A stretch of DNA of 58,786 bases from Gammaproteobacteria bacterium (lineage in GTDB: Bacteria > Pseudomonadota > Gammaproteobacteria > Steroidobacterales > Steroidobacteraceae): positions 1 through 58,786 of the forward strand of contig JAQGOG010000028.1 of the NCBI GenBank assembly GCA_028293765.1, read 5' to 3'. Positions 1-58,786 of this stretch are shown one piece after another (positions within the stretch are counted from its first letter, which is position 1; every line of letters begins with the position of its first letter). A model generated the notes under the pieces. That model was not told where the DNA came from. It searched no databases and saw only the letters and a program-made list of their open reading frames with translations. The position numbers and the translations under genes were made by a program.

Positions 1-24
1 TCGGTTTAGGGGCCCGGCCGACGA

Positions 25-232
25 GCCGTCGGCTCGCAGGTGGGTTGCAAGGAGTGGTTGCAAGGTGTGGGCGGCGAGGTGCGGGCGGCGCGAGGTGCGG
101 GCGGCGCGAGGTGTGAGCTGCGAGGCGCGGCTGCGAGGTGCGGGGCTGCGAGATGTGAGCGGCGAGGCGCGGGCTGCCGGGAGTGAGCGGAGAGGTGTGG
201 CCGGCGAGGCACGCCGGTGAGGCGAGGGCGGG
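25..232. repeat. Degenerate GC-rich tandem repeats
   Basis: This stretch is built from short G-rich units. A 15-16 base unit around CGAGGTGCGGGCGGCG occurs twice almost exactly at about 76-108. It then decays into variants such as GCGAGGCGCGG and GCGAGATGTGAGCGG up to about 215. A ten-base unit GGTTGCAAGG is also repeated at about 43-64. The open frames across it give Arg/Pro/His-rich low-complexity peptides and are not credible genes. I see no gene in 1-371. Its origin, whether replication slippage or the end of a larger repeat lying to the left of the window, cannot be judged. Confidence 0.6.
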
Positions 233-339
233 CGGCGTGGCGCACGGCACGGACGGGCGAAGCACCGCGTGCTGGCTCCTTTCGACGCCGCCACGCTCAC
301 GATGCGCGCGTGTCGAGAACGGGAGTGCGTTGTTTGCCC

Positions 340-345
340 TATACT
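340..345 (+). promoter_or_regulatory. Possible -10 box upstream of the 372 gene
   Basis: TATACT lies 27 bases before the ATG at 372, close to the sigma-70 -10 consensus and in otherwise very GC-rich sequence. No convincing -35 box is seen at the expected distance, so the call rests on the -10 hexamer and its position only. Confidence 0.35.
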
Positions 346-371
346 AAGAGCATGATCGAGAGCAGGGACCC

Positions 372-671
372 ATGAGCGAAATCGCCGACACTTTCGACTC
401 GGCCTTCACCAAGGCCGTCGACCTGGGAAATCGGCTCGCGGACAAAGACAAGGACGCGGACCTTTGGGACATCGCCGACGGGTTGCTCGCCGGCGCCCTG
501 CAGTATTGGCTGTACTCACGTCAGCCTTGCGGCGATCCGCGTTGCCAGGACTGCATGCCCATCAGTACGGCCGAAGGCCGCATGGCCGAACTCAAACGCC
601 TGATGGAGCAGCTCGCCTCAGAGAGCGAGTACTTCCACACGCCGACGGATGCGAACGCCGGCCGAGCCTAG
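372..671 (+). CDS. Hypothetical small protein with clustered cysteines
   Basis: This is a 99-residue, acidic, probably cytoplasmic protein; I do not recognise its family. The N-terminal half looks helical, with a charged KDKDAD stretch. The middle holds a short aromatic segment (LQYWLYSRQP) followed by cysteines spaced C-x4-C-x2-C (CGDPRCQDC, about residues 53-61), which could bind a metal or carry a disulfide. An AGGGA-like ribosome site precedes ATG 372 and a -10-like TATACT lies upstream. It stands alone, convergent with the aminotransferase that ends at 735. Coding status rests on the start signals and plausible composition; function is unknown. Confidence 0.6.
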   Translation: MSEIADTFDSAFTKAVDLGNRLADKDKDADLWDIADGLLAGALQYWLYSRQPCGDPRCQDCMPISTAEGRMAELKRLMEQLASESEYFHTPTDANAGRA

Positions 672-734
672 CCGCCGTGCCTAGCTGACCTAAAGCGCCG
701 TCTCGCCGCGGGCGACTTTCGGTCAGCAAATCGG

Positions 735-2033
735 CTAAGCCGGCACGGCCGCAGTCCGGGCCACCTCATCCAACGCCTGTTCGAAAATATTGAAACCTTC
801 CTTCAGCAAGGCGTCGGGAATGGTTAGCGGCGCCAGGAACCGAATCACGTTGCCGTAGATTCCACATGACAGGAGGATCAGCCCGCGTCGGCCAGCTGCC
901 TGCACCAGCGCTTTCGTGAGCTCCGCGTCAGGTGCGTCGGGACTGCAGTTCTTGACGAGCTCGATGGCGACCATCGCCCCCACTGCGCGCACATCCCCCA
1001 CGGCAGGAAAGCGCACCTGCAATCCCTTCAGCCGCGACGTCATGAAATGCCCGATGTGTTGCGCGCGGTTCAGCAGTTGCTCCTCGCGGATCACTTCCAG
1101 CACCGCAAGTCCCGCCGCGCAAGCCAGCGGCGAGCCGGCATACGTGCCGCCCAGGCCGCCCGGGCCCGGAGAATCCATGATGTCGGCCTTGCCGATCACG
1201 GCCGACAGCGGGACACCGCCAGCGACGCTCTTCGCGATCGTCATGAGATCGGGTTCGACTCCCGAATGCTCGATCGCGAACATGCGGCCGGTGCGCGCAA
1301 ATCCCGTCTGGATCTCGTCGGCGATGAGGAGAATGCCGTGCTGGTCGCACAGGGCGCGCAGTTTCTTCAACAACTCGGCGGGTGCCGCGTAGAACCCGCC
1401 CTCGCCGAGCACCGGCTCGATGATGATTGCGGCGACGCGCGCCGGATCCACGTCGGCCTTGAAGAGATGTTCCAGAGCCTGCAGGGAGTGCTCGACCGTC
1501 ACGCCGTGATAGGCCATTGGGAAAGGCAGATGGTAGACCTCGGGCAACATGGGCCCGAAGCCGGCTTTGTACGGCTGCACTTTGCCCGTGAGGCTGATGC
1601 ACGCCAGCGTGCGGCCATGGAAGCCGCCGGAGAACGCGATGACGGCGGAGCGCTTGGTATGAAAGCGCGCGATCTTGATCGCATTTTCGACTGCTTCGGC
1701 GCCGGTGCTGAGAAAAATCGTCTTCTTCGGAGTCTTGCCGGGAGCCAGCTCGTTGAGTTGCTCGGCGAGTGCGACGTAGCTTTCGTACGGTGTGACCTGG
1801 AAGCAGGTGTGCACGAATCTGTCGAGCTGCCGCGCGATGGCCTCCTTGACCTTCGGGTGCGCGTGCCCGGTGTTGAGAACGGCGATACCGCTCGCGAAGT
1901 CAATGTAGCGCCGGCCTTCCACGTCCCAGAGCTCCGCGTTGGAAGCGCGGTCCGCATACACAGCGAGGGAGTTTGTGACTCCGCGCGGAATGGCGTTTTT
2001 CCGGCGTTCATGCAGATCGGCGTTCGACGTCAA
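735..2033 (-). CDS. gabT: 4-aminobutyrate aminotransferase (class III)
   Basis: This PLP-dependent transaminase moves the amino group of GABA (or a similar omega-amino acid) to 2-oxoglutarate, giving succinate semialdehyde and glutamate in the cytoplasm. The protein is 432 residues, as expected for GabT. Family signs include the N-terminal ADLHERRKNAIPRGV, the PLP phosphate region STGAEAVENAIK, the aspartate block LIADEIQTGFARTG, and the Schiff-base lysine in IAKSVAGGVPLS. I chose TTG at 2033 because GGAGA lies seven bases upstream and the product then starts like other GabTs; an upstream TTG at 2057 has no ribosome site. No succinate-semialdehyde dehydrogenase is adjacent. Substrate could also be 5-aminovalerate or ornithine. 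Confidence 0.88.
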   Translation of the reverse strand: MTSNADLHERRKNAIPRGVTNSLAVYADRASNAELWDVEGRRYIDFASGIAVLNTGHAHPKVKEAIARQLDRFVHTCFQVTPYESYVALAEQLNELAPGKTPKKTIFLSTGAEAVENAIKIARFHTKRSAVIAFSGGFHGRTLACISLTGKVQPYKAGFGPMLPEVYHLPFPMAYHGVTVEHSLQALEHLFKADVDPARVAAIIIEPVLGEGGFYAAPAELLKKLRALCDQHGILLIADEIQTGFARTGRMFAIEHSGVEPDLMTIAKSVAGGVPLSAVIGKADIMDSPGPGGLGGTYAGSPLACAAGLAVLEVIREEQLLNRAQHIGHFMTSRLKGLQVRFPAVGDVRAVGAMVAIELVKNCSPDAPDAELTKALVQAAGRRGLILLSCGIYGNVIRFLAPLTIPDALLKEGFNIFEQALDEVARTAAVPA

Positions 2034-2297
2034 GATGTATCTCCGCGCGGGTTGCAAACCTGTCGCATTCTAAGCGAATTCGGGTCACGGCAAGCGGCGG
2101 GGGGTGTCGCCGTTTTGCGGCTGCCGCAAGCCCCGGGGCGCTCACGAGGACCCTGTATCGGGGGCGCGACGTGCGCTTGAGTGGCGAAGAGCCGCCGGCG
2201 CGACCGGTGCCGTGGCGCCGTTGAGGCGTCCCGCCGACATGCGACGGCTCGCAGGACCCTCTACAATGCCGCCTCCCCCCCAGTGGAAGTGACTGTT

Positions 2298-3350
2298 TTG
2301 AGCCAAATTCCTCCTGTCCCCGGAGCGGCGATCACGACTGAGGTCGTCATCATCGGGGCCGGTCCCTGCGGCCTGTTCCAGGTGTTTGAGCTCGGATTGC
2401 TCGGAATCGGCGCGCATGTGATCGATTCTCTGGCGCATCCGGGCGGCCAATGCGCCGAGCTCTACCCGGAAAAGCCCATCTACGACATTCCGGCGCTGCC
2501 GGTCTGCGGTGCGCAGGAGCTCGTCGACCGTCTCATGCAGCAGATCGAGCCGTTTCATCCGACCTTGCATCTCGGCCAGGAAGTCGTCGAGTTCGCGCGA
2601 CAGGAGAGCGGTCGTTTCCACATTCGCACGGCGACGGGTACGACGTTCGACGCCGGTGCCGTGGTCATCGCGGCGGGCGTCGGCTCGTTCCAGCCGCGCC
2701 GGATCGGCATCGAGGGCGCGGAAGCCTTCGAGGGCTCTGGACTCCACTACCGGGTCAAGAACGCGAGCACGCTGCACGGCCAGCACCTTGTCATATTCGG
2801 CGGGGGCGATTCGGCGCTCGACTGGACTCTGGAGCTCCTGCCGAAGGCGCGAAGCGTGACGCTCGTCCACCGGCGTGCCGACTATCGTGCGGCGCCCGCC
2901 TCCGTTGCGAAGGTGCAGGAGCACGTCGCCGCGGGCCGGATGCGCTCCTTCGAAGCACTCCCGCACTCGCTCGTCGTCGAGAACGGCGCCCTGCGCGGGG
3001 TCAACATCAAGTCGCGCGATGGCACGACACACGCGCTCGATGCGGATCAGCTGCTGGTGTTCTTCGGGCTGCATCCGAAGCTGGGCGCCATCGCCGAGTG
3101 GGGCCTCGAGCTCGAGAAGAAGGCCCTCAGGGTCGACACCGAGAAATTCCAGACGACCCTGCCGGGCGTGTTCGCCGTAGGCGACATCAACACCTATCCG
3201 GGCAAGAAGAAGCTGATTCTGTCGGGCTTCCACGAAGCCGCGCTGGCCGCCTTCGCAATCCAGCACCACCTGTATCCGCAGAAGAAACAGTTCCTGCAGT
3301 ACACGACGACGAGCCCGATCATGCACCAGCGGCTGGGTGTACCGGATTGA
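2298..3350 (+). CDS. Ferredoxin--NADP reductase, thioredoxin-reductase type
   Basis: This FAD flavoprotein of about 350 residues transfers electrons between NADPH and ferredoxin or flavodoxin. The N-terminal FAD motif is VVIIGAGPCGL and the second dinucleotide motif is VIFGGGDSALDW. Between them, GGQCAELYPEKPIYDIP is typical of the YumC/FNR2 group. The CxxC disulfide of true thioredoxin reductases is absent. The C-terminal VFAVGDINTYPGKKKLILSGFHEAA is the FAD ribityl-binding block. I take TTG 2298 as start because GGAAGTGA lies about eight bases upstream; frames open to 2181 lack a ribosome site. It is divergent from gabT across a 264-base gap and followed on the same strand by azurin. Confidence 0.85.
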   Translation: MSQIPPVPGAAITTEVVIIGAGPCGLFQVFELGLLGIGAHVIDSLAHPGGQCAELYPEKPIYDIPALPVCGAQELVDRLMQQIEPFHPTLHLGQEVVEFARQESGRFHIRTATGTTFDAGAVVIAAGVGSFQPRRIGIEGAEAFEGSGLHYRVKNASTLHGQHLVIFGGGDSALDWTLELLPKARSVTLVHRRADYRAAPASVAKVQEHVAAGRMRSFEALPHSLVVENGALRGVNIKSRDGTTHALDADQLLVFFGLHPKLGAIAEWGLELEKKALRVDTEKFQTTLPGVFAVGDINTYPGKKKLILSGFHEAALAAFAIQHHLYPQKKQFLQYTTTSPIMHQRLGVPD

Positions 3351-3433
3351 GGGGAAATGGGCTCGACGAGCGCGTTCGCAGCCGCAACTCCAGTTTTTCT
3401 CGAGATTTTGACGATCACCCAAGGGAGACGATG

Positions 3434-3910
3434 ATGAATTTGATGCGAAACACGTTGGCCGCGGCGGCGCTGCTCGGCGCGCAGGCCCTGCTGATGTCGG
3501 GCACGGCGGCCGCCGCCGATGAGAAATGCAAGCTCGAGATCACCGGCAACGACATGATGCAGTATGACAAGAAAGAGCTGGCCGTTCCGGCCGACTGCAC
3601 CTCGGTCACTGTCACGCTCCATCACGCCGGCAAGCTGCCGGCAGCTGCCATGGGTCACAACTGGGTGTTGGTGAATACACCGGACCTGACCGGGGTTGCC
3701 AACGCTGGCATGTCGGCCGGTCTGGCGGCCAACTACGTTCCCGAGGCAGACAAGCATGTGCTCGCGCACACGAAGATCGTCGGCGGCGGCGAGTCGACGA
3801 GCGTGACGTTCGCGACTTCCATTCTCAAGAAGGGCGGCGACTACTCGTACCTGTGCACGTTTCCCGGACACAACGCGCTGATGCGCGGCAAGTTCAAGTT
3901 CGGCGCTTAA
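3434..3910 (+). CDS. azu: Azurin, periplasmic blue copper protein
   Basis: This small periplasmic cupredoxin shuttles single electrons between respiratory or detoxification partners. The precursor is 158 residues, with a signal peptide ending near GTAAAADEKC. The mature part matches azurin closely: an early disulfide cysteine pair, ITGNDMMQY, the copper ligands Gly-His in AMGHNW, and the ligand block CTFPGHNALMRG supplying Cys, His and the axial Met. A GGGAG ribosome site sits six bases before ATG 3434; ATG 3431 is in frame but too close. It lies 83 bases after the ferredoxin reductase and may share its transcript. The partner redox enzyme is not identifiable here. Confidence 0.95.
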   Translation: MNLMRNTLAAAALLGAQALLMSGTAAAADEKCKLEITGNDMMQYDKKELAVPADCTSVTVTLHHAGKLPAAAMGHNWVLVNTPDLTGVANAGMSAGLAANYVPEADKHVLAHTKIVGGGESTSVTFATSILKKGGDYSYLCTFPGHNALMRGKFKFGA

Positions 3911-3920
3911 TCGACCGCTC

Positions 3921-4784
3921 ATGGATCAGCGCATCGCCGACCTGTTGACACTGCTCGAGCTCGAGCAGCTCGAAGTCAACCTGTTCCGCGGCGAGAGCCG
4001 CGACATCGGCAGCCCGCAGGTGTTCGGCGGGCAGGTGCTCGGGCAGGCCCTCACCGCCGCTTCGGCGACGGTCGAGGGCCGCATCGTGCACTCGCTGCAC
4101 GCGTATTTCCTGCGCCGGGGCGACTTCAACGCGCCCATCGTCTACCAGGTCGATCGCAGTCTCGACGGCCACAGTTTCTCGAACCGCCGCGTCGTCGCCA
4201 TCCAGCACGGCGAGCAGATTTTCAACATGGCGGCCTCCTTCCAGGTGGAGGAGAGCGGGTTCGATCACCAGGTCGAGATGCCCCAGGTGCCGTTGCCGGA
4301 TGCCCTCCCGGACTCGAGCCGGCCGCCGCCGGAGCTGCTCGAGCGGCTGCCCGAGCGCATGCGGCGTTTCTTCGAGCAGCCGCGGCCGTTCGAATTCCGT
4401 TCGGTGCAGCCGATCGACTACCTGCGCCCGCGCCGGGCTGCGCCGACGCGCCAGATCTGGTTCCGCGCCGTGGGGCGGCTGCCGGATGATGAAAAGCTGC
4501 ATCGCTGCCTGCTCGCGTACGTCTCCGATTATTTTCTGCTCGACACGGCCACTCTGCCGCATGGGACGTCGTTCCCGCACAGCTCCATCGTCATGGCCAG
4601 CATCGATCACGCGATGTGGTTTCATCGGCCGCTGCGTGTCGACGAATGGCTGTTGTATGCGGTGGAAAGCCCCAGTGCTTCCGGCGCGCGCGGCTTCGCC
4701 CGGGCGGGCCTGTTCGGGCTCGATGGCCGCCTGGTCGCGAGCACGGCGCAGGAAGGCCTGGTTCGTACCAAGAAAGGTTCCTAG
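3921..4784 (+). CDS. tesB: Acyl-CoA thioesterase II
   Basis: A 287-residue double hot-dog thioesterase that hydrolyses medium- and long-chain acyl-CoAs to free fatty acid and CoA in the cytoplasm. The N-terminal domain has VFGGQVLGQALTAA and the surface block LHAYFLRRGD. The C-terminal domain has the catalytic aspartate in SIDHAMWFHRP, the serine/threonine position in ESPSASGARG, and the glutamine in TAQEGLVR, corresponding to the Asp-Thr-Gln triad of the Escherichia coli enzyme. It starts ten bases after azurin ends, so co-transcription is possible although the functions are unrelated. No strong ribosome site is visible before the ATG. Confidence 0.92.
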   Translation: MDQRIADLLTLLELEQLEVNLFRGESRDIGSPQVFGGQVLGQALTAASATVEGRIVHSLHAYFLRRGDFNAPIVYQVDRSLDGHSFSNRRVVAIQHGEQIFNMAASFQVEESGFDHQVEMPQVPLPDALPDSSRPPPELLERLPERMRRFFEQPRPFEFRSVQPIDYLRPRRAAPTRQIWFRAVGRLPDDEKLHRCLLAYVSDYFLLDTATLPHGTSFPHSSIVMASIDHAMWFHRPLRVDEWLLYAVESPSASGARGFARAGLFGLDGRLVASTAQEGLVRTKKGS

Positions 4785-4800
4785 TCAAACAGTGCCCCCG

Positions 4801-5859
4801 ATGGTCCTCGTTGCAGGAGTGATCGCTCTGGCGGCGGGAACCGCGGCCGGTACGGACGTCGACGCCCTGCAGCAGCTCTGGTCGGGTATGCGCGATTCCA
4901 GCGAGCAGGTCGTCGTCAGCGGCGATGCCCGCGTCTCTTCATGGCCGGAGAGCAGCGAACGGCGGGTGCGGGCGGTGGTGTCGCCTGTCGCCCTGCCGTG
5001 GCTCGGGGACCACGTGCTGTACCTCGAGGAGTTCCTGCACGACGATCCCGATAACCTGCGCCGCCAGGTGCTGGTGAAGCTCGAACCGGCGGAGCCGCCG
5101 GCGCGGGGCGTTCGAGCCCGGCTGTTTACTTTCGTCAAGCCGCGGGCCTGGATTCATCTCAACCTGCGGCCCAGCCTGCTCGCGAATCTCGTAAGCGATG
5201 ACATCGCGAACGCCTCCGGCTGCGATCTCGTGTTTGTCCGGGAGGGCGATCAATTTCGCGGCGCCACCGTCGGCCGTCGGTGCCTCGACGTGCGTGCAGA
5301 GACGACGCGCTATCTCGACTACCAGCTCCTGATCGGCGCGGACCTGTATTGGTATCGCCGCCGCCTGTTAGCCAAGGGTACCGGGGACGTCAAGGAGGAA
5401 GTCATCGGCTTCAACTGGTTCGAGCTCAATATGACCCAGCTATACACCTGTCGCATCGACTGGACGTCGACCGGGCGCGCCCAGGACCTGCGACCGCTGG
5501 TGAGACTCGATGTGCAGGACCAGGGCGGCCGGGGCCGCTTCGTCACACCGGACGGCCGGAAACTCGAGCTCACGCTGCATAGTGACGACTGGCCCTTTGC
5601 AGTAGAGCGCGACGCGCTCATTCTCGTTCTCCAGGATCAGGGTGCGCAGCTACCGTTCGCCACCGCGTGGTCATCCATCGATGAAGAACAGATCTCGATG
5701 GACCTGAGTTGGTTGCGAATCCGGTGCGCGCCGGCCGTGCCGGACGCAGACGAGCTGCGCTCGGATGCGCGGCCGCACCCCGATAGCATCGCGGTCGCGA
5801 CCGTCAGTGATGCGCCCCCTGAACGAGCACGTCGATATCTTTCAGCAGCAGCGGGTTGA
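4801..5859 (+). CDS. Secreted CpcT/CpeT-like protein
   Basis: About 352 residues, with a short hydrophobic N-terminus (LVAGVIALAAGTAAG) that could be a signal peptide. Blocks recall the CpcT/CpeT family, first known as phycobilin lyases of cyanobacteria but also found in proteobacteria where the role is unknown: LWSGMRDSSEQ, LGDHVLYLEEFLHDDPDNLRRQ, then CDLVFVREGDQFRGATVGRRC and DYQLLIGADLYWYRRRLL. No bilin pathway genes lie nearby, so a chromophore role should not be assumed. The start is uncertain; GTG 4792 is also possible. The 3' end overlaps the convergent hydrolase gene by 56 bases, so the last residues of one product may be non-conserved tail. Confidence 0.6.
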   Translation: MVLVAGVIALAAGTAAGTDVDALQQLWSGMRDSSEQVVVSGDARVSSWPESSERRVRAVVSPVALPWLGDHVLYLEEFLHDDPDNLRRQVLVKLEPAEPPARGVRARLFTFVKPRAWIHLNLRPSLLANLVSDDIANASGCDLVFVREGDQFRGATVGRRCLDVRAETTRYLDYQLLIGADLYWYRRRLLAKGTGDVKEEVIGFNWFELNMTQLYTCRIDWTSTGRAQDLRPLVRLDVQDQGGRGRFVTPDGRKLELTLHSDDWPFAVERDALILVLQDQGAQLPFATAWSSIDEEQISMDLSWLRIRCAPAVPDADELRSDARPHPDSIAVATVSDAPPERARRYLSAAAG

Positions 5860-6733
5860 AACGCCGGGGTACTTCCATCATCAGGAAGTGCCCGGTGTGT
5901 TCGAGTACGTCGGCCTTAAAGCCGGGCAGCGATTTGCGGATTCGCGCCTCTTCCGTAGGGCCCAGATCGGAGTTGATGGCGAGCACCGGGACGTGAATGT
6001 CGGGCAGCACAGATGTGAAATCCATGGCGAGCAAGGCCTGCATCGAGGGGATCGCGACCTGCGGCGGCTCGAGCGACATGTCGTAGGCAACCCTTTGCAC
6101 GAGGACCGGATCCGCGCCTGGTTCGAACAGGGATTCTGTCACGTACTTGCGCGTCTGGCCGACGAAGTCGGCGCGAAACGGCGCGAGATGCGCATCGATG
6201 TCCCGTTGGCGCATCGGGGGGAGTCCGATCGACTTGAGTGAGTCGACCGCGATGATGCCGATCACGCGGTCGCCGATGCGGCGTGACGCTTCGAGCGCGA
6301 CGTCCGCGCCCATCGAGTGTCCGACGAGCACGACCTGCCGGTTGGCAATCTGTCGTACCACGGTCGCGACGTCCTCGCCGTAAGTCCCCATCGACCAATC
6401 CGTGCGGTTCTTCTCGGAGGCGCCGTGGCCCGCGAGATTCACCGCCACCACAGTGTATTTGGATTTGAGCGCGTCAATCTGCGCGCTCCAGTAGTTCGCA
6501 TCGCAGGCCCAGCCGTGTACGAGCACTATTGCGGGCTCACCCTTTCCCCAGACCCGATAATCGATGTGTACGTTGTCTGGCGCCATCGCTATTTGCGGGC
6601 TGCCATCGACGTGAGGTGGAGGAGCGATGGACGCGGTGTTGTCGGTTGCCGGCGACGGGGGCGTGGTTGCCTTGTTGCATGCGGTTATGTTCAGCGCGAG
6701 AAGCGCGCAGATCACGGCCCGACAATAAGTCAT
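5804..6733 (-). CDS. Alpha/beta hydrolase lipoprotein
   Basis: A 309-residue alpha/beta-fold hydrolase predicted to be a lipoprotein. The N-terminus has a hydrophobic stretch and a lipobox LNITAC, with Cys19 as the likely lipidation site, followed by a Thr/Pro/Ser-rich linker. The hydrolase core begins near residue 57: the oxyanion motif HGWACDAN, the nucleophile elbow GHSMG with Ser140, the acid near INSDLGPTEE, and the catalytic histidine in LEHTGHFLM. Substrate is unknown; esters or peroxides are typical of the family. ATG 6733 is chosen because it places the signal at the N-terminus; a start at 6835 would bury it. Its 3' end overlaps the convergent CpeT-like gene. Confidence 0.82.
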   Translation of the reverse strand: MTYCRAVICALLALNITACNKATTPPSPATDNTASIAPPPHVDGSPQIAMAPDNVHIDYRVWGKGEPAIVLVHGWACDANYWSAQIDALKSKYTVVAVNLAGHGASEKNRTDWSMGTYGEDVATVVRQIANRQVVLVGHSMGADVALEASRRIGDRVIGIIAVDSLKSIGLPPMRQRDIDAHLAPFRADFVGQTRKYVTESLFEPGADPVLVQRVAYDMSLEPPQVAIPSMQALLAMDFTSVLPDIHVPVLAINSDLGPTEEARIRKSLPGFKADVLEHTGHFLMMEVPRRFNPLLLKDIDVLVQGAHH

Positions 6734-6810
6734 GAGGAATCTCTTAAGCGTGAAGTCGCAAGAGGCTACGTTAGCACCTTCTTTCCCGGCGCGCTTCGCG
6801 CCGGCTACAT

Positions 6811-8301
6811 CTACGGGCTGCGCTGCACCGCGCATGCGGGTTCCGCGCTGCCCGTAAGTCCCGCGCGCAGCGCAGCGGAACTCAGAACCTTACCGGGATT
6901 GAGAACACCGTTCGGATCGAACGCCCGTTTCACGGCGCGCATGAGATCGAGCTCCACGGGAGAAGCATAGCGTTCGAGCTCACCGACCTTGAGTCTGCCG
7001 ATGCCATGCTCGGCGCTGAAGCTGCCGCCGAACTCGCGCACGAGATCGTGGATGGCACGTTTGAGCGGCGCTTCGCGGGCCAGGAAAGTGTTGCGATCGG
7101 AGCCGGGAGCCTGATTGAGATTGAAGTGCAGATTGCCGTCGCCGACGTGGCCGTACGCGACGAGCCGTCCATCGAGCACATTCTCGTGCACCCACCGCGA
7201 AGCGCGCTCCACGAACCCGGGGAGTGCCGACACGGCGATCGAGATGTCGTGCTTCAGGTTCGCGCCGTCGAGGCGCTGCGCTTCCGGAATCGTCTCGCGC
7301 AGCTTCCAGAGCGCGTCCCGCTCGCGTTCGCTCCGCGCCAATGCGGCATCGAGTACGAGGCCGTCCTCGAGGGCGCTGGCCAGTGCTTCTTCGATTACGT
7401 CATCGAGCGGATCCGCGGCACGCGAAGAAGTCAGTTCGCACAGGACGTACCAGGAATACGGCCGTCCGAGCGGATCGGTCACTCCCGGAATGTGCCGCGT
7501 CGTGAGGTCGATGCCGATGCGCGGGATGAGCTCGAACGAGCTGACACGATCGCCGCTCGCCTCCCGCAGCCGCGCCAGCAGATCGATGGCCGCGCGCACA
7601 TCGGACACGGCAGCGAACGCCGTAGCGGACGAGCGTACTTTCGGAAAGAGTTTGATGCTGGCCGCGGTGATGACACCCAGCGTGCCTTCAGCTCCGAGGA
7701 ATAGCGACTTGATGTCGTAGCCGGTGTTGTCCTTGCGCAGCGCGCTCAGCGACGAGAGTATGCGGCCATCGGCAAGCACGACCTCGAGTCCCAACACCAA
7801 GTCACGCATCATCCCATAGCGCAGGACGCTCGTGCCGCCGGCGTTGGTCGACAGATTGCCGCCGATCTGGCACGTGCCCTCGGAGCCGAGACTCAGAGGA
7901 AAGAAACGCTCGGCATCATCCGCCGCGCGTTGTACGTCCGCCAGAATGCAGCCGGCCTCGGCGACGAGCGAGTAGTTGAGCGAGTCGACGCTTCGGATGT
8001 GATTGAGTCGTTGGAGCGAGACGACGATCTCTCGTCCGGACTCGTCCGGCGTGGCACCGCCACAATAACCGGTGTTGCCGCCCTGAGGCACCACGCCGAC
8101 ATGCCGTTCGTTGCAGTAGGCGAGCAGTCGTGAGATCTGTTCGACCGAGCGGGGGAGGGCTACCGCGAGCGCCTGGCCGTGGTAGAGCCGCCGATGGTCC
8201 GTCAGGAACGGCGCCGTGTCGACGGCGTCGGTTAGAACACCGTCCGCACCCAGAATTTCTTCAAGCGCTTCTATACTCGCGCCGGCGCTTTGATCAGGCA
8301 C
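6811..8301 (-). CDS. FAD-linked oxidase, D-2-hydroxyacid dehydrogenase type
   Basis: A 496-residue flavoenzyme of the GlcD / D-2-hydroxyglutarate dehydrogenase group, oxidising D-2-hydroxyacids to 2-oxoacids. The N-terminal PCMH-type FAD domain has VVPQGGNTGYCGGATP, followed by NLSTNAGGTSVLRYGMMRD and AEGTLGVITAASIKLFP. The C-terminal domain shows GHVGDGNLHFNL, with metal- and substrate-binding histidines, and FSAEHGIGRLK. Start is GTG at 8301, without a clear ribosome site. It sits between the hydrolase and HtpX on the same strand, with no evidence of shared function. Substrate (D-lactate, glycolate or D-2-hydroxyglutarate) cannot be told from sequence alone. Confidence 0.88.
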   Translation of the reverse strand: MPDQSAGASIEALEEILGADGVLTDAVDTAPFLTDHRRLYHGQALAVALPRSVEQISRLLAYCNERHVGVVPQGGNTGYCGGATPDESGREIVVSLQRLNHIRSVDSLNYSLVAEAGCILADVQRAADDAERFFPLSLGSEGTCQIGGNLSTNAGGTSVLRYGMMRDLVLGLEVVLADGRILSSLSALRKDNTGYDIKSLFLGAEGTLGVITAASIKLFPKVRSSATAFAAVSDVRAAIDLLARLREASGDRVSSFELIPRIGIDLTTRHIPGVTDPLGRPYSWYVLCELTSSRAADPLDDVIEEALASALEDGLVLDAALARSERERDALWKLRETIPEAQRLDGANLKHDISIAVSALPGFVERASRWVHENVLDGRLVAYGHVGDGNLHFNLNQAPGSDRNTFLAREAPLKRAIHDLVREFGGSFSAEHGIGRLKVGELERYASPVELDLMRAVKRAFDPNGVLNPGKVLSSAALRAGLTGSAEPACAVQRSP

Positions 8302-8346
8302 GTGGGGACCGATGCTGGTGGTGCTGTTCGTCCAGATGGCGGTCGA

Positions 8347-9231
8347 TCAGCGGATGCCGAGGGTCTGCAGGGCGGCGATGCGCTCGTCGATCGGCGGGTG
8401 GCTCATGAAGAGTCGCATGATGCCTCCGGGCACGGGACCGGTCGCTATGCCGAATGCCGCGAATTGCTGCGAGGGAAGCGGCTCATGGACGCTCTTGAGA
8501 CGCTCCAGCGCGGCGATCATATTGCCGGTGCCCGCGAGCTGCGCACCACCCCGATCGGCCCGGAATTCGCGCCACCTCGAGAACCACATGACGAGCATGT
8601 TGGCGAGTATGCCCAGCAGCAACTGCAACACGATCACGGTAATAAAATAGGCCGGTCCGCGTCCGTCGTCGGAGCGAAACAGCGCCCGGTCGACAATGTT
8701 GCCGATGACGCGTGCGAGGAAGATCACGAACGTGTTCACCACGCCTTGAATCAGTGTGAGCGTCACCATGTCGCCGTTGGCGACGTGGGAGATCTCATGT
8801 CCGAGGACTGCGTCGACTTCCTGCTGGTTCATGCGCTGCAGAAGTCCGGTGCTGACGGCGACGAGCGCGGCGTTACGCCGCGCGCCGGTCGCGAATGCGT
8901 TAGGTTCGGGCGACTCGAAAATGCCGACTTCCGGCATGCCGATGCCTACGGCTCGCGCATGGTTGGCAACAGCAGTGACCAGCCATTGTTCCGCGGCATT
9001 GGCGGGCTGCCGGATGACGCGCACGCCCATGGATGTTTTCGCCATCCACTTGGAGAGCGCCAGCGAAATGAAGGAGCCGGCGAAGCCGAAGAACGCCGCG
9101 AACACCAGCAGTCCCGAGAGGCTGCTGCCCCGAACGGCCAGCCACTGGTCCAGTCCGGTCACACGGGCCACGATCGAGAGCACCAGGACGATTGCGAGGT
9201 TGGTCGCAAGAAACAGCACGATGCGCTTCAT
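8347..9231 (-). CDS. htpX: Membrane zinc metalloprotease HtpX
   Basis: A 294-residue inner-membrane M48 protease that helps degrade misfolded membrane proteins. Two N-terminal membrane segments (about residues 3-23 and 38-58) precede the zinc motif HEISH at residues 145-149, with the third ligand expected in the downstream glutamate region FRADRGGAQLAG. Two further hydrophobic segments follow the active site. The length matches Escherichia coli HtpX. ATG 9231 gives the canonical MKRIVLFLATNLAIV start; the frame stays open to 9282, but those extra residues are polar and atypical. HtpX is often under envelope- or heat-stress control, but no such promoter was recognised. Confidence 0.93.
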   Translation of the reverse strand: MKRIVLFLATNLAIVLVLSIVARVTGLDQWLAVRGSSLSGLLVFAAFFGFAGSFISLALSKWMAKTSMGVRVIRQPANAAEQWLVTAVANHARAVGIGMPEVGIFESPEPNAFATGARRNAALVAVSTGLLQRMNQQEVDAVLGHEISHVANGDMVTLTLIQGVVNTFVIFLARVIGNIVDRALFRSDDGRGPAYFITVIVLQLLLGILANMLVMWFSRWREFRADRGGAQLAGTGNMIAALERLKSVHEPLPSQQFAAFGIATGPVPGGIMRLFMSHPPIDERIAALQTLGIR

Positions 9232-9463
9232 GGCGAGTTTTTGGGAACCTCTGGCGTAAGGGGTAACGTATCCGCCCTTCATTGGACTTGGAAAACTGCA
9301 CGCGGAGTCGGCGCTTGCATTCTACCGGCTGTGGACGCCGGTGTGGTCAACCTGAGGTCAGAGGGTGGCTTTTCAAGGGTTTGCGACGCCAGTGGGAGGG
9401 TGGTGCGCCCGCCATTCGGTTGACCATCGCGCCCGGGCCAGACGCCCCGCCTGGCCGCCCTCC

Positions 9464-10519
9464 CTAGCCGGCCGCCCCTATGGCCCCGCCGACGGCCCTT
9501 CCGACCAGGAAACTTACGACACCCGCGCCAGCGCCGATGAGCACCATGCGCACAGCTCCCCTCAGAGCGTGCCGGCCGGTAAACAGGCTCAACGTAAGGC
9601 CGACCGCGAACAGAGCGGTGCAGGTCACTGCCGCCGTGAGCACGAGAGCCGTGGTTCCCGTGCTATGGGCGAAAAAGGGCAGCAGCGGCACCGTGGCCCC
9701 GACGGCGAATGACACGAAGGATGTGATCGCGGCCCCCCAGGGCGAGCCGAGATCGTCCGGGTTCAGCCCCAGCTCTTCGCGTGCGAGGACATCGAGCGCC
9801 TGCTCGGGGTTGGCCAGCAGTGCGCGGCTGACTTCCCGAGCCTGCTCGATCTCGACGCCGCGCGCCTGATAAATCAGGGCCAGCTCTTCCGCTTCCTCTT
9901 CCGGGTACTCCGCGACTTCCTCGCGCTCGAGAGCTATCTGGTATTCGTACATCTCGCGCTGCGAGCGCACGGAGACATATTCTCCCGCCGCCATCGAGAG
10001 CGCGCCGGCGAGCATTCCCGCCGTTCCCGTCAGCAGAACATAGCCACTCGCGGCACCGGCCCCGGCCACTCCGAGCACCAGGCTTGCATTGGAGACCAGG
10101 CCATCACTTACGCCGAATACCGATGCGCGCAGGTTGTTGCCGAGTCCGCCGCGATGACGCAGGCCGACGTCTGACAGCGAAGTCGGCATTGCGTGTCCAG
10201 CAATACTCACCGGTGCGCTATAGATCGACAGCCCGCGCAGCTTCATTGCTGCGAGTACGGACCGCAGGGCACGTGGACCAAACTGGCGTAACAGTCGCGC
10301 CACGATTCGGGCGCGCAACGAGGGGGTAAAAACGCGCTTGGGCGCGTTCGGCACCGCAGCTTGCCGGGACGAGCTCTCCCATTTCCCCGCCTGTTCCTCG
10401 GCGGCGGCGGCGAGTTGCAGGAATAAGCGGCTCTTATGCGGATCGGGCTCCGCGGCGGCGACCTGGTGATACAACCAGGCCGACTCCTTCTCGTGGTACC
10501 AGCTGTCGATTATGGCCAT
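9464..10519 (-). CDS. VIT/CCC1-family metal transporter with degenerate ferritin-like N-terminus
   Basis: A 351-residue membrane protein of the VIT1/CCC1 (nodulin-21) family, which moves Fe2+ or Mn2+ across membranes. The core begins near residue 120 with NNLRASVFGVSDGLVSNASL. It continues with helices rich in Gly/Ala, a cytoplasmic acidic segment (EREEVAEYPEEEAEELALIY), and three C-terminal membrane segments ending RAVGGAIGAAG. The first 50 residues resemble the start of a rubrerythrin/ferritin-like helix pair (KESAWLYHQVAAAEPD and AAAAEEQAGKW), but the usual ExxH ligand reads EEQA, so a working di-iron site is doubtful. Metal specificity is not known. Confidence 0.83.
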   Translation of the reverse strand: MAIIDSWYHEKESAWLYHQVAAAEPDPHKSRLFLQLAAAAEEQAGKWESSSRQAAVPNAPKRVFTPSLRARIVARLLRQFGPRALRSVLAAMKLRGLSIYSAPVSIAGHAMPTSLSDVGLRHRGGLGNNLRASVFGVSDGLVSNASLVLGVAGAGAASGYVLLTGTAGMLAGALSMAAGEYVSVRSQREMYEYQIALEREEVAEYPEEEAEELALIYQARGVEIEQAREVSRALLANPEQALDVLAREELGLNPDDLGSPWGAAITSFVSFAVGATVPLLPFFAHSTGTTALVLTAAVTCTALFAVGLTLSLFTGRHALRGAVRMVLIGAGAGVVSFLVGRAVGGAIGAAG

Positions 10520-10552
10520 TCGCGAGGTGCGGATGCCACGCAGCCGTGGCGA

Positions 10553-10873
10553 TCAGCGCTCCTCTTCGGCCTCGTCCTCATCGTCGTCGAGGTCGTCATC
10601 GTCATCATCGTCGTCGTCGTCATCCTCGTCGAAGTCTTCGTCTTCGTCCTCGTCTTCCTCTTCGGCCTCGGGCTCGGACCAGCCCTCCGGCACCTGAGTC
10701 TGCTCGAGGTCCATTTCGTGCCATGCCTCGATGTCGATCTCCTCGATATCCCCGTCGAGATACTCGATCTCGACGAGCTCGGAGTCCTCATCGACGGACA
10801 GTACGCGGAACGACTCTTCTTCTTCCTGGTTCTCGTACCATTGGCCCGGAACCGGCTCGTAATCTCTGCTCAC
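10553..10873 (-). CDS. DUF6763-like small protein with poly-acidic tail
   Basis: A cytoplasmic protein of about 106 residues. The N-terminal half holds EPVPGQWYENQ, FRVLSVDEDSELVEIEYLDG and EEIDIEAWHEMD, a pattern I associate with the DUF6763 family of gammaproteobacteria (function unknown). The last 40 residues are almost all Asp and Glu, ending in a run of Asp/Glu codons that forms a visible TCGTCATCG-type triplet repeat on the plus strand (10568-10650). I prefer GTG 10873 because AAGAGGG lies nine bases upstream and the product then opens MSRDYEPVPGQWY; ATGs at 10882 and 10897 have poorer sites. It is divergent from proB. Confidence 0.7.
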   Translation of the reverse strand: MSRDYEPVPGQWYENQEEEESFRVLSVDEDSELVEIEYLDGDIEEIDIEAWHEMDLEQTQVPEGWSEPEAEEEDEDEDEDFDEDDDDDDDDDDDLDDDEDEAEEER

Positions 10874-11084
10874 CGCTCGCATCCCTCTTGGGCTCATCAA
10901 TTTTTCGGCGCCCGTAAGTTTAGGGGCTGCGGTCGGGTTGGGCAACGAGTGCGTCGTGCGACAGCGCGCTCGCGAACGACCGTGGCGGCAGCGCTTCGGT
11001 TCCTGGCGCCCCGTTTGCCGACATTATGTGAGCGCTGCACGCCCCCGCGCAGTGCAGCGGCCGATTGCGTATAGTTTTCGCACC

Positions 11085-12266
11085 ATGACCGCTCGATCAC
11101 CCGATTCCGGATCCCCTCTCGTGCAGGCACGGCGCATCGTCGTAAAGGTCGGGTCAGCGCTGCTCGTGGATGGGGAGACTGGGCGGATCAACCGGGCCTG
11201 GCTCGAGACCCTCATCGAGGACCTCCTGCGGCTCCGCAAGCGCAATCAGCAAGTCATCCTCGTGTCTTCCGGCGCCATTGCCCTCGGGCGTCGGCAACTC
11301 GGACTGGCGAAGGGCCCGCTGCGGCTCGAGGAGAGCCAGGCTGCCGCGGCTGTCGGGCAGATTCGTCTCGCGCATGCGTACAAGGAGCTGCTGGAGAGCC
11401 GTGACGTCACCGTGGCGCAGGTGCTGCTCACTCTCGAGGACAGTGAGCGCCGCCGACGCTATCTCAATGCTCGCGCGACCCTCGAATCGCTGCTGGCATT
11501 AGGGGCGTTGCCGGTCATTAACGAGAACGACACGGTGGCGACCGCTGAAATCCGTTATGGCGACAATGATCGGCTGGCGGCGCGGGTCGCGCAGATGTCG
11601 GGCGCGGACTGCCTGGTGTTGCTCTCCGATGTCGAAGGACTTTTCACTGCGGATCCGAACAGGGATCCGCACGCGCAGTTCATCGGCGAAGTCCGGCAGA
11701 TCACTCCCGAAATCGAAGCCATGGCGGGACGTTCCGCCTCGGACGTCGGTTCCGGAGGGATGACGACAAAGATCCTCGCCGCCAAGATCGCCGTGTCGGC
11801 GGGATGTCATATGTGCATTGCCGCAGGGCATCACGACCATCCTGTGGGCCGTATCGAAGCGGGCGCCCGCTGCACCTGGTTCGTGCCAACGGCTTCGCCT
11901 GTCACGGCTCGCAAACAGTGGATTGCGGGAACCCTGCGACCGGCCGGCGCGATCACCATCGATGCCGGGGCCTTGCGGGCGTTGCTCGAAGGCAAGAGCC
12001 TCCTGCCTGCCGGAGTCGTCAATGCTCGCGGGCGATTCGAGCGCGGCGACACGGTGAGCGTCTTGACGGCGAGTGGTGCTGAGATTGCGCGCGGCATCAT
12101 CGCCTACTCGGATGCCGACGCCGCCCGGATCATGGGCCGGAAGTCCTCGGAGATCGAGGGCATTCTCGGCTTCAGAGGGCGCGACGAGATGATTCATCGC
12201 GACGATCTCGTGCTCATCCGGCACGAAGCGCCAGCCGTCGCGGAACCTTTACGGGCAACAACATGA
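11085..12266 (+). CDS. proB: Glutamate 5-kinase
   Basis: First step of proline synthesis: ATP phosphorylates glutamate to gamma-glutamyl phosphate. The 393-residue protein has an amino-acid kinase domain, with [15 protein letters not shown] near the N-terminus, [29 protein letters not shown], and [13 protein letters not shown]-terminal PUA domain (about residue 290 onward) includes [17 protein letters not shown]. The kinase domain is the seat of proline feedback inhibition in this family. Its stop overlaps the proA start by four bases (ATGA), showing translational coupling. TATAGT at 11070-11075 is so close to the ATG that the message may be nearly leaderless, and no ribosome site is visible. 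Confidence 0.95.
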
Positions 12267-13543
12267 ACGCTCATTTGCACACTGAGAACATCGGCGAGCT
12301 GATGGAGGCGCTCGGCAAGGCCGCCTTGAGCGCCGCAGCCGTGCTGGCCCTTGCCGGAGCCGAAAAAAAGAACACCGCGTTGACAGTAGCGGCGCAGGCA
12401 ATCCGCGCCCGGCGCGACGATATTCTCGCCGCGAACGCCCGCGACATGTCCGCTGCGCACGCCGCGAAGTTCAGTGGTGCACTGCTGGACCGTTTGCACC
12501 TCGATGAGAAACGGGTCGAGGGCATTGCCCGCAGCATTGAAGATGTCCTGGCCCTTGCCGATCCGATCGGGACGCTAGTGGCGGACTGGGAGCGGCCCAA
12601 CGGCCTGAGAATTCAGCGCGTCCGTGTACCGTTGGGAGTCATCGGCATTATCTATGAAAGCCGTCCCAATGTGACGGCCGACGCGGGAGCGCTGTGTCTG
12701 AAGTCCGGCAACGCTGTCATTCTTCGCGGTGGCTCGGAGAGCCGTCTGTCGAACGCGGCTATTTACGCCTGTCTCGTTGAGGGACTGCGTGCCGCCGGTC
12801 TGCCATTGGAATGCATTCAGTTGGTGCCGACGACGGATCGTGCCGCCGTAGGCTACATGCTCGCCGGCATGGCTGAGTATCTCGACGTCATCGTGCCACG
12901 CGGCGGCAAGAGCCTGGTGGCACGGGTACAGAAGGAGGCGCGCGTGCCGGTGATCGCGCACCTTGAAGGGAATTGTCACGTCTACATCGATCACGACGCC
13001 GACGTACGGATGGCACGTGCGATCGCTGTGAATGCCAAGATGCGCCGCACGGGGATCTGCGGCGCCGCCGAGACTCTCCTCGTTGATCGGGCGTGCGTCG
13101 ATACGCATCTCGCGCCCATTGTGGGCGATCTGCTGGATGCCGGTTGTGAAGTACGCGGCGATGCGACGGTGCAGAGAGTCGATCCGCGGGTGCTGCCCGC
13201 GAGTGAGGACGACTGGTACACCGAGTATCTCGACTCCATCATCGCCGCGCGCGTAGTCGATGGCGTCGACGCAGCGATCGCGCACATTGCCAAGTACGGC
13301 TCCGCCCATACGGAGTCGATCGTGACGGAAAACCAGGCGACGGCGGATCGTTTCCTGCAGCACGTCGATAGCGCGATCGTGCTTCACAACGCGTCCACGC
13401 AGTTTGCCGATGGCGGTGAGTTTGGGATGGGCGCCGAGATCGGCATCTCCACCGATCGCTTTCACGCCCGCGGTCCCGTGGGCGTCGAGCAGCTCACCAG
13501 CTACAAATACGTCGTGCGTGGCGGGGGGCAAACGAGGCCCTGA
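12263..13543 (+). CDS. proA: Glutamate-5-semialdehyde dehydrogenase (gamma-glutamyl phosphate reductase)
   Basis: Second step of proline synthesis: NADPH reduces gamma-glutamyl phosphate to glutamate-5-semialdehyde, which cyclises spontaneously. The 426-residue protein is full length. Family marks include [35 protein letters not shown], the catalytic cysteine region [16 protein letters not shown], and [10 protein letters not shown] toward the end. The ATGA overlap with proB implies equal expression of the two subunits, which channel the unstable phosphate in this pathway. proC is not in the window. A long hairpin at 13557-13593 follows the stop codon. Confidence 0.96.
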
Positions 13544-13556
13544 ACCGGCGCGCGGC

Positions 13557-13593
13557 CGGCCCGGAACGCACGGACGAGTTGCATTCCGGGCCG
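13557..13593. terminator. Hairpin between convergent proA and a TonB receptor
   Basis: A perfect ten-base inverted repeat (CGGCCCGGAA with TTCCGGGCCG) encloses a 17-base loop, 13 bases after the proA stop and 16 bases from the stop of the convergent receptor. There is no T-run on either strand, so it would not be a classic intrinsic terminator, but the position fits a bidirectional stop. Confidence 0.5.
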
Positions 13594-13609
13594 TCGGTGG
13601 GACACTGCG

Positions 13610-16141
13610 CTAGAAAATGTAATTGGCCCTCAGATAGTAGTAGCCGCCGTTGAACCCGAACGGGGAGAACGAGGGGTACTGCGAGACGGCCGAATTGAAT
13701 TTCGCCGTGTTGTAGGCAGCCTCCAGCGTTCTGTTGATCTTGTTGGGATAGCGGTTGAACGCATTGAGCGCACCGACACTGAGCTTGAGCTCCTTCAGGA
13801 CCTGGTAACCCACGTCGACGTTCGTAATCGGAGTCACGCCGATCTTGTTCTGATAGTAAGTCACCGCGGAACCCAGCGTCGCGCCACTGTCGTTGACGTA
13901 TTCGGACGACGCTCCATAGATCTGCTCGCGCAGATCGACCGTCAGCTTCTTGATCGTCCACGCCGAGCCCAGATTGATCACATACTTGGGCGATGCGGTC
14001 GTCAGATCGGAGATGGCGGTCTGGTCGAATAGCTGCTGGCCGGCGAGGGTCGCAGGTCCAGTGCGGATGTTGCTCGCCTTGGTATCGTTATAGGTCGCCC
14101 CGACCGACCATTCGATTTTGCCCCAACCGTGGTCAACCAGGGAATCGAGCATGAGATCCGCGCCGCGCGTCTTGGTATCGACCCCGTTGGTGAAGAGCGC
14201 GACGGCGGTTTGACCTTTGGCAACGACATCCGGATCGAGCGCATTGCCGTTGTCAATGATCGCCTGGGTGACCGCCGGGGCCACGACGACGCCGCCGACG
14301 GCGGCGTTGATCGTACCGCTGGCGACGATGCGGTTCTTGATGTCGATCTCGTACAAATCCAACGTGACGGCCAGGTTGGACAGGGGTTGCAGGACGAAGC
14401 CGAAGCTGTAGTTCCTCGAGGTCTCGGGTGACAGTCCCGCGCCGAGACCCAGATCCTTGGCTCCCACTGAGTTGGGCGCCAATTGGACGACGGCCGAAGT
14501 GGGCGAGACATTGGTGGTCGTGTAGTACTCCTCGGCGAGTGTCGGCGCGCGGAAGCCCGTGCTGACCGTCGCGCGGATCGCAAATTCCGCAGCGAAATCG
14601 TAGCGGCCCGTGAGCTTGCCGACGGCCTTGCTGCCGAAGTCGCTGTAATGCTCGAAGCGGCCGGCCGCATCCAGGCGCAGCCGGTCGACGGGCTTCAGCG
14701 CGAAATCGACATAACCGGCTTCGTTCTTGCGCGCGTGGTTGCCGGCGTCGGGCGGATTGAACCCGGGGTACGACTGGGCGCCGCCCCCAAAGTACGAGCT
14801 CGGATTGCCGGCCCCGATCGCATAGGTATCCCGGCGAAATTCACCGCCGAAGGCGACGTTCAGCGGCCCGGCGAGTCCCACGTCGAAGTCGCGATTGATG
14901 TCGGCGGTAGACGTCCACTGGGTGGCCTTGTAGAACCCGTCGTAGAAGTTGGTGGGGGACGCACCGTAGAGCGCGAAAAGACTCGCGTTGGACGAGTTCA
15001 ATGTGTAGATATCGTCCTTGTCGTAGCCGTAAGTGGAGGCGAGATCCCAATTCCAACCGGCCAGCGCGCCTTTGAAGCCGGCGGTGATCTGGTAATCGGT
15101 TTCCTGGATGCTCTCGAGCGGCTGGAAGCCGTACGGGAAGGGGTAAGTGACTTCTTTGGTCACCGGATCGGTGTAGGACACCTTGTTCGGCAGCCGGTAG
15201 TTCTCGTACGACATGGCGTCCTTCTTGCCCCAGGTGCCGAAGGAGTAGAACTGGGTGTCGCCGCCCAGCTCCAAGCCGGAGTTGAACGCGAGAATCGTCA
15301 GGTTGTACCGCCCGTCGCCCTCGATCAGATTCAGATACGGATATCCCGGCGCACTGAACTCGTTCGTATTGGGATACGTGGTCGGATTGACCACGCGCGG
15401 GTCCACGGCGCCGCGGTTGCTGAACCCGTGGTTGCGGACCTCCGCGGTCAGATTCAGATTGCCTCCATCCAGGGGCTCGAACCCGATGTTGCCGGTGATG
15501 TCGTCGGTCTTCCCGCCGCCGTCGTAGTAGCCGCCATAGGTCGCGCCCAGCTCGCCGCCGGCGGGGTCTTTCTTGAGGATGATGTTGATCACGCCCGCGA
15601 TCGCATCCGAACCGTATTGCGCGGCGGCGCCCTCGGTGAGCACTTCGATGTGGTCGATCGCGCTCACGGGAATGAGACTCAAATCCGCGGCGGCGGCGCC
15701 CTGGTAGGGTCCGCTGAGCACTTCGAGGTTGGAGGTCGTGTGCCGCCGCTTGCCGTTGACGAGCACCAGTGTGTCATTCGGACTCAAGCCGCGCAGTTTT
15801 GCCTGCAGCGTCTGATTGGCCTGGTCGCCCCCGAACGCCTGCGCGGTGAACGACGGCACGAGCCGCGCAAGCGTGGCGATCAGATCGGGTTTGCCGGCAA
15901 CTTTTTCCAGTGACTGAGCGCTCAGGATCTGAATGGGCGCCGGGCTGTCCGCGGCTTTGAGTCCGGACGTGCGTGTTCCCGTAACGATGACTTCGTTGCC
16001 CGACGCTATGGCGTCGGAGTCGGCGGTAGCGGCCTCCGCAGCGGCCGGCGCTGCGGCATGCACCATATTTACGCCTGCCGCGAGTGCGGCGACGGCGAAC
16101 ACGGCCGCACGGGGACGAGCATGGTCTGGCTTGAATTGCAT
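13610..16141 (-). CDS. TonB-dependent outer membrane receptor
   Basis: An 843-residue outer membrane active transporter driven by TonB/ExbBD. It has a signal peptide (to about residue 30), a TonB-box-like NEVIVTGTR, a plug domain (about 55-190; LRGLSPNDTLVLVNGKRRH, IDHIEVLTEGAAAQYGSDAIAGVINI), and a 22-strand barrel ending in aromatic FNGGYYYLRANYIF as required for BAM insertion. Substrate is unknown; the plug resembles iron-complex and peptide/vitamin receptors of the wide RagA-unrelated class. It lies downstream of TauE-like and HisC-like genes on the same strand, separated by 367 bases, so it probably has its own promoter. Confidence 0.92.
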   Translation of the reverse strand: MQFKPDHARPRAAVFAVAALAAGVNMVHAAAPAAAEAATADSDAIASGNEVIVTGTRTSGLKAADSPAPIQILSAQSLEKVAGKPDLIATLARLVPSFTAQAFGGDQANQTLQAKLRGLSPNDTLVLVNGKRRHTTSNLEVLSGPYQGAAAADLSLIPVSAIDHIEVLTEGAAAQYGSDAIAGVINIILKKDPAGGELGATYGGYYDGGGKTDDITGNIGFEPLDGGNLNLTAEVRNHGFSNRGAVDPRVVNPTTYPNTNEFSAPGYPYLNLIEGDGRYNLTILAFNSGLELGGDTQFYSFGTWGKKDAMSYENYRLPNKVSYTDPVTKEVTYPFPYGFQPLESIQETDYQITAGFKGALAGWNWDLASTYGYDKDDIYTLNSSNASLFALYGASPTNFYDGFYKATQWTSTADINRDFDVGLAGPLNVAFGGEFRRDTYAIGAGNPSSYFGGGAQSYPGFNPPDAGNHARKNEAGYVDFALKPVDRLRLDAAGRFEHYSDFGSKAVGKLTGRYDFAAEFAIRATVSTGFRAPTLAEEYYTTTNVSPTSAVVQLAPNSVGAKDLGLGAGLSPETSRNYSFGFVLQPLSNLAVTLDLYEIDIKNRIVASGTINAAVGGVVVAPAVTQAIIDNGNALDPDVVAKGQTAVALFTNGVDTKTRGADLMLDSLVDHGWGKIEWSVGATYNDTKASNIRTGPATLAGQQLFDQTAISDLTTASPKYVINLGSAWTIKKLTVDLREQIYGASSEYVNDSGATLGSAVTYYQNKIGVTPITNVDVGYQVLKELKLSVGALNAFNRYPNKINRTLEAAYNTAKFNSAVSQYPSFSPFGFNGGYYYLRANYIF

Positions 16142-16508
16142 CGCGTGGATCTCCGTAGGGAATACATGATTTCATTCGCGGCATGGCCGATCCGCACCGC
16201 GCATGCGACTTACGGCGCGCGGCACTAACAGTGCAGCGTCGAGGCATGTTGCAAAAAGCCGGCCAACGCCCGTCATGTCGTGCCGGGCACACGCCGAGCG
16301 AAGCCAGCATGTTGATATCCATGAAGTTGGATAGGTGGCGCGGAAGCGCAACCCCAGACGACGGGCTGTTGCTAAAACGCATGCCGGCACCAATCTGGAG
16401 CACCGCAGCATAGTTTGATGTTATATCGTGGTGCTGGTGTTAGCGCGCTGGGAGTGCGCACGAGACTTTAGTGTTGTCCCGGCCGGGCGCCAGGAGCGGA
16501 CGGGCCGG
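16142..16508. other. Intergenic region upstream of the TonB receptor
   Basis: No gene is recognised. Open frames on both strands (for example 16172-16411 minus) give Arg/Cys-rich products with no start signal. The stretch near 16410-16445, with TTGATGTTATATCG, is more AT-rich than its surroundings and may hold promoter elements. The leader for the minus-strand receptor must lie here. No operator was identified. Confidence 0.4.
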
Positions 16509-17324
16509 TTAGTGCGCTGCCGCGGCCACGGCCACTGCGAACAGGGTGACCAAGCCTGCCGCCTTGGCCAGCAATCCCAATCCGGAGGTCCCGAGCAACG
16601 TGAATGTGACGCGTCGAAAGTTGATATCCGACAGAGACTTGTACAGGTTCACGCCCAGCAGAGTGCACGGCAGAACGATGGGCAGCGTGATCCCGAGCAG
16701 TGCCCAGTATGTGTGGCCGAACGTCTCGGGATGTTCTAACGCCAACATCGCAAGTGACACGAGCTGCAGGCCCAGGATGTAGGGCTGCACTATCGCCCTT
16801 GACTCACTCTTCGGCAGGCGCTGCAGGCCGCTCCAAACGACGACCGCGGCGCCGGGAAATGCGGTAAAGCCCCCGATTACGCCGCCCGCCAGGCCCACCA
16901 GGACCGCGGCGAACCAACTTCCCTGAAGCGCTACGTGCAGGCTGTGCGGCTTCAGCAGCGAATACACCGCATAGACGACCAGGAATCCTCCAAACACCGC
17001 CATCAACGTCGCTGTCGGCAATGAATGCAGGACGCGTAAGCCGACAGGGACACCGAGCAGGCCGCCCACGAGATACGGCGCGGGGCCGTCGGGCCACCAT
17101 TGCCGCAGCGGCCGCAGATCGGCCTGCAGCTGTCCGAGCGACAGCAGTTGGTTGGCCGATGACAAGGTCATCAGCAGCGGGACGCCGAGCTTCGGCGGCA
17201 GCAGCCACAGGCACAGCGCGCCAATGGCGGAAAACCCGAAGCCGGACAGGCCGCTCATGACGGCGGACACGCCCAGTATGCAGACGAGCGCCAGGACAGT
17301 GCCAGGCGAAAACTCGCTTGCCAT
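16509..17324 (-). CDS. Sulfite exporter TauE/SafE family membrane protein
   Basis: A 271-residue integral membrane protein with about eight hydrophobic segments arranged as two similar halves, the pattern of the TauE/SafE (DUF81) family. Members export sulfite, sulfoacetate or other organic anions, and many have unknown cargo. Recognisable blocks are MSGLSGFGFSAIGALCL at the start and VGLAGGVIGGFTAFPGAAVVVW in the middle. The start could be ATG 17324 or GTG 17336; neither has a strong ribosome site. It begins about 59 bases after the HisC-like gene on the same strand, so the two may be one transcript. Confidence 0.8.
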   Translation of the reverse strand: MASEFSPGTVLALVCILGVSAVMSGLSGFGFSAIGALCLWLLPPKLGVPLLMTLSSANQLLSLGQLQADLRPLRQWWPDGPAPYLVGGLLGVPVGLRVLHSLPTATLMAVFGGFLVVYAVYSLLKPHSLHVALQGSWFAAVLVGLAGGVIGGFTAFPGAAVVVWSGLQRLPKSESRAIVQPYILGLQLVSLAMLALEHPETFGHTYWALLGITLPIVLPCTLLGVNLYKSLSDINFRRVTFTLLGTSGLGLLAKAAGLVTLFAVAVAAAAH

Positions 17325-17383
17325 GACTGAAAACACGCTCGCGACGGCTCAACCGTGCCGGTGCTGACTCGAAGGAAAGCCCG

Positions 17384-18598
17384 TCAGGTCCAGACCTTGT
17401 CCAGTGCCGCACAGAAAGCTTCCATGTCGGCCATCGAGCCCACGGTCACGCGCGACACGTTCGGCCAGATGGGCCACGACCGGCCGATCTCGACGCTCTG
17501 GGTGCGGAAGGCGAGCAGCATGTCCTTCGCCGGCCGGGTCTTCCAGTCGATCATGAACATGTTGGCGTCGGTGCGGATGACCTGCACTTTGCGCTTTTTG
17601 AGATGCTCGAGACTCAAGGCCCGGGCTTCCCGCATCTCATTCCGGCGCGCCACGATCAGCTCGGCAGCCGTCAGACTGGCGGTGGCGCAGGCGAGCGATG
17701 GCAGCGGGAGCGCGCCCGACTGCATGCCGCCGTCGTAGCGCATCAACTTCGCGATGATGTCGGGGCGCGTCATGACATAGCCCATGCGCATGCCGGCCAT
17801 CCCGAAAATCTTCGAGAACGTGCGCATCACGATCACGTCCTTGCCGTCCGCCGCGAGGTGGGACGCGGTCGGGACGCCGGCAAAATGCGTGTACGCCTCG
17901 TCGATCAGGACTATGGAGCCTGCCGGCTTGTTGGCGACCAGCCACTCGATGTCGGCCAGCGGGGTCACCGTGCCGGTGGGGTTGTTGGGCGTGCAGATGT
18001 AGTAGAGGCCGGGATTGGGATCCGCGGCCAGCATGGCTTTTACGTCATGCGTGTAGTCTGCCTTCAGCGGTACTCGCTTTACCGACGCTCCCAGCCATTC
18101 GGCGGTTCGGCCCGCGAGCTCGAACGTCGGGTCGGCGGTGACGAGCGCTTTCGTCGGTGAGCAGTAGCTGACGACAGAGCGCGACAGCGGATCGCTGGAG
18201 CCTGGCCAGGGCGCGACGTGGTCATAGGGCACGCCCTCGACCTGCATCACCGCCTTGATGAAGTCGCCGCGCTGGTCCTTGGGGGAATAGCGGTTGCTCG
18301 AGGAGATGATGGCTGCGGCCGCTGCCTGTCCCGGAGTCAACGGACCAGTCCAGCACTCGTTGGCGCCGATGCGGACTTTGGCCTCGGGCGCGGGATCGGG
18401 GACGCCGCCGGATGCCCAGGCGGGGCGGCCCACGCTGGCCGCTACCGAGCCGGCGCCGAACACCGCGGCGATGCGCAGCAGTTGGCGGCGCGAATAGCCG
18501 CGACCGAGCAAATCGTCCTGAGCTTCGGCGGGTAGCGGTTCAGCAGTCTCGCGACTGTTCGGCTCGAAACGGCCGGCTCGAGAAATCGCTTGCGACAT
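17384..18598 (-). CDS. Tat-signal HisC-like aminotransferase (copy 1)
   Basis: A 404-residue fold-type-I PLP aminotransferase of the histidinol-phosphate aminotransferase group with an N-terminal twin-arginine signal. After about 35 polar residues comes YSRRQLLRIAAVFGAGS (arginines 37-38), then a hydrophobic core and a cleavage-like AWAS. The catalytic part has NECWTGPLTP, ICTPNNPTGTVTPLADIEW, VLIDEAYTHF, and the PLP lysine in RTFSKIFGMAGMRMGY. A strong AGGAGG lies nine bases before ATG 18598. Export of a folded PLP enzyme via Tat is plausible, so the substrate is likely periplasmic and histidine synthesis unlikely. A paralogue with the same feature lies at 51183-52355. TauE-like gene follows. 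Confidence 0.85.
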   Translation of the reverse strand: MSQAISRAGRFEPNSRETAEPLPAEAQDDLLGRGYSRRQLLRIAAVFGAGSVAASVGRPAWASGGVPDPAPEAKVRIGANECWTGPLTPGQAAAAAIISSSNRYSPKDQRGDFIKAVMQVEGVPYDHVAPWPGSSDPLSRSVVSYCSPTKALVTADPTFELAGRTAEWLGASVKRVPLKADYTHDVKAMLAADPNPGLYYICTPNNPTGTVTPLADIEWLVANKPAGSIVLIDEAYTHFAGVPTASHLAADGKDVIVMRTFSKIFGMAGMRMGYVMTRPDIIAKLMRYDGGMQSGALPLPSLACATASLTAAELIVARRNEMREARALSLEHLKKRKVQVIRTDANMFMIDWKTRPAKDMLLAFRTQSVEIGRSWPIWPNVSRVTVGSMADMEAFCAALDKVWT

Positions 18599-19126
18599 GT
18601 ACAAACGCCTCCTGCTTGCTGCCAAAGCGAACATCCACCTCTTGCAACAGGGGTATCCAAATGGCGTGCCAGTTGCGGCAACGCGACGCGCGACGGTCAG
18701 GAAACGGTTATAGCGCGAGCACTTGCGCCGACATTCGCAAGTTGGGGCGACTACCAACAGCAAGGTTGTTGTGCACTAGGCCCGTGCGAGTGGGCGAGTT
18801 GCCGCGCTTTGCGGGTGCGCTGGAGGTTGGGTTTGGTGTCAGGTTGGAATCTGTCCTGAACCGTGAGTCGCCTAACCGCCTGTTGCCTTCAACACACGGA
18901 AAGCACCGTCAGGGTGCACGATCCGGTCGGCGCTGCTGCGGTGTTGCACGAGAAAGAGGCGCCGCGTCGGCCGCCAACAGACGAGTGCGGGACTTTGGTC
19001 TCGCGTGGCGCGACAACAGCACCTGGATGTGGTTACTGTCAGGCGGGTCTCGCCGTTCAGTTGCGCGTCGCCGGCGGCGCCGGGGATTTGCGATGAGCGG
19101 CAGCGAGGGTTGGGGCTGAGCGCCGC
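18599..19126. other. Intergenic region between the Moco operon and the HisC-like gene
   Basis: I find no convincing gene in these 528 bases. Open frames on either strand are Arg/Cys-rich and lack start signals or family resemblance. A short inverted repeat CTGAGC-GCC-GCTCAG at 19116-19130 overlaps the stop of the MoaE-MoeB fusion gene and could help end that transcript, though it has no T-run. The promoter of the HisC-like gene should lie near 18620-18760. Confidence 0.4.
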
Positions 19127-20791
19127 TCAGGCGGGCCGACGGCGCTTGAGCTCTGCAATTCCACCGCGCAGGGAGTAAATCGAAAGAAGCCCTCTGGAGC
19201 GCAACTCCTGTGTCGCGGCGAGACTGCGCCGGCCACTTGCGCACACGAGGAGGCTTTTGCCGGCGGGCGCGAAGGCAGGCTGCCCGTGAAGCAGCTCTGC
19301 CAGCGGGATGTGGCGTACTTTCACTGCGGGCGTGGGAATTTCGGCGACTTCGCGCGGCTCGCGGATGTCTACGATTTCGAAGCCCGCGGCGCGCGCGTCG
19401 TCGAGCGAGTCGAAATTGACCTCTAGCTCCGGCGAGTTGGCGGGCTGGAGGTCTGAAGCGGTGCCGCTGCGGCGCGCGTGTTCCGGACAATCTTGCGCGC
19501 GCTTCGCCCGGACCCGCGAAATCGACATTGTCAGCAGGTCCAGCACCAGCAGCTCGTCGCTGAGCTGCCCGGGCAGATCCAGAATCAGCTTCAACGCCTC
19601 GAATGCCTGCAGGCTGCCGAAGGTGCCGGGTACCGGGCCGAGCACTCCGGCCTCGGCACAGTTGCCGACGATGCCGTCTCGGGTGGCTTCCGGCCATACG
19701 CAGCGCAGGCACGCCCCGTCGCGATCCGGACGCACGACCTGGAGTTGCCCTTCGTATTGATACACGCTCGCGAAGATGACCGGCCTGCCCAGTTGGACGC
19801 AGGCGTCGTTGAGCAGGAATTTCGTCGAGAAGTTGTCAGTGCAGTCGATGACCAGATCGTATTGCGCGACGATCGCGCGCGCATTGTGCGGGTCGAGCCG
19901 AAGGGCGTGGATACGAGTGTCGACATCCGGGTTGAGCGCTTGCACTCGCGCGGCGGCGAGGTCTGCTTTGAGTTTGCCGACGTCGGCAAGCGCATACATC
20001 GTCTGGCGGTGCAGGTTGGACGGTTCGAGACGGTCGCCATCGACGAGGCCCAAGCGACCGATGCCGGCGCCGGCAAGATAGCTGATGACTGGAACGCCGA
20101 GGCCTCCGCAACCGACGACCAGCACGCGGCTCGCGCGGAGCTTTGCCTGCCCGGTCGCGCCAACTTCTTTCAGTGCCATTTGACGGGAGTAGTCGGGGAT
20201 TGGCGGTCGCTCATGCGAGTGCGTGCGCGCAGTGGTGCGGGTGTGTGGGCCCGCAGACGAGCGCGCGCGCGTGTCGGTATGCGGGTGCGCAGCTGTGTCG
20301 GTGTGCCTGTGGGCGTGTGAGTGCGCGTGATCTGTACTCTGTGCCGGCGCTTCGTGAGCCGCAGGTGCCGCGCAGCGCTCGCAATTCACCCAGCCGGAGT
20401 CACCGTTCTCGTAGTGCTCCTTTTTCCAGATGGGCACACGGTGCTTGACCTCGTCAATGATGTAGCGGCAGGCGCGGAATGCCTCGTCGCGATGGCGGGC
20501 ACTGACGCCGACCCATACCGCCATCTCCCCGATCGCCAGATCGCCGATGCGATGTATGCAGGCCGCATGTTCGATCCCGAAGCGCTCGCTGGCTTCGGCG
20601 ATGATGCGTTCGCCTTCTTTCACCGCAAGTGGCTCAAAAGCCTCGTATTCGAGGTGCTGAACGCTCAGGCCTTCGTTGTGATTGCGCACCAGGCCTTCGA
20701 ACGACGTATAGCCGCCGCACGCAGGATCGGCGAGCTCGGCGCGCAGCGAGGCGACGTCTATGAGTGTGCGGCTGAAGCGGAATGCGGCCAC
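19127..20791 (-). CDS. moaE-moeB: MoaE-MoeB-rhodanese fusion protein
   Basis: About 554 residues with three Moco domains. MoaE, the large MPT-synthase subunit (about 1-140), shows GYTSFEGLVRNHNEG, LEYEAFEPLA, HRIGDLAIGE and PIWKKEHYENG. A linker of about 55 residues follows, crowded with His and Thr. MoeB, the MoaD-adenylating enzyme (about 200-435), has VLVVGCGGLGVPV, GLVDGDRLEPSNLHRQ, CTDNFSTKFLLNDAC and GNCAEAGVLGPVPG. Its first zinc pair is CLRC; the second appears as CPEH. The C-terminal rhodanese (about 450-554) has the active-site loop VCASGRRS. GTG 20791 with GGGA upstream gives a normal MoaE start; TTG 20812 or ATG 20872 would overlap the mobA-moaD stop. Confidence 0.88.
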   Translation of the reverse strand: MAAFRFSRTLIDVASLRAELADPACGGYTSFEGLVRNHNEGLSVQHLEYEAFEPLAVKEGERIIAEASERFGIEHAACIHRIGDLAIGEMAVWVGVSARHRDEAFRACRYIIDEVKHRVPIWKKEHYENGDSGWVNCERCAAPAAHEAPAQSTDHAHSHAHRHTDTAAHPHTDTRARSSAGPHTRTTARTHSHERPPIPDYSRQMALKEVGATGQAKLRASRVLVVGCGGLGVPVISYLAGAGIGRLGLVDGDRLEPSNLHRQTMYALADVGKLKADLAAARVQALNPDVDTRIHALRLDPHNARAIVAQYDLVIDCTDNFSTKFLLNDACVQLGRPVIFASVYQYEGQLQVVRPDRDGACLRCVWPEATRDGIVGNCAEAGVLGPVPGTFGSLQAFEALKLILDLPGQLSDELLVLDLLTMSISRVRAKRAQDCPEHARRSGTASDLQPANSPELEVNFDSLDDARAAGFEIVDIREPREVAEIPTPAVKVRHIPLAELLHGQPAFAPAGKSLLVCASGRRSLAATQELRSRGLLSIYSLRGGIAELKRRRPA

Positions 20792-20808
20792 GTGTATGAT
20801 TTCCCGAC

Positions 20809-21663
20809 TCAACCGCCGGCGACCGGAGGAATGAAAACAACCGAATCGCCGTCCGCTAGCGTTTGGGACCACTCTGCGAACTCGGCATTGACCGCCACGC
20901 GGAGCATCTCCGGCGCGAGTGAGAACGGGTGCCGTGCTTTGAGCTCCTCGTAAAGCTCGCGCGGCGTGCGTGCACCGGTGACGAGGGCCTCATCGCTGCG
21001 GCCAGCCTGCTCGCGGAGCAGGGCGTAGTACTGCACTTTGACGTGCTTCGGCGCGAACGTCACATCAGGGCTCAAAGTGGTCATGGCTGAACCATACTCC
21101 TCGGGCGTGTTGATGTTGTCGAGCGCGCGTGGATTCGGTTCGTCGACCAGGTGCGCGTTGGCGTTGATGAGGAATTTGCGCGGACACTGCTTGCCGCTGG
21201 CGACGTGTGCGGCAATGGCTTCCCGGCTGGACGGTTCGTAGATCGCGCACAGCGGCTCGGGCAGACCGTCGTGGCTGGAGCGGAAGGCCGTTGCCGGACT
21301 CTCGGGTCTGCGCACCGCGAGGAGATATTCGAGCGTTGCGCCATCCAGAAAGGGCAGATCGCAGGCGAGCACGAGCCACGCTACGTCGGGATGCTGCGCC
21401 TGTGCCGCCAAGATGCCGGCGATGGGGCCGAGATTGTCGCGAGTATCGACAATCTGCGCAAAGCGCGCCCGAATGGGGTCGTCGTTCTGCTCCGGGCGTA
21501 CCGACACGAAGGCGCGCTCGACGTGCGGCTCGAGAAGGGACATTGCCCACTCGAGTTGCGTGCGGCCGTGGTAGCTGAGCGTGGCTTTGTCCCGTTGCAT
21601 GCGAGTGCTGCGGCCGCCGGCGAGCACGAGACCATATACGGGCGCGGCGCGTGTTGCGTTCAT
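20809..21663 (-). CDS. mobA-moaD: MobA-MoaD fusion protein
   Basis: A 284-residue fusion. The N-terminal part (about 1-195) is MobA, which attaches GMP or another nucleotide to Mo-molybdopterin: [17 protein letters not shown] (the usual RMGxDK Gly is Gln), [20 protein letters not shown], and DNINTPEEY. The C-terminal 80 residues are MoaD, the ubiquitin-like sulfur carrier: [15 protein letters not shown], ending FIPPVAGG with the free Gly-Gly needed for adenylation and thiocarboxylation. Its ATG overlaps the moaC stop (ATGA), which fixes the start at 21663. It precedes the MoaE-MoeB fusion, so both MPT-synthase subunits are tethered to other Moco enzymes. Confidence 0.9.
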
Positions 21664-22139
21664 CGTTTGAAATCCCGCTTGCCGCCCGACTTTTCCAACA
21701 GGCGCACGCCCGTAATCTCGATGTCGTGCGACAGCGCCTTGCACATGTCATAGATCGTGAGGGCCGCGACGCTCGCCCCCGTCAGAGCTTCCATTTCGAC
21801 ACCGGTGCGGTGATGAATGGACACCTCGCAGCGAATGACGATGTCGCCGCCGCGTTTGTCTTCGATCTCGATCGTGCAGTTGTCGAGTCCGAGCGGATGG
21901 CAGAAAGGGATCAATTCGTGTGTGCGCTTCGCCGCCATGACGCCGGCGACGATGGCGGTGTCGAATACCGGGCCCTTCTTCGTGCGGTGACCGCTTTTGC
22001 GAAGTGCGAGCGCCACGGGGCGCGGCAGGCGCACGTGCGCCTCGGCGACGGCGATCCGATGCGTCACTTCCTTCGTGCCTACATCGACCATCGTTGGTCG
22101 GTTGCGGCTATCGAGATGCGTGAGGCCTGAGCGCGACAT
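21660..22139 (-). CDS. moaC: Cyclic pyranopterin monophosphate synthase
   Basis: A 159-residue cytoplasmic enzyme that converts the MoaA product 3',8-cyclo-GTP to cyclic pyranopterin monophosphate. Signature regions are [18 protein letters not shown], the active-site block [28 protein letters not shown] and [13 protein letters not shown] with the catalytic Asp, then [11 protein letters not shown]. The length matches the family. Its start overlaps the moaA stop by one base and its stop overlaps the mobA-moaD start by four, indicating a tightly coupled operon. Confidence 0.96.
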
Positions 22140-23194
22140 CAGCCACCGATGTAGAACATCTCGACCTTGCGCTCGTCGCCGTGCTCCTTGGGCGCGGTTG
22201 CACGCAGCTCGCTGTAGCGGTCGGAGCGCTTGAGCCAGACATCGCGCATGAGGTCGAGAATCTGCTCGTCACTCGCACCGCTGCGCAGAGAGTCGCGCAG
22301 GCTCGTGCCGTGGGTGGCGAAGAGGCATGTATAAATCACACCGTCGGATGAAAGTCGGGCGCGTGAGCAATCACCGCAAAACGGTTGCGTAACCGATGAG
22401 ATGAAGCCGACTTCGCCCATGCCGTCGGCGAATCCGTAACGCTCGGCCACCTCGCCCCGGTACTCACGCTCCAGCGGCTCCAGGGGCCAACGTTCGGAAA
22501 TGCGCGCAGCCAGTTCTTTCGAGGGCACAACGAGGTCTTGCCGCCATTCATTGCGGTTACCAACATCCATGTACTCGATGAATCGCACGATCACGCCCGT
22601 GCCGCGGAACCGGTCGACGAGATCGAGCGCCGTGTGGTCGTTTACGCCACGCTGCACTACCGCGTTGACCTTGATGGGTTCGAGGCCTGCGCGCCGCGCG
22701 TGTTCGATGCCGTTCAACACTTCGGCGACCCCACCGAATCCTCCGCTCATTCGCGCGAAGACGTCCGGATCGAGGCTGTCGAGACTTACGGTGATGCGCT
22801 TGAGGCCCGCCGCCTTGAGCTCGGCAGCGTACTTGCCCAGCAGGACGCCATTGGTGGTAAGAGCGATGTCCTCGATACCGGGAATGGCCGTCATGTCACC
22901 GATCAGATCCGCGAGATTGGCCCGCAGGAGCGGCTCGCCACCGGTGAGCCTCAGCTTGCGCACGCCGAGCTGCGCAAAGAGGCGGGTGAGGCGCACGATC
23001 TCGTCGAAGGACAGCCGCTCATGCGAGCCGAGGAAGCGGTACTTCTCATGGAAAGTTTCCCGCGGCATGCAGTACGGACAGCGGAAGTTGCACCGGTCCA
23101 TCACGGAAATGCGCAGGTCCCGCAAGGGACGTCCAAGCGTATCGCGGGGGGCGGACCGGGAGCCGAATGGGATGACGACTTCAGTTCGGGGCAT
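22139..23194 (-). CDS. moaA: GTP 3',8-cyclase (radical SAM)
   Basis: A 351-residue radical SAM enzyme that opens Moco synthesis by rearranging GTP to 3',8-cyclo-GTP. The N-terminal Fe4S4 site is CNFRCPYC (Cx3Cx2C), with LTGGEPLLR for SAM. The C-terminal cluster motif begins [14 protein letters not shown]. The protein ends in Gly-Gly (MFYIGG), the conserved MoaA tail that reaches into the active site. ATG 23194 gives the family-like opening [11 protein letters not shown]; the frame extends to 23269 but lacks a ribosome site. It starts 75 bases after moeA ends. Confidence 0.95.
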
Positions 23195-23269
23195 GGTGGA
23201 TGAGGGTATTACCACCCGGCAGGGGTGATTGCTATCGGTCTTAATGGGGGCTCGACCGTAGCGGGTCAA

Positions 23270-24472
23270 TCACCAGCGGTGGAGGCGGGTAACGAAGCCC
23301 TTCGGGTAGGTGTTCGGTCCGGGGGGAAGCTCGACGAAACCGTCCGTGCCGGCCAGGGCGGTGAAATCGCCGGAACCGTTGGTGGGGCGCGGCATGGCCC
23401 AGGCCCGGCCCCAGTCGTCCAGCTCAACACGCACTGGAAGGAAGAACGTGAGGGGCGGGTTCACCGTCACCGGGGCGCCGAGCGCCATCTTTTCGGGCAG
23501 GGCGGCGGGGCTCTGGCCCAGGCTCGCAAAGAGGGCCGGCAGCACATACCGGGTCAGGCAAACGAACGTCGAAACCGGATTGCCCGGCAAGGCGAAGACC
23601 GCCGCCCCGGAGGTGGCGACGCCGAACCACAACGGCTTGCCCGGCCGCTGCGCGACCTTATGGAAAATGGAGCGAACGCCGAGCTCGTCGAGGGCTTTGG
23701 GCACCAGGTCGAACTTCCCCATGGACACGCCGCCGCTCAGGACGAGCACGTCATGCGTCTCCAGATGGAACTTGAGCCGACGCTTGAGCTCCGTCAGGTC
23801 GTCGTTGATGTGATCGTCGGCGACGCGCTGAAAGCCGTGTTGCCGTAACGCCGTGACGATGGCGTACGCGTTTGAGCGCCGTATCTGGTGGGGCAGAATG
23901 GGTTCGCCGGGCTCGATCAACTCGTTGCCCGTCGAGATCACTGCCAGCATCGGCTGGCTGCTGACGCGGATGCGGGCCATCCCTGCCGCCGCGGCAATTG
24001 CTATCTCCGGGGCGCGCAACTGCACCCCGCTCGTGACGAGTAGTGTCCCTTGGCGCGTATCGGTGCCGCGGCGATGAACGTTTTGCCAGGGGTCGACTCC
24101 GACGCCGTCAGCAAGCTCCGCGTCTCCATTGCGTATCGCGATCTCCTCGACGGGGACGACGCTGTCGCACCCGGCAGGCACTACTGCCCCGGTCATCACT
24201 TCGATACACGCAGCCCGTGAGCTCAGGACTAGCGGCGGATCCCCCGCCGCCTGCGTAGCCTGAATGCGGAGGCGGCGCAGGCCGCCGCTCACGGCGGCGC
24301 TGTCCAGCGCGATGCCGTCCATGGCCACCCGGTCGAACGGCGGCGCATCCCGCTCAGCGTAGATGTTCTCGCGCAGAACCGCGCCCGCGCACTGCGCGAG
24401 AGGCAGAGACTCGATCGGCAGACACTGGAGGTGCTGCCCGATCAGCTCATCGGCCTGGGCGGGAGTCAGCAC
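23270..24472 (-). CDS. moeA: Molybdopterin molybdotransferase
   Basis: A 400-residue enzyme that inserts molybdate into adenylated molybdopterin, releasing AMP. The N-terminal domains contain RDAPPFDRVAMDGIAL and MTGAVVPAGCDSVVPVE. The MoCF-like domain III has ISTGNELIEPGEPI and VLSGGVSMGKFDLV, followed by GKPLWFG and ALPGNPVSTFVC. The C-terminal beta-barrel is complete. Start is GTG 24472, six bases after the stop of the small secreted protein upstream, so the two are probably co-transcribed. MoeA normally acts on MPT-AMP made by MoaB/Mog, and no gene for that step is in this cluster. Confidence 0.94.
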   Translation of the reverse strand: MLTPAQADELIGQHLQCLPIESLPLAQCAGAVLRENIYAERDAPPFDRVAMDGIALDSAAVSGGLRRLRIQATQAAGDPPLVLSSRAACIEVMTGAVVPAGCDSVVPVEEIAIRNGDAELADGVGVDPWQNVHRRGTDTRQGTLLVTSGVQLRAPEIAIAAAAGMARIRVSSQPMLAVISTGNELIEPGEPILPHQIRRSNAYAIVTALRQHGFQRVADDHINDDLTELKRRLKFHLETHDVLVLSGGVSMGKFDLVPKALDELGVRSIFHKVAQRPGKPLWFGVATSGAAVFALPGNPVSTFVCLTRYVLPALFASLGQSPAALPEKMALGAPVTVNPPLTFFLPVRVELDDWGRAWAMPRPTNGSGDFTALAGTDGFVELPPGPNTYPKGFVTRLHRW

Positions 24473-24478
24473 GTCCGC

Positions 24479-24862
24479 TCACTTCTTCTTGGTGTCCTGG
24501 TCCTTGCCCTTGTTCTTGAACGCCTTGATCTGCTCGTTGAAGCGCGCGACGATCTGCTCTTCCTGGTCGATGGCCGCGTTGTTCTTCTGGCTCGTGACGC
24601 GCTCGATCTGCGCTTTCTGCTCCGGTGTCAGCTTGTCGCCCGCTTTCTCGAGCGAGGCGTCGTGTTCGAGCTTGATGCAGTCCGTATAGGCTTTGATCGC
24701 ATGATCGTAGGTTTGCACCACTTTCTGCGCGGTCTGCATTTGCTCGAGCGTTGCCGTACTGCCGTCCGGGAGCTTGTCCGGCGGTGGCGGATAGCTGCAG
24801 TCGGCGTACACCGGTCCGGCCGTCAGAGCGGCGAGTGCCGCGATGGCGAAAAACGCTTTCAT
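24479..24862 (-). CDS. Small secreted protein heading the Moco operon
   Basis: A 127-residue protein with a clean signal peptide (MKAFFAIAALAALTAGPVYA) and a mature region that starts DCSYPPPPDKLPDG. The rest is a charged, helical segment with likely coiled-coil character (heptad-like LEQMQTAQKVVQTYDHAI and KAQIERVTSQKNNAAIDQEE), ending in a Lys-rich tail. Two cysteines could form a disulfide in the periplasm. I do not recognise a characterised family. It lies six bases before moeA, an unexpected place for a periplasmic protein; whether it has any Moco role is unknown. Confidence 0.75.
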   Translation of the reverse strand: MKAFFAIAALAALTAGPVYADCSYPPPPDKLPDGSTATLEQMQTAQKVVQTYDHAIKAYTDCIKLEHDASLEKAGDKLTPEQKAQIERVTSQKNNAAIDQEEQIVARFNEQIKAFKNKGKDQDTKKK

Positions 24863-24921
24863 ACCGTGATCCTGAATAATTTATCGGAAGCACTATCTTA
24901 GTGGCGCGGCGCCGCTTTCGG

Positions 24922-25521
24922 CTACTGACGTCGCTTGGCCGGATGACCCGGTGCCGGGCGATATAGAAAGCAGTCGCGGGTGTGGTCATTCACTACACCG
25001 ACCGCCTGGAGGTAGGCGTAAAGAATTGTAGTTCCGACGAACCGGAAGCCCCGTTTCTTGAGGTCCTTGGAGATCCGGTCACTGAGCTCCGTGCGGGCGG
25101 GAATACCCGTGCGCCGGGTGGGGCCATTGATTACCGGCTTGCCCTCCACGAAGGCCCACAGGTAGCGATCGAATGAGCCGAATTCGCGCTGCACTTCCAG
25201 AAACGCCTGCGCGTTGGTCACGGTGGAGTCGATCTTCAGACGGTTGCGCACGATGCCTGCGTCCAGCATCAGCTCCGCTCGTCGTGCCGCGTCGAAACGG
25301 GCCACCTTCTTCGGCTCGAAGTGGGCAAAGGCGCGCTGGTAGTTGGCCCGCTTGTGCAGGATCGTCGACCAGGACAGGCCCGCCTGCGCGCCTTCCAGAA
25401 TCAGCATTTCGAAGAGCAGCCCGTCGTCGTGGACCGGGCGGCCCCATTCTTTGTCGTGATAGCGGATGTAGTCCGGGTCGGTCGTTCCCGCCCACCAGCA
25501 GCGCTTTTTCTCGGTTTTCAC
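24922..25521 (-). CDS. tag: DNA-3-methyladenine glycosylase I
   Basis: A 199-residue base-excision repair enzyme that removes 3-methyladenine from alkylated DNA. The zinc-snap residues are present: Cys8 in KRCWW, a His near residue 22 (IRYHDKEWG), and the C-terminal pair in NDHTRDC. The segments LLFEMLILEGAQAGLSW, the adenine-pocket region and PTRRTGIPARTELSDRISKDL are characteristic. It follows GGTTTTCAC-type plus-strand sequence at its 5' end and is divergent from the DoxX-like gene across 118 bases, where both promoters should lie. Confidence 0.94.
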   Translation of the reverse strand: MKTEKKRCWWAGTTDPDYIRYHDKEWGRPVHDDGLLFEMLILEGAQAGLSWSTILHKRANYQRAFAHFEPKKVARFDAARRAELMLDAGIVRNRLKIDSTVTNAQAFLEVQREFGSFDRYLWAFVEGKPVINGPTRRTGIPARTELSDRISKDLKKRGFRFVGTTILYAYLQAVGVVNDHTRDCFLYRPAPGHPAKRRQ

Positions 25522-25639
25522 TTGGCTTCACTCGCCGGCATTGCAGCGCCGGGAGGCGCCGTGGAAAAGCCGTCAGTCTACTGTCGGGTTGGAGGTTTAT
25601 CATTCGTCCTGGTAACTGAGCCGGGTTTTCATACAGGTC

Positions 25640-26062
25640 ATGGGGGGCGATATCGTGGAGGCACTCGTTCAAAACGCACCGCTTTCGAAACAGCGGCTCT
25701 GGGGAGCTCGCATCGTCAGCGGGGTGGCCGTGCTGTTCCTGCTGCTCGATGGGGTCATGCACGTGATGGTGCCGGTCCCGGTCGCGGACGCTTTCCGGCA
25801 GCTCGGTTTTCCGCTCACGGTCGCGCCGCTCATCGGCTTCGTGGAGCTGCTGTGCACGCTCGTCTATGTGATTCCGCGCACCACGGTCTTCGGGGCGATT
25901 CTGCTGACCGGCGTGCTCGGCGGTGCGGTGACCGCTCACGTCCGCGTAGGCGATCCGCTGTTCGCGACCCTCATCTTCCCGGTTCTGGTCGGCGCGCTGA
26001 TCTGGGGAGGGCCCTACCTGCGCGACGAGCGTCTGCGCTCGCTCATTCCGCTGCGCAGTTAG
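25640..26062 (+). CDS. DoxX-like membrane protein
   Basis: A 140-residue protein with four predicted membrane segments, the arrangement of DoxX-like (DoxX_2 type) proteins of mostly unknown function, some linked to redox balance. The first segment follows ARIVSGVAVLFLLLDG, and later ones include LIGFVELLCTLVYVIP, FGAILLTGVLGGAVTAH and LFATLIFPVLVGALIWGGP. The order helix-PVADAF-helix-IP(R)T-helix-HxRVGDPL-helix is typical. The start could be ATG 25640 or GTG 25652 (GGGGGG upstream). It is followed by a tandem repeat block and then the convergent carbonic anhydrase gene. Confidence 0.75.
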   Translation: MGGDIVEALVQNAPLSKQRLWGARIVSGVAVLFLLLDGVMHVMVPVPVADAFRQLGFPLTVAPLIGFVELLCTLVYVIPRTTVFGAILLTGVLGGAVTAHVRVGDPLFATLIFPVLVGALIWGGPYLRDERLRSLIPLRS

Positions 26063-26086
26063 GCGTCGCCGCCAGGGGACCCGCCC

Positions 26087-26215
26087 GGGGTGCTCAGCAA
26101 GGGTGCCCAGCCGAGGTGCTCAGCCGAGCCGAGGGTGCTCAGCCGAGGGTGCTCAGCCGGGACGACCAGCTGAGGGTGCCCATTCCGGGGAGGCCAGCCG
26201 AGGGTCCTGAACGCG
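26087..26215. repeat. Tandem repeats, 14-base unit GGGTGCTCAGCCGA
   Basis: About seven to nine partly degenerate copies of a 14-base unit lie in the gap between two convergent genes. Exact or near-exact copies sit at about 26118-26158, and more diverged ones at 26087-26117 and 26160-26215 (GGGTGCCCAGCCGA, GGGTGCCCATTCCG, GGGTCCTGAACG). No long open frame with start signals crosses it. It looks like a minisatellite formed by slippage and should vary between strains. Any role in ending transcription of the two convergent genes is a guess. Confidence 0.75.
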
Positions 26216-26241
26216 GCGTGCGCAGCGCCGGGTGCGGAAGG

Positions 26242-26925
26242 TCAGGGTCGGTCGATGTCCCGGTTCAGGAGCTTGACTGCGTAGGTCTCGTCGATGAGGT
26301 GGAAGCGTCCCTCGCTCTGCTCGTATTCGTAGACATCGGCTTCCTTGATGTCGAACCACCAGCCGTGCAGGCGCAAATTGCCCTGGCTCAGCCGATCCTG
26401 CACGCCGGGATAGGTTTTGAGGTGCTCGAGCTGCTCGAGGACGTTCAGCTGTGAAAGCTGATTGTGTCGCTCGAGATGAGCCCCCAGCTGGGCGCCGGCA
26501 TTCAGCTGCCGCAGGCTGCCTTCGCCGTGCCGGATCCAGCCTTTGAACGCCGGGTCTTCCGGGATGGCGTCATGCGCGTGCCGGTGGGCCAGCGCCCCTA
26601 TGGCGCCGCATTCCGAATGGCCGCAGACGACGACTTCCGAAACAGGCAGCGTGCGCAGGGCGAACTCGATGGCGGCGGCTTCGGAGCCATAACCGGACAA
26701 CGACTCCCGCTCGCTGTAGGGCGGGATGAGGTTGCCGACATTACGGATGACGAACAGGTCCCCCGGGTCGGACGAAGCGAAGAGATTGGGGACCACCCGG
26801 CTATCCGAGCAGGCGATGAAGAGCGTGTCGGGGCGTTGGCCGAGCGCGAGCAGGGCGAAAGTCTCTTTGACCGTGTGCCGCACGTTCTTGCGGAAATCCA
26901 CGATGCCATTGATCAGTTTTTTCAT
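26242..26925 (-). CDS. can: Beta-class carbonic anhydrase
   Basis: A 227-residue zinc enzyme interconverting CO2 and bicarbonate in the cytoplasm. The zinc ligands are seen as Cys39 in FIACSDSRVVPN (with the Asp41-Arg43 dyad) and His102/Cys105 in CGHSECGAIGAL. The segment DLFVIRNVGNLIPPY and the late LRLHGWWFDIKEADVYEYE are family marks. Its 5' neighbour on the same strand is a TonB receptor ending 198 bases upstream with a strong hairpin between, so carbonic anhydrase probably has its own promoter. Confidence 0.95.
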   Translation of the reverse strand: MKKLINGIVDFRKNVRHTVKETFALLALGQRPDTLFIACSDSRVVPNLFASSDPGDLFVIRNVGNLIPPYSERESLSGYGSEAAAIEFALRTLPVSEVVVCGHSECGAIGALAHRHAHDAIPEDPAFKGWIRHGEGSLRQLNAGAQLGAHLERHNQLSQLNVLEQLEHLKTYPGVQDRLSQGNLRLHGWWFDIKEADVYEYEQSEGRFHLIDETYAVKLLNRDIDRP

Positions 26926-27071
26926 AGTGAGTCATTCGCTCAAGCGTTCGAAAAGCGCACCGCGGCCGGCAGGTGTCCGCTCGCTGCCCCGGCAAGTGCT
27001 CGCGAATTTTATAGGAGTTGGCGCATTGGGAGAGACTCGCGCTTGCGGATGGCGGGCGCAAGTGTCCCCAC

Positions 27072-27097
27072 GACATCTCTCCTCAAGGAGAGATGTC
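27072..27097 (-). terminator. Strong hairpin after the 27123 TonB receptor
   Basis: A perfect twelve-base stem, GACATCTCTCCT with AGGAGAGATGTC, closes on a two-base loop (a real fold would open to about four). It starts 26 bases past the receptor stop. There is no T-run after it on the minus strand. It may end the receptor transcript or protect its 3' end. Confidence 0.55.
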
Positions 27098-27122
27098 CTG
27101 TGTAATCAAGCGGTTGCGGCCA

Positions 27123-29504
27123 TCAGAAGCTGAGGCGGATGCCGCCGAAATAGGTGCGCGGCGAGCTCGGACTGTAGGTGCGGGGATTCGACAGGTTGAC
27201 GTTCGGCGGTAAGCCGTCCAGCTGCGCGAAGGTGCCGAACGTGTAGTAGGTCTTGTCGAACGCGTTGTCGATCCCTGCGAAGACCTGCAGCGAGCTGGAA
27301 ACCTGATAGGAGCTGTGGAAGTTCACCACCGTGTAGGACGGCAGCTGGGGCTCCTGATTCGACTCGTCGCCGGCGAGATACGCGCCGCTCGTGTACCGGA
27401 CGTCGGCGCCGATCTTCCACTGCCGGGTGGGGGAGTAATCGAAGCCGGCCGTCACCCGGCTCCTGGGAGTCAGGGGAATCCGATTACCCGAGTGCACGTG
27501 GATGTTGCCATCGGCGTCCGCCGACGGACTGTTCGATGCCAGTGTCAGGTCCTCGCGGAAGGTCGCATCCACCATGGCGTAGCTGATGTCGGCATCCCAG
27601 TGCTCGGAGCTGAACCTGATGCCGGTCTCGATGCCCTGGCGCCGGGTCGTGCCGGCATTGTCGAAGTAGCCGAAGCCGTTGATGCTCGTCGCGAGCAGGA
27701 TGATGTCGTTGCGGCTGTCGGTGCGATACAGACTGAAGTACCAGCGCAGGCTGTCTGCCTTGTCGGGGCTGGTCAGGTGGCCGCGCAGTCCGGCCTCGTA
27801 GGTGCGGGCGACGACCTGCTTCAGTTCGGGATCGGAGACCAGGAAGGCATCGAGCAGGCAGGGCGATGTGGGGTCCGCGCAGCTCAGCTCGCCGGCGGTC
27901 GGCGCGCGGTTCGACTCGGAGTAGCCGGCGTAGGCCGTCACGTTGTCCGCCAGCTTGTACGTCACGCCGGTGCCGGGATTGAAGCGGCCGTAGCTGTGGT
28001 TGCCGTTGAGGGCAGTGCCGATAAGATCGTGGAGGTCTATCTGTGCGCGGTTATATCGTCCCGACAGAGACCACGCGAGCTTGTCGTTCACGGTGAGCGT
28101 ATTCGTGAAGTAGACGCCGTAGTAAGCCGTGGCAGCTCGCACGGATACCGGCTCTATGATTGGCGGCGAGGCTGTGGTGCTCTGGCCCTGATCGATTATC
28201 GTTCCGGAGCCGATGATCTCCAGGCTCGGCAGCAGGCTGCCGAGCTCGCCGCTTGCGGAATAACGCGTGGTACTGTGATCGAGCGAGGCGCCGAACACGA
28301 GGCTGTTGTCGCGACCGCCCAGTCGCCCCGTGAAGGTACCCTGAAAGGCGCCTCCAACGGTGTCGGTCGCCGTGCTCGTGCGATCTAACTCTCCCGGCGT
28401 TGCGCCGCCGGGCAGCACGCTGGTCGGCACCTGGTTGCCGGCGTTATCGAACAGCGCGTCGTCAGGATAGTTGCCGGCGCCTTGCAGGCAGAAGAAGCCG
28501 GCATTATTGTCGCAGGCTTTGACGTTGGTGGTGTTGCCGTCGAGGTGCTGCTGGACGAAGTGGCGATAGTACACGCTGCCGGCGACGAGCAAAGAGTCCG
28601 TTGCCTTGAATGTGCCGTTCAACTGCGTGAGTTGCATCTCGTCGTGCATCGACTGCGGAGAGGTGAAGACGGACTTGGGATCCACGGCGAGCATTTCCAC
28701 GGGCGTGGGGCCGAGCGCGCCGATGGCGTTATTCGCAATCGCCACGCTGGCGTGCAGCGTCGTCCGGTCGTCTTCGTACCCGATGTCAGCGTAACCCTGG
28801 CGCAGATTCGTCGGCGACAGATGACGGAAGCCGCCGTCTTTCACGCCACCTACGGCGCCGTAGAATCCGAAGTTGCCGCTGCGGCCGCCATATGCGGCGT
28901 AGCCGGTCGTGTTGGCAAAGTTGCCGTGGGAGACCTGGAGGTCCGCACCCGGAGAGTTGAAGCCATTCTTCATGTCCAACGTTACGGCTCCGCCCAGGGC
29001 GTTGAGTCCGAACACCGGGTTGTTGCTTTGAACCGTGAGCCGGTTCACCGCGAATTGCGGGATGAGATCCCAGTTGACGGAATCGCCGAAGGCTTCGTTG
29101 ATGCGCGTGCCGTTCTGATAGACCGCCAGCCCTTCCGCGATGCCGGAGATCGGGGAGGCCTCGAAGCCGCGGTAGACGAAGTCGGGCTGGAAGGGATTGC
29201 CCTGCTCATCGTTGAGGCTGACGCTCGCCATGCGCCGCGCCGCGGCGGTCGGCACCAGATCCGAGTGGTGATCGGAGTCGAGGCCATCGGGGCCCAGCGA
29301 CTGGACGTTGCTTGGGACTTTGTCGAGGTCGACCCGACTGCCGGGCAGTGGCGTGGTGCCGACAATCACGACTTCGGGTACGGCTTTCGACTCGACCGGT
29401 CCGTCATCTGCATCGGAGGAAGCAGCAGGCGCGACAGGCGACAAGCCTACCAGCCCGATTGCGTAGGCTGCGAGGAGCCAGGTGGAACGGTATGTCATCG
29501 TCAT
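27123..29504 (-). CDS. TonB-dependent outer membrane receptor
   Basis: About 793 residues. A signal peptide leads to a TonB-box-like VPEVVIVGTTPLPG, then a plug domain (about 50-190; QPDFVYRGFEASPISGIAEGLAVYQNGTRINE and NPVFGLNALGGAVTLDMKNG) and a beta-barrel ending in FGGIRLSF. Several extracellular loops carry cysteine pairs (CDNNAGFFC, CADPTSPC), probably disulfides. The opening RVDLDKVPSNVQ resembles a receptor group common in proteobacteria whose ligand is unknown. ATG 29504 or 29498 is the likely start; the TTG at 29522 is less so. A substrate cannot be inferred from the neighbours. Confidence 0.9.
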   Translation of the reverse strand: MTMTYRSTWLLAAYAIGLVGLSPVAPAASSDADDGPVESKAVPEVVIVGTTPLPGSRVDLDKVPSNVQSLGPDGLDSDHHSDLVPTAAARRMASVSLNDEQGNPFQPDFVYRGFEASPISGIAEGLAVYQNGTRINEAFGDSVNWDLIPQFAVNRLTVQSNNPVFGLNALGGAVTLDMKNGFNSPGADLQVSHGNFANTTGYAAYGGRSGNFGFYGAVGGVKDGGFRHLSPTNLRQGYADIGYEDDRTTLHASVAIANNAIGALGPTPVEMLAVDPKSVFTSPQSMHDEMQLTQLNGTFKATDSLLVAGSVYYRHFVQQHLDGNTTNVKACDNNAGFFCLQGAGNYPDDALFDNAGNQVPTSVLPGGATPGELDRTSTATDTVGGAFQGTFTGRLGGRDNSLVFGASLDHSTTRYSASGELGSLLPSLEIIGSGTIIDQGQSTTASPPIIEPVSVRAATAYYGVYFTNTLTVNDKLAWSLSGRYNRAQIDLHDLIGTALNGNHSYGRFNPGTGVTYKLADNVTAYAGYSESNRAPTAGELSCADPTSPCLLDAFLVSDPELKQVVARTYEAGLRGHLTSPDKADSLRWYFSLYRTDSRNDIILLATSINGFGYFDNAGTTRRQGIETGIRFSSEHWDADISYAMVDATFREDLTLASNSPSADADGNIHVHSGNRIPLTPRSRVTAGFDYSPTRQWKIGADVRYTSGAYLAGDESNQEPQLPSYTVVNFHSSYQVSSSLQVFAGIDNAFDKTYYTFGTFAQLDGLPPNVNLSNPRTYSPSSPRTYFGGIRLSF

Positions 29505-29804
29505 CGGCTGGCATTTGAGCAACGCCGTGTAGTGTGCGTCCAGGGAGAAACTCCCGACCTGGAGGCGGCGATGACGCGTGTTCCGCAGGCGGACACCCGT
29601 GTCGCGGATCGCTACCTAAAGTTGGACGCAGGCCCCCCAGCTCAACATCGGTCAATCGCCGCACATGCCCATTGCAGCGCTGCCATGACCGGATCGTGGG
29701 GTGCGTCGGAAGCCGGCCGATCGGGGTGCGTTAGCGCGAGCCGCAGTTGCGGCGCCGAGAGCTGGGCTGAGTACCTTGGGCCTGAGCCTCGGGAAGCGGC
29801 ATTC

Positions 29805-32000
29805 TCAGAATGCCTTGATGGCGATGCTGGCGAAATACGTGCGGCCTTCGCCGGGAATGGCGCCGCTGCCGGTGCCGGCCGCATATAGATAGTTCAGCCT
29901 GTCGAACACATTTTCGACGCCCGCGCGTACGGTCCAGCGATCGCGTGGAATGGCCAGTACCAGGTCGATCTGTGTCGCACCGGGAAGGATGCGCGTCTGT
30001 CCGGCGTCGCCATATTCGCGGTTCCGATAACGAGCGCCGGCAGCGATCTGCAAGGTTCGGATCGGATCGGGCAGCGTGATGTCGTAGCTCGTCCAGAGGT
30101 TGGCGAGCCGGGTCGGTACGCTCGGGACCTGATTGCCGACCAGGGCGGGTGCCTGCGGATAATCGGTCAATGTCGGGGTCTGCAGGGTGAAGTTGGCAGT
30201 GATGTTCAAGCGATCGATCGGCTGCAGGGCAAGATCGGTTTCCCAACCCTTGACGCGATACGAGAACACCTGTGCCTCATCGAGATTGCCCGGTCCGGCC
30301 GGATTGGGCACGAGCAGGATGGTGTAGACGTTCTCGCGCGTGGTGCGGAAGAGCGACGATGACAGGGACAGCCAACCGGAGCGTTGGATTTTCAGCCCCG
30401 CTTCCACTTGCGTACCCTTCTCGGGAAGCTGGCCGACGCTTTGCGGCTCTTCGGTGTTGAAAATCGGATAGCTGCTGGTGGAGTAGCCGCCGAACACCGA
30501 CACTCCATCGGCCAGGCGGTAGAGTGCACCGGCATCCCAGGAGAACAGCGCATTGTCGCTCTCCACCGGCTGGCCGGGTACGAATGGGCAGGTGGTCGCC
30601 CGCAGCGGCGTGCACGGATGCTCCGAGCCCGGGTTCGTCGGGATGACGGAGCGACCTTCGGCCTCGGTGCGGAACCAATCCTCTCGGCCTGAGAAGCGCA
30701 GCTTGAGGCGCTCGCTGAGGTCGATCTGGGCGATGCCGTAGAGGCCGTAGAAGCGTGCGTCGAGGTCAGCGTCGTTGCAGCTATGCGAGGCGTTGCACAG
30801 AAATGTGGGTGCGGCGAGGTTCGCCTCCGGCGTTACCGGCGAAAAAATGTTGGGAATGCTCGGGAGATCGGCGGTGCGCCGCTGTGTGTGGGCATCGATC
30901 CGTCGAGCCTCGGCGCCCGTTACCAGCGTCGTGGGGAAGGGCCCTGCTGAGAATTTCCACGTTGGCTCGGCCTGAAATATTGCGTCCTGTACTTTGTCGT
31001 GCTGCTCGCGCAACTGGCGTCCGGTGAGCGAGAAGGTGTTTCCCGCGGCAGTCAGGCGGCCGCCGGCATTGCGTGCGAGGTCGAGGTCGCGGTCGCTGTA
31101 AGCGCCACGCAGATTCACGACCAGATGCTCGTCCACCGTCCAGGCGTCGCTCAGAAAGATGCGCTTGATGTCCTGATTCGCAAAGGCGTAGGGCGTGTAA
31201 TACGTGTTCGTCGCCGGCACATCGAGAGGCCGGCCTGTGCCGCTCGGCACACCGAAGGGAATTCCGCTGGCGTCCGGCCGGTTCTGCAGGTGGTGATATT
31301 CGAAGCGTAACAGGATGTCATGGTTGGCGCGGTGATAGCCCAGAGAGCCGTAGATTTCGCCGGTCTCGTTGCGCTGTTCGCGGAACCCACTCGAGTGCTG
31401 AAACTCGCCGTCGAGCCGACCGTTCAGACCGGGCAAGCCGGTGGCGCCGTTCAGGGAGGCGCTGGTCGTTGTGGTGTTGTAGGAGCCGTACTGCTCGCTC
31501 ACCGACGCGGAAGCGATGTCAGTCGGCCGCGCATGAACGAGGTTAATCGTGCCGCCGGGCTCGGTACTCCCGAAGAGGGCCGAGCCGGGACCCTTCAGGA
31601 TCTCGACGCGTTCGACACCGGTGAGCGAATGAACAGTGCCGCTCAAATCGGAGGTACCGTCGGGCAACCCGTCGGTGAGGTACGTGGCGTTCAGTCCTCT
31701 TACGATGAAGCGGTCGAAGAAGCCGAAGGCGAATTGCCCTCCCTGCGTCACGCCGCTCACGTTGCGCAGCGTTTCCTTGAGTTCAGTCGCGCCCTGCTGG
31801 TCGATGAGCTCGCGCGGAACGACCTGAATGCTGCGGGGAACGTCGCTGATCGGCGTGCCCGTCTTGTCGAGGGACGCCGGCAAGTCGAAGGGGGCGGTCA
31901 CGACCACAGTGTCCGCATCAGCATCATCGGCATGCGCGCTTGCAGCGATGCCCCAACTTGCCAGACCTACGAGCTCGAGTGCGACCAATAGGCATTTCAT
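29805..32000 (-). CDS. TonB-dependent siderophore receptor
   Basis: A 731-residue outer membrane receptor of the ferric-siderophore type (FhuA/FpvA-like). The signal peptide ends near SAHA and the TonB-box-like segment is DTVVVTAPF. The plug shows DVPRSIQVVPRELIDQQGA, FIVRGLNATYLTDGLPDG and VERVEILKGPGSALFGSTEPGGTINLV, the typical siderophore-receptor blocks. The barrel ends in FASIAIKAF. The extracellular loops include a Cys-rich stretch (CNASHSC). No siderophore synthesis genes are seen, so it may take up siderophores made by others. It lies after a clear hairpin (32073-32102) and is likely transcribed on its own. No Fur box was recognised upstream. Confidence 0.92.
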   Translation of the reverse strand: MKCLLVALELVGLASWGIAASAHADDADADTVVVTAPFDLPASLDKTGTPISDVPRSIQVVPRELIDQQGATELKETLRNVSGVTQGGQFAFGFFDRFIVRGLNATYLTDGLPDGTSDLSGTVHSLTGVERVEILKGPGSALFGSTEPGGTINLVHARPTDIASASVSEQYGSYNTTTTSASLNGATGLPGLNGRLDGEFQHSSGFREQRNETGEIYGSLGYHRANHDILLRFEYHHLQNRPDASGIPFGVPSGTGRPLDVPATNTYYTPYAFANQDIKRIFLSDAWTVDEHLVVNLRGAYSDRDLDLARNAGGRLTAAGNTFSLTGRQLREQHDKVQDAIFQAEPTWKFSAGPFPTTLVTGAEARRIDAHTQRRTADLPSIPNIFSPVTPEANLAAPTFLCNASHSCNDADLDARFYGLYGIAQIDLSERLKLRFSGREDWFRTEAEGRSVIPTNPGSEHPCTPLRATTCPFVPGQPVESDNALFSWDAGALYRLADGVSVFGGYSTSSYPIFNTEEPQSVGQLPEKGTQVEAGLKIQRSGWLSLSSSLFRTTRENVYTILLVPNPAGPGNLDEAQVFSYRVKGWETDLALQPIDRLNITANFTLQTPTLTDYPQAPALVGNQVPSVPTRLANLWTSYDITLPDPIRTLQIAAGARYRNREYGDAGQTRILPGATQIDLVLAIPRDRWTVRAGVENVFDRLNYLYAAGTGSGAIPGEGRTYFASIAIKAF

Positions 32001-32072
32001 TCGTCGGTTTCTTCCGGGCAGCGCACCAGGCCGACAGGCGCCGGCTCATGGCATGCAGGGAGTGGGAAATGA

Positions 32073-32102
32073 CGTGCCCCCGCGTGTCAGCGCGGGGGCA
32101 CG
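32073..32102 (-). terminator. GC-rich hairpin after the BNR-repeat gene
   Basis: A perfect twelve-base stem (CGTGCCCCCGCG with CGCGGGGGCACG) with a six-base loop, 14 bases beyond the stop of the minus-strand gene ending at 32117. No T-run follows. Position and stability fit a transcript end before the siderophore receptor gene. Confidence 0.6.
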
Positions 32103-32116
32103 AGGGCGAGCCGCGG

Positions 32117-35100
32117 CTACCTCGCGGCCACCACGACTGCCGGCATCTTATCCTGTTTGATCAGCGCGTTGAACGAAGCCAGGTCATCGGCTTTGATTCG
32201 ATTCCATTCGGCCAGGTACTGCGTTGTCGTGCGCTGCAGCTCTTCGTATTCGACGTAAGCCTGCTGCGTGGGTGCGTTGTCGCCATGACTGACCGACTGG
32301 CCCAGCGATGCTAGCATGTTGTTGAGCCGGATCGGGAAATTGAGGGGATCCTCATGGGCGATCGCCCTGCGCTGGACCAGCTTTTCCTCGACGGCGGAGC
32401 TCTTCTGCTCCAGCGTATCGGCCGCCTGCGTGATCTGGGCCGCGTTCGCCGGCTTGGCGGCAGCGGCGGCAGTGCGAGCCGCGGCAACTTTCTGATGCAG
32501 AGTGCGGATTTCCAACACCGCATTCTGGACGCTGTCGAGCTTATCGTTGATCGCCATGCCCAGATCGAACTGCTTCCTGAGATCCTCAGGCGTCACAGCG
32601 AGGCGCGGATCGGGGAGGATCTCGAACGGCTGGGTCTGGCTCTTGCCGTCGACTGTAATGCGGACCTTGTAGTGGCCGGGCAGCGCGACCGGGCCATCGA
32701 GCGACCCCTGCCACATCGCCGCTTTGGGCACGAGGGTAGCGCCCTCGTACTTCATATCCCAGACATAACGGTTGAGCCCCGCCTTCGCGGTAACGTGCGC
32801 GACCTTGACCGCAGGGCCGTCTTCATCATCGTCTCCTGCGGCTTCGGAGTTGGCCTTACGTGGCACGGGGAAGGTGCGGATCACCTTGTCGTTCGCGTCG
32901 AGGAACTCCAGTTTTACGCGAGCAACCTCCCCCTTGCCGTCATGGTCTGTCTTTCCATCGTGCGCCGCCTTGCCTTCACTGTCCGCTTTATAGTCGTGCG
33001 CAGCCTTCTCGCCGTGCTCCGCCTTGTCTTCGTGCGCTTCCTTATCGTCCTCGTCGGCCGTCTCGGGCCGATCCGCTTCGCCGTTCTTGAGATAGTAGTT
33101 GACCACTACGCCTGACGGCGGGTTGGCGCCGGTCGGCCCTCCCGTCATGTCACCGCGACCGCTGTATTGAATACGGATTGTGGCTCGAGGCGTAAAGAGG
33201 TGCACGTCCTCCCGACTGACGTTCTCGGACCATTGCCGCAGCGGGCCGAGATCATCGAGGATCCAGAACGCCCGGCCATGCGTTGCAACGGCCAGATCGC
33301 CGGCATGGACGCCCAGATCGTGCACCGGCGTGCGTGGCAGATTGAGCTGCAGCGGCTGCCAATGCGCACCGTCGTCGAGGGACATGAAGACGCCGTTTTC
33401 GGTTCCCGCATAGAGCAGGCCGGGCCGGTCGGGGTCGGTTCGCACGACGTGTACGTAGGCATCCGCGGGTATTCCGTTGGTGATCGACACCCAGGTCTTG
33501 CCGAAATCCTCGGTTTTGAACGCGTGCGGCCGGAAGTCGTCGAGGCGATGGCAGTCGACCGCGATGTAGGCCGTGCCGGCCTTGTGCGGATCCGCCTCGA
33601 CCATGTCGACGGTGCCCCATTCTGGCATGTCATGCGGCGTGACGTTCTGCCAGTGCGCGCCGCCATCGGCGGTCAGCTGGACGAGTCCATCGTCGGTGCC
33701 TGCCCAGATCAGATCCTTCTGCACCGGTGATTCCACCAGCGAGAAAACCGTGCCATAGGTCTCGATGCTGGTGTTGTCCTTCGTGAGCGGGCCGCCGGAG
33801 GCCTGCTGCTTCGACTTGTCGTTGCGTGTCAGGTCAGGAGAGATGACGGCCCACGACCTGCCGCCGTTCGTCGTCTTGAAAATCACTTCGTTGGCGTTGT
33901 AGAGCACATGGGGATCGTGCGGAGAGAAGACGAGCGGCTCGGTCCATTGCGCGCGATGTTGCAGATCCTGCGGCGCCCAACCCATCGGATTGCGTGCCCA
34001 GGGGCTGATCGTGGTGAGCTGTCCGGTCTTGTGATCGTACCGGGTTACGTTGCCTTGATAGGCATTCGCGATGACTACGTTCGGATCGGTCGGGTCCGCC
34101 ACGATGTAGCCGCTTTCCCCGCCACCGACCGAGTGCCAGCTTTCCAGCCCGATCGGCCCACGCACGTTGCCGGAAGCGATCGCGACGGTCGTATTGTCCT
34201 GCTGGGCGCCGTAGAGATAGTAGGGCAGCTGGTTATCGATCGAGATGTGATAAAACTGCGCGGTAGGCTGGTTCATCTCGGTGGACCAGCTCTTGCCGCC
34301 ATCGACGGAGACGTCCGCGCCGCCGTCGTTGCTGTTGATCATGCGGCTGGTATCGGCCGGGTTCACCCACAGCTGATGATTGTCGCCATGGAAGGTCGGC
34401 ATTTTCTTGAACTTGACGCCGCCATCGGTCGACTTGTAGGCGCCGGTGTTCATGATGAACACCTTGTTGGCATCCTGCGGGTCGGCGAAGACGTTGGTGT
34501 AGTACCAGGCGCGCTGCTTGTAATCGTTGTCGGAGTTTATGAGCTTCCAGCTCTGGCCCCCGTCGTCGGTGCGGTAGAGGCCGCCTTTGTCGGCCTCGAC
34601 GAGCGCAAAGATGCGCTTCGGGTCGGACGTGGGCGCGACGCCGATGCGGCCCAGAACGCCCTCGGGCAGGCCATGGCCGGTCAGCTTCTCCCAGGTCGTG
34701 CCGCCGTCATGCGAACGATACAGGCCGCTCCCCGGTCCGCCGCTCTCCATGGTCCACGGCTTGCGATAGACCTGCCACATGCCCGCATACAGCACGTTGG
34801 AGTCGGAGGGATCGAACTGCACGTCTATGCCGCCGGTCTTCTCGTCGACATAGAGCACACGCTGCCAGGTCTTTCCGCCGTCGGCCGTCCGATAGATGCC
34901 ACGCTCGCCGCTGGCGCCGAAGGGATGGCCGAGGGCCGCCACGAACACGATGTCGGGGTTGGTCGGATTCACGATGAGACGGCCGACAGCCTGCGAGTCC
35001 CGCAACCCGATGAACTTCCAGGTCTTGCCGGCGTCGCTCGACTTGTAGATGCCGTTGCCAGTAACCACGTTGCCGCGGATGTTGGCTTCGCCAGTACCTA

Positions 35101-35461
35101 CATAAACGATGTTGGCATCGGATGGTGCAACGGCGAGCGCGCCGATCGAAGGTGACGCCTCGGGGAACTTGTCCCACAGCGGCTTCCAGGTGGTGCCGGA
35201 GTCCGTGGTCTTCCACACGCCGCCGGCGGCTGCGCCAAAATAATAGACGTTCGGATCGCGAGGCGTGCCGGCCACGCCCGTGGCGCGGCCGCCCCGGAAC
35301 GGACCGACCAGGCGATATTTCAGACCCGCGAAGGGGGCAGCGGCGGCGGCCTTCGTCAGCTCAACGTTCCCTTTGTCTTTGCGGGCGGCCGCACCTGCGC
35401 CGGCCGCGGCCAGCGCGGCCCCGGACAGCAGTACGATGAGGAGAGACTTGTTCAGGCTCAT
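32117..35461 (-). CDS. Secreted BNR/VPS10-type beta-propeller protein
   Basis: A 1114-residue exported protein. After a signal peptide (about 1-26) it holds many Asp-box/BNR repeats of the form S/T-x-D-G-G-x-T-W (TTDSGTTWKPLW, SSDAGKTWKFIG, TADGGKTWQRVL, TDDGGQSWKLIN). These are expected to form one or two large propellers as in sortilin/VPS10 or glycosidase-related proteins. Near residues 835-885 a charged insert rich in His, Asp and Lys repeats (HEDKAEHGEKAAHD) interrupts the fold. A C-terminal helical part (LEIRTLHQKVAAARTAAAAA) follows. Enzymatic function is unproven. It is divergent from an Lrp-family regulator across 115 bases, which may control it. Confidence 0.85.
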   Translation of the reverse strand: MSLNKSLLIVLLSGAALAAAGAGAAARKDKGNVELTKAAAAAPFAGLKYRLVGPFRGGRATGVAGTPRDPNVYYFGAAAGGVWKTTDSGTTWKPLWDKFPEASPSIGALAVAPSDANIVYVGTGEANIRGNVVTGNGIYKSSDAGKTWKFIGLRDSQAVGRLIVNPTNPDIVFVAALGHPFGASGERGIYRTADGGKTWQRVLYVDEKTGGIDVQFDPSDSNVLYAGMWQVYRKPWTMESGGPGSGLYRSHDGGTTWEKLTGHGLPEGVLGRIGVAPTSDPKRIFALVEADKGGLYRTDDGGQSWKLINSDNDYKQRAWYYTNVFADPQDANKVFIMNTGAYKSTDGGVKFKKMPTFHGDNHQLWVNPADTSRMINSNDGGADVSVDGGKSWSTEMNQPTAQFYHISIDNQLPYYLYGAQQDNTTVAIASGNVRGPIGLESWHSVGGGESGYIVADPTDPNVVIANAYQGNVTRYDHKTGQLTTISPWARNPMGWAPQDLQHRAQWTEPLVFSPHDPHVLYNANEVIFKTTNGGRSWAVISPDLTRNDKSKQQASGGPLTKDNTSIETYGTVFSLVESPVQKDLIWAGTDDGLVQLTADGGAHWQNVTPHDMPEWGTVDMVEADPHKAGTAYIAVDCHRLDDFRPHAFKTEDFGKTWVSITNGIPADAYVHVVRTDPDRPGLLYAGTENGVFMSLDDGAHWQPLQLNLPRTPVHDLGVHAGDLAVATHGRAFWILDDLGPLRQWSENVSREDVHLFTPRATIRIQYSGRGDMTGGPTGANPPSGVVVNYYLKNGEADRPETADEDDKEAHEDKAEHGEKAAHDYKADSEGKAAHDGKTDHDGKGEVARVKLEFLDANDKVIRTFPVPRKANSEAAGDDDEDGPAVKVAHVTAKAGLNRYVWDMKYEGATLVPKAAMWQGSLDGPVALPGHYKVRITVDGKSQTQPFEILPDPRLAVTPEDLRKQFDLGMAINDKLDSVQNAVLEIRTLHQKVAAARTAAAAAKPANAAQITQAADTLEQKSSAVEEKLVQRRAIAHEDPLNFPIRLNNMLASLGQSVSHGDNAPTQQAYVEYEELQRTTTQYLAEWNRIKADDLASFNALIKQDKMPAVVVAAR

Positions 35462-35576
35462 ATATTTCCTTTGTGGAATGCGGCACTCTGTTGCTCATTG
35501 CGCCGGCGTGCTGCGTCGGCCGGGCTGCGTGAAAAATATTTTAGCTGCGGTCCATTCGATGTCAGGTAGATAGACG

Positions 35577-36047
35577 ATGACGGACAGGCTCGAACATCTC
35601 GACTCATACGATCTGAAGATCCTGCATCTGCTCACTGCGGAAGGGCGGATGACCTGGCGGGAGCTGGCCGATGCCATCGGTCTGTCGCTGACGCCTACGC
35701 TGCGACGGGTGCGCCGGCTGGAAAGCGCCGGCTATATCCAAGGTTATTCCGCGGTGCTGGATGAGCGCCGCCTCAGCGGAGCGCTCGGCGCGTTCGTCTC
35801 GGTATCCCTCGACAAACAGTCTGAGGACGCGCTCGCGGTGTTCGAGGCGCGCGTGCGGGAAATCGACGAGGTGACCAGTTGCTTTCAGATGACGGGAGGT
35901 TTCGACTATCTGCTGCGTGTGGTAGTCCGGGATCTCGACCACTATCAAGCGATGCTCGCCCGGCTGACCCGTGTGCCGATGGTGTCCCATATTCATTCGA
36001 GCTTCGTTCTCAAATCCGTGATCCGGCGCCCCGGCCGCGTCATCTGA
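35577..36047 (+). CDS. Lrp/AsnC family transcriptional regulator
   Basis: A 156-residue feast/famine regulator. The N-terminal helix-turn-helix (about 8-55) reads LDSYDLKILHLLTAEGRMTW then LADAIGLSLTPTLRRVRRLE. The C-terminal RAM ligand-binding domain includes AFVSVSLDKQSEDALAVFEA and CFQMTGGFDYLLRVVVRDLD, with the conserved Gly-x-x-Asp-Tyr turn. Such proteins form octamers that respond to amino acids. It is divergent from the large BNR-repeat gene, so that gene is a reasonable target, with autoregulation also likely. The specific effector is unknown. Confidence 0.92.
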   Translation: MTDRLEHLDSYDLKILHLLTAEGRMTWRELADAIGLSLTPTLRRVRRLESAGYIQGYSAVLDERRLSGALGAFVSVSLDKQSEDALAVFEARVREIDEVTSCFQMTGGFDYLLRVVVRDLDHYQAMLARLTRVPMVSHIHSSFVLKSVIRRPGRVI

Positions 36048-36052
36048 GGGAC

Positions 36053-36092
36053 GCGCAGGCGAAGGCAGCGAGGCTCAGATCGACGCCTGCGC
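36053..36092. terminator. Inverted repeat between the Lrp gene and the amidohydrolase remnant
   Basis: GCGCAGGCG and CGCCTGCGC form a nine-base stem with a 22-base loop, six bases after the Lrp stop and just past the 3' end of the convergent remnant. No T-run is present, so this is a positional call. Confidence 0.4.
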
Positions 36093-36105
36093 ACCGCCGT
36101 GCCGG

Positions 36106-36486
36106 CTAACGCAACATCTTGCCGCCGCTCTTGTAGACCGCGCCGCCTTTCATCACGAATTGCACCCGCTGCAGCTCGGTGATGTCGGCAAGGGGGTCGC
36201 CCTGTACCGCGATGATGTCGGCATACCGGCCCGCCTGCACGAGGGCCCTGCGATCACTTCGGCGCCGGCCGGGGTTACGAAAACCCTGCTGCACGCCGCT
36301 GATGCGATCGTCATGAATCAGGATCGAAACCTTCTCCGTCGGGCGCGACGCAATCCCGTCGATCAGGTGACCGGCGTGGATGACGATGTCCTTCGCCATG
36401 ACGGGCGTGGCGGACAGCGCTGCCGCCACCGTGAGGAGCGCGGCGACCTGCCGCGCCAGGTGGCTGCGCTTCGTGTTCTTTCGCAT
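36106..36486 (-). pseudogene. Internally deleted amidohydrolase remnant
   Basis: The open frame (126 residues) joins the first and last parts of a secreted metal-dependent amidohydrolase. The start has a signal peptide ending PVMA and the entry strands DIVIHAGHLIDG and ILIHDDRISGVQQGF. The end has the family's C-terminal block AGRYADIIAVQGDPLADI. About 300 residues with all metal-binding histidines are missing. If one base is dropped from the AAAA run at 36280-36283 (plus strand), the sequence after GVQQGF reads VTPAGAEVI, the normal continuation. The gene therefore suffered a one-base gain and a large deletion near 36240-36258, and the frame was rejoined by chance. It follows a TonB receptor on the same strand. 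Confidence 0.85.
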
Positions 36487-36509
36487 TTCAATGCCCCCTG
36501 TTGATATCT

Positions 36510-38969
36510 TTAGAACCGGAACCGAAAGTCGAGACCGATCACCCGCGGCATCTCGGCCAGAACCCGCACCGCGTCGGCGCCGCCCTGCGAGGCACCGTTG
36601 CTCTTGTTGGTGAGGCCGATCTTGTCGAACAGATTGTTCACGAAAAGATAGGCACCCCAGCGATCATCGTCGCTCTGCACGCCCGAACGCAGTCCCGTAA
36701 TGGAATAGCCGGGCAGCTTCTGCTGATAGGCGTTCGTGCGGTGATACACCGTCCACGAGTCGCCGATATAGTTCACGTCGCCGCGGGCCAGGATTTCCAG
36801 ACCGCCGCTGATCGGGAAGGTGTATTGCGCCGCGGCCTGCGCCGTTACTTTCGGGGTGAAAGGTACGTAGTCGCCGTCGACACCGGCACCGGTGATCGTG
36901 ATTCCCGCAGGCGCAGTCTGGTTGCCCTGCAACCGCGCTAACGTGTAGGAGCCCGATGCCTGCAGCACGAGCCGTTCTCTCGGCCGATACGTCGACTCGA
37001 ACTCTGCGCCCCGCACCCGGACCTTGCCGGCGTTGGTGATGAAGCTGAAGGTGCTGCCGTTGGATTGCGCGGTCGTCGTCTGTGCTGACGATTGGATGTT
37101 GTTCCAATTGATCTGGAAGATGTCGGCGTTGATGATCACCTTGCGATCCAGCCACGACGATTTGAGGCCCGCTTCGTAGTCCCACAGGCTGTCCGACTTG
37201 TACGGCCCGAGCTTATCGGGCAGACCGATGACCTGGTTGACGCCGCCCGGCCGGAACCCTTGCGAGGCCTGGGCGTAGCCCAGCAGATCGTCGCTGAACT
37301 TGTAGTCGACGTTGAACTTCGAAACCGTGCCGTTCTCGGAGAAGCGGGCCGTCGTAGCCGGCGACACCACGACGCCGATGACCGGGTTGCCGATCTGCAC
37401 CGCGCCCGTGGTGGCCTTCTTGTAATTGAAATAGCGGGTGCCCGCGGTCAGGCTGAGCTTGCTGGTAACGTCGTAGCTCACCTCACCGAAGCCGGCGTAT
37501 TGATCCAGAACGTCAGCGACCGTCCGCTGATAGGCCACGGTTGGCGCGCGGGTGACGCTGCCAACCACGACCGGAACCGCGCTCACCGGAGTGAGCATCC
37601 TGCCGGTCGCCGGGTCGACAGTGTTCAGCTGACTGAGGATGTCGGCCGTGCGATGCGAGCCGTAGCCGCCGATCGTCCATTTGAACCGCGTATCGCCGAC
37701 CGAAGACAGACGGATCTCTTCGGAGGTGGTCGTGGTGTCCTGCGGCTGATAGGCCGTTATCGGATCGAGCGACAGCGCATACTGCTTGTAGCCTGTGAGC
37801 TGCGTCGGTGTGCAACTCGCACCGCCGGTGGAGTTGTAGTTCTTGCAGCCCGCCGAAGTTGCGGTTGCATTGTTGGAGGCCGTGCGGAAATAGGGCGAAT
37901 AGTCGAAATTGGCGGTCAGGGCGCGGTCTGAGTAGGAGCCGACGGCCGTCAGGGCCGCGAAGCCGAGGTTCCAGTTGAGCGTGCCGCTGTAGACGCGCAA
38001 CTTGTCCGTCTGCGGCTGCAGCGACTCGTAATTCTGGTCATAAGGCTGGTCGCCGCCGAGATAGCTCTGATAGTTCCAGTTGTTGTTCCAGCCGCGCGTG
38101 TTCTGGATCACCGCCAGCCCATCGAGCGTCACGTCCTCATTGGGCTTGAAGCGCGCGAGTACGCGGCCGCCATCGCTGCTGCGGTCGTTGAAATCCCGCA
38201 ACCCGAGGCGATTGTTATCGAGCCAGCCGCTGCGCTCCTGGCGGAAGCCGATGATGCGCACGGCGAGCATGTTGCTGATGAGCGGCAGGTTCACCATGCC
38301 CTGCTCCTGATCGCCCCAGCCGCCGTGCGCGACCGAGCTCACCTGTCCCTGTACCGCACCTTCGTAGTTGACGAGGTTCGGCTTGTTGAAAATCAGGCGC
38401 ACCGTGCCTGCCATCGAGCCTGCGCCGTAGAGCGTGCCCTGTGGGCCGCGCAACACCTCGGCGCGCTCGATATCGAACAGACGGATCTCCGGAGTGCTGC
38501 CGCCGGCGTCATTGGTTACGCCGACCGAGCCGATGACGGGCGTCTCGTCATAGTAGAGCCCGACGGTCGGTTCGCCCGCCGCCTGGATGTTACGGATAAT
38601 GACACGGCTGCCGCCGTTGGCATTCTCGCGGAACACGAGGCTCGGCGTGGAGCGGGCCAGCTGCTGGCTGTCCGAGATGCCCATGTTGGTCAGCGTTTGC
38701 TCGCTGATGGCGGAGATCGCCAGCGGTGTCTGCTGAATGCTGGTGGACCGCCTGAGAGCGGTGACGACGATCGTGCTGTCGTCTGAGTCGGTGGTTGAGA
38801 CAGTTGCTGCGCTGGCCGCCGTCGGAGAGGCTTGTTGGGGCGCCGGCGCGGGCGCTTGATCGGGCGCCTGGTCTGCCACGGCGGCTGTCGTGAGCAGAAG
38901 ACCGGAAGAGAGCAGGGCAATGCGCGCTGCGAATGGCCGGAGGGCCGCGCGGCTATAACCAGATTTCAT
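36510..38969 (-). CDS. TonB-dependent outer membrane receptor
   Basis: An 819-residue receptor. It has a signal peptide with cleavage near AAVADQ, a Pro/Ala/Gln-rich spacer, a TonB-box-like TIVVTALRR, and a plug domain (TPLAISAISEQTLTNMG, RVIIRNIQAAGEPTVGLYYDETP, VLRGPQGTLYGAGSMAGTVR). The barrel ends in GLDFRFRF. This plug type is widespread in sphingomonads and relatives, where ligands include plant-derived or aromatic compounds as well as iron complexes; the true substrate is unknown. ATG 38969 is preceded by GGGGAG. The decayed amidohydrolase lies 23 bases downstream, suggesting the pair once processed and imported one substrate. Confidence 0.92.
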   Translation of the reverse strand: MKSGYSRAALRPFAARIALLSSGLLLTTAAVADQAPDQAPAPAPQQASPTAASAATVSTTDSDDSTIVVTALRRSTSIQQTPLAISAISEQTLTNMGISDSQQLARSTPSLVFRENANGGSRVIIRNIQAAGEPTVGLYYDETPVIGSVGVTNDAGGSTPEIRLFDIERAEVLRGPQGTLYGAGSMAGTVRLIFNKPNLVNYEGAVQGQVSSVAHGGWGDQEQGMVNLPLISNMLAVRIIGFRQERSGWLDNNRLGLRDFNDRSSDGGRVLARFKPNEDVTLDGLAVIQNTRGWNNNWNYQSYLGGDQPYDQNYESLQPQTDKLRVYSGTLNWNLGFAALTAVGSYSDRALTANFDYSPYFRTASNNATATSAGCKNYNSTGGASCTPTQLTGYKQYALSLDPITAYQPQDTTTTSEEIRLSSVGDTRFKWTIGGYGSHRTADILSQLNTVDPATGRMLTPVSAVPVVVGSVTRAPTVAYQRTVADVLDQYAGFGEVSYDVTSKLSLTAGTRYFNYKKATTGAVQIGNPVIGVVVSPATTARFSENGTVSKFNVDYKFSDDLLGYAQASQGFRPGGVNQVIGLPDKLGPYKSDSLWDYEAGLKSSWLDRKVIINADIFQINWNNIQSSAQTTTAQSNGSTFSFITNAGKVRVRGAEFESTYRPRERLVLQASGSYTLARLQGNQTAPAGITITGAGVDGDYVPFTPKVTAQAAAQYTFPISGGLEILARGDVNYIGDSWTVYHRTNAYQQKLPGYSITGLRSGVQSDDDRWGAYLFVNNLFDKIGLTNKSNGASQGGADAVRVLAEMPRVIGLDFRFRF

Positions 38970-39306
38970 GAGAACTCCCCAATTTTTTTGAACTCCAGGC
39001 ACGCCATGGGGCGCAGCTGGAGCCTTGTCGCGCGCGCTGTCTCGGCCGCGCTCCGGTTACGCTTCGCGAGACGCGAGTGCTCGTCGGACGAGTGCTCGCC
39101 AACAAAAATGACGCGCTGCTACAGAAATTAGGCTAGCGGAATGCTGGGGGGGTTCTTGCCAAATTTTAGGGCGAATAGGCTAAAGTTTAGTAACTTGAAC
39201 CAATATTCAGCGTTATCGGAGTCGAATACGCTAACTTTGGATTTCTTGAGAAACCCTCGCGATAGTCGGCGTCTTGCAGAAGTGGCACCGCTGATCGAGT
39301 GGGTTG
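38970..39306. other. AT-richer intergenic region with a palindrome
   Basis: These 337 bases separate the heme importer genes from the TonB receptor and contain no gene. The part from about 39160 to 39250 is markedly more AT-rich than the rest of the window. It includes the perfect 11-base palindrome CTAAAGTTTAG at 39180-39190. The promoter of the minus-strand receptor should lie here, and the palindrome is a candidate operator or part of a start region. No recognised consensus was matched. Confidence 0.4.
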
Positions 39307-40104
39307 TTAGAGGAAGAAGCGGAAAGCCAGATTGCCGCGGTCGTCGGCCAGCATCCGGGTCCTGACATCGAAAACCTGCTCGAGGGTGTCCCTTGCCAGA
39401 TTCCCGCGGCCCTCGGCGACGTGCACCAGCATCCCCTGATGCATAAGGAAAAAGCGGTCACCATACTCGGCGGCCAGATTCAGATCGTGCAGCGTCATGA
39501 CGATCGTGCAGTTCCGTTGCAAGAAGCTGCGTGCGATATCCAGGATGTGCAGCTGGTAATGGATGTCGAGACTGGCGGTGGGTTCGTCGAGGAAGAGAAT
39601 CCGCGGTGTGGGCTTGTCCTCCTCCCTCCAGATCTGGGCCAGGACGCGTGCGAGCTGAACCTTCTGCTGCTCACCTCCGGATAGGGTCGGATAGGCTTGC
39701 CGACGCCTCGAGGTCATGCCAACGAGGCGCAGGGCGTCGTGCACCACCTCCCGGTCGTGAGCGGAGGGCGTGCCCGAAAAATGCGGATAGCGGCCCATCA
39801 GCACGACCTCCTCTACGGTGATCGCGAAGTCGATCTCTACGTGCTGGGAAAGGAAGGCACGCCGGAGGGCGAGGACTCGAGGCTCTATCGCGCGAACATT
39901 GTCATCGCCGTAAGTGACGCGGCCGGAGGTGGGAGCCAGTCTGCCCGCGGCGATGCGCATCAGTGTGGACTTGCCGGCCCCGTTCGGACCCAGGATCACG
40001 TTCATCCTGTTTGCGGCGAAATTCATGCTGACCGCCCGGACGAGCTGTGCCGCACCTATTGAGTACGACACGTCCTCCAGCACTACCGGCCAACTGTCAT
40101 TCAT
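39307..40104 (-). CDS. hmuV: Heme ABC transporter ATP-binding protein
   Basis: A 265-residue ABC ATPase energising heme (or Fe-siderophore) import. The Walker A motif is LGPNGAGKSTL (about residue 37), the signature LSGGEQQKVQLARVLAQ and the Walker B ILFLDEPTASLD, followed by the switch His in TLHDLNLAAEYGD. The opening ends with RMNVILGPNGAGKST, as in HmuV/HemV proteins. ATG 40104 begins five bases after the permease stop. It is the last gene of the three-gene operon with the binding protein and permease. The assignment to heme rests on the binding protein. Confidence 0.9.
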   Translation of the reverse strand: MNDSWPVVLEDVSYSIGAAQLVRAVSMNFAANRMNVILGPNGAGKSTLMRIAAGRLAPTSGRVTYGDDNVRAIEPRVLALRRAFLSQHVEIDFAITVEEVVLMGRYPHFSGTPSAHDREVVHDALRLVGMTSRRRQAYPTLSGGEQQKVQLARVLAQIWREEDKPTPRILFLDEPTASLDIHYQLHILDIARSFLQRNCTIVMTLHDLNLAAEYGDRFFLMHQGMLVHVAEGRGNLARDTLEQVFDVRTRMLADDRGNLAFRFFL

Positions 40105-40109
40105 CGTGC

Positions 40110-41156
40110 TCAAGTCCGCACGCGCCGCTGGCTCAGGAGTATCCAGAGAAAGATCGGGGCGCCGACGATCGCCGTGATGATGCCGATCGGCAGCTCGGCG
40201 GGCCGGATGATCAAGCGCGCGACCACGTCGACCAACTCCATGAGCGTGGCGCCAAAAAGTGCGGCTGCCGGGATCAGAAAGGTGTAATCCGACGACTTGA
40301 GCAGCCGCAGGACATGCGGCACGACCAGGCCGACAAACGCGATCACGCCCACCATCGAGGTTGCCACCGCGACCATCAGGGTGTTGACCAGCAGCAGGCG
40401 GAAAACCACTCGTTCGGGATCGATGCCCAGAAAGGCGGCGTCGTCTTCGCCCAGCATCAGGGCGTTGAGGACCTTGCCGTGGCGACTGATCAGCGCATAA
40501 CAGAACAAAAAGACCACCCCGACCAGGAGGCTGCCATGCCAGTTGGCCGTCGTGAAGGTGCCGAGATTCCAGAAGGTGATGTTGCGCGCCTGTGGATCCC
40601 GGGCGAGGAACGAAAGCAACCCGGTGCCGGCGTTGCAGACGGCGTTGACGGCAATTCCGGCAAGCAGCAACGTCAGCACGTCGGTCCGGCCGAAGAGTGT
40701 GGAGAGTCGATAAACCAACATCGTCGCTGCGAAGGCGCCAAGAAAAGCCACGAGGGGCAGGGCGGCGGTGCCCAAAGGTGCGGTGTAGCTCAACGCGCTG
40801 TGACCAAAGACGAACAGCAGCGCCGCGCCCAATGCGGCACCCGCTGAAGTTCCTGCCAGTCCCGGTTCCACGATGGGGTTGCGAAACAGTCCCTGCATGA
40901 GGGTCCCTGACACGCCCAGCGCGGCGCCCGTAAAGCCGCACAGCACCACCCTCGGCAGGCGCAGTGTCAGAAAGACGTTGCGATCGAGTGTGTCGGCGGC
41001 TTGCGCTGGCGCCAGGCCCAACCCTTCCTCCACGAAGCGGAGCATGCGGGCCGGCGAGAATGCGAACGCGCCGATTGCGCTGGAAGCAACGAGCGCGACT
41101 GCGAGACACAGAAGAAGCAGCAGGTAGACCTGCGCTCGTGACAACCGCGTCAACAC
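40110..41156 (-). CDS. hmuU: Heme/iron ABC transporter permease (FecCD family)
   Basis: A 348-residue inner-membrane permease with about ten transmembrane helices of the BtuC/FecCD type. Family blocks are LRLPRVVLCGFTGAALGVSG and LMQGLFRNPIVEPGLAGTSAGA near the first third, LLLAGIAVNAVCNAG, and VGVIAFVGLVVPHVLRLL with DYTFLIPAAALFGATLMELVD near the end, which forms the coupling helix region. Start is at 41156, six bases after the binding-protein stop. It would form the channel with HmuV as motor and HmuT as the periplasmic donor. Confidence 0.92.
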   Translation of the reverse strand: MLTRLSRAQVYLLLLLCLAVALVASSAIGAFAFSPARMLRFVEEGLGLAPAQAADTLDRNVFLTLRLPRVVLCGFTGAALGVSGTLMQGLFRNPIVEPGLAGTSAGAALGAALLFVFGHSALSYTAPLGTAALPLVAFLGAFAATMLVYRLSTLFGRTDVLTLLLAGIAVNAVCNAGTGLLSFLARDPQARNITFWNLGTFTTANWHGSLLVGVVFLFCYALISRHGKVLNALMLGEDDAAFLGIDPERVVFRLLLVNTLMVAVATSMVGVIAFVGLVVPHVLRLLKSSDYTFLIPAAALFGATLMELVDVVARLIIRPAELPIGIITAIVGAPIFLWILLSQRRVRT

Positions 41157-41162
41157 GATGGG

Positions 41163-42035
41163 CTAGCCGTGCGGATGGAGCCAGGCTGCGATCTTTTCGA
41201 TCGACGCGGGGGTGCGCGGACCGAAATACATGATTTCCGTCTCGAAAATGCGGTGGATCCGCAACGACTTGCCGGCCGGTGTCAGCGCGACTCCCGGCAG
41301 CTCACGGAATTTTTCGGCGCTGCCATATCGATCGAAGCCGGCATCGGTCGCGATGATGATGTCGGGGGCCGCGCGCGCGATGATTTCTGGGGTGAGGTGC
41401 GCCATGCCGCCCACTTCGTCGAGCGCGTTCACGCCGCCTGCCCACTCGAGAATGCGGTCGGCCGGCCCGCCTCGCGTGAGGCCGAGATAACTGTTGCCGA
41501 TCTGGCCGAAGTGGACGAACAGCACCCGCGGTCGGCCCGCGCCATCGTAATGGCCCACCTGCGCCAGTTGCGATTTCCAGCGCGCAACGATTGCCTCCGC
41601 CGCCTGCTCGCGATGGAAATAGCTTCCGAGCTGCAGCATCAGTTGCTCGGCGGCCTCCGGGGTCGCCCCCGGCTCCAGTGTCTCCACCGGGATGCCGACC
41701 GAGCGTATCTGCGCGAGCACGGGATCCGGGCCGACATTGCCGTCCGTCAGCACGACGGTGGGGCGCATCGAGATGATGCCCTCGGCGCTCAGTGCGCGGT
41801 GATAGCCGACGGAGGGGAGATTCTGGATTTGTGATGGGTAGATAGAGGTCAGGTCGCGCGCGACGAGATGCGACTCGGCGCCGAGTTCGTAAATGAACTC
41901 GTTGATCTGCTTGGAAACGCACACCACCCGGTCGGTGGGTGCCGGCCCGGCCCTCGTCGCTGCGACGACGCCAAGCGCCAGCAGGAGGCCGAGGAGCGCG
42001 GGCCGCAAGGTATCCGTCAAAGCCGTATTCTTCAT
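41163..42035 (-). CDS. hmuT: Periplasmic heme-binding protein of the ABC importer
   Basis: A 290-residue class III periplasmic binding protein. A signal peptide (about 1-30) precedes two alpha/beta lobes joined by a long helix. The segment LPSVGYHRALSAEGIISMRP matches the HmuT/ShuT group, in which the Tyr of GYxR is a heme axial ligand. Later blocks include GQIGNSYLGLTRGGPADRIL, GGMAHLTPEIIARAAPDIII and SLRIHRIFETEIMYFGPRTP. It begins the operon hmuT-hmuU-hmuV, with a palindrome about 106 bases upstream. Heme is the probable ligand; an Fe-siderophore is the alternative. Confidence 0.88.
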   Translation of the reverse strand: MKNTALTDTLRPALLGLLLALGVVAATRAGPAPTDRVVCVSKQINEFIYELGAESHLVARDLTSIYPSQIQNLPSVGYHRALSAEGIISMRPTVVLTDGNVGPDPVLAQIRSVGIPVETLEPGATPEAAEQLMLQLGSYFHREQAAEAIVARWKSQLAQVGHYDGAGRPRVLFVHFGQIGNSYLGLTRGGPADRILEWAGGVNALDEVGGMAHLTPEIIARAAPDIIIATDAGFDRYGSAEKFRELPGVALTPAGKSLRIHRIFETEIMYFGPRTPASIEKIAAWLHPHG

Positions 42036-42140
42036 TGCGTATAGCTGTCCGCGCGGACGTCGGTCTGTATGTAATGGCGCGACAATGCGTCCTGTTTACA
42101 ATGACATAGAAACTCCGCTATTCCAATGCAGCGTCCGGCG

Positions 42141-42154
42141 GCGATTGCAATCGC
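42141..42154. promoter_or_regulatory. Perfect 14-base palindrome between hmuT and tRNA-Arg
   Basis: GCGATTGCAATCGC reads the same on both strands. It overlaps a second inverted repeat, ATTGC-AATC-GCAAT, and lies between the divergent hmuT (start 42035) and the tRNA gene (42213). Its symmetry and place suit an operator for a dimeric repressor such as Fur or another iron/heme sensor, but it does not match the standard Fur consensus closely. Confidence 0.35.
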
Positions 42155-42212
42155 AATGAATCACAGATGCGGGTTCCGAACGCACGCCCGGAGCGGTACA
42201 CTTACCTGGGTT

Positions 42213-42289
42213 GCGCCCGTAGCTCAGTTGGATAGAGTACTGCGCTTCGAACGCAGTGGTCGGCGGTTCGAATCCGTCCGGGCGCGCCA
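42213..42289 (+). tRNA. tRNA-Arg (anticodon UCG)
   Basis: This is a full cloverleaf of 77 bases. The acceptor stem GCGCCCG pairs with CGGGCGC and is followed by discriminator G and encoded CCA. The D arm is GCTC-AGTTGGATA-GAGT. The anticodon arm is CTGCG-CTTCGAA-CGCAG, with anticodon TCG reading CGA (and probably other CGN codons). The T arm contains GGTTCGAATCC. The encoded CCA is typical of gammaproteobacteria. The 3' flank holds repeats that may be insertion-element ends. Confidence 0.96.
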
Positions 42290-42776
42290 CTCTTTCGCGG
42301 TCTATTCCGGGGACATCGGTAACAGTCTATTCCGGACGCGACCGCTCTCCTGGTCAAAGAACCGGCGTCGTGGCAGTGGCATTCATCGACCTGGCGCGTC
42401 GGAGCTTCGCAAAGTAGCTCCACGGTGTGGGGCAGCGAAGACTGGAGCGCCGACGGCTTTACACGTCGGGCCTAATCAAGATTCTGAGAGCCTGCTCCAC
42501 CATACGACTCAACTGAAGATGGCAGGCTGTCTGCAGAAGCAGGCAACTGCGCACGGATCCGCGATCCGGGTATGCAGAGTCTCACGTGGGTTACGAGCTG
42601 GAAAGTCAGTCCGGTGCGCTGAGTGAAAAGTTTTCCAAGGTCGAACCGCGTACGAAGTGTTCGTTTCCAATCTGGAACGCTGCGAAGGTCTGCCACAAAC
42701 GTACGATTTTCATGTACGTTGAGCGCGACAGCGGCCGAAGCGGTGGCCCGAATGATAGAGGACTTCAGGAAACAGC
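42290..42776. other. Gene-poor stretch with possible insertion-sequence remnant
   Basis: No credible gene was found in these 487 bases. Directly after the tRNA, GTCTATTCCGG occurs twice (42300-42310 and 42325-42335), separated by GGACATCGGTAACA. On the reverse strand this reads TGTTACCGATGTCCCCGG, which reminds me of the end repeats of IS481/IS3-like elements. No transposase fragment was recognised, so a scar is a guess. The MFS promoter probably lies toward 42700; the MFS start is preceded by AGGAAACAGC. Confidence 0.4.
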
Positions 42777-43979
42777 ATGCTTCAAGCCCTGCGAGGTTGG
42801 ACTCCGGTACAAAAGAAAGTCGTGGCGGCGAGCTTCCTGGGATGGATGCTGGATGCATTCGATTTCTTCCTGCTCGTATTCGTGCTGAAGGATGTAGCTC
42901 GCGAATTCGGGGTCGAACGACACGTCGTGGCTTGGGCTATCACGCTGACTCTGGCATTGCGGCCCATCGGGGCGTTCATATTCGGGCGGCTGGCCGACCG
43001 ATTCGGGCGTCGGCCGATATTGATGCTGGACGTCGCGTTGTACTCGCTGATGGCTTTCGCCAGCGCCTTCGCGCCGAATCTCACTGCGTTTCTCGTCATC
43101 CGGGCGCTCTTCGGCGTTGCCATGGGGGGCGAGTGGGGAATCGGCGCCTCGCTGACGATGGAGACGGTGAAGCCCGAAGCGCGCGGTTTGGTGTCGGGGA
43201 TCCTGCAATCGGGCTATCCGACGGGCTATCTGATCGCGTCGCTGGTCTACGCGGCGTTCTATGATGTGATTGGCTGGCGCGGGATGTTCATGATCGGCCT
43301 TCTGCCAGCGCTGCTAGTGCTATACATACGCCGGCATGTGCCCGAATCGCCGGGCTGGAATCGGGAGCGCGCCCGAGCCGAGACCGTCCTCGAGACGCTG
43401 CGCAAGCATTGGCGGCTTGCCTTGTATGCCATCGTTCTCATGACAGCATTCAATTTCTTCAGCCACGGCACGCAGGACATCTATCCGACCTTCCTGCAGG
43501 TTCAGCACGGATTCGACGCCCACGCGACTGGCACAATCGCCATCATCTACAACGTTGGCGCGATACTGGGCGGCTGGACCTTCGGTCTTTGGAGCCAGCG
43601 GCTGGGACGTCGGCGCGCGATTGTCGTTGCAGCGCTGCTCGCAATTCCGGTGACGTACCTGTGGGCATTTTCAACGACGATGTCTATGCTCGCGCTCGGC
43701 GCATTTCTGATTCAGTTCTGCGTGCAAGGTGCATGGGGAGTGATTCCGGCTCATTTGATCGAGCTGTCGCCACCGAATGCCCGAGCCACGTTTCCCGGCA
43801 CGGTCTATCAACTCGGCAATCTCATCGCGTCATCGAATGCAGTACTGCAGACTTCGATCGCCGCGCGGCACGCAGAGAACTATGGCGTCGCCCTCGCCAG
43901 TGTTGCTGTGACCGCCGCTCTGGTGATTGCCGTGCTGGCAAGCCTGGGTCGCGAGGCGCGTGACATAACAATGAGTTAG
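42777..43979 (+). CDS. MFS transporter
   Basis: A 400-residue major facilitator with twelve predicted membrane helices in two six-helix halves. The loop between helices 2 and 3 has the family A-motif GRLADRFGRRPIL, repeated in weaker form in the second half (FGLWSQRLGRRRAI). FLGWMLDAFDFFLLVFVL and MGGEWGIGASLTMETV are typical of the sialate/aromatic acid:H+ symporter (SHS/AAHS) subgroup, so an organic acid such as lactate, pyruvate or an aromatic acid is likely. AGGAAACAGC precedes the ATG. No catabolic genes adjoin it, so the cargo remains open. Confidence 0.9.
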   Translation: MLQALRGWTPVQKKVVAASFLGWMLDAFDFFLLVFVLKDVAREFGVERHVVAWAITLTLALRPIGAFIFGRLADRFGRRPILMLDVALYSLMAFASAFAPNLTAFLVIRALFGVAMGGEWGIGASLTMETVKPEARGLVSGILQSGYPTGYLIASLVYAAFYDVIGWRGMFMIGLLPALLVLYIRRHVPESPGWNRERARAETVLETLRKHWRLALYAIVLMTAFNFFSHGTQDIYPTFLQVQHGFDAHATGTIAIIYNVGAILGGWTFGLWSQRLGRRRAIVVAALLAIPVTYLWAFSTTMSMLALGAFLIQFCVQGAWGVIPAHLIELSPPNARATFPGTVYQLGNLIASSNAVLQTSIAARHAENYGVALASVAVTAALVIAVLASLGREARDITMS

Positions 43980-43986
43980 GCAGTTA

Positions 43987-44040
43987 CTTCCCGGGCGGCG
44001 AGCTCAACCACACGGCTAGCCTCGCTCTCTGCCCGGGAAG
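43987..44040. terminator. Inverted repeat between convergent genes
   Basis: CTTCCCGGGC at 43987-43996 and GCCCGGGAAG at 44031-44040 form a perfect ten-base stem with a 34-base loop, between the MFS stop (43979) and the stop of the convergent secreted-protein gene (44053). No T-run is present; the call is by position and symmetry. Confidence 0.5.
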
Positions 44041-44052
44041 CATCACCGGCGA

Positions 44053-44835
44053 CTATTTATACGTGGCGCTCGTACGGGCCAGCTGGTCGCGGTGTGGTGT
44101 GAAGTCCACCATGGAGTTGATTGCCGGGCCCGCAAGGGGGTGCGCTTTCAACGTCTCGCTCAGCGCGGCGGCGACCTTGTCCACGCCCTCCGCGTTCGGG
44201 GTGATGTAAAAAATCCAGAACATGCCGGGTGCTTCGGTGTGAATCGCCTCGACATCGATTTCATATTCGTGAACCGTGCCGTCGGTAAGCAGCTTTTCCA
44301 GCAGCGGCACGATGAAGCTCTTGCTGAGCGTCTCCACCGCATCGTCCGGGGCGTCCGACTTTAGTTTGTATGACGCTCCGTGCGTGTATGCGCCCTTCCA
44401 CGATCCGGAATGCCAGTTATAGAATCGACTGACATACAGGCTGTCCGAATGCTTCGTGGCACTGCCTAGTACGGAAGTCGTGGGGGTGCCGGCTTTGTAA
44501 AGCTCGTCCAGCACATTGAGCACCCCGGCCATCGACATGGCTGACCAGAAACTGTCGTGAGTTTCCCCCTCCGGCTGATGAATCAAATTCACGTCGTCGC
44601 CGTATGCAACAAGGGTCCCGCTGGCGATGGCCTTATCGAAGATCTTCCCGTCGGCCGCCGTCTGCTTGTCCATCTCGGCCCAACGCGCGCGCGGAATGTT
44701 CCAATTCGACACGTAGGTATACATCGGCGGTTTCTCTTTGACCTCGGCCATCTGCGCGCCTGCCGGCGCCGCCCAGATCACGGTCATTGCAAGCGCGGCC
44801 AGCGCCGCGAAGGCTCCGCATTCTTTGTCGTTCAT
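44053..44835 (-). CDS. Secreted protein with two tandem copies of a domain
   Basis: A 260-residue exported protein of unknown function. The signal peptide ends at PAGAQ. The mature part appears to hold two related units of about 110 residues. The first has WNIPRARWAEMDKQ, IASGTLVAYGDDVNLIH and THDSFWSAMSMAGVLNVL. The second has FIVPLLEKLLTDGTVHEYEIDVEAIH and GMFWIFYITPNAEGVDKV. The shared order (helix, S/DGT, strand ending D-V-x-x-IH, then FW strand) suggests a duplicated ferredoxin-like fold such as in NIPSNAP/dimeric alpha-beta barrel proteins. AGGGGA precedes ATG 44835, supporting this start over 44922. Confidence 0.75.
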   Translation of the reverse strand: MNDKECGAFAALAALAMTVIWAAPAGAQMAEVKEKPPMYTYVSNWNIPRARWAEMDKQTAADGKIFDKAIASGTLVAYGDDVNLIHQPEGETHDSFWSAMSMAGVLNVLDELYKAGTPTTSVLGSATKHSDSLYVSRFYNWHSGSWKGAYTHGASYKLKSDAPDDAVETLSKSFIVPLLEKLLTDGTVHEYEIDVEAIHTEAPGMFWIFYITPNAEGVDKVAAALSETLKAHPLAGPAINSMVDFTPHRDQLARTSATYK

Positions 44836-45400
44836 CGTGTTTCCCCTGTACTTTGTAGTCTGTCTCAGTGTACTTGGCCGTGTCAGTATACCTCGGCGAT
44901 GCTCGTCGGACGGGGGGCGCATCTAAAGTCAATTGCTGCAACGCCGAAAAGTGGCTTAGCTCGTTCGTGAAAGGCTGAAGTGGTTCGAACCGCGCCCCGT
45001 GCATATGGGACGCAGACGGGTTTGTTTTCAAACAATAGCGGCCAGCCACGAAACACATAACAAATGCCCGCCCGGACTTTCCTTCGTTGCGCGCTGGCTG
45101 GCGCGCCGTTGTCTGAGGACGCGGCCTTCCGCCGTTGCCTCATGCAGGTTACGGCGTCTGGCTTTGCTCTATTGCGTGTCTCGTGGTCGTCGCCGCGGCG
45201 CGAAATGTGCCGCCTCAGAAGGGCGGGTGACGGGCCTTTTTCGGGGAATTGAGAGGTCTGCAGCACCGTTACAGTGCGGGCGGTCGTCGAGGCTCCGTTC
45301 CAGCCTCGACTCTCGGGTTCGGCTGTCGGGAGCCGTACGGCTTGGGTCATAATCGGGCGCTTACGGTATTCGCCGCTGTGGCACACCGATCGGGGCAAGC
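44836..45400. other. Divergent intergenic region with a long hairpin
   Basis: These 565 bases lie between two divergent genes and show no convincing gene. The open frames (such as 44883-45494 minus) lack start signals. A perfect hairpin GTCGAGGCT-CCGTTCC-AGCCTCGAC occupies 45286-45310, about 90 bases before the halogenase-like gene. CATAAT near 45346-45352 could be its -10 box. The hairpin would then lie upstream of the start site, where it could act as an operator. Direct AC-rich repeats around 44875-44890 are minor. Confidence 0.4.
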
Positions 45401-46741
45401 ATGATGGATGAAATGGGAGTGTCGGCCGAGCCGTGCGACGTGGTCGTGATCGGTGGGGGCCCTGCGGGCAGTACGGCCGCCGCATTGCTGGCACGCCGCG
45501 GCTACAAGGTCATTGCGCTCGAGAAGGCGCAGCACCCACGCTTTCATATTGGCGAATCGCTGCTGCCAATGAACCTTCCGTTGTTCGAGCGGCTCGGCGT
45601 TCTGGACAAAGTGCGCGCGATGGGCGTGTTCAAGCCCGGTGCGGATTTCGAAGCGGATAACGAGCGGGGGTACAACACCTACGCGTTCGCCCGTGCGATC
45701 GGCAAAAGTCCGCCGCACGCGTACCAGGTGTGGCGTCAGGATTTCGACAAAATGCTCTACGAGCATGCGCGCGAATGCGGTGCGGACGCGCGCGAGGGCC
45801 ATGAGGTCGTCAGTGTTGAACAGACCGGTCCGCGTGAAACGCGACTCGAGGTTCGCACCGATGACAGCCGCAGCTACCGCATTCAGGCGCGCTACCTGGT
45901 CGATGCAAGCGGCCGCGACGCATTCCTGGCCGCGAAAAAAAGACTGCGACGCAAAAACGACCAGCACCAAAGCGCGGCGATCTTCGGCCACTACCGCTGT
46001 GCCGAAAGGCGCCCGGGTGAGGATGAGGGCAACATCAGCATCTACAGCTTCGAGCACGGCTGGATGTGGATGATTCCGCTGCCCGATGGCGTGATGAGCG
46101 TCGGTGCAGTATGCCGGCCGGACTATCTCAAGCAACGCAAAGGCCGCACGCTGGAGTTTCTGGCCGACACGTTGAAGCGAAACCCGGCACTCTGGCGACG
46201 GCTCGAGCACGCCGAACTGATCGGCGACGAGGTGCGTGTCACCGGCAACTATTCCTACGATTCGACGCGGATGGGCGGGCCGGGCTGGGTGCTGGTCGGC
46301 GATGCATTCGCGTTTCTGGATCCGGTGTTCTCTTCCGGCGTGTACCTCGCGATGAGCGGCGCGGAGCAGGCGGCCGCCGTGGTGGACGTTTCTTTGCGCG
46401 AACCGGCCCGCGAGAAGGGGCTGCTGCGCAAGTTGGAAAAGCGCCAACGGGCCGGCATGGCCCGCTTCTCGTTCTTCATCTACCGCTTCAATGGTCCGGT
46501 AATGCAGCAGATGTTCCGTGCCCCTCGCAATACGTGGCAGCTGGAACAGGGCGTAATCTCGATGCTCGCCGGCGACCTGTTCGACACGCCGCAGGTGCTG
46601 TGGCGCCTGAAACTGTTCCAGTTAGTCTATGCGATCGTCGGCTTGCGCAACTGGCGCCGCTGGCGTGCCGAGCACAAATACCGGCTGGCGCAGGCGCGCG
46701 CGCAGTTCACGGGCGGCAACACGCCCTTGGATAAGATTTGA
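45401..46741 (+). CDS. Flavin-dependent halogenase-like oxidoreductase
   Basis: A 446-residue FAD enzyme. The N-terminal Rossmann motif is VVIGGGPAGSTAAALLARRG, followed by EKAQHPRFHIGESLLP. Halogenase marks are present: the W-x-W-x-I-P motif as WMWMIP (residues 221-226), and a lysine at 78 (GVFKPGADF) where halogenases place the catalytic Lys that forms chloramine. GWVLVGDAFAFLDPVFSSGVYLAMSGA is the second FAD block. It resembles the PltA-like (pyrrole/phenol) rather than tryptophan branch. Geranylgeranyl-reductase-like oxidases share the fold, so activity is not certain. No pathway genes are adjacent, and it is convergent with the pilus genes. Confidence 0.75.
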   Translation: MMDEMGVSAEPCDVVVIGGGPAGSTAAALLARRGYKVIALEKAQHPRFHIGESLLPMNLPLFERLGVLDKVRAMGVFKPGADFEADNERGYNTYAFARAIGKSPPHAYQVWRQDFDKMLYEHARECGADAREGHEVVSVEQTGPRETRLEVRTDDSRSYRIQARYLVDASGRDAFLAAKKRLRRKNDQHQSAAIFGHYRCAERRPGEDEGNISIYSFEHGWMWMIPLPDGVMSVGAVCRPDYLKQRKGRTLEFLADTLKRNPALWRRLEHAELIGDEVRVTGNYSYDSTRMGGPGWVLVGDAFAFLDPVFSSGVYLAMSGAEQAAAVVDVSLREPAREKGLLRKLEKRQRAGMARFSFFIYRFNGPVMQQMFRAPRNTWQLEQGVISMLAGDLFDTPQVLWRLKLFQLVYAIVGLRNWRRWRAEHKYRLAQARAQFTGGNTPLDKI

Positions 46742-46862
46742 GTCAGGCAGCAGCTCGCGGTGCAATGCCTGGGCGCGGTATCTGAATGGCTGGACATCAT
46801 GTTGGAGGCCCGTCCCGCTGACGAGTATGTGCCGGGGCCTTCGAAATAGGCCATATCTCGCT

Positions 46863-47303
46863 TTAGAACGTTACCGTAACGGTAACGATGTCGGAGTAGG
46901 TGCCTATGACGGCGTTTTGCCGTGCTGGGATGCGACCGTACACGGGGCTGCTGCCGGTCGTGCCTGACCCGCTCACCGTTGCGGTTCCTGAAGAGCCGTC
47001 GCCCCAGATGGTCAGGTGTGTCGGATCGATGTAGAGGTTGTAAGCGAGGACGTTAGTGCTGCTCGTCATGTTCCGCGAAGCGTAAGTGCCGAAGCCGCTG
47101 CTCAGCGAGAGCGAGTACGTCGTGGAGGATTGGCAGCTTACGTTGATGGAGCCCGTGATCTCGCTGTCGAGCGTGCTGAAGACATCGTAGTTGCCAAAGT
47201 TGAGGCCGCTGGTGCTCACGCTGCAGCCCGCAGAATAGGCTGCGGGCGCCACGAGGGCGAGCGTGCACGCGAGTGAACACGATATGAAGCGAGTTCCTTT
47301 CAT
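46863..47303 (-). CDS. Spore coat U (SCPU) domain pilus subunit, distal
   Basis: A 146-residue secreted protein with a signal peptide ending AAYS and an SCPU domain: GCSVSTSGLNFGNYDVF with a disulfide cysteine, INVSCQS, a middle strand set (YNLYIDPTHLTIWGDG), and the end YGRIPARQNAVIGTYSDIVTVTVTF, the conserved donor-strand-like C-terminus. Such subunits assemble by chaperone-usher into archaic pili like Csu of Acinetobacter. Its ATG 47303 overlaps the usher stop by four bases (ATGA), confirming the start. Being last in the operon, it may be the tip subunit. Confidence 0.85.
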   Translation of the reverse strand: MKGTRFISCSLACTLALVAPAAYSAGCSVSTSGLNFGNYDVFSTLDSEITGSINVSCQSSTTYSLSLSSGFGTYASRNMTSSTNVLAYNLYIDPTHLTIWGDGSSGTATVSGSGTTGSSPVYGRIPARQNAVIGTYSDIVTVTVTF

Positions 47304-49612
47304 GGCGCGACACTCTTGCAGACGTAGGGTCCGAGGCGTGGGAGTGGGTCGCTGGTTTGCGAGTAGGGCACGGTGAACTCGCAAGTCTTGCCTGCCCAGT
47401 TTGCGCGCAGACGATTGGTGGCCGCGAGGCCGGTAACGTAAACCTCTCCATGCAGGCCGGAAGGAAACTCCTCCTCCTGCCCGGTGACCTGCACGAGAAC
47501 ACCCGTCGGCAGCGGTTCGCCACTTTCCAGCCGGACCGAGAGCAGCGCGCCACGGGGGCGTTGCACGGGGAATTGGAGGAGGACCCCGCTGCGGAAATTG
47601 GGAACTGCCTGCACCTGCATGGCGTCTATGGTGATATCGAGCGGCAGGTCCGCCTGCTCGACACGGATGGTGTTGTTCTGGTAGGCACGCAACCCCGGCA
47701 CCAGCAAATACCCTTTCGCATCTGTCTGTCCTACGAGCTGGTTCTCGCGATACATGCGAACATCGCGTTCCTCGCCGACTTCGGCCACCGCGAAGCTGTC
47801 GTCAATACGCCGACTCGGAAACACATGATCTGCAAGTATCGCCAATCCGCCAGTTGCGGACGCCTGGGCAAGGGTGGCACCGGACTGGTGCCGGGCTTCG
47901 ATCTGATAGGCACCGACATCGCCTTGCATGTCCAGCGTCGCGTCCACTGCGCGCGTTGGGCCGGCGTCTGCGACGACTCGGTAGCCGAGGCCGCGCCCGG
48001 CTGGGAGGCTCTGCTGCAAATCCAACTCTGCACCGGTCCCGCCAGCGTCCGATGTCGCCGTGGCACTCAGTATGGTGCGCGCATTGAGCGAGTGCGTAAG
48101 GCTGAGTGCCAATATTGTGTCGCGCGTGCCGTCGACGGTTCGAGCTACCGAAAGCGTAAGGTAGCCAAGACCGCCGATATCGATACTGTCTCGCGCACTC
48201 AGGATCTCGAGCGCGCGTCGGTCGCGATACTCCTGCCGCGTTCGGCTGACGCTGAGCGATCCGAGACGACCGAGCCCTGCCGTCATAAACATTTGACTCT
48301 TCAGGCGCGGAATGGCTGCGCCCGGCAGAATCCCGAGCCGAGTGAATGCGGGGCTCGCATATTCCGCGTTGGCGCCAAGGCTCAGCCACCGTGCAGCCCG
48401 CTCAAACCCGAGGTTCAGGAGTTGCCCGTTGCCTTGCTTGGCATGGCTGCCTGCTGCCGATGCGCTCAAGATTCCGAAACTCGATAAGAGCAGTGCGCCG
48501 GAGAAACCAAGCGTCTGCTGGTCTCGCAACAGTTCGCCGTGAACTTCGCCGGTGAGGTGATTTGTCAGCCCCACGCGGTCTGTGACGACCATGAGCGGCC
48601 GTCCGTAGTCGTTGCTGGTGATGCCGTAGTTCTCGCGTGCGACACCTGCTTCGAACGAATAGTCGTGCAGACCTGGACGCAACAGGGCCGGGCTTGCGTA
48701 GTAGGATTCCGTAATCACCCGCTCGCGACCTAGCAGGTCATGTACGACGAGGCGTATCTCACCCTCGCCCGTGACGATGGGTACATCATTGACGCGGAAC
48801 GGACCGCCCTGCACGTCGTTCCGCAGCCGCAACGAATCGTTGACATAGACCTCGAGTGTCGATGGAACCGCCGCCTCGCCCGCGACACTCGGCAGAGGCA
48901 TCGTGATCAATCCGGGGCGGGTCGCGAAGTTTGAGGACCACTGAATGCCGCCGAAGCGTACGGCGCTCCCCCACGATGCGCTCGCACCGGTGATGGAATC
49001 ACCCAATCTGAAACTGACCGCGGCCTGCGGGCGATCGGTCGTCCAGGTGCTATCCAGCCTTATGCTCTGCGTTTGCTGAGCTTCGTGCCGTTCCAGGTAG
49101 CGCACCACTCCGGCGCCTAGGGGGCCAAACAGACTCGCCTCGATCAGCCCGCTCAAGGAGGTGCGACCACTTACATTCGCCGCAACGAAATCGTAATTCA
49201 AAAAACCGCCCCACGGTGAGGGCGGAATGGGCGCGTAGCTCGCCGCCGTTCCATCCAGCGTCACCTGGTCGAAGAGCCGCGACGGAGCGTCGATCGCGAC
49301 ACTCTGTCGTTCTTCGTCGATTGTATAGGACAGCCCTGTCAGTGCATCGAGCGGGATGTAGGCCTCCCCCTCATATGACACGGCCATCTCCGGCGGTGCC
49401 TGCAGGCGCCAGAGCCGTAACTGCCTGGAGCCCGCCAGCACATGACCGTCCTGCCGGCGCAGGAACAGCGCTACCACCTCGGATTTCTGGCCGTTGAGGG
49501 TGACCGCAAGCCACATCGCCTCGACGGGCGCATCGGGCGCGCCCAGGGCGGCGAGCGAGCGTGCACTTATCATCGCGCAAACGATGGCGATAGCCGCTCC
49601 CCGAGTCCACAT
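47300..49612 (-). CDS. Outer membrane usher protein
   Basis: A 770-residue FimD/PapC-type usher that forms the outer membrane pore for pilus subunit export. The order is a signal peptide, N-terminal domain (LNGQKSEVVALFLRRQDGHVLAG), the 24-strand barrel (LEVYVNDSLRLRNDVQGGPFRVNDVP, the plug region with GEIRLVVHDLLGRE), then C-terminal domains (FPVQRPRGALLSVRLESGEPLPTGV and EVYVTGLAATNRLRANWAGK). It belongs to the archaic/sigma CsuD-like group. The barrel is complete and the gene is coupled to the distal SCPU subunit. It lies 42 bases downstream of the chaperone. Confidence 0.92.
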   Translation of the reverse strand: MWTRGAAIAIVCAMISARSLAALGAPDAPVEAMWLAVTLNGQKSEVVALFLRRQDGHVLAGSRQLRLWRLQAPPEMAVSYEGEAYIPLDALTGLSYTIDEERQSVAIDAPSRLFDQVTLDGTAASYAPIPPSPWGGFLNYDFVAANVSGRTSLSGLIEASLFGPLGAGVVRYLERHEAQQTQSIRLDSTWTTDRPQAAVSFRLGDSITGASASWGSAVRFGGIQWSSNFATRPGLITMPLPSVAGEAAVPSTLEVYVNDSLRLRNDVQGGPFRVNDVPIVTGEGEIRLVVHDLLGRERVITESYYASPALLRPGLHDYSFEAGVARENYGITSNDYGRPLMVVTDRVGLTNHLTGEVHGELLRDQQTLGFSGALLLSSFGILSASAAGSHAKQGNGQLLNLGFERAARWLSLGANAEYASPAFTRLGILPGAAIPRLKSQMFMTAGLGRLGSLSVSRTRQEYRDRRALEILSARDSIDIGGLGYLTLSVARTVDGTRDTILALSLTHSLNARTILSATATSDAGGTGAELDLQQSLPAGRGLGYRVVADAGPTRAVDATLDMQGDVGAYQIEARHQSGATLAQASATGGLAILADHVFPSRRIDDSFAVAEVGEERDVRMYRENQLVGQTDAKGYLLVPGLRAYQNNTIRVEQADLPLDITIDAMQVQAVPNFRSGVLLQFPVQRPRGALLSVRLESGEPLPTGVLVQVTGQEEEFPSGLHGEVYVTGLAATNRLRANWAGKTCEFTVPYSQTSDPLPRLGPYVCKSVAP

Positions 49613-49654
49613 GGTTGCCGCTCTCCCACTCGGCCGCTCGGGTCTGGCGCGCGC

Positions 49655-50428
49655 CTAGCGCGAGGCCGTGGCCGTCGTCGGGCTCGACTCCCGCAGGTCG
49701 TCCTCGAGTTTTACCTCGGACCGCAACTTGCCCGCATCGGACTGCGAAGAAATGCTCAGCAGCGTGCCGGCTGGGGGTATGGATTTGCCGTCCACCAGCC
49801 ACCCGCGGTGGTTGTCGGGCAGCACGTACTCGGCCATATTTCGGGTGGCCACCAACTCACCGCCGCGTGCGAACGCGATGTCGAGCTGTCCGAGTTGAAC
49901 ATGCGAGCCACCCGTGTTGCTGGCCTCAACGCGAATCTTGCCGTCACGCGTGCGTATGGCGCGCCAGTGGACATCGGGGGCGGGAATACGCGGCGGAACG
50001 ACGAAAATCGGCATGCTGACCAGCAGGGCGACCCGCAGTCCCTGTGCGATGGGCTCGGGGGGCGGCACCTCCCGCAAAAAAAGCCGGTACGTCAGCTCAT
50101 GTTGCGCATCGGGGGGGCGGCGCAGGCCCACCCGAATGACCCGGGATGCGCCCGGCTGGATGGTGAGGATCGGCGGAGTCGCCAGCACCTCCGTCGTCGC
50201 TGCCAGTACGTCGGCGCCGTCGCGTTGCGTCCAACTGGACGTTTCCAGCTGTACGACTGTCGGTTCGGATCCCACGTTCCGCACCGTCACGGCGGCAACC
50301 GCCTGTGCGGCCGACAGCGTGACTCGCACCGGATTGACTGCGAAAGAGCCTGCATGCGCTGCCGAAGCGTACGCGATCATGGCGGCCAGGCCCCAAGGGG
50401 CCTGGCCGATCTTGCGCCTGTTGTTCAT
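49655..50428 (-). CDS. Periplasmic pilus chaperone
   Basis: A 257-residue PapD-like chaperone with signal peptide (AAHA) and two Ig-like domains. The first domain has FAVNPVRVTLSAAQAVAAVTVRNVGSEPTVVQ, and the F1-G1 region TIQPGASRVIRVGLRR carries the conserved arginine. The segment LTYRLFLREVPP is the usual family block, and the second domain starts near MPIFVVPP. It donates a strand to subunits in the periplasm and delivers them to the usher. ATG 50428 (MNNRRKIGQ) is likely; ATG 50434 is also possible. It lies 15 bases after the proximal subunit gene. Confidence 0.9.
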   Translation of the reverse strand: MNNRRKIGQAPWGLAAMIAYASAAHAGSFAVNPVRVTLSAAQAVAAVTVRNVGSEPTVVQLETSSWTQRDGADVLAATTEVLATPPILTIQPGASRVIRVGLRRPPDAQHELTYRLFLREVPPPEPIAQGLRVALLVSMPIFVVPPRIPAPDVHWRAIRTRDGKIRVEASNTGGSHVQLGQLDIAFARGGELVATRNMAEYVLPDNHRGWLVDGKSIPPAGTLLSISSQSDAGKLRSEVKLEDDLRESSPTTATASR

Positions 50429-50443
50429 GAGCAAGTAGGGCAG

Positions 50444-50980
50444 TTAGAAGGTGATAGTAGCGACTACCGTGTCGCTGTAGTTGCCTGAGGGGACGTTCTG
50501 GCCAGGATCGACCGCGCCGTACACCGTCAGATTGGTGAGGGCGCCGCTGCCAGTGTGCGCGAGGCCCGTGCCTGCCGTGTCACCCCACACCGTCGTACTC
50601 GTGTTTTCCGAGTAGAGCTTGTAGGTAAGGTAGTTCGTGCCGGTGTCCTTGAGCCTGCGCGCAGGGACCGCCGCCGATGATCCCGCACCGGGGTTGCCTC
50701 CCTGCCCAAGTGTCACAGTCGTGCTCGCTCCAGTGGTGCAAGTGACACTCACCGTTCCAGTGCCGGCGAGCGCTACCGAGGCGTTAGCCACGATCGGGTC
50801 ATAGGCCCCGAAGGCAACAGGCGCGGTGGAGATCGTGCAGTTCGCCGCCACGGACGCGGTGACCGAAAGGTTCGATGTCGCAGTAGTAGTGGCGTCAGCC
50901 GTGCTGGAAGCGGCACCGATCGCAAACGCCGCGGCCCCAGCCGCCATGAGCGTCCGTGCATTAAACTTATGCTTGAGCAT
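50444..50980 (-). CDS. Spore coat U (SCPU) domain pilus subunit, proximal
   Basis: A 178-residue secreted protein. After a signal peptide (ASSTADA) comes an SCPU domain with VTASVAANCTISTAPVAFGAYDP, a middle section with TVSVTCTTGASTTVTLGQGG, and the C-terminal LTVYGAVDPGQNVPSGNYSDTVVATITF. As the first gene of the four, with typical major subunits placed first in such operons, it is the likely pilus shaft subunit. Start is ATG 50980, with GGGAG close upstream. It shares fold and end motif with the distal subunit but differs in sequence. Confidence 0.85.
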   Translation of the reverse strand: MLKHKFNARTLMAAGAAAFAIGAASSTADATTTATSNLSVTASVAANCTISTAPVAFGAYDPIVANASVALAGTGTVSVTCTTGASTTVTLGQGGNPGAGSSAAVPARRLKDTGTNYLTYKLYSENTSTTVWGDTAGTGLAHTGSGALTNLTVYGAVDPGQNVPSGNYSDTVVATITF

Positions 50981-51182
50981 GGGTACTCCCAAAAAAACAA
51001 AGTGAATTGACATTTATCGACGGGACGGTAGCGGTAGCCCTTGTTTTTACTGAAGAAGCACTTGCACAAAGTGTGTGCCATGCAACAAAAAAGGGCAGGC
51101 GCCGGTCGCTAACGCCGCGATTTCGCGAGGCGGTCTCGACCAATCCGGGTCGGGGTGCGGCGCCGGGGAGACCGGCAGCCGG

Positions 51183-52355
51183 TCACATCGAGGGTGGAGG
51201 GGAGTGGGATGCTGCCGAACGCCCCGTTGGCTGGGACTTTGGCCTGAGTCGATTACCGAACACACGCAGCGCTTCGAGGAAGGCGTCTATCTCGGGTTCC
51301 GTGCCGATCGTGATTCGGCACCAGTTTTCGTAGGGGGGGAAGCGGCGACCGACGAGGATGTTGTGCCTCTGCATGAACTCCGTGAACTGTGCGAGAGGCA
51401 CGCCGGTGTCGAAGAATACGAAGTTTCCCTGGGGTTCAGCGTAGGCGAGCCCCAGGCGGGTGAGTTCGGTGGTAATGCGCGTGCGGCTGGTGAGAATTCG
51501 ACGGCGGCAATCGGTGAGGTAAGCGTGGTCCGTGAGACTCGCAAGCGCCGCCCGTACCGCGAAGATGTTCGCCGTAGTCATGCGCGCAGCAGCGATGGCG
51601 GTTGCAATATCCGGCCGGGTGATCGCGTACCCACAGCGAACCCCTGCCATGCCGTGGATTTTCGAGAACGTTCTCAACACGACGACTCGCCTGGTTCCAA
51701 CGAGGTCCGCCACCGACCGGACATCGGCAGCGTCGGCGAAATCCAAGTACGCCTCGTCGACGATTGTCGTGATCCTCTCCGGCAGCGATTCCACGAATGC
51801 GCGAATCGCCCCCGCACCAATTGCCGTGCCGGTGGGGTTGTTCGGATTGCAGATGTAGATCGCGCGCGTCCGTTCGGAGACGGCTGCGCGCATGGCCGGG
51901 AGATCGTGACGCAGCTGCTTATCGACCGGTACGAACCTCAGCGCCGCGCCGGAGTAACTGGCGTACTCGGGCAGTTCCGCGTAGGTCGGTTCCGCGGCGA
52001 TGATCTCCCCACCGTCGCGTCCGTGGAGCACGCCGAGCGCGCGGAGCAACTCCCCGGACCCGGTGCCGGTAACAATGCGGTCGGGAGCACAACTTTCGTG
52101 TCTGGCGAGTGCGGCGACGAGGCGTGAAATGTCGTCATCGGGATAGCGGCAGGACTCCGCAATCGCGCTGCTCAGGACGGCTCGCGCCGCGGGAGACGGG
52201 CCGTAGGGATTCTCGTTCCAGCACAACACAATGGGCTTGGTGCGGGTCGCCTGCTCGGAGCGAACGGTGGCAGCGGCAGCGGCGGAAAATGCCCCTCCGG
52301 GGCGCGCCAGCAGTAGCGCGGATGCGGTCAATACATCACGACGGCTCAAGTCCAT
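51183..52355 (-). CDS. Tat-signal HisC-like aminotransferase (copy 2)
   Basis: A 390-residue PLP aminotransferase of the HisC group with a short twin-arginine signal: MDLSRRDVLTASALLLARPG (arginines 5-6), hydrophobic core and an Ala-rich cleavage region (FSAAAAAT). The catalytic part has LCWNENPYGPSPAAR, ICNPNNPTGTAIGAG, TTIVDEAYLDFAD, and the PLP lysine in RTFSKIHGMAGVRCGY, with a late RFPPYENWCRITIG. It follows the amino-acid permease by 71 bases on the same strand. Copy 1 (17384-18598) shares the Tat signal and lysine block but has a different neighbourhood, so the two are separate paralogues. Confidence 0.85.
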   Translation of the reverse strand: MDLSRRDVLTASALLLARPGGAFSAAAAATVRSEQATRTKPIVLCWNENPYGPSPAARAVLSSAIAESCRYPDDDISRLVAALARHESCAPDRIVTGTGSGELLRALGVLHGRDGGEIIAAEPTYAELPEYASYSGAALRFVPVDKQLRHDLPAMRAAVSERTRAIYICNPNNPTGTAIGAGAIRAFVESLPERITTIVDEAYLDFADAADVRSVADLVGTRRVVVLRTFSKIHGMAGVRCGYAITRPDIATAIAAARMTTANIFAVRAALASLTDHAYLTDCRRRILTSRTRITTELTRLGLAYAEPQGNFVFFDTGVPLAQFTEFMQRHNILVGRRFPPYENWCRITIGTEPEIDAFLEALRVFGNRLRPKSQPTGRSAASHSPPPSM

Positions 52356-52426
52356 GGTTCGACACTCCTGCGCTGAGCGCGGTTATTAGTAGTGTGGGGC
52401 GAACTCACTCGCGCCGCGGGCGGCGT

Positions 52427-53797
52427 CTAAACACCCGCTCTCGCGGGTTGTGACTTCACCTGCGAGTAGCCGAGCCACAGGAGTCCGAACCAGAACGGCG
52501 CGATGTACAGGGCTACTCGCGTATCGTCCTGGAGCCAGAGCATTCCGCTCACGATGACGATAAAGGCGACGACCAGCCAGTTGGCATAGGGCGCCCCCGG
52601 CATCCGATAGGAAGCGGCTCTGACGCGGCCGGCCTGGACCGCCCGCCGATAGTTTCGGTGCGACACCATGATGATTGCCCAGGTCCACAGCGTGCCGATG
52701 AGCGCGATGCTCGTCACCCAGACGAACACCTCTTTGGGCGCCATGTAGTTCAGCACCACGCCGACCAACATCACCGCGGCGGAGACATGAATGCCCGCTG
52801 CCGGAACGCGTTGGGCGTTCAGCGAGGCGAGGGCGCGGGGCGCCTGGCCGCGCAGCGCCAGTGAATAGAGCATCCGCCCGGTGCTGAAGATTCCGCTGTT
52901 GCAGGACGAAGTGGCTGCGGTGATCACGACCAGGTTGATGATGCTCGCCGCCGCGGGTACCCGCATTTTCTCGAACACGAATACGAACGGGCTGGTGTCC
53001 GGGCTGAGGTCGGTCCAGGGCACGAGCGCCATGATGATGACGAGTGCGCCGATGTAGAAAATGAGGATGCGGAATATGATGCCGTTGGTGGCCTTGGGCA
53101 ACACGACCTGGGGATTTTCCGCCTCGCCCGCGGTTACGCCGATCAGCTCCACGCCGGAGTAGGCGAACATCACCATCTGCAGCGTGAGCAACACCCCCAG
53201 TATCCCCATCGGCATGAATCCGCCGTGCGACCAGAGATTGTCGAAGCTCGCCGTGGAGCCGAGCTCGCCGACGTGGAATACGATCACGACCAGCCCGCCT
53301 ATGATCAGGGCGACGATGGTCAGTACCTTGATCAAGGCAAACCAGAACTCCAGCTCGCCGAAGACGCCCACGGCCAGCTGATTCGAGCCGTAGAGGACGA
53401 CCAGCGCCACCAGCGCCGGCAGCCATTGCGGCACGTCCGGGAGCCAATAACGCACATAGATGCCAATCGCCGTGAGCTCCGCCATCGCGGTCACGACCCA
53501 CATGAACCAGTACGACCACCCGGTGACGAAGCCGGCGAAGGGCCCGCAGAATTCTTCCGCGTAGACTGCGAATGAGCCCGCCACCGGGCGGTAGGTCATC
53601 AGTTCCCCCAACGCGCGCATGATGAAGAAGATGGCGACGCCGGCGAGGACGTAGGTCAGCAGCAGACCCGGGCCGGCCATTTGGATGGCCTTCGCCGAGC
53701 CGAGAAACAGCCCTACGCCGATCGTGCCGCCGATGGCGATGAGCTGGATGTGCCGGCCCTGCAGGTTTCGGGAGAGATTCGATTCGGCTTGTGACAT
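52427..53797 (-). CDS. Amino acid permease (APC family)
   Basis: A 456-residue transporter with twelve predicted helices of the amino-acid/polyamine/organocation superfamily, close to GabP/AnsP/ProY. The first helix block is RHIQLIAIGGTIGVGLFLGSAKA, followed by GPGLLLTYVLAG, GELMTYRPVAGSFAVYAEEF, and GVELIGVTAGEAENPQVVLPKAT, all strong family marks. ATG 53797 is preceded by GAGGG at six bases; an extension to 53953 is unlikely. It lies upstream of the second Tat HisC gene and is probably co-transcribed. Substrate (GABA, aromatic or branched amino acids) is not decidable. Confidence 0.93.
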   Translation of the reverse strand: MSQAESNLSRNLQGRHIQLIAIGGTIGVGLFLGSAKAIQMAGPGLLLTYVLAGVAIFFIMRALGELMTYRPVAGSFAVYAEEFCGPFAGFVTGWSYWFMWVVTAMAELTAIGIYVRYWLPDVPQWLPALVALVVLYGSNQLAVGVFGELEFWFALIKVLTIVALIIGGLVVIVFHVGELGSTASFDNLWSHGGFMPMGILGVLLTLQMVMFAYSGVELIGVTAGEAENPQVVLPKATNGIIFRILIFYIGALVIIMALVPWTDLSPDTSPFVFVFEKMRVPAAASIINLVVITAATSSCNSGIFSTGRMLYSLALRGQAPRALASLNAQRVPAAGIHVSAAVMLVGVVLNYMAPKEVFVWVTSIALIGTLWTWAIIMVSHRNYRRAVQAGRVRAASYRMPGAPYANWLVVAFIVIVSGMLWLQDDTRVALYIAPFWFGLLWLGYSQVKSQPARAGV

Positions 53798-53888
53798 GCG
53801 CGCCCTCAAAATTCCGCAACCGGTGGGGATGGACTCGCGGTACGGCGCAATCTTACCGTTGCGCCCGGCAAATTGTCTGACCCTGTCG

Positions 53889-55643
53889 TTAGTGTCGGAT
53901 CGGAGCGGCGGGCGGGCCAAGCAGTGCGTAGCGGCGCCCGTGCGGCAAGTCATAGCGCTGCACGAAGGATGCGACTCCCTCCGCCGTGAGCGTGCCCGCC
54001 GTGCCGTCGTCGGGCTCTCGAACGGGGTGAATCCGGTTCAGCAACGGGGTGAGCTCGCCGGAACCGTGCCCTGGCAGTAGAACGAGAACGCGCGCGCTGC
54101 TGCCTCGAGTGTTGAACCAGTCGGAGACGACCTGCTCCGGCGTTGCGTCGTCCGTGGACAGAATAGTGAATCGGGTGCGCAGACGGTAATCGAGCATGGC
54201 GATCGTCGTCTCGTCGGGGGCAAGCAATGCCAGCTCGTTATGTTCTGAGTCGGCGTGAATGCGTTGCGCCAGCTGCGGCAGGTCATACAACCGATCGAGC
54301 GCGGGAAATATCGCGAGCGATGTCATACACAGCGCCGCGGCATACGCGGCGTAGGTCCATGCAAAGCTGCGATACAAGTCGCCGCGCCCCTGTGCCCGGG
54401 CAGACTGTCGCAGCGCGATGAATGAGACTGCGAGTATCGCGACGGCGGTCACCGCGTACATGAAATGAGAGCTCGCTGCCATCAGGGCGCATAGAACCAC
54501 CACAAACACACACGCAATGAATGCGACCAACCAGCGTGTCGAGCGGAACGCGATCCCGTCGATGCGCGTCGGCTGACGCCGCGCATCGTCCATCCACAAT
54601 GCGACGAGCAGGCCGAAGCCGAGCAATGCGGGTGCTGCGTAAATATCGCGAGCCGTTGACGCGATGGACAGCAGCAGGAGGAACGGCAAGGTCGCGCCGA
54701 TAGCAAATCGCCAGGGAGTCCCCGCAGATCCCGCCAGGCGAACGCGATCCCACGCGCGGCGTAGTGCGGCCGCGGCGAGCAGCGTCCAAGGCAACAGGTA
54801 GACCGGCAGCTCCCGAAAATATTTTCCAGGCGAGTTCCGGTGCCCAGTGGTGTAGTCGAGAGCGGCGGGCGCGGCGATCTTGGTGAAACGTCCCACGATG
54901 TTGTGCCAGAACAATGCGAGCAGAGCGTCGGTGCCGTGTGCCGTCCGTGTGACTGCGAGGATCCACGGGCCGATGATGAGCACCTGCAGGACCAATCCGG
55001 CGTACAGCTCCCAACGCCGCAATTCAGACCAGCGACGCTCCCAGACGATGAGGGTGACGAGGGCCAGCGCGGGCACCAGCCAGCCGGGCGCGCTCTTGGC
55101 CATGAACCCCACCGCGGCACCCGCATGCATCAGGCAGTAGCCGAGTAGCTTTCGCCGCCCGGCCGGCGCGGTATACCCCAGATAGGCGCCAAGCAGCGCA
55201 AGCGCGCATCCGGCCAACAAACAGGCGTCCGGCGCGAGCCAGGCCGCCACCCGAAAAGCGGTAATTGCCGTTCCGGCGACCAGGGAAGCGACGCTCGCCG
55301 CGGGGCCACTGCCTGTCATTGCGAACGCGAGTGCTCCGATCGCCAGAGCCGTAATGACCGCATAGAGAATGTTAGGGGTGCGTGCGCTCCCGGGCGATTC
55401 ACCCAACAGGTGCAATGCGCCGGCCGACATCCAATACGACAGCGGCGGCTTCTCAAGGAAAGGCGTGCCGGCGAGCTCAGGCAAGGTGCGGTCGCTTTGC
55501 TGACTCATGCGCCAGGCGATAGCGGCTTCCCGCGGCTCATCCGGGGTCCACAGCCCCCGATCGAGCATGGCGATGAGCCATACTGGCGCGAGTGCCAGAA
55601 TCACCCATAGAGTCCAACGGCGCGTGAAAGGCGCGAACAGCAT
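53889..55643 (-). CDS. ArnT-like lipid-linked glycosyltransferase (GT39/PMT)
   Basis: A 584-residue inner-membrane protein with about 11-12 helices of the ArnT/PMT class. After the first helix, RGLWTPDEPREAAIAWRM carries the conserved Asp-Glu acid pair used in catalysis, then FLEKPPLSYWMSAGALHLLG on the periplasmic loop. Members transfer aminoarabinose or other sugars from undecaprenyl phosphate to lipid A or proteins. AGGAGGG lies five bases before ATG 55643, so the 55703 extension is not used. No arn operon is present, so the sugar donor and acceptor are unknown. Confidence 0.88.
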   Translation of the reverse strand: MLFAPFTRRWTLWVILALAPVWLIAMLDRGLWTPDEPREAAIAWRMSQQSDRTLPELAGTPFLEKPPLSYWMSAGALHLLGESPGSARTPNILYAVITALAIGALAFAMTGSGPAASVASLVAGTAITAFRVAAWLAPDACLLAGCALALLGAYLGYTAPAGRRKLLGYCLMHAGAAVGFMAKSAPGWLVPALALVTLIVWERRWSELRRWELYAGLVLQVLIIGPWILAVTRTAHGTDALLALFWHNIVGRFTKIAAPAALDYTTGHRNSPGKYFRELPVYLLPWTLLAAAALRRAWDRVRLAGSAGTPWRFAIGATLPFLLLLSIASTARDIYAAPALLGFGLLVALWMDDARRQPTRIDGIAFRSTRWLVAFIACVFVVVLCALMAASSHFMYAVTAVAILAVSFIALRQSARAQGRGDLYRSFAWTYAAYAAALCMTSLAIFPALDRLYDLPQLAQRIHADSEHNELALLAPDETTIAMLDYRLRTRFTILSTDDATPEQVVSDWFNTRGSSARVLVLLPGHGSGELTPLLNRIHPVREPDDGTAGTLTAEGVASFVQRYDLPHGRRYALLGPPAAPIRH

Positions 55644-55877
55644 CGAACCCTCCTGTAAAAATGAGGCGGAGAGTATGCCGTATAAGGTGATCCCGTTCCG
55701 CACGACCGCCGCGACTTTCGTCGGGTTCTCCCCTGGCCGGTTTGGAGACTAGCATCCACTCGTCGCCATCGTCGCGCTCAATGCAACGTACGGTTCTCCC
55801 GGGCAGGTTGGAGGCGTGTACACCGAACCCGCGGATCGCTGCAGAGGTCTATAGGTCCGAGGTGTAGGCGTTCGCCG

Positions 55878-56138
55878 TTATCCGGGCGGGGCGCTCGCGT
55901 CAACCGGCTGCGAATCCGCAAAGGCAATGCGCGTGACTCGCCGAACGATGGCCCGGGCCCGAGCACGGCTGCACGCATGGGTTTCCTGAGACAGTAACAG
56001 AGCGCCGCCGATGTGTTCCGTCAGTGCGGCTATCACGACCAGCGGGGTGTGACGGTTCGCCAGCTCCGGCAACAACCCTGTGATTTCCGCGGTGCACTTC
56101 TGGACCTGTTCCTGGTATCGCAGTTGCTTCTGGGTCAT
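55878..56138 (-). CDS. Hypothetical small protein
   Basis: About 86 residues, likely cytoplasmic and helical. It opens MTQKQLRYQEQVQKCTAEI and runs through LPELANRHTPLVVIAALTEHIGGALLLS to an Arg-rich end (ARARAIVRRVTRIAFADSQ). No domain is recognised. GAGAGGGA lies just upstream of ATG 56138; ATG 56207 is an alternative without such a site. It is the downstream neighbour of the 56214 gene on the same strand, 75 bases away, and could be co-transcribed with it. Confidence 0.6.
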   Translation of the reverse strand: MTQKQLRYQEQVQKCTAEITGLLPELANRHTPLVVIAALTEHIGGALLLSQETHACSRARARAIVRRVTRIAFADSQPVDASAPPG

Positions 56139-56213
56139 GGTCCCTCTCCATGATGGATATAGACCTACCTTAGTGGGCTGCGGCCCCGTTGGCAACTGCG
56201 CTGGCAACGCTCC

Positions 56214-56969
56214 TTAAATGCTGTAGCGCACTATCATCCGCGCGACGCGGGCGTGGTCCGCCGACCAGTGAGTGAAGCCCTGACAAATCTGCTTCGTTCC
56301 CGGCCCCTCCGGGCTTTCCGCGTATTTCTCCGCGAAGCGCGCCTGTCCCGACTCCTGGCCGGGTGTGAGGCGGCTCGTGCTCCAGGGAGCGTCGGAATCG
56401 GCGAGGCGGGTGAAGAGCTCGACTTCCGACACTGTTGCGTTAGTTGGAATAGTCGCGCACAAGGTGACGGAGCTCGCTTCGGATTCCGTGCAGGCTGGAG
56501 CAGCGGGGGTCGCCGTTTCGGCCGAGACGCCGGGCGGGGAAGTGGTTCCGGGAGCGCTCACGACGAGTGCGGGCCGGCAAGGCCCCACCGTCGTCATGAC
56601 GACGACGCCATCGGTGCCGAGCTTGCGCAGGACTCCCATTTCAATCTCGGCGCGTGCGCCGGCGCGGGTGAGGTCGAGCTGGTTGGCCGTGCGACTGAGT
56701 TCGTCCAACTGCGCACGCAACTCGTGCTCGAGCGTTCCCTGTGCGACTCGCTCGTTCTCCGTAAGCCACTGCGAAAGTGCGAAGCCGGCGACACCGGATG
56801 CCCCGACCATGACGAATAGAACCACGAACGGAGCACGGCTCTTGCGACGGCTGCCCGGGGACTGGGCACGCGCGGCGAGCTCTCTCGCGATCGAGAACCT
56901 GAGCTGCAGAAGCGACGCTGAGAGCGTCGCCGTTGCGGCGATGATGGCTGCAAGAATTGAGTCGGACAT
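56214..56969 (-). CDS. Hypothetical membrane-anchored protein
   Basis: About 251 residues. A short hydrophobic segment at the N-terminus (ILAAIIAATATLSASLLQL) and a second after a basic stretch (PFVVLFVMVGASGVAGFAL, about residues 52-70) suggest two membrane anchors. A coiled-coil-like helix follows (LEHELRAQLDELSRTANQLDL). The C-terminal half includes several cysteines (TVGPCRPALV, PACTESEASSVTLCA, KQICQGFTHW) and probably lies in the periplasm. I do not recognise the family. ATG 56969 is preferred because AAAGG lies six bases upstream; ATG 56975 is also possible. Confidence 0.65.
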   Translation of the reverse strand: MSDSILAAIIAATATLSASLLQLRFSIARELAARAQSPGSRRKSRAPFVVLFVMVGASGVAGFALSQWLTENERVAQGTLEHELRAQLDELSRTANQLDLTRAGARAEIEMGVLRKLGTDGVVVMTTVGPCRPALVVSAPGTTSPPGVSAETATPAAPACTESEASSVTLCATIPTNATVSEVELFTRLADSDAPWSTSRLTPGQESGQARFAEKYAESPEGPGTKQICQGFTHWSADHARVARMIVRYSI

Positions 56970-57111
56970 CGGCATCCTTTCTGCCGTAACGCTAGCACGA
57001 GGCACCAACTCGAGGTCGCTGCGCTCTGGCGACGAAGCGGAAAATGCGATGCTGGTCACAATGGCGGGCCGGCGGGACCCGCGGCGCTCGTGCCTCGTCG
57101 AGCCCTTCAGA

Positions 57112-58638
57112 CTATGGGCTGATGCTTTTGTCGCCCCGTGGCGACGCTTGATTTTCGAGCCAGTCGTTCAAGGGACCTGTAGACGCGCCCTGCAGATGTA
57201 AGCCGAGCTTCGTCCGCCGCCAGAGGATATCTTCCGCCGTGCGAGCGAATTCATCGCCACGCAAGTATTGCGCCTCACGTTCGTACAACCCCGGAACCAA
57301 CTCCCGGCCGAGGTCCGAGAGTGAATGGGCGTCACCAACGACCCGATCGATCCGAGTGCCGTACGCGCGGGCATAGCGCACGCGTAAAGTCTCGGGTAGC
57401 CATGGGTAACGACGTTCCACCGTCCGCAGAAACGCGGCGAAGCTACCCTCCGGCAGATCGCCGCCAGGCAGCGTAGCGCCGGCGGTCCAGGGTTTCGTGC
57501 GGATTCCGAGCTCGCGTGCCAGCATGTCGACGGCGGTTTCGGAGAGCTTGCGAAAGGTGGTGATTTTCCCGCCGAACACCGACAGCAGCGGCGCGGGATG
57601 CCGATCGAGCTCGAGCGCGTAATCGCGTGTGACGCTCGAGGGATCCGCGGATTCGTCCTGTAACAGCGGCCGCACGCCCGAATAGGTCCACACGATGTCG
57701 GCCGGCGTGGTCTGCCGGACGAAGTAGCGATTCACCACCGAGCACAGATAACTGATTTCATCCGCATCGATCCGCACCGCGCCGAGCTCGCCGCTGTAAT
57801 CCTCATCGGTGGTTCCGATCAGGGTGAAATCGTGCTCGTACGGAATCGCGAACACGATGCGGCGGTCCCCGTTCTGAAAGATGTAGGCGAACCGATGCGC
57901 GAACAGTCGCGGCACGACGATGTGGCTGCCTTTCACCAACCGCACGCCGTGCGATGTATGAACGGGCGCAGCGTCGCGCACGAACCGGCTTACCCAAGGA
58001 CCCGTGGCATTTACAGCGGCACGCGCGCGTATCGAGCGGCGCTCGTCCCCCGCGACGAGCGTCGCGATCCAACCCGCTCCGTCCGGTTCGAGCCGTTCGC
58101 ATCGGGTCCGTGTCAGAACGGCCGCTCCATGTTGAAGCGCATCGAGCGCGTTGAGTACGACGAGTCGCGCATCGTCCGTCCAACCGTCGGAATAGACAAA
58201 ACCGCGCCGATATTGGGGTTGCAGCGCAGGGCCGGCTACGTGGGCGCGCAGATCGATGGCCGCCGAGGCGGCCAAGCGGCGTCGCTTGGCCAGGTGATCG
58301 TAGAGAAACAGTCCGGCGCGGATCATCCATGCCGGGCGCAGATGGGGGGCGTGCGGCATGATGAAGCGCAGCGGATGCATGATGTGCGGGGCCGCCCCAA
58401 GCAGGATTTCCCGCTCGATGAGTGCTTTGCGCACGAGAGCGAAGTGGAAATCTTCGAGGTAGCGAAGCCCGCCGTGAATGAGTTTTGTACTGGCCGAGGA
58501 AGTGTGTGACGCGAGGTCGTCCTGCTCACACAGCAATACAGACAGCCCGCGTCCAGCGGCATCTCGGGCGATGCCGGTGCCGTTGATCCCGCCGCCGACT
58601 ACGAGCAGATCGTAGCTGTCCCGTTGGGGCTCGCTCAC
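57112..58638 (-). CDS. glpD: Aerobic glycerol-3-phosphate dehydrogenase
   Basis: A 508-residue FAD enzyme on the inner membrane that oxidises glycerol-3-phosphate to dihydroxyacetone phosphate and passes electrons to quinone. The FAD motif is DLLVVGGGINGTGIARDAAGRG, followed by SASTKLIHGGLRYLEDF. The segments KGSHIVVPRLF, FVIPYEHDFTLIGTTDEDY-like residues and SVFGGKITTFRKL are standard GlpD blocks. Start is GTG 58638, which overlaps the stop of the upstream lpxL-like gene by four bases (GTGA) and gives a product close to the normal 500 residues. Glycerol uptake or kinase genes are not in view. Confidence 0.93.
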   Translation of the reverse strand: MSEPQRDSYDLLVVGGGINGTGIARDAAGRGLSVLLCEQDDLASHTSSASTKLIHGGLRYLEDFHFALVRKALIEREILLGAAPHIMHPLRFIMPHAPHLRPAWMIRAGLFLYDHLAKRRRLAASAAIDLRAHVAGPALQPQYRRGFVYSDGWTDDARLVVLNALDALQHGAAVLTRTRCERLEPDGAGWIATLVAGDERRSIRARAAVNATGPWVSRFVRDAAPVHTSHGVRLVKGSHIVVPRLFAHRFAYIFQNGDRRIVFAIPYEHDFTLIGTTDEDYSGELGAVRIDADEISYLCSVVNRYFVRQTTPADIVWTYSGVRPLLQDESADPSSVTRDYALELDRHPAPLLSVFGGKITTFRKLSETAVDMLARELGIRTKPWTAGATLPGGDLPEGSFAAFLRTVERRYPWLPETLRVRYARAYGTRIDRVVGDAHSLSDLGRELVPGLYEREAQYLRGDEFARTAEDILWRRTKLGLHLQGASTGPLNDWLENQASPRGDKSISP

Positions 58639-58786
58639 GCTCTCCGCGCCGCGTGCCGTCCGTAGTAGTCCGGGTAGTCGTCGGTGAGGCCCTTGAACCT
58701 GCGGTGGATCCACAGGTACTGCTCGGGGACGCTGCGGACCTGGGCCTCGATCATGTGATTGAAGCGCTCGGTGTCGGCCACCGGGG
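58635..58786 (-). CDS. lpxL: Lipid A biosynthesis acyltransferase, 3' end (partial)
   Basis: Only the last 50 residues lie in the window; the start is beyond the right edge. The tail reads FNHMIEAQVRSVPEQYLWIH then RRFKGLTDDYPDYYG, which is the conserved end of LpxL/HtrB-type late acyltransferases that add a secondary fatty acid to Kdo2-lipid IVA at the inner membrane. The stop overlaps the glpD start by four bases, so the two are translationally coupled although functionally distinct. LpxM or another paralogue cannot be excluded from the tail alone. Confidence 0.82.
   Translation of the reverse strand, partial: PVADTERFNHMIEAQVRSVPEQYLWIHRRFKGLTDDYPDYYGRHAARRA

Follow-up and report, generated by a model that had tools for sequence, protein, structure and literature searches.

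A MoaE-MoeB-rhodanese fusion protein encoded in a molybdenum cofactor operon of the Steroidobacteraceae

Background

Two sulfurs are inserted per cPMP (passages in PMC5372717), and the carrier MoaD has to leave MoaE in order to meet MoeB for adenylation, according to the part of PMC4326299 that deals with this step. Several of the proteins involved have been described as fusions, and the types in print comprise MOCS3/MoeBR, MoaD-MoaE, MoaD-MoeB(R), MoaC-MoaE and MobB-MoaE. MOCS3, Cnx5 and MoeBR consist of an E1 followed by a rhodanese with a persulfide-type Cys loop, together with a helper Cys position (excerpts of PMC5372717 and PMC3227635), and two CxxC motifs are given for MoeB and MoeBR in an excerpt of PMC3227635. 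For MOCS3, passages on URM1 describe a persulfide at C412 that forms a disulfide, which C239 can cleave with release of the thiocarboxylate (PMC5372717). MoaX and other MoaD-MoaE fusions join MoaE to its carrier (excerpts of PMC4326299 and PMC11237513), fusions of MoaD with MoeB or MoeBR are described for Archaea (passages in PMC11237513), and MoaE also occurs in MoaC-MoaE and MobB-MoaE (passages in PMC11237513 and PMC4443979). Gephyrin and Cnx1, with fused G and E domains, combine successive steps of the same pathway, and a title cited in PMC11489736 reports product-substrate channelling in the gephyrin fusion. A passage of PMC9370521 states that the plant proteins of the second and third Moco steps interact within the cell.

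The DNA analysed here, referred to as the window, is a stretch of 58,786 nucleotides from a member of the Steroidobacteraceae, and it encodes a chain in which MoaE is followed by a ThiF/MoeB-type E1 and a rhodanese. The E1-rhodanese order, the Cys loop and the helper Cys position are those of MOCS3, Cnx5 and MoeBR, so that the comparison with the MOCS3 layout drawn in an earlier note on this DNA was apt, but the fusion differs from these proteins by the MoaE added in front via a histidine-rich tether and by an altered second CxxC. As in MoaX, MoaE is chained to another part of the sulfur cycle; in MoaX the fused part is the carrier, which needs cutting free, whereas here it is the recharger, and MoaD is encoded separately in the upstream gene, joined to MobA. 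The archaeal fusions likewise attach a rhodanese-bearing recharger to a part of MPT synthase, this part being the carrier there and MoaE here. MoaC-MoaE and MobB-MoaE share the placement of MoaE within a multidomain chain but have no E1 or rhodanese part, and gephyrin and Cnx1 belong to a later pathway step and are built from unrelated domains. No description of a MoaE-MoeB or MoaE-MoeB-rhodanese protein was found in the open-licence literature searched, and no such fusion appears in the places covered, 12 out of 13, of a 2018 survey (PMC6147048). The protein combines known parts in an architecture that is new in the literature searched; it is well supported as a protein and moderately interesting as a mechanism.

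Results and discussion

The fusion protein and its operon

The coordinates of the fusion, its domains and the neighbouring genes are compiled in Table 1. The fusion frame is free of stop codons further back to a GTG at 20872, inside the 3′ end of mobA-moaD. The triple fusion proposed in the earlier note is borne out by Pfam on this one frame of 554 aa, with 125.5 bits for MoaE (cut-off 23.4), 255.2 bits for the ThiF-family adenylating domain and 24.1 bits for Rhodanese, the last being just over the cut-off of 22.2. The weak rhodanese call was checked and upheld: the domain folded alone gave a pLDDT of 87.8 and matched solved rhodaneses (best 3gk5, Foldseek E 3.4e-06), a profile of the domain found rhodaneses among the PDB sequences (best E 2.3e-19), and Pfam Rhodanese was matched by 64 of 66 aligned relatives. 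The fusion is the one MoaE found in the window's genome, which is 98.83% complete. In the predicted model of the whole chain, the pTM of 0.61 and the poorly modelled loop directly after C378 (residues 379-382, pLDDT below 50) make the placement of the domains unreadable, and in the structure comparison of the whole model the list was filled by E1-type chains and bears on neither the MoaE nor the rhodanese domain.

Table 1. Features of the fusion gene and its operon in the window
Feature	Residues	Position	Strand	Basis or remark
MoaE-MoeB-rhodanese fusion	554 aa	19127..20791	(-)	single uninterrupted frame, GTG start
MoaE domain	10-118	20438..20764	(-)	Pfam MoaE
CERC motif behind MoaE core	137-140	20372..20383	(-)	C137 invariant in 66 aligned fusions
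Histidine-rich tether	141-198	20198..20371	(-)	11 of 58 residues are His; modelled at low confidence
ThiF/MoeB-type E1 domain	201-436	19484..20191	(-)	Pfam ThiF; with D319, C361/C364, C378
CPEH instead of second MoeB CxxC	435-438	19478..19489	(-)	motif reading
Rhodanese domain	467-549	19145..19393	(-)	Pfam Rhodanese; loop CASGRRS, C517 at 19241-19243
mobA-moaD fusion, presumed sulfur carrier		20809..21744 (frame; true start probably near 21663)	(-)	Pfam
moaC		21660..22139	(-)	profile matches
moaA		22139..23269	(-)	profile matches
moeA		23270..24472	(-)	profile matches

The genes moeA, moaA, moaC and mobA-moaD follow one another on the same strand, and the run closes with the fusion gene, which a gap of 17 bases separates from mobA-moaD upstream. 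The C-terminal sequence of MobA-MoaD is ..FIPPVAGG, which leaves the MoaD tail free. MobA and MoaD share one frame at 30 of 44 fused loci, a set that includes a few duplicates, and are separate at 13, the remaining locus having no MobA match. Where MobA and MoaD share a chain, the enzyme of the later GMP-adding step would be drawn into the complex as well.

A further joined frame was seen in an uncultured proteobacterium (L098), in which MoaC and MobA form one frame of 396 aa adjoining a MoaE-MoeB-rhodanese fusion. Just downstream of the operon in the window, genes for a TauE/SafE-type transporter and a class I/II aminotransferase are located on the (-) strand at 16509-17336 and 17384-18763. 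At 32117-35461 (-) the window also encodes a protein of 1114 aa with Sortilin/Vps10-type and BNR repeat matches, flanked by TonB receptor genes at 29805-32000 and 36510-39002.

Occurrence and origin of the fusion

The domain-architecture search suggested in the earlier note came out in its favour. Among the matches listed, 120 out of 5098 proteins passing the E-value, MoaE and ThiF were counted by hand in one protein in all 120 homologues (70-100% identity, one of them the window's own), and a precomputed rhodanese call was also present in 96; some of these homologues bear joint automatic names. The order sample of 246 genomes contained 62 genomes of the window's own family with a MoaE match, and among the 51 for which frames were listed, 36 had a MoaE frame of at least 500 aa by hand count; the MoaE-E1 architecture is common in this family. 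For 14 further genomes whose MoaE frame reaches at least 500 aa, two of them (G003 and G023) from other families, the DNA was checked, and MoaE and E1 were encoded without an intervening stop in every case. Of 321 genomes sampled across the class, 232 had a MoaE match, and among the matches listed frames of at least 500 aa were found in the window's genome and one family member. In a scan of named genomes, for which 80 of 382 confirmed loci were kept, some of them entered twice (e.g. L072/L082 and L073/L084), MoaE and E1 were in one frame at 35 loci. These belong to Steroidobacteraceae and other proteobacterial MAGs, two Rhodanobacter MAGs, six Dyella strains including D. japonica DSM 16301 and D. 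kyungheensis THG-B117, and one Bdellovibrionales MAG. Because related bacteria carry the same protein, the fusion is real, and a sequencing or assembly error that merged two genes, named in the earlier note as a possible refutation, is ruled out by the 120 fused homologues and the 35 fused loci; such an artefact has practically no chance of being the explanation. Split but adjacent MoaE and E1 genes were found in G225 (L068) and in a Halobacteriovorax MAG (L116), and unfused relatives within the same genus provide ready controls for effects of tethering. A protein of 252 aa (P0197) consists of MoaE and the start of a ThiF domain with a very short, His-bearing linker between them.

On an E1 tree of 92 rows, from which 18 of 110 distinct rows were dropped, all of them stand-alone E1s of other bacterial groups, 45 of the 46 fused rows fall inside one clade of 48 (100/98), whose other members are the split copy of G225 and two contig-edge rows. 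A clade of its own, with 17 members, is formed by the relatives' stand-alone MoeBR proteins, and the fused Bdellovibrionales row (L111), which has a long branch, does not fall within the main fused clade. The fused/unfused label needs five changes on this tree, with L102 and L109, whose starts are close to a contig edge and which could be truncated fusions, counted as unfused. On the MoaE tree (96 rows, 138 columns) ten label changes are needed, at least four of them forced, and 31 of 93 inner branches are open. Some unfused forms are nested among fused ones on the MoaE tree and may be fissions. The fusion may have arisen once or more than once.

Conserved residues

The earlier note had described the motifs of all three domains as intact, which holds for the conserved residues and fails for the second MoeB CxxC. 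The residues invariant in the 66 aligned fusions include R36, H100, R101, K116 and K123 of MoaE, R262, K275, D319, C361, C364 and C378 of the E1, and C517, R522 and S523 of the rhodanese. In the alignment, C378 falls on the Cys of NCRTAGVVGP (E. coli ThiF) and of SCGEAGIMGP (Uba4), a position that we take to be the place of C239 in MOCS3. The MoaE lysines K116 (20444-20446) and K123 (20423-20425) align, through L170 to 1fm0_E, with K119 and K126 of E. coli MoaE, of which K119 is reported to be essential and K126A to be nearly 60 times slower in a passage of PMC4443979. To judge from its motifs, the domains of the fusion look functional.

With regard to the MoeBR/MOCS3 type, a C-terminal rhodanese with a Cys loop and an invariant C517 is present, and of the two CxxC zinc motifs the first is found as CLRC; as the second is altered, the fusion is named MoeBR-like and is not filed as MoeBR. 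None of the NCBIfam equivalog cut-offs for MoeB, ThiF and MoaE was reached by the fusion, the scores and cut-offs being 186.5 and 376.55 for TIGR02355, 241.3 and 275.25 for TIGR02356, 234.1 and 266 for PRK05690, and 304.2 and 449 for PRK08762.

The carrier served by the E1 half

The E1 half scores slightly higher against E. coli ThiF than against E. coli MoeB, in line with a reading in which the E1-rhodanese half works mainly for thiamine or another sulfur carrier and stands beside MoaE through operon history only. The window's genome contains two ThiF-family and two ThiS-family matches, the second pair being located on contig C206 inside a run (L196 137-6346) that was read, with gene names taken from the translations, as thiC, thiO, thiS, thiG, thiE, thiF and thiD. 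This thiamine operon with its own ThiF elsewhere in the genome disfavours a role of the fused E1 as thiamine ThiF. Moreover, in G010, G215, G221 and G023, four of the nine fused relatives, a single ThiS/MoaD-family gene was found, the MoaD beside the fusion, and a main role for thiamine or another carrier is accordingly very improbable. Since a lone ThiS/MoaD-family gene adjoins the fusion in these four and a separate thiamine ThiF exists, the E1 half most likely serves MoaD, an assignment that rests on genomic context because no NCBIfam equivalog cut-off was reached and the ThiF score was slightly better.

The other five fused relatives contain three ThiS-family matches each (G213, G066, G245 and G003) or two, one of them weak (G102). 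A single ThiF-family match is present in G010, G215 and G023, and a second MoeB-type gene with its own ThiS-like neighbour in G213, G066, G245 and G003. Among the relatives with unfused MoaE, 14 of 15 have a stand-alone MoeBR, and in G225 the operon has a copy of the fused type next to MoaE but split from it. Most simply, this genomic context is read as each carrier having an E1 to itself, the fused one being for MoaD. The motifs, the pairing with the carrier and the presence of the fused E1 where a stand-alone MoeBR is absent speak for the earlier suggestion that a single chain is both user and recharger of the MoaD thiocarboxylate.

As separate observations, a stand-alone MoeBR with an adjacent ThiS-like gene forms a second E1-carrier pair in G213, G066 and G245 (L063, L062 and L055), and the ThiF on C206 has a rhodanese-like C-terminal stretch with a Cys loop and a partial Rhodanese match.

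Proposed sulfur relay

The fusion probably joins the large subunit of MPT synthase to its own sulfurase, as a tethered MOCS3-like relay in which MoaD would shuttle between two docking sites. The MoaE domain would bind cPMP and draw sulfur from the C-terminal thiocarboxylate of MoaD, at the tail of MobA-MoaD. Spent MoaD would then leave MoaE and dock on the E1 of the same or a partner chain, where it would be adenylated. A persulfide on rhodanese C517, for which a cysteine desulfurase is the presumed first sulfur donor, would be handed to MoaD, with C378 probably aiding release as C239 does in MOCS3, and the recharged MoaD would return to MoaE. The long flexible tether would hold the two mutually exclusive docking sites of MoaD near each other and, because it keeps them close, would allow a quick supply of the two sulfurs per cPMP; channelling, which the earlier note gave as an inference, may occur in the fusion. 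With such a natural MoaE-MoeBR chain, it can be asked whether MoaD is recharged inside a single assembly and whether the tether makes the two-sulfur reaction faster.

The histidine-rich tether

The pLDDT of the model is below 50 over residues 136-194, and the histidine content of the tether compares with only 13 His among the 496 residues in the remainder of the protein. In 121 sequences, which include the window's own protein twice, the stretch after CxxCA has a length of 9-106 residues (median 55) and contains 2-26 His (median 12), and HxH was observed 906 times in the linkers as against 296 times in shuffled linkers. The His-rich tether is not universal, with little or no His in L066 and L075; in Dyella the second Cys is absent and the His are kept.

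A tether that is long, disordered and variable could also be a site at which the chain, once made whole, is cut, so that its parts would work as ordinary MoaE and MoeBR and the fusion would fix equal dosage only. The cleavage of MoaX in the cell (passage in PMC4326299) and the existence of genomes with split genes are in keeping with this. Unlike in MoaX, there would be no need for such a cut, as the C-terminus of MoaD is already free in another protein, and the joined form occurs in 36 of the 51 own-family genomes with a MoaE frame listed; cleavage in the tether, which bears on the second refuting case of the earlier note, separate proteins from this locus, is considered unlikely, and the tethered relay is preferred.

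C-terminal CERCA with one to several His is often found in the order's unfused MoaEs. Only the first Cys is kept in four of 11 unfused MoaEs from one set, and the Cys is absent from all eight MoaEs compared from more distant families of the class. Among 120 listed matches to a Halobacteriovorax MoaE used as seed, the first Cys is present in 114, CxxC in 51 and CxxC with at least three His in 46, counts that are biased towards the tail because the seed MoaE itself bears it. The tether probably developed from a tail of MoaE in which Cys and His were already present, though the unfused forms nested among fused ones on the MoaE tree may be fissions. The Cys-headed tether and this derivation went unmentioned in the earlier note, as did the separate thiamine ThiF and the frequency of the architecture in the family.

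With respect to its function, the Cys/His tail might be a metal site near the active site of MPT synthase that shields or metallates the new dithiolene, so that the chain would make, recharge and shield MPT. Metal binding is guessed from the composition and pattern of the tail and from its conserved Cys, and this role as a whole is regarded as distinctly doubtful. To our knowledge, it is not established at which step copper joins MPT, a point that the passages found on the subject leave unconfirmed. A search of open-licence papers on MoaE with "histidine-rich" returned no paper. The tail is a testable candidate metal site that is present in unfused relatives too. A tail of W-x-x-C-x-x-C and His was seen in unfused MoaEs (P0122-P0241), some of them named Halobacteriovoraceae, Akkermansiaceae and Lentisphaerales, and the same set includes a Bacteroidetes-type unfused MoaE with WVFC and His.
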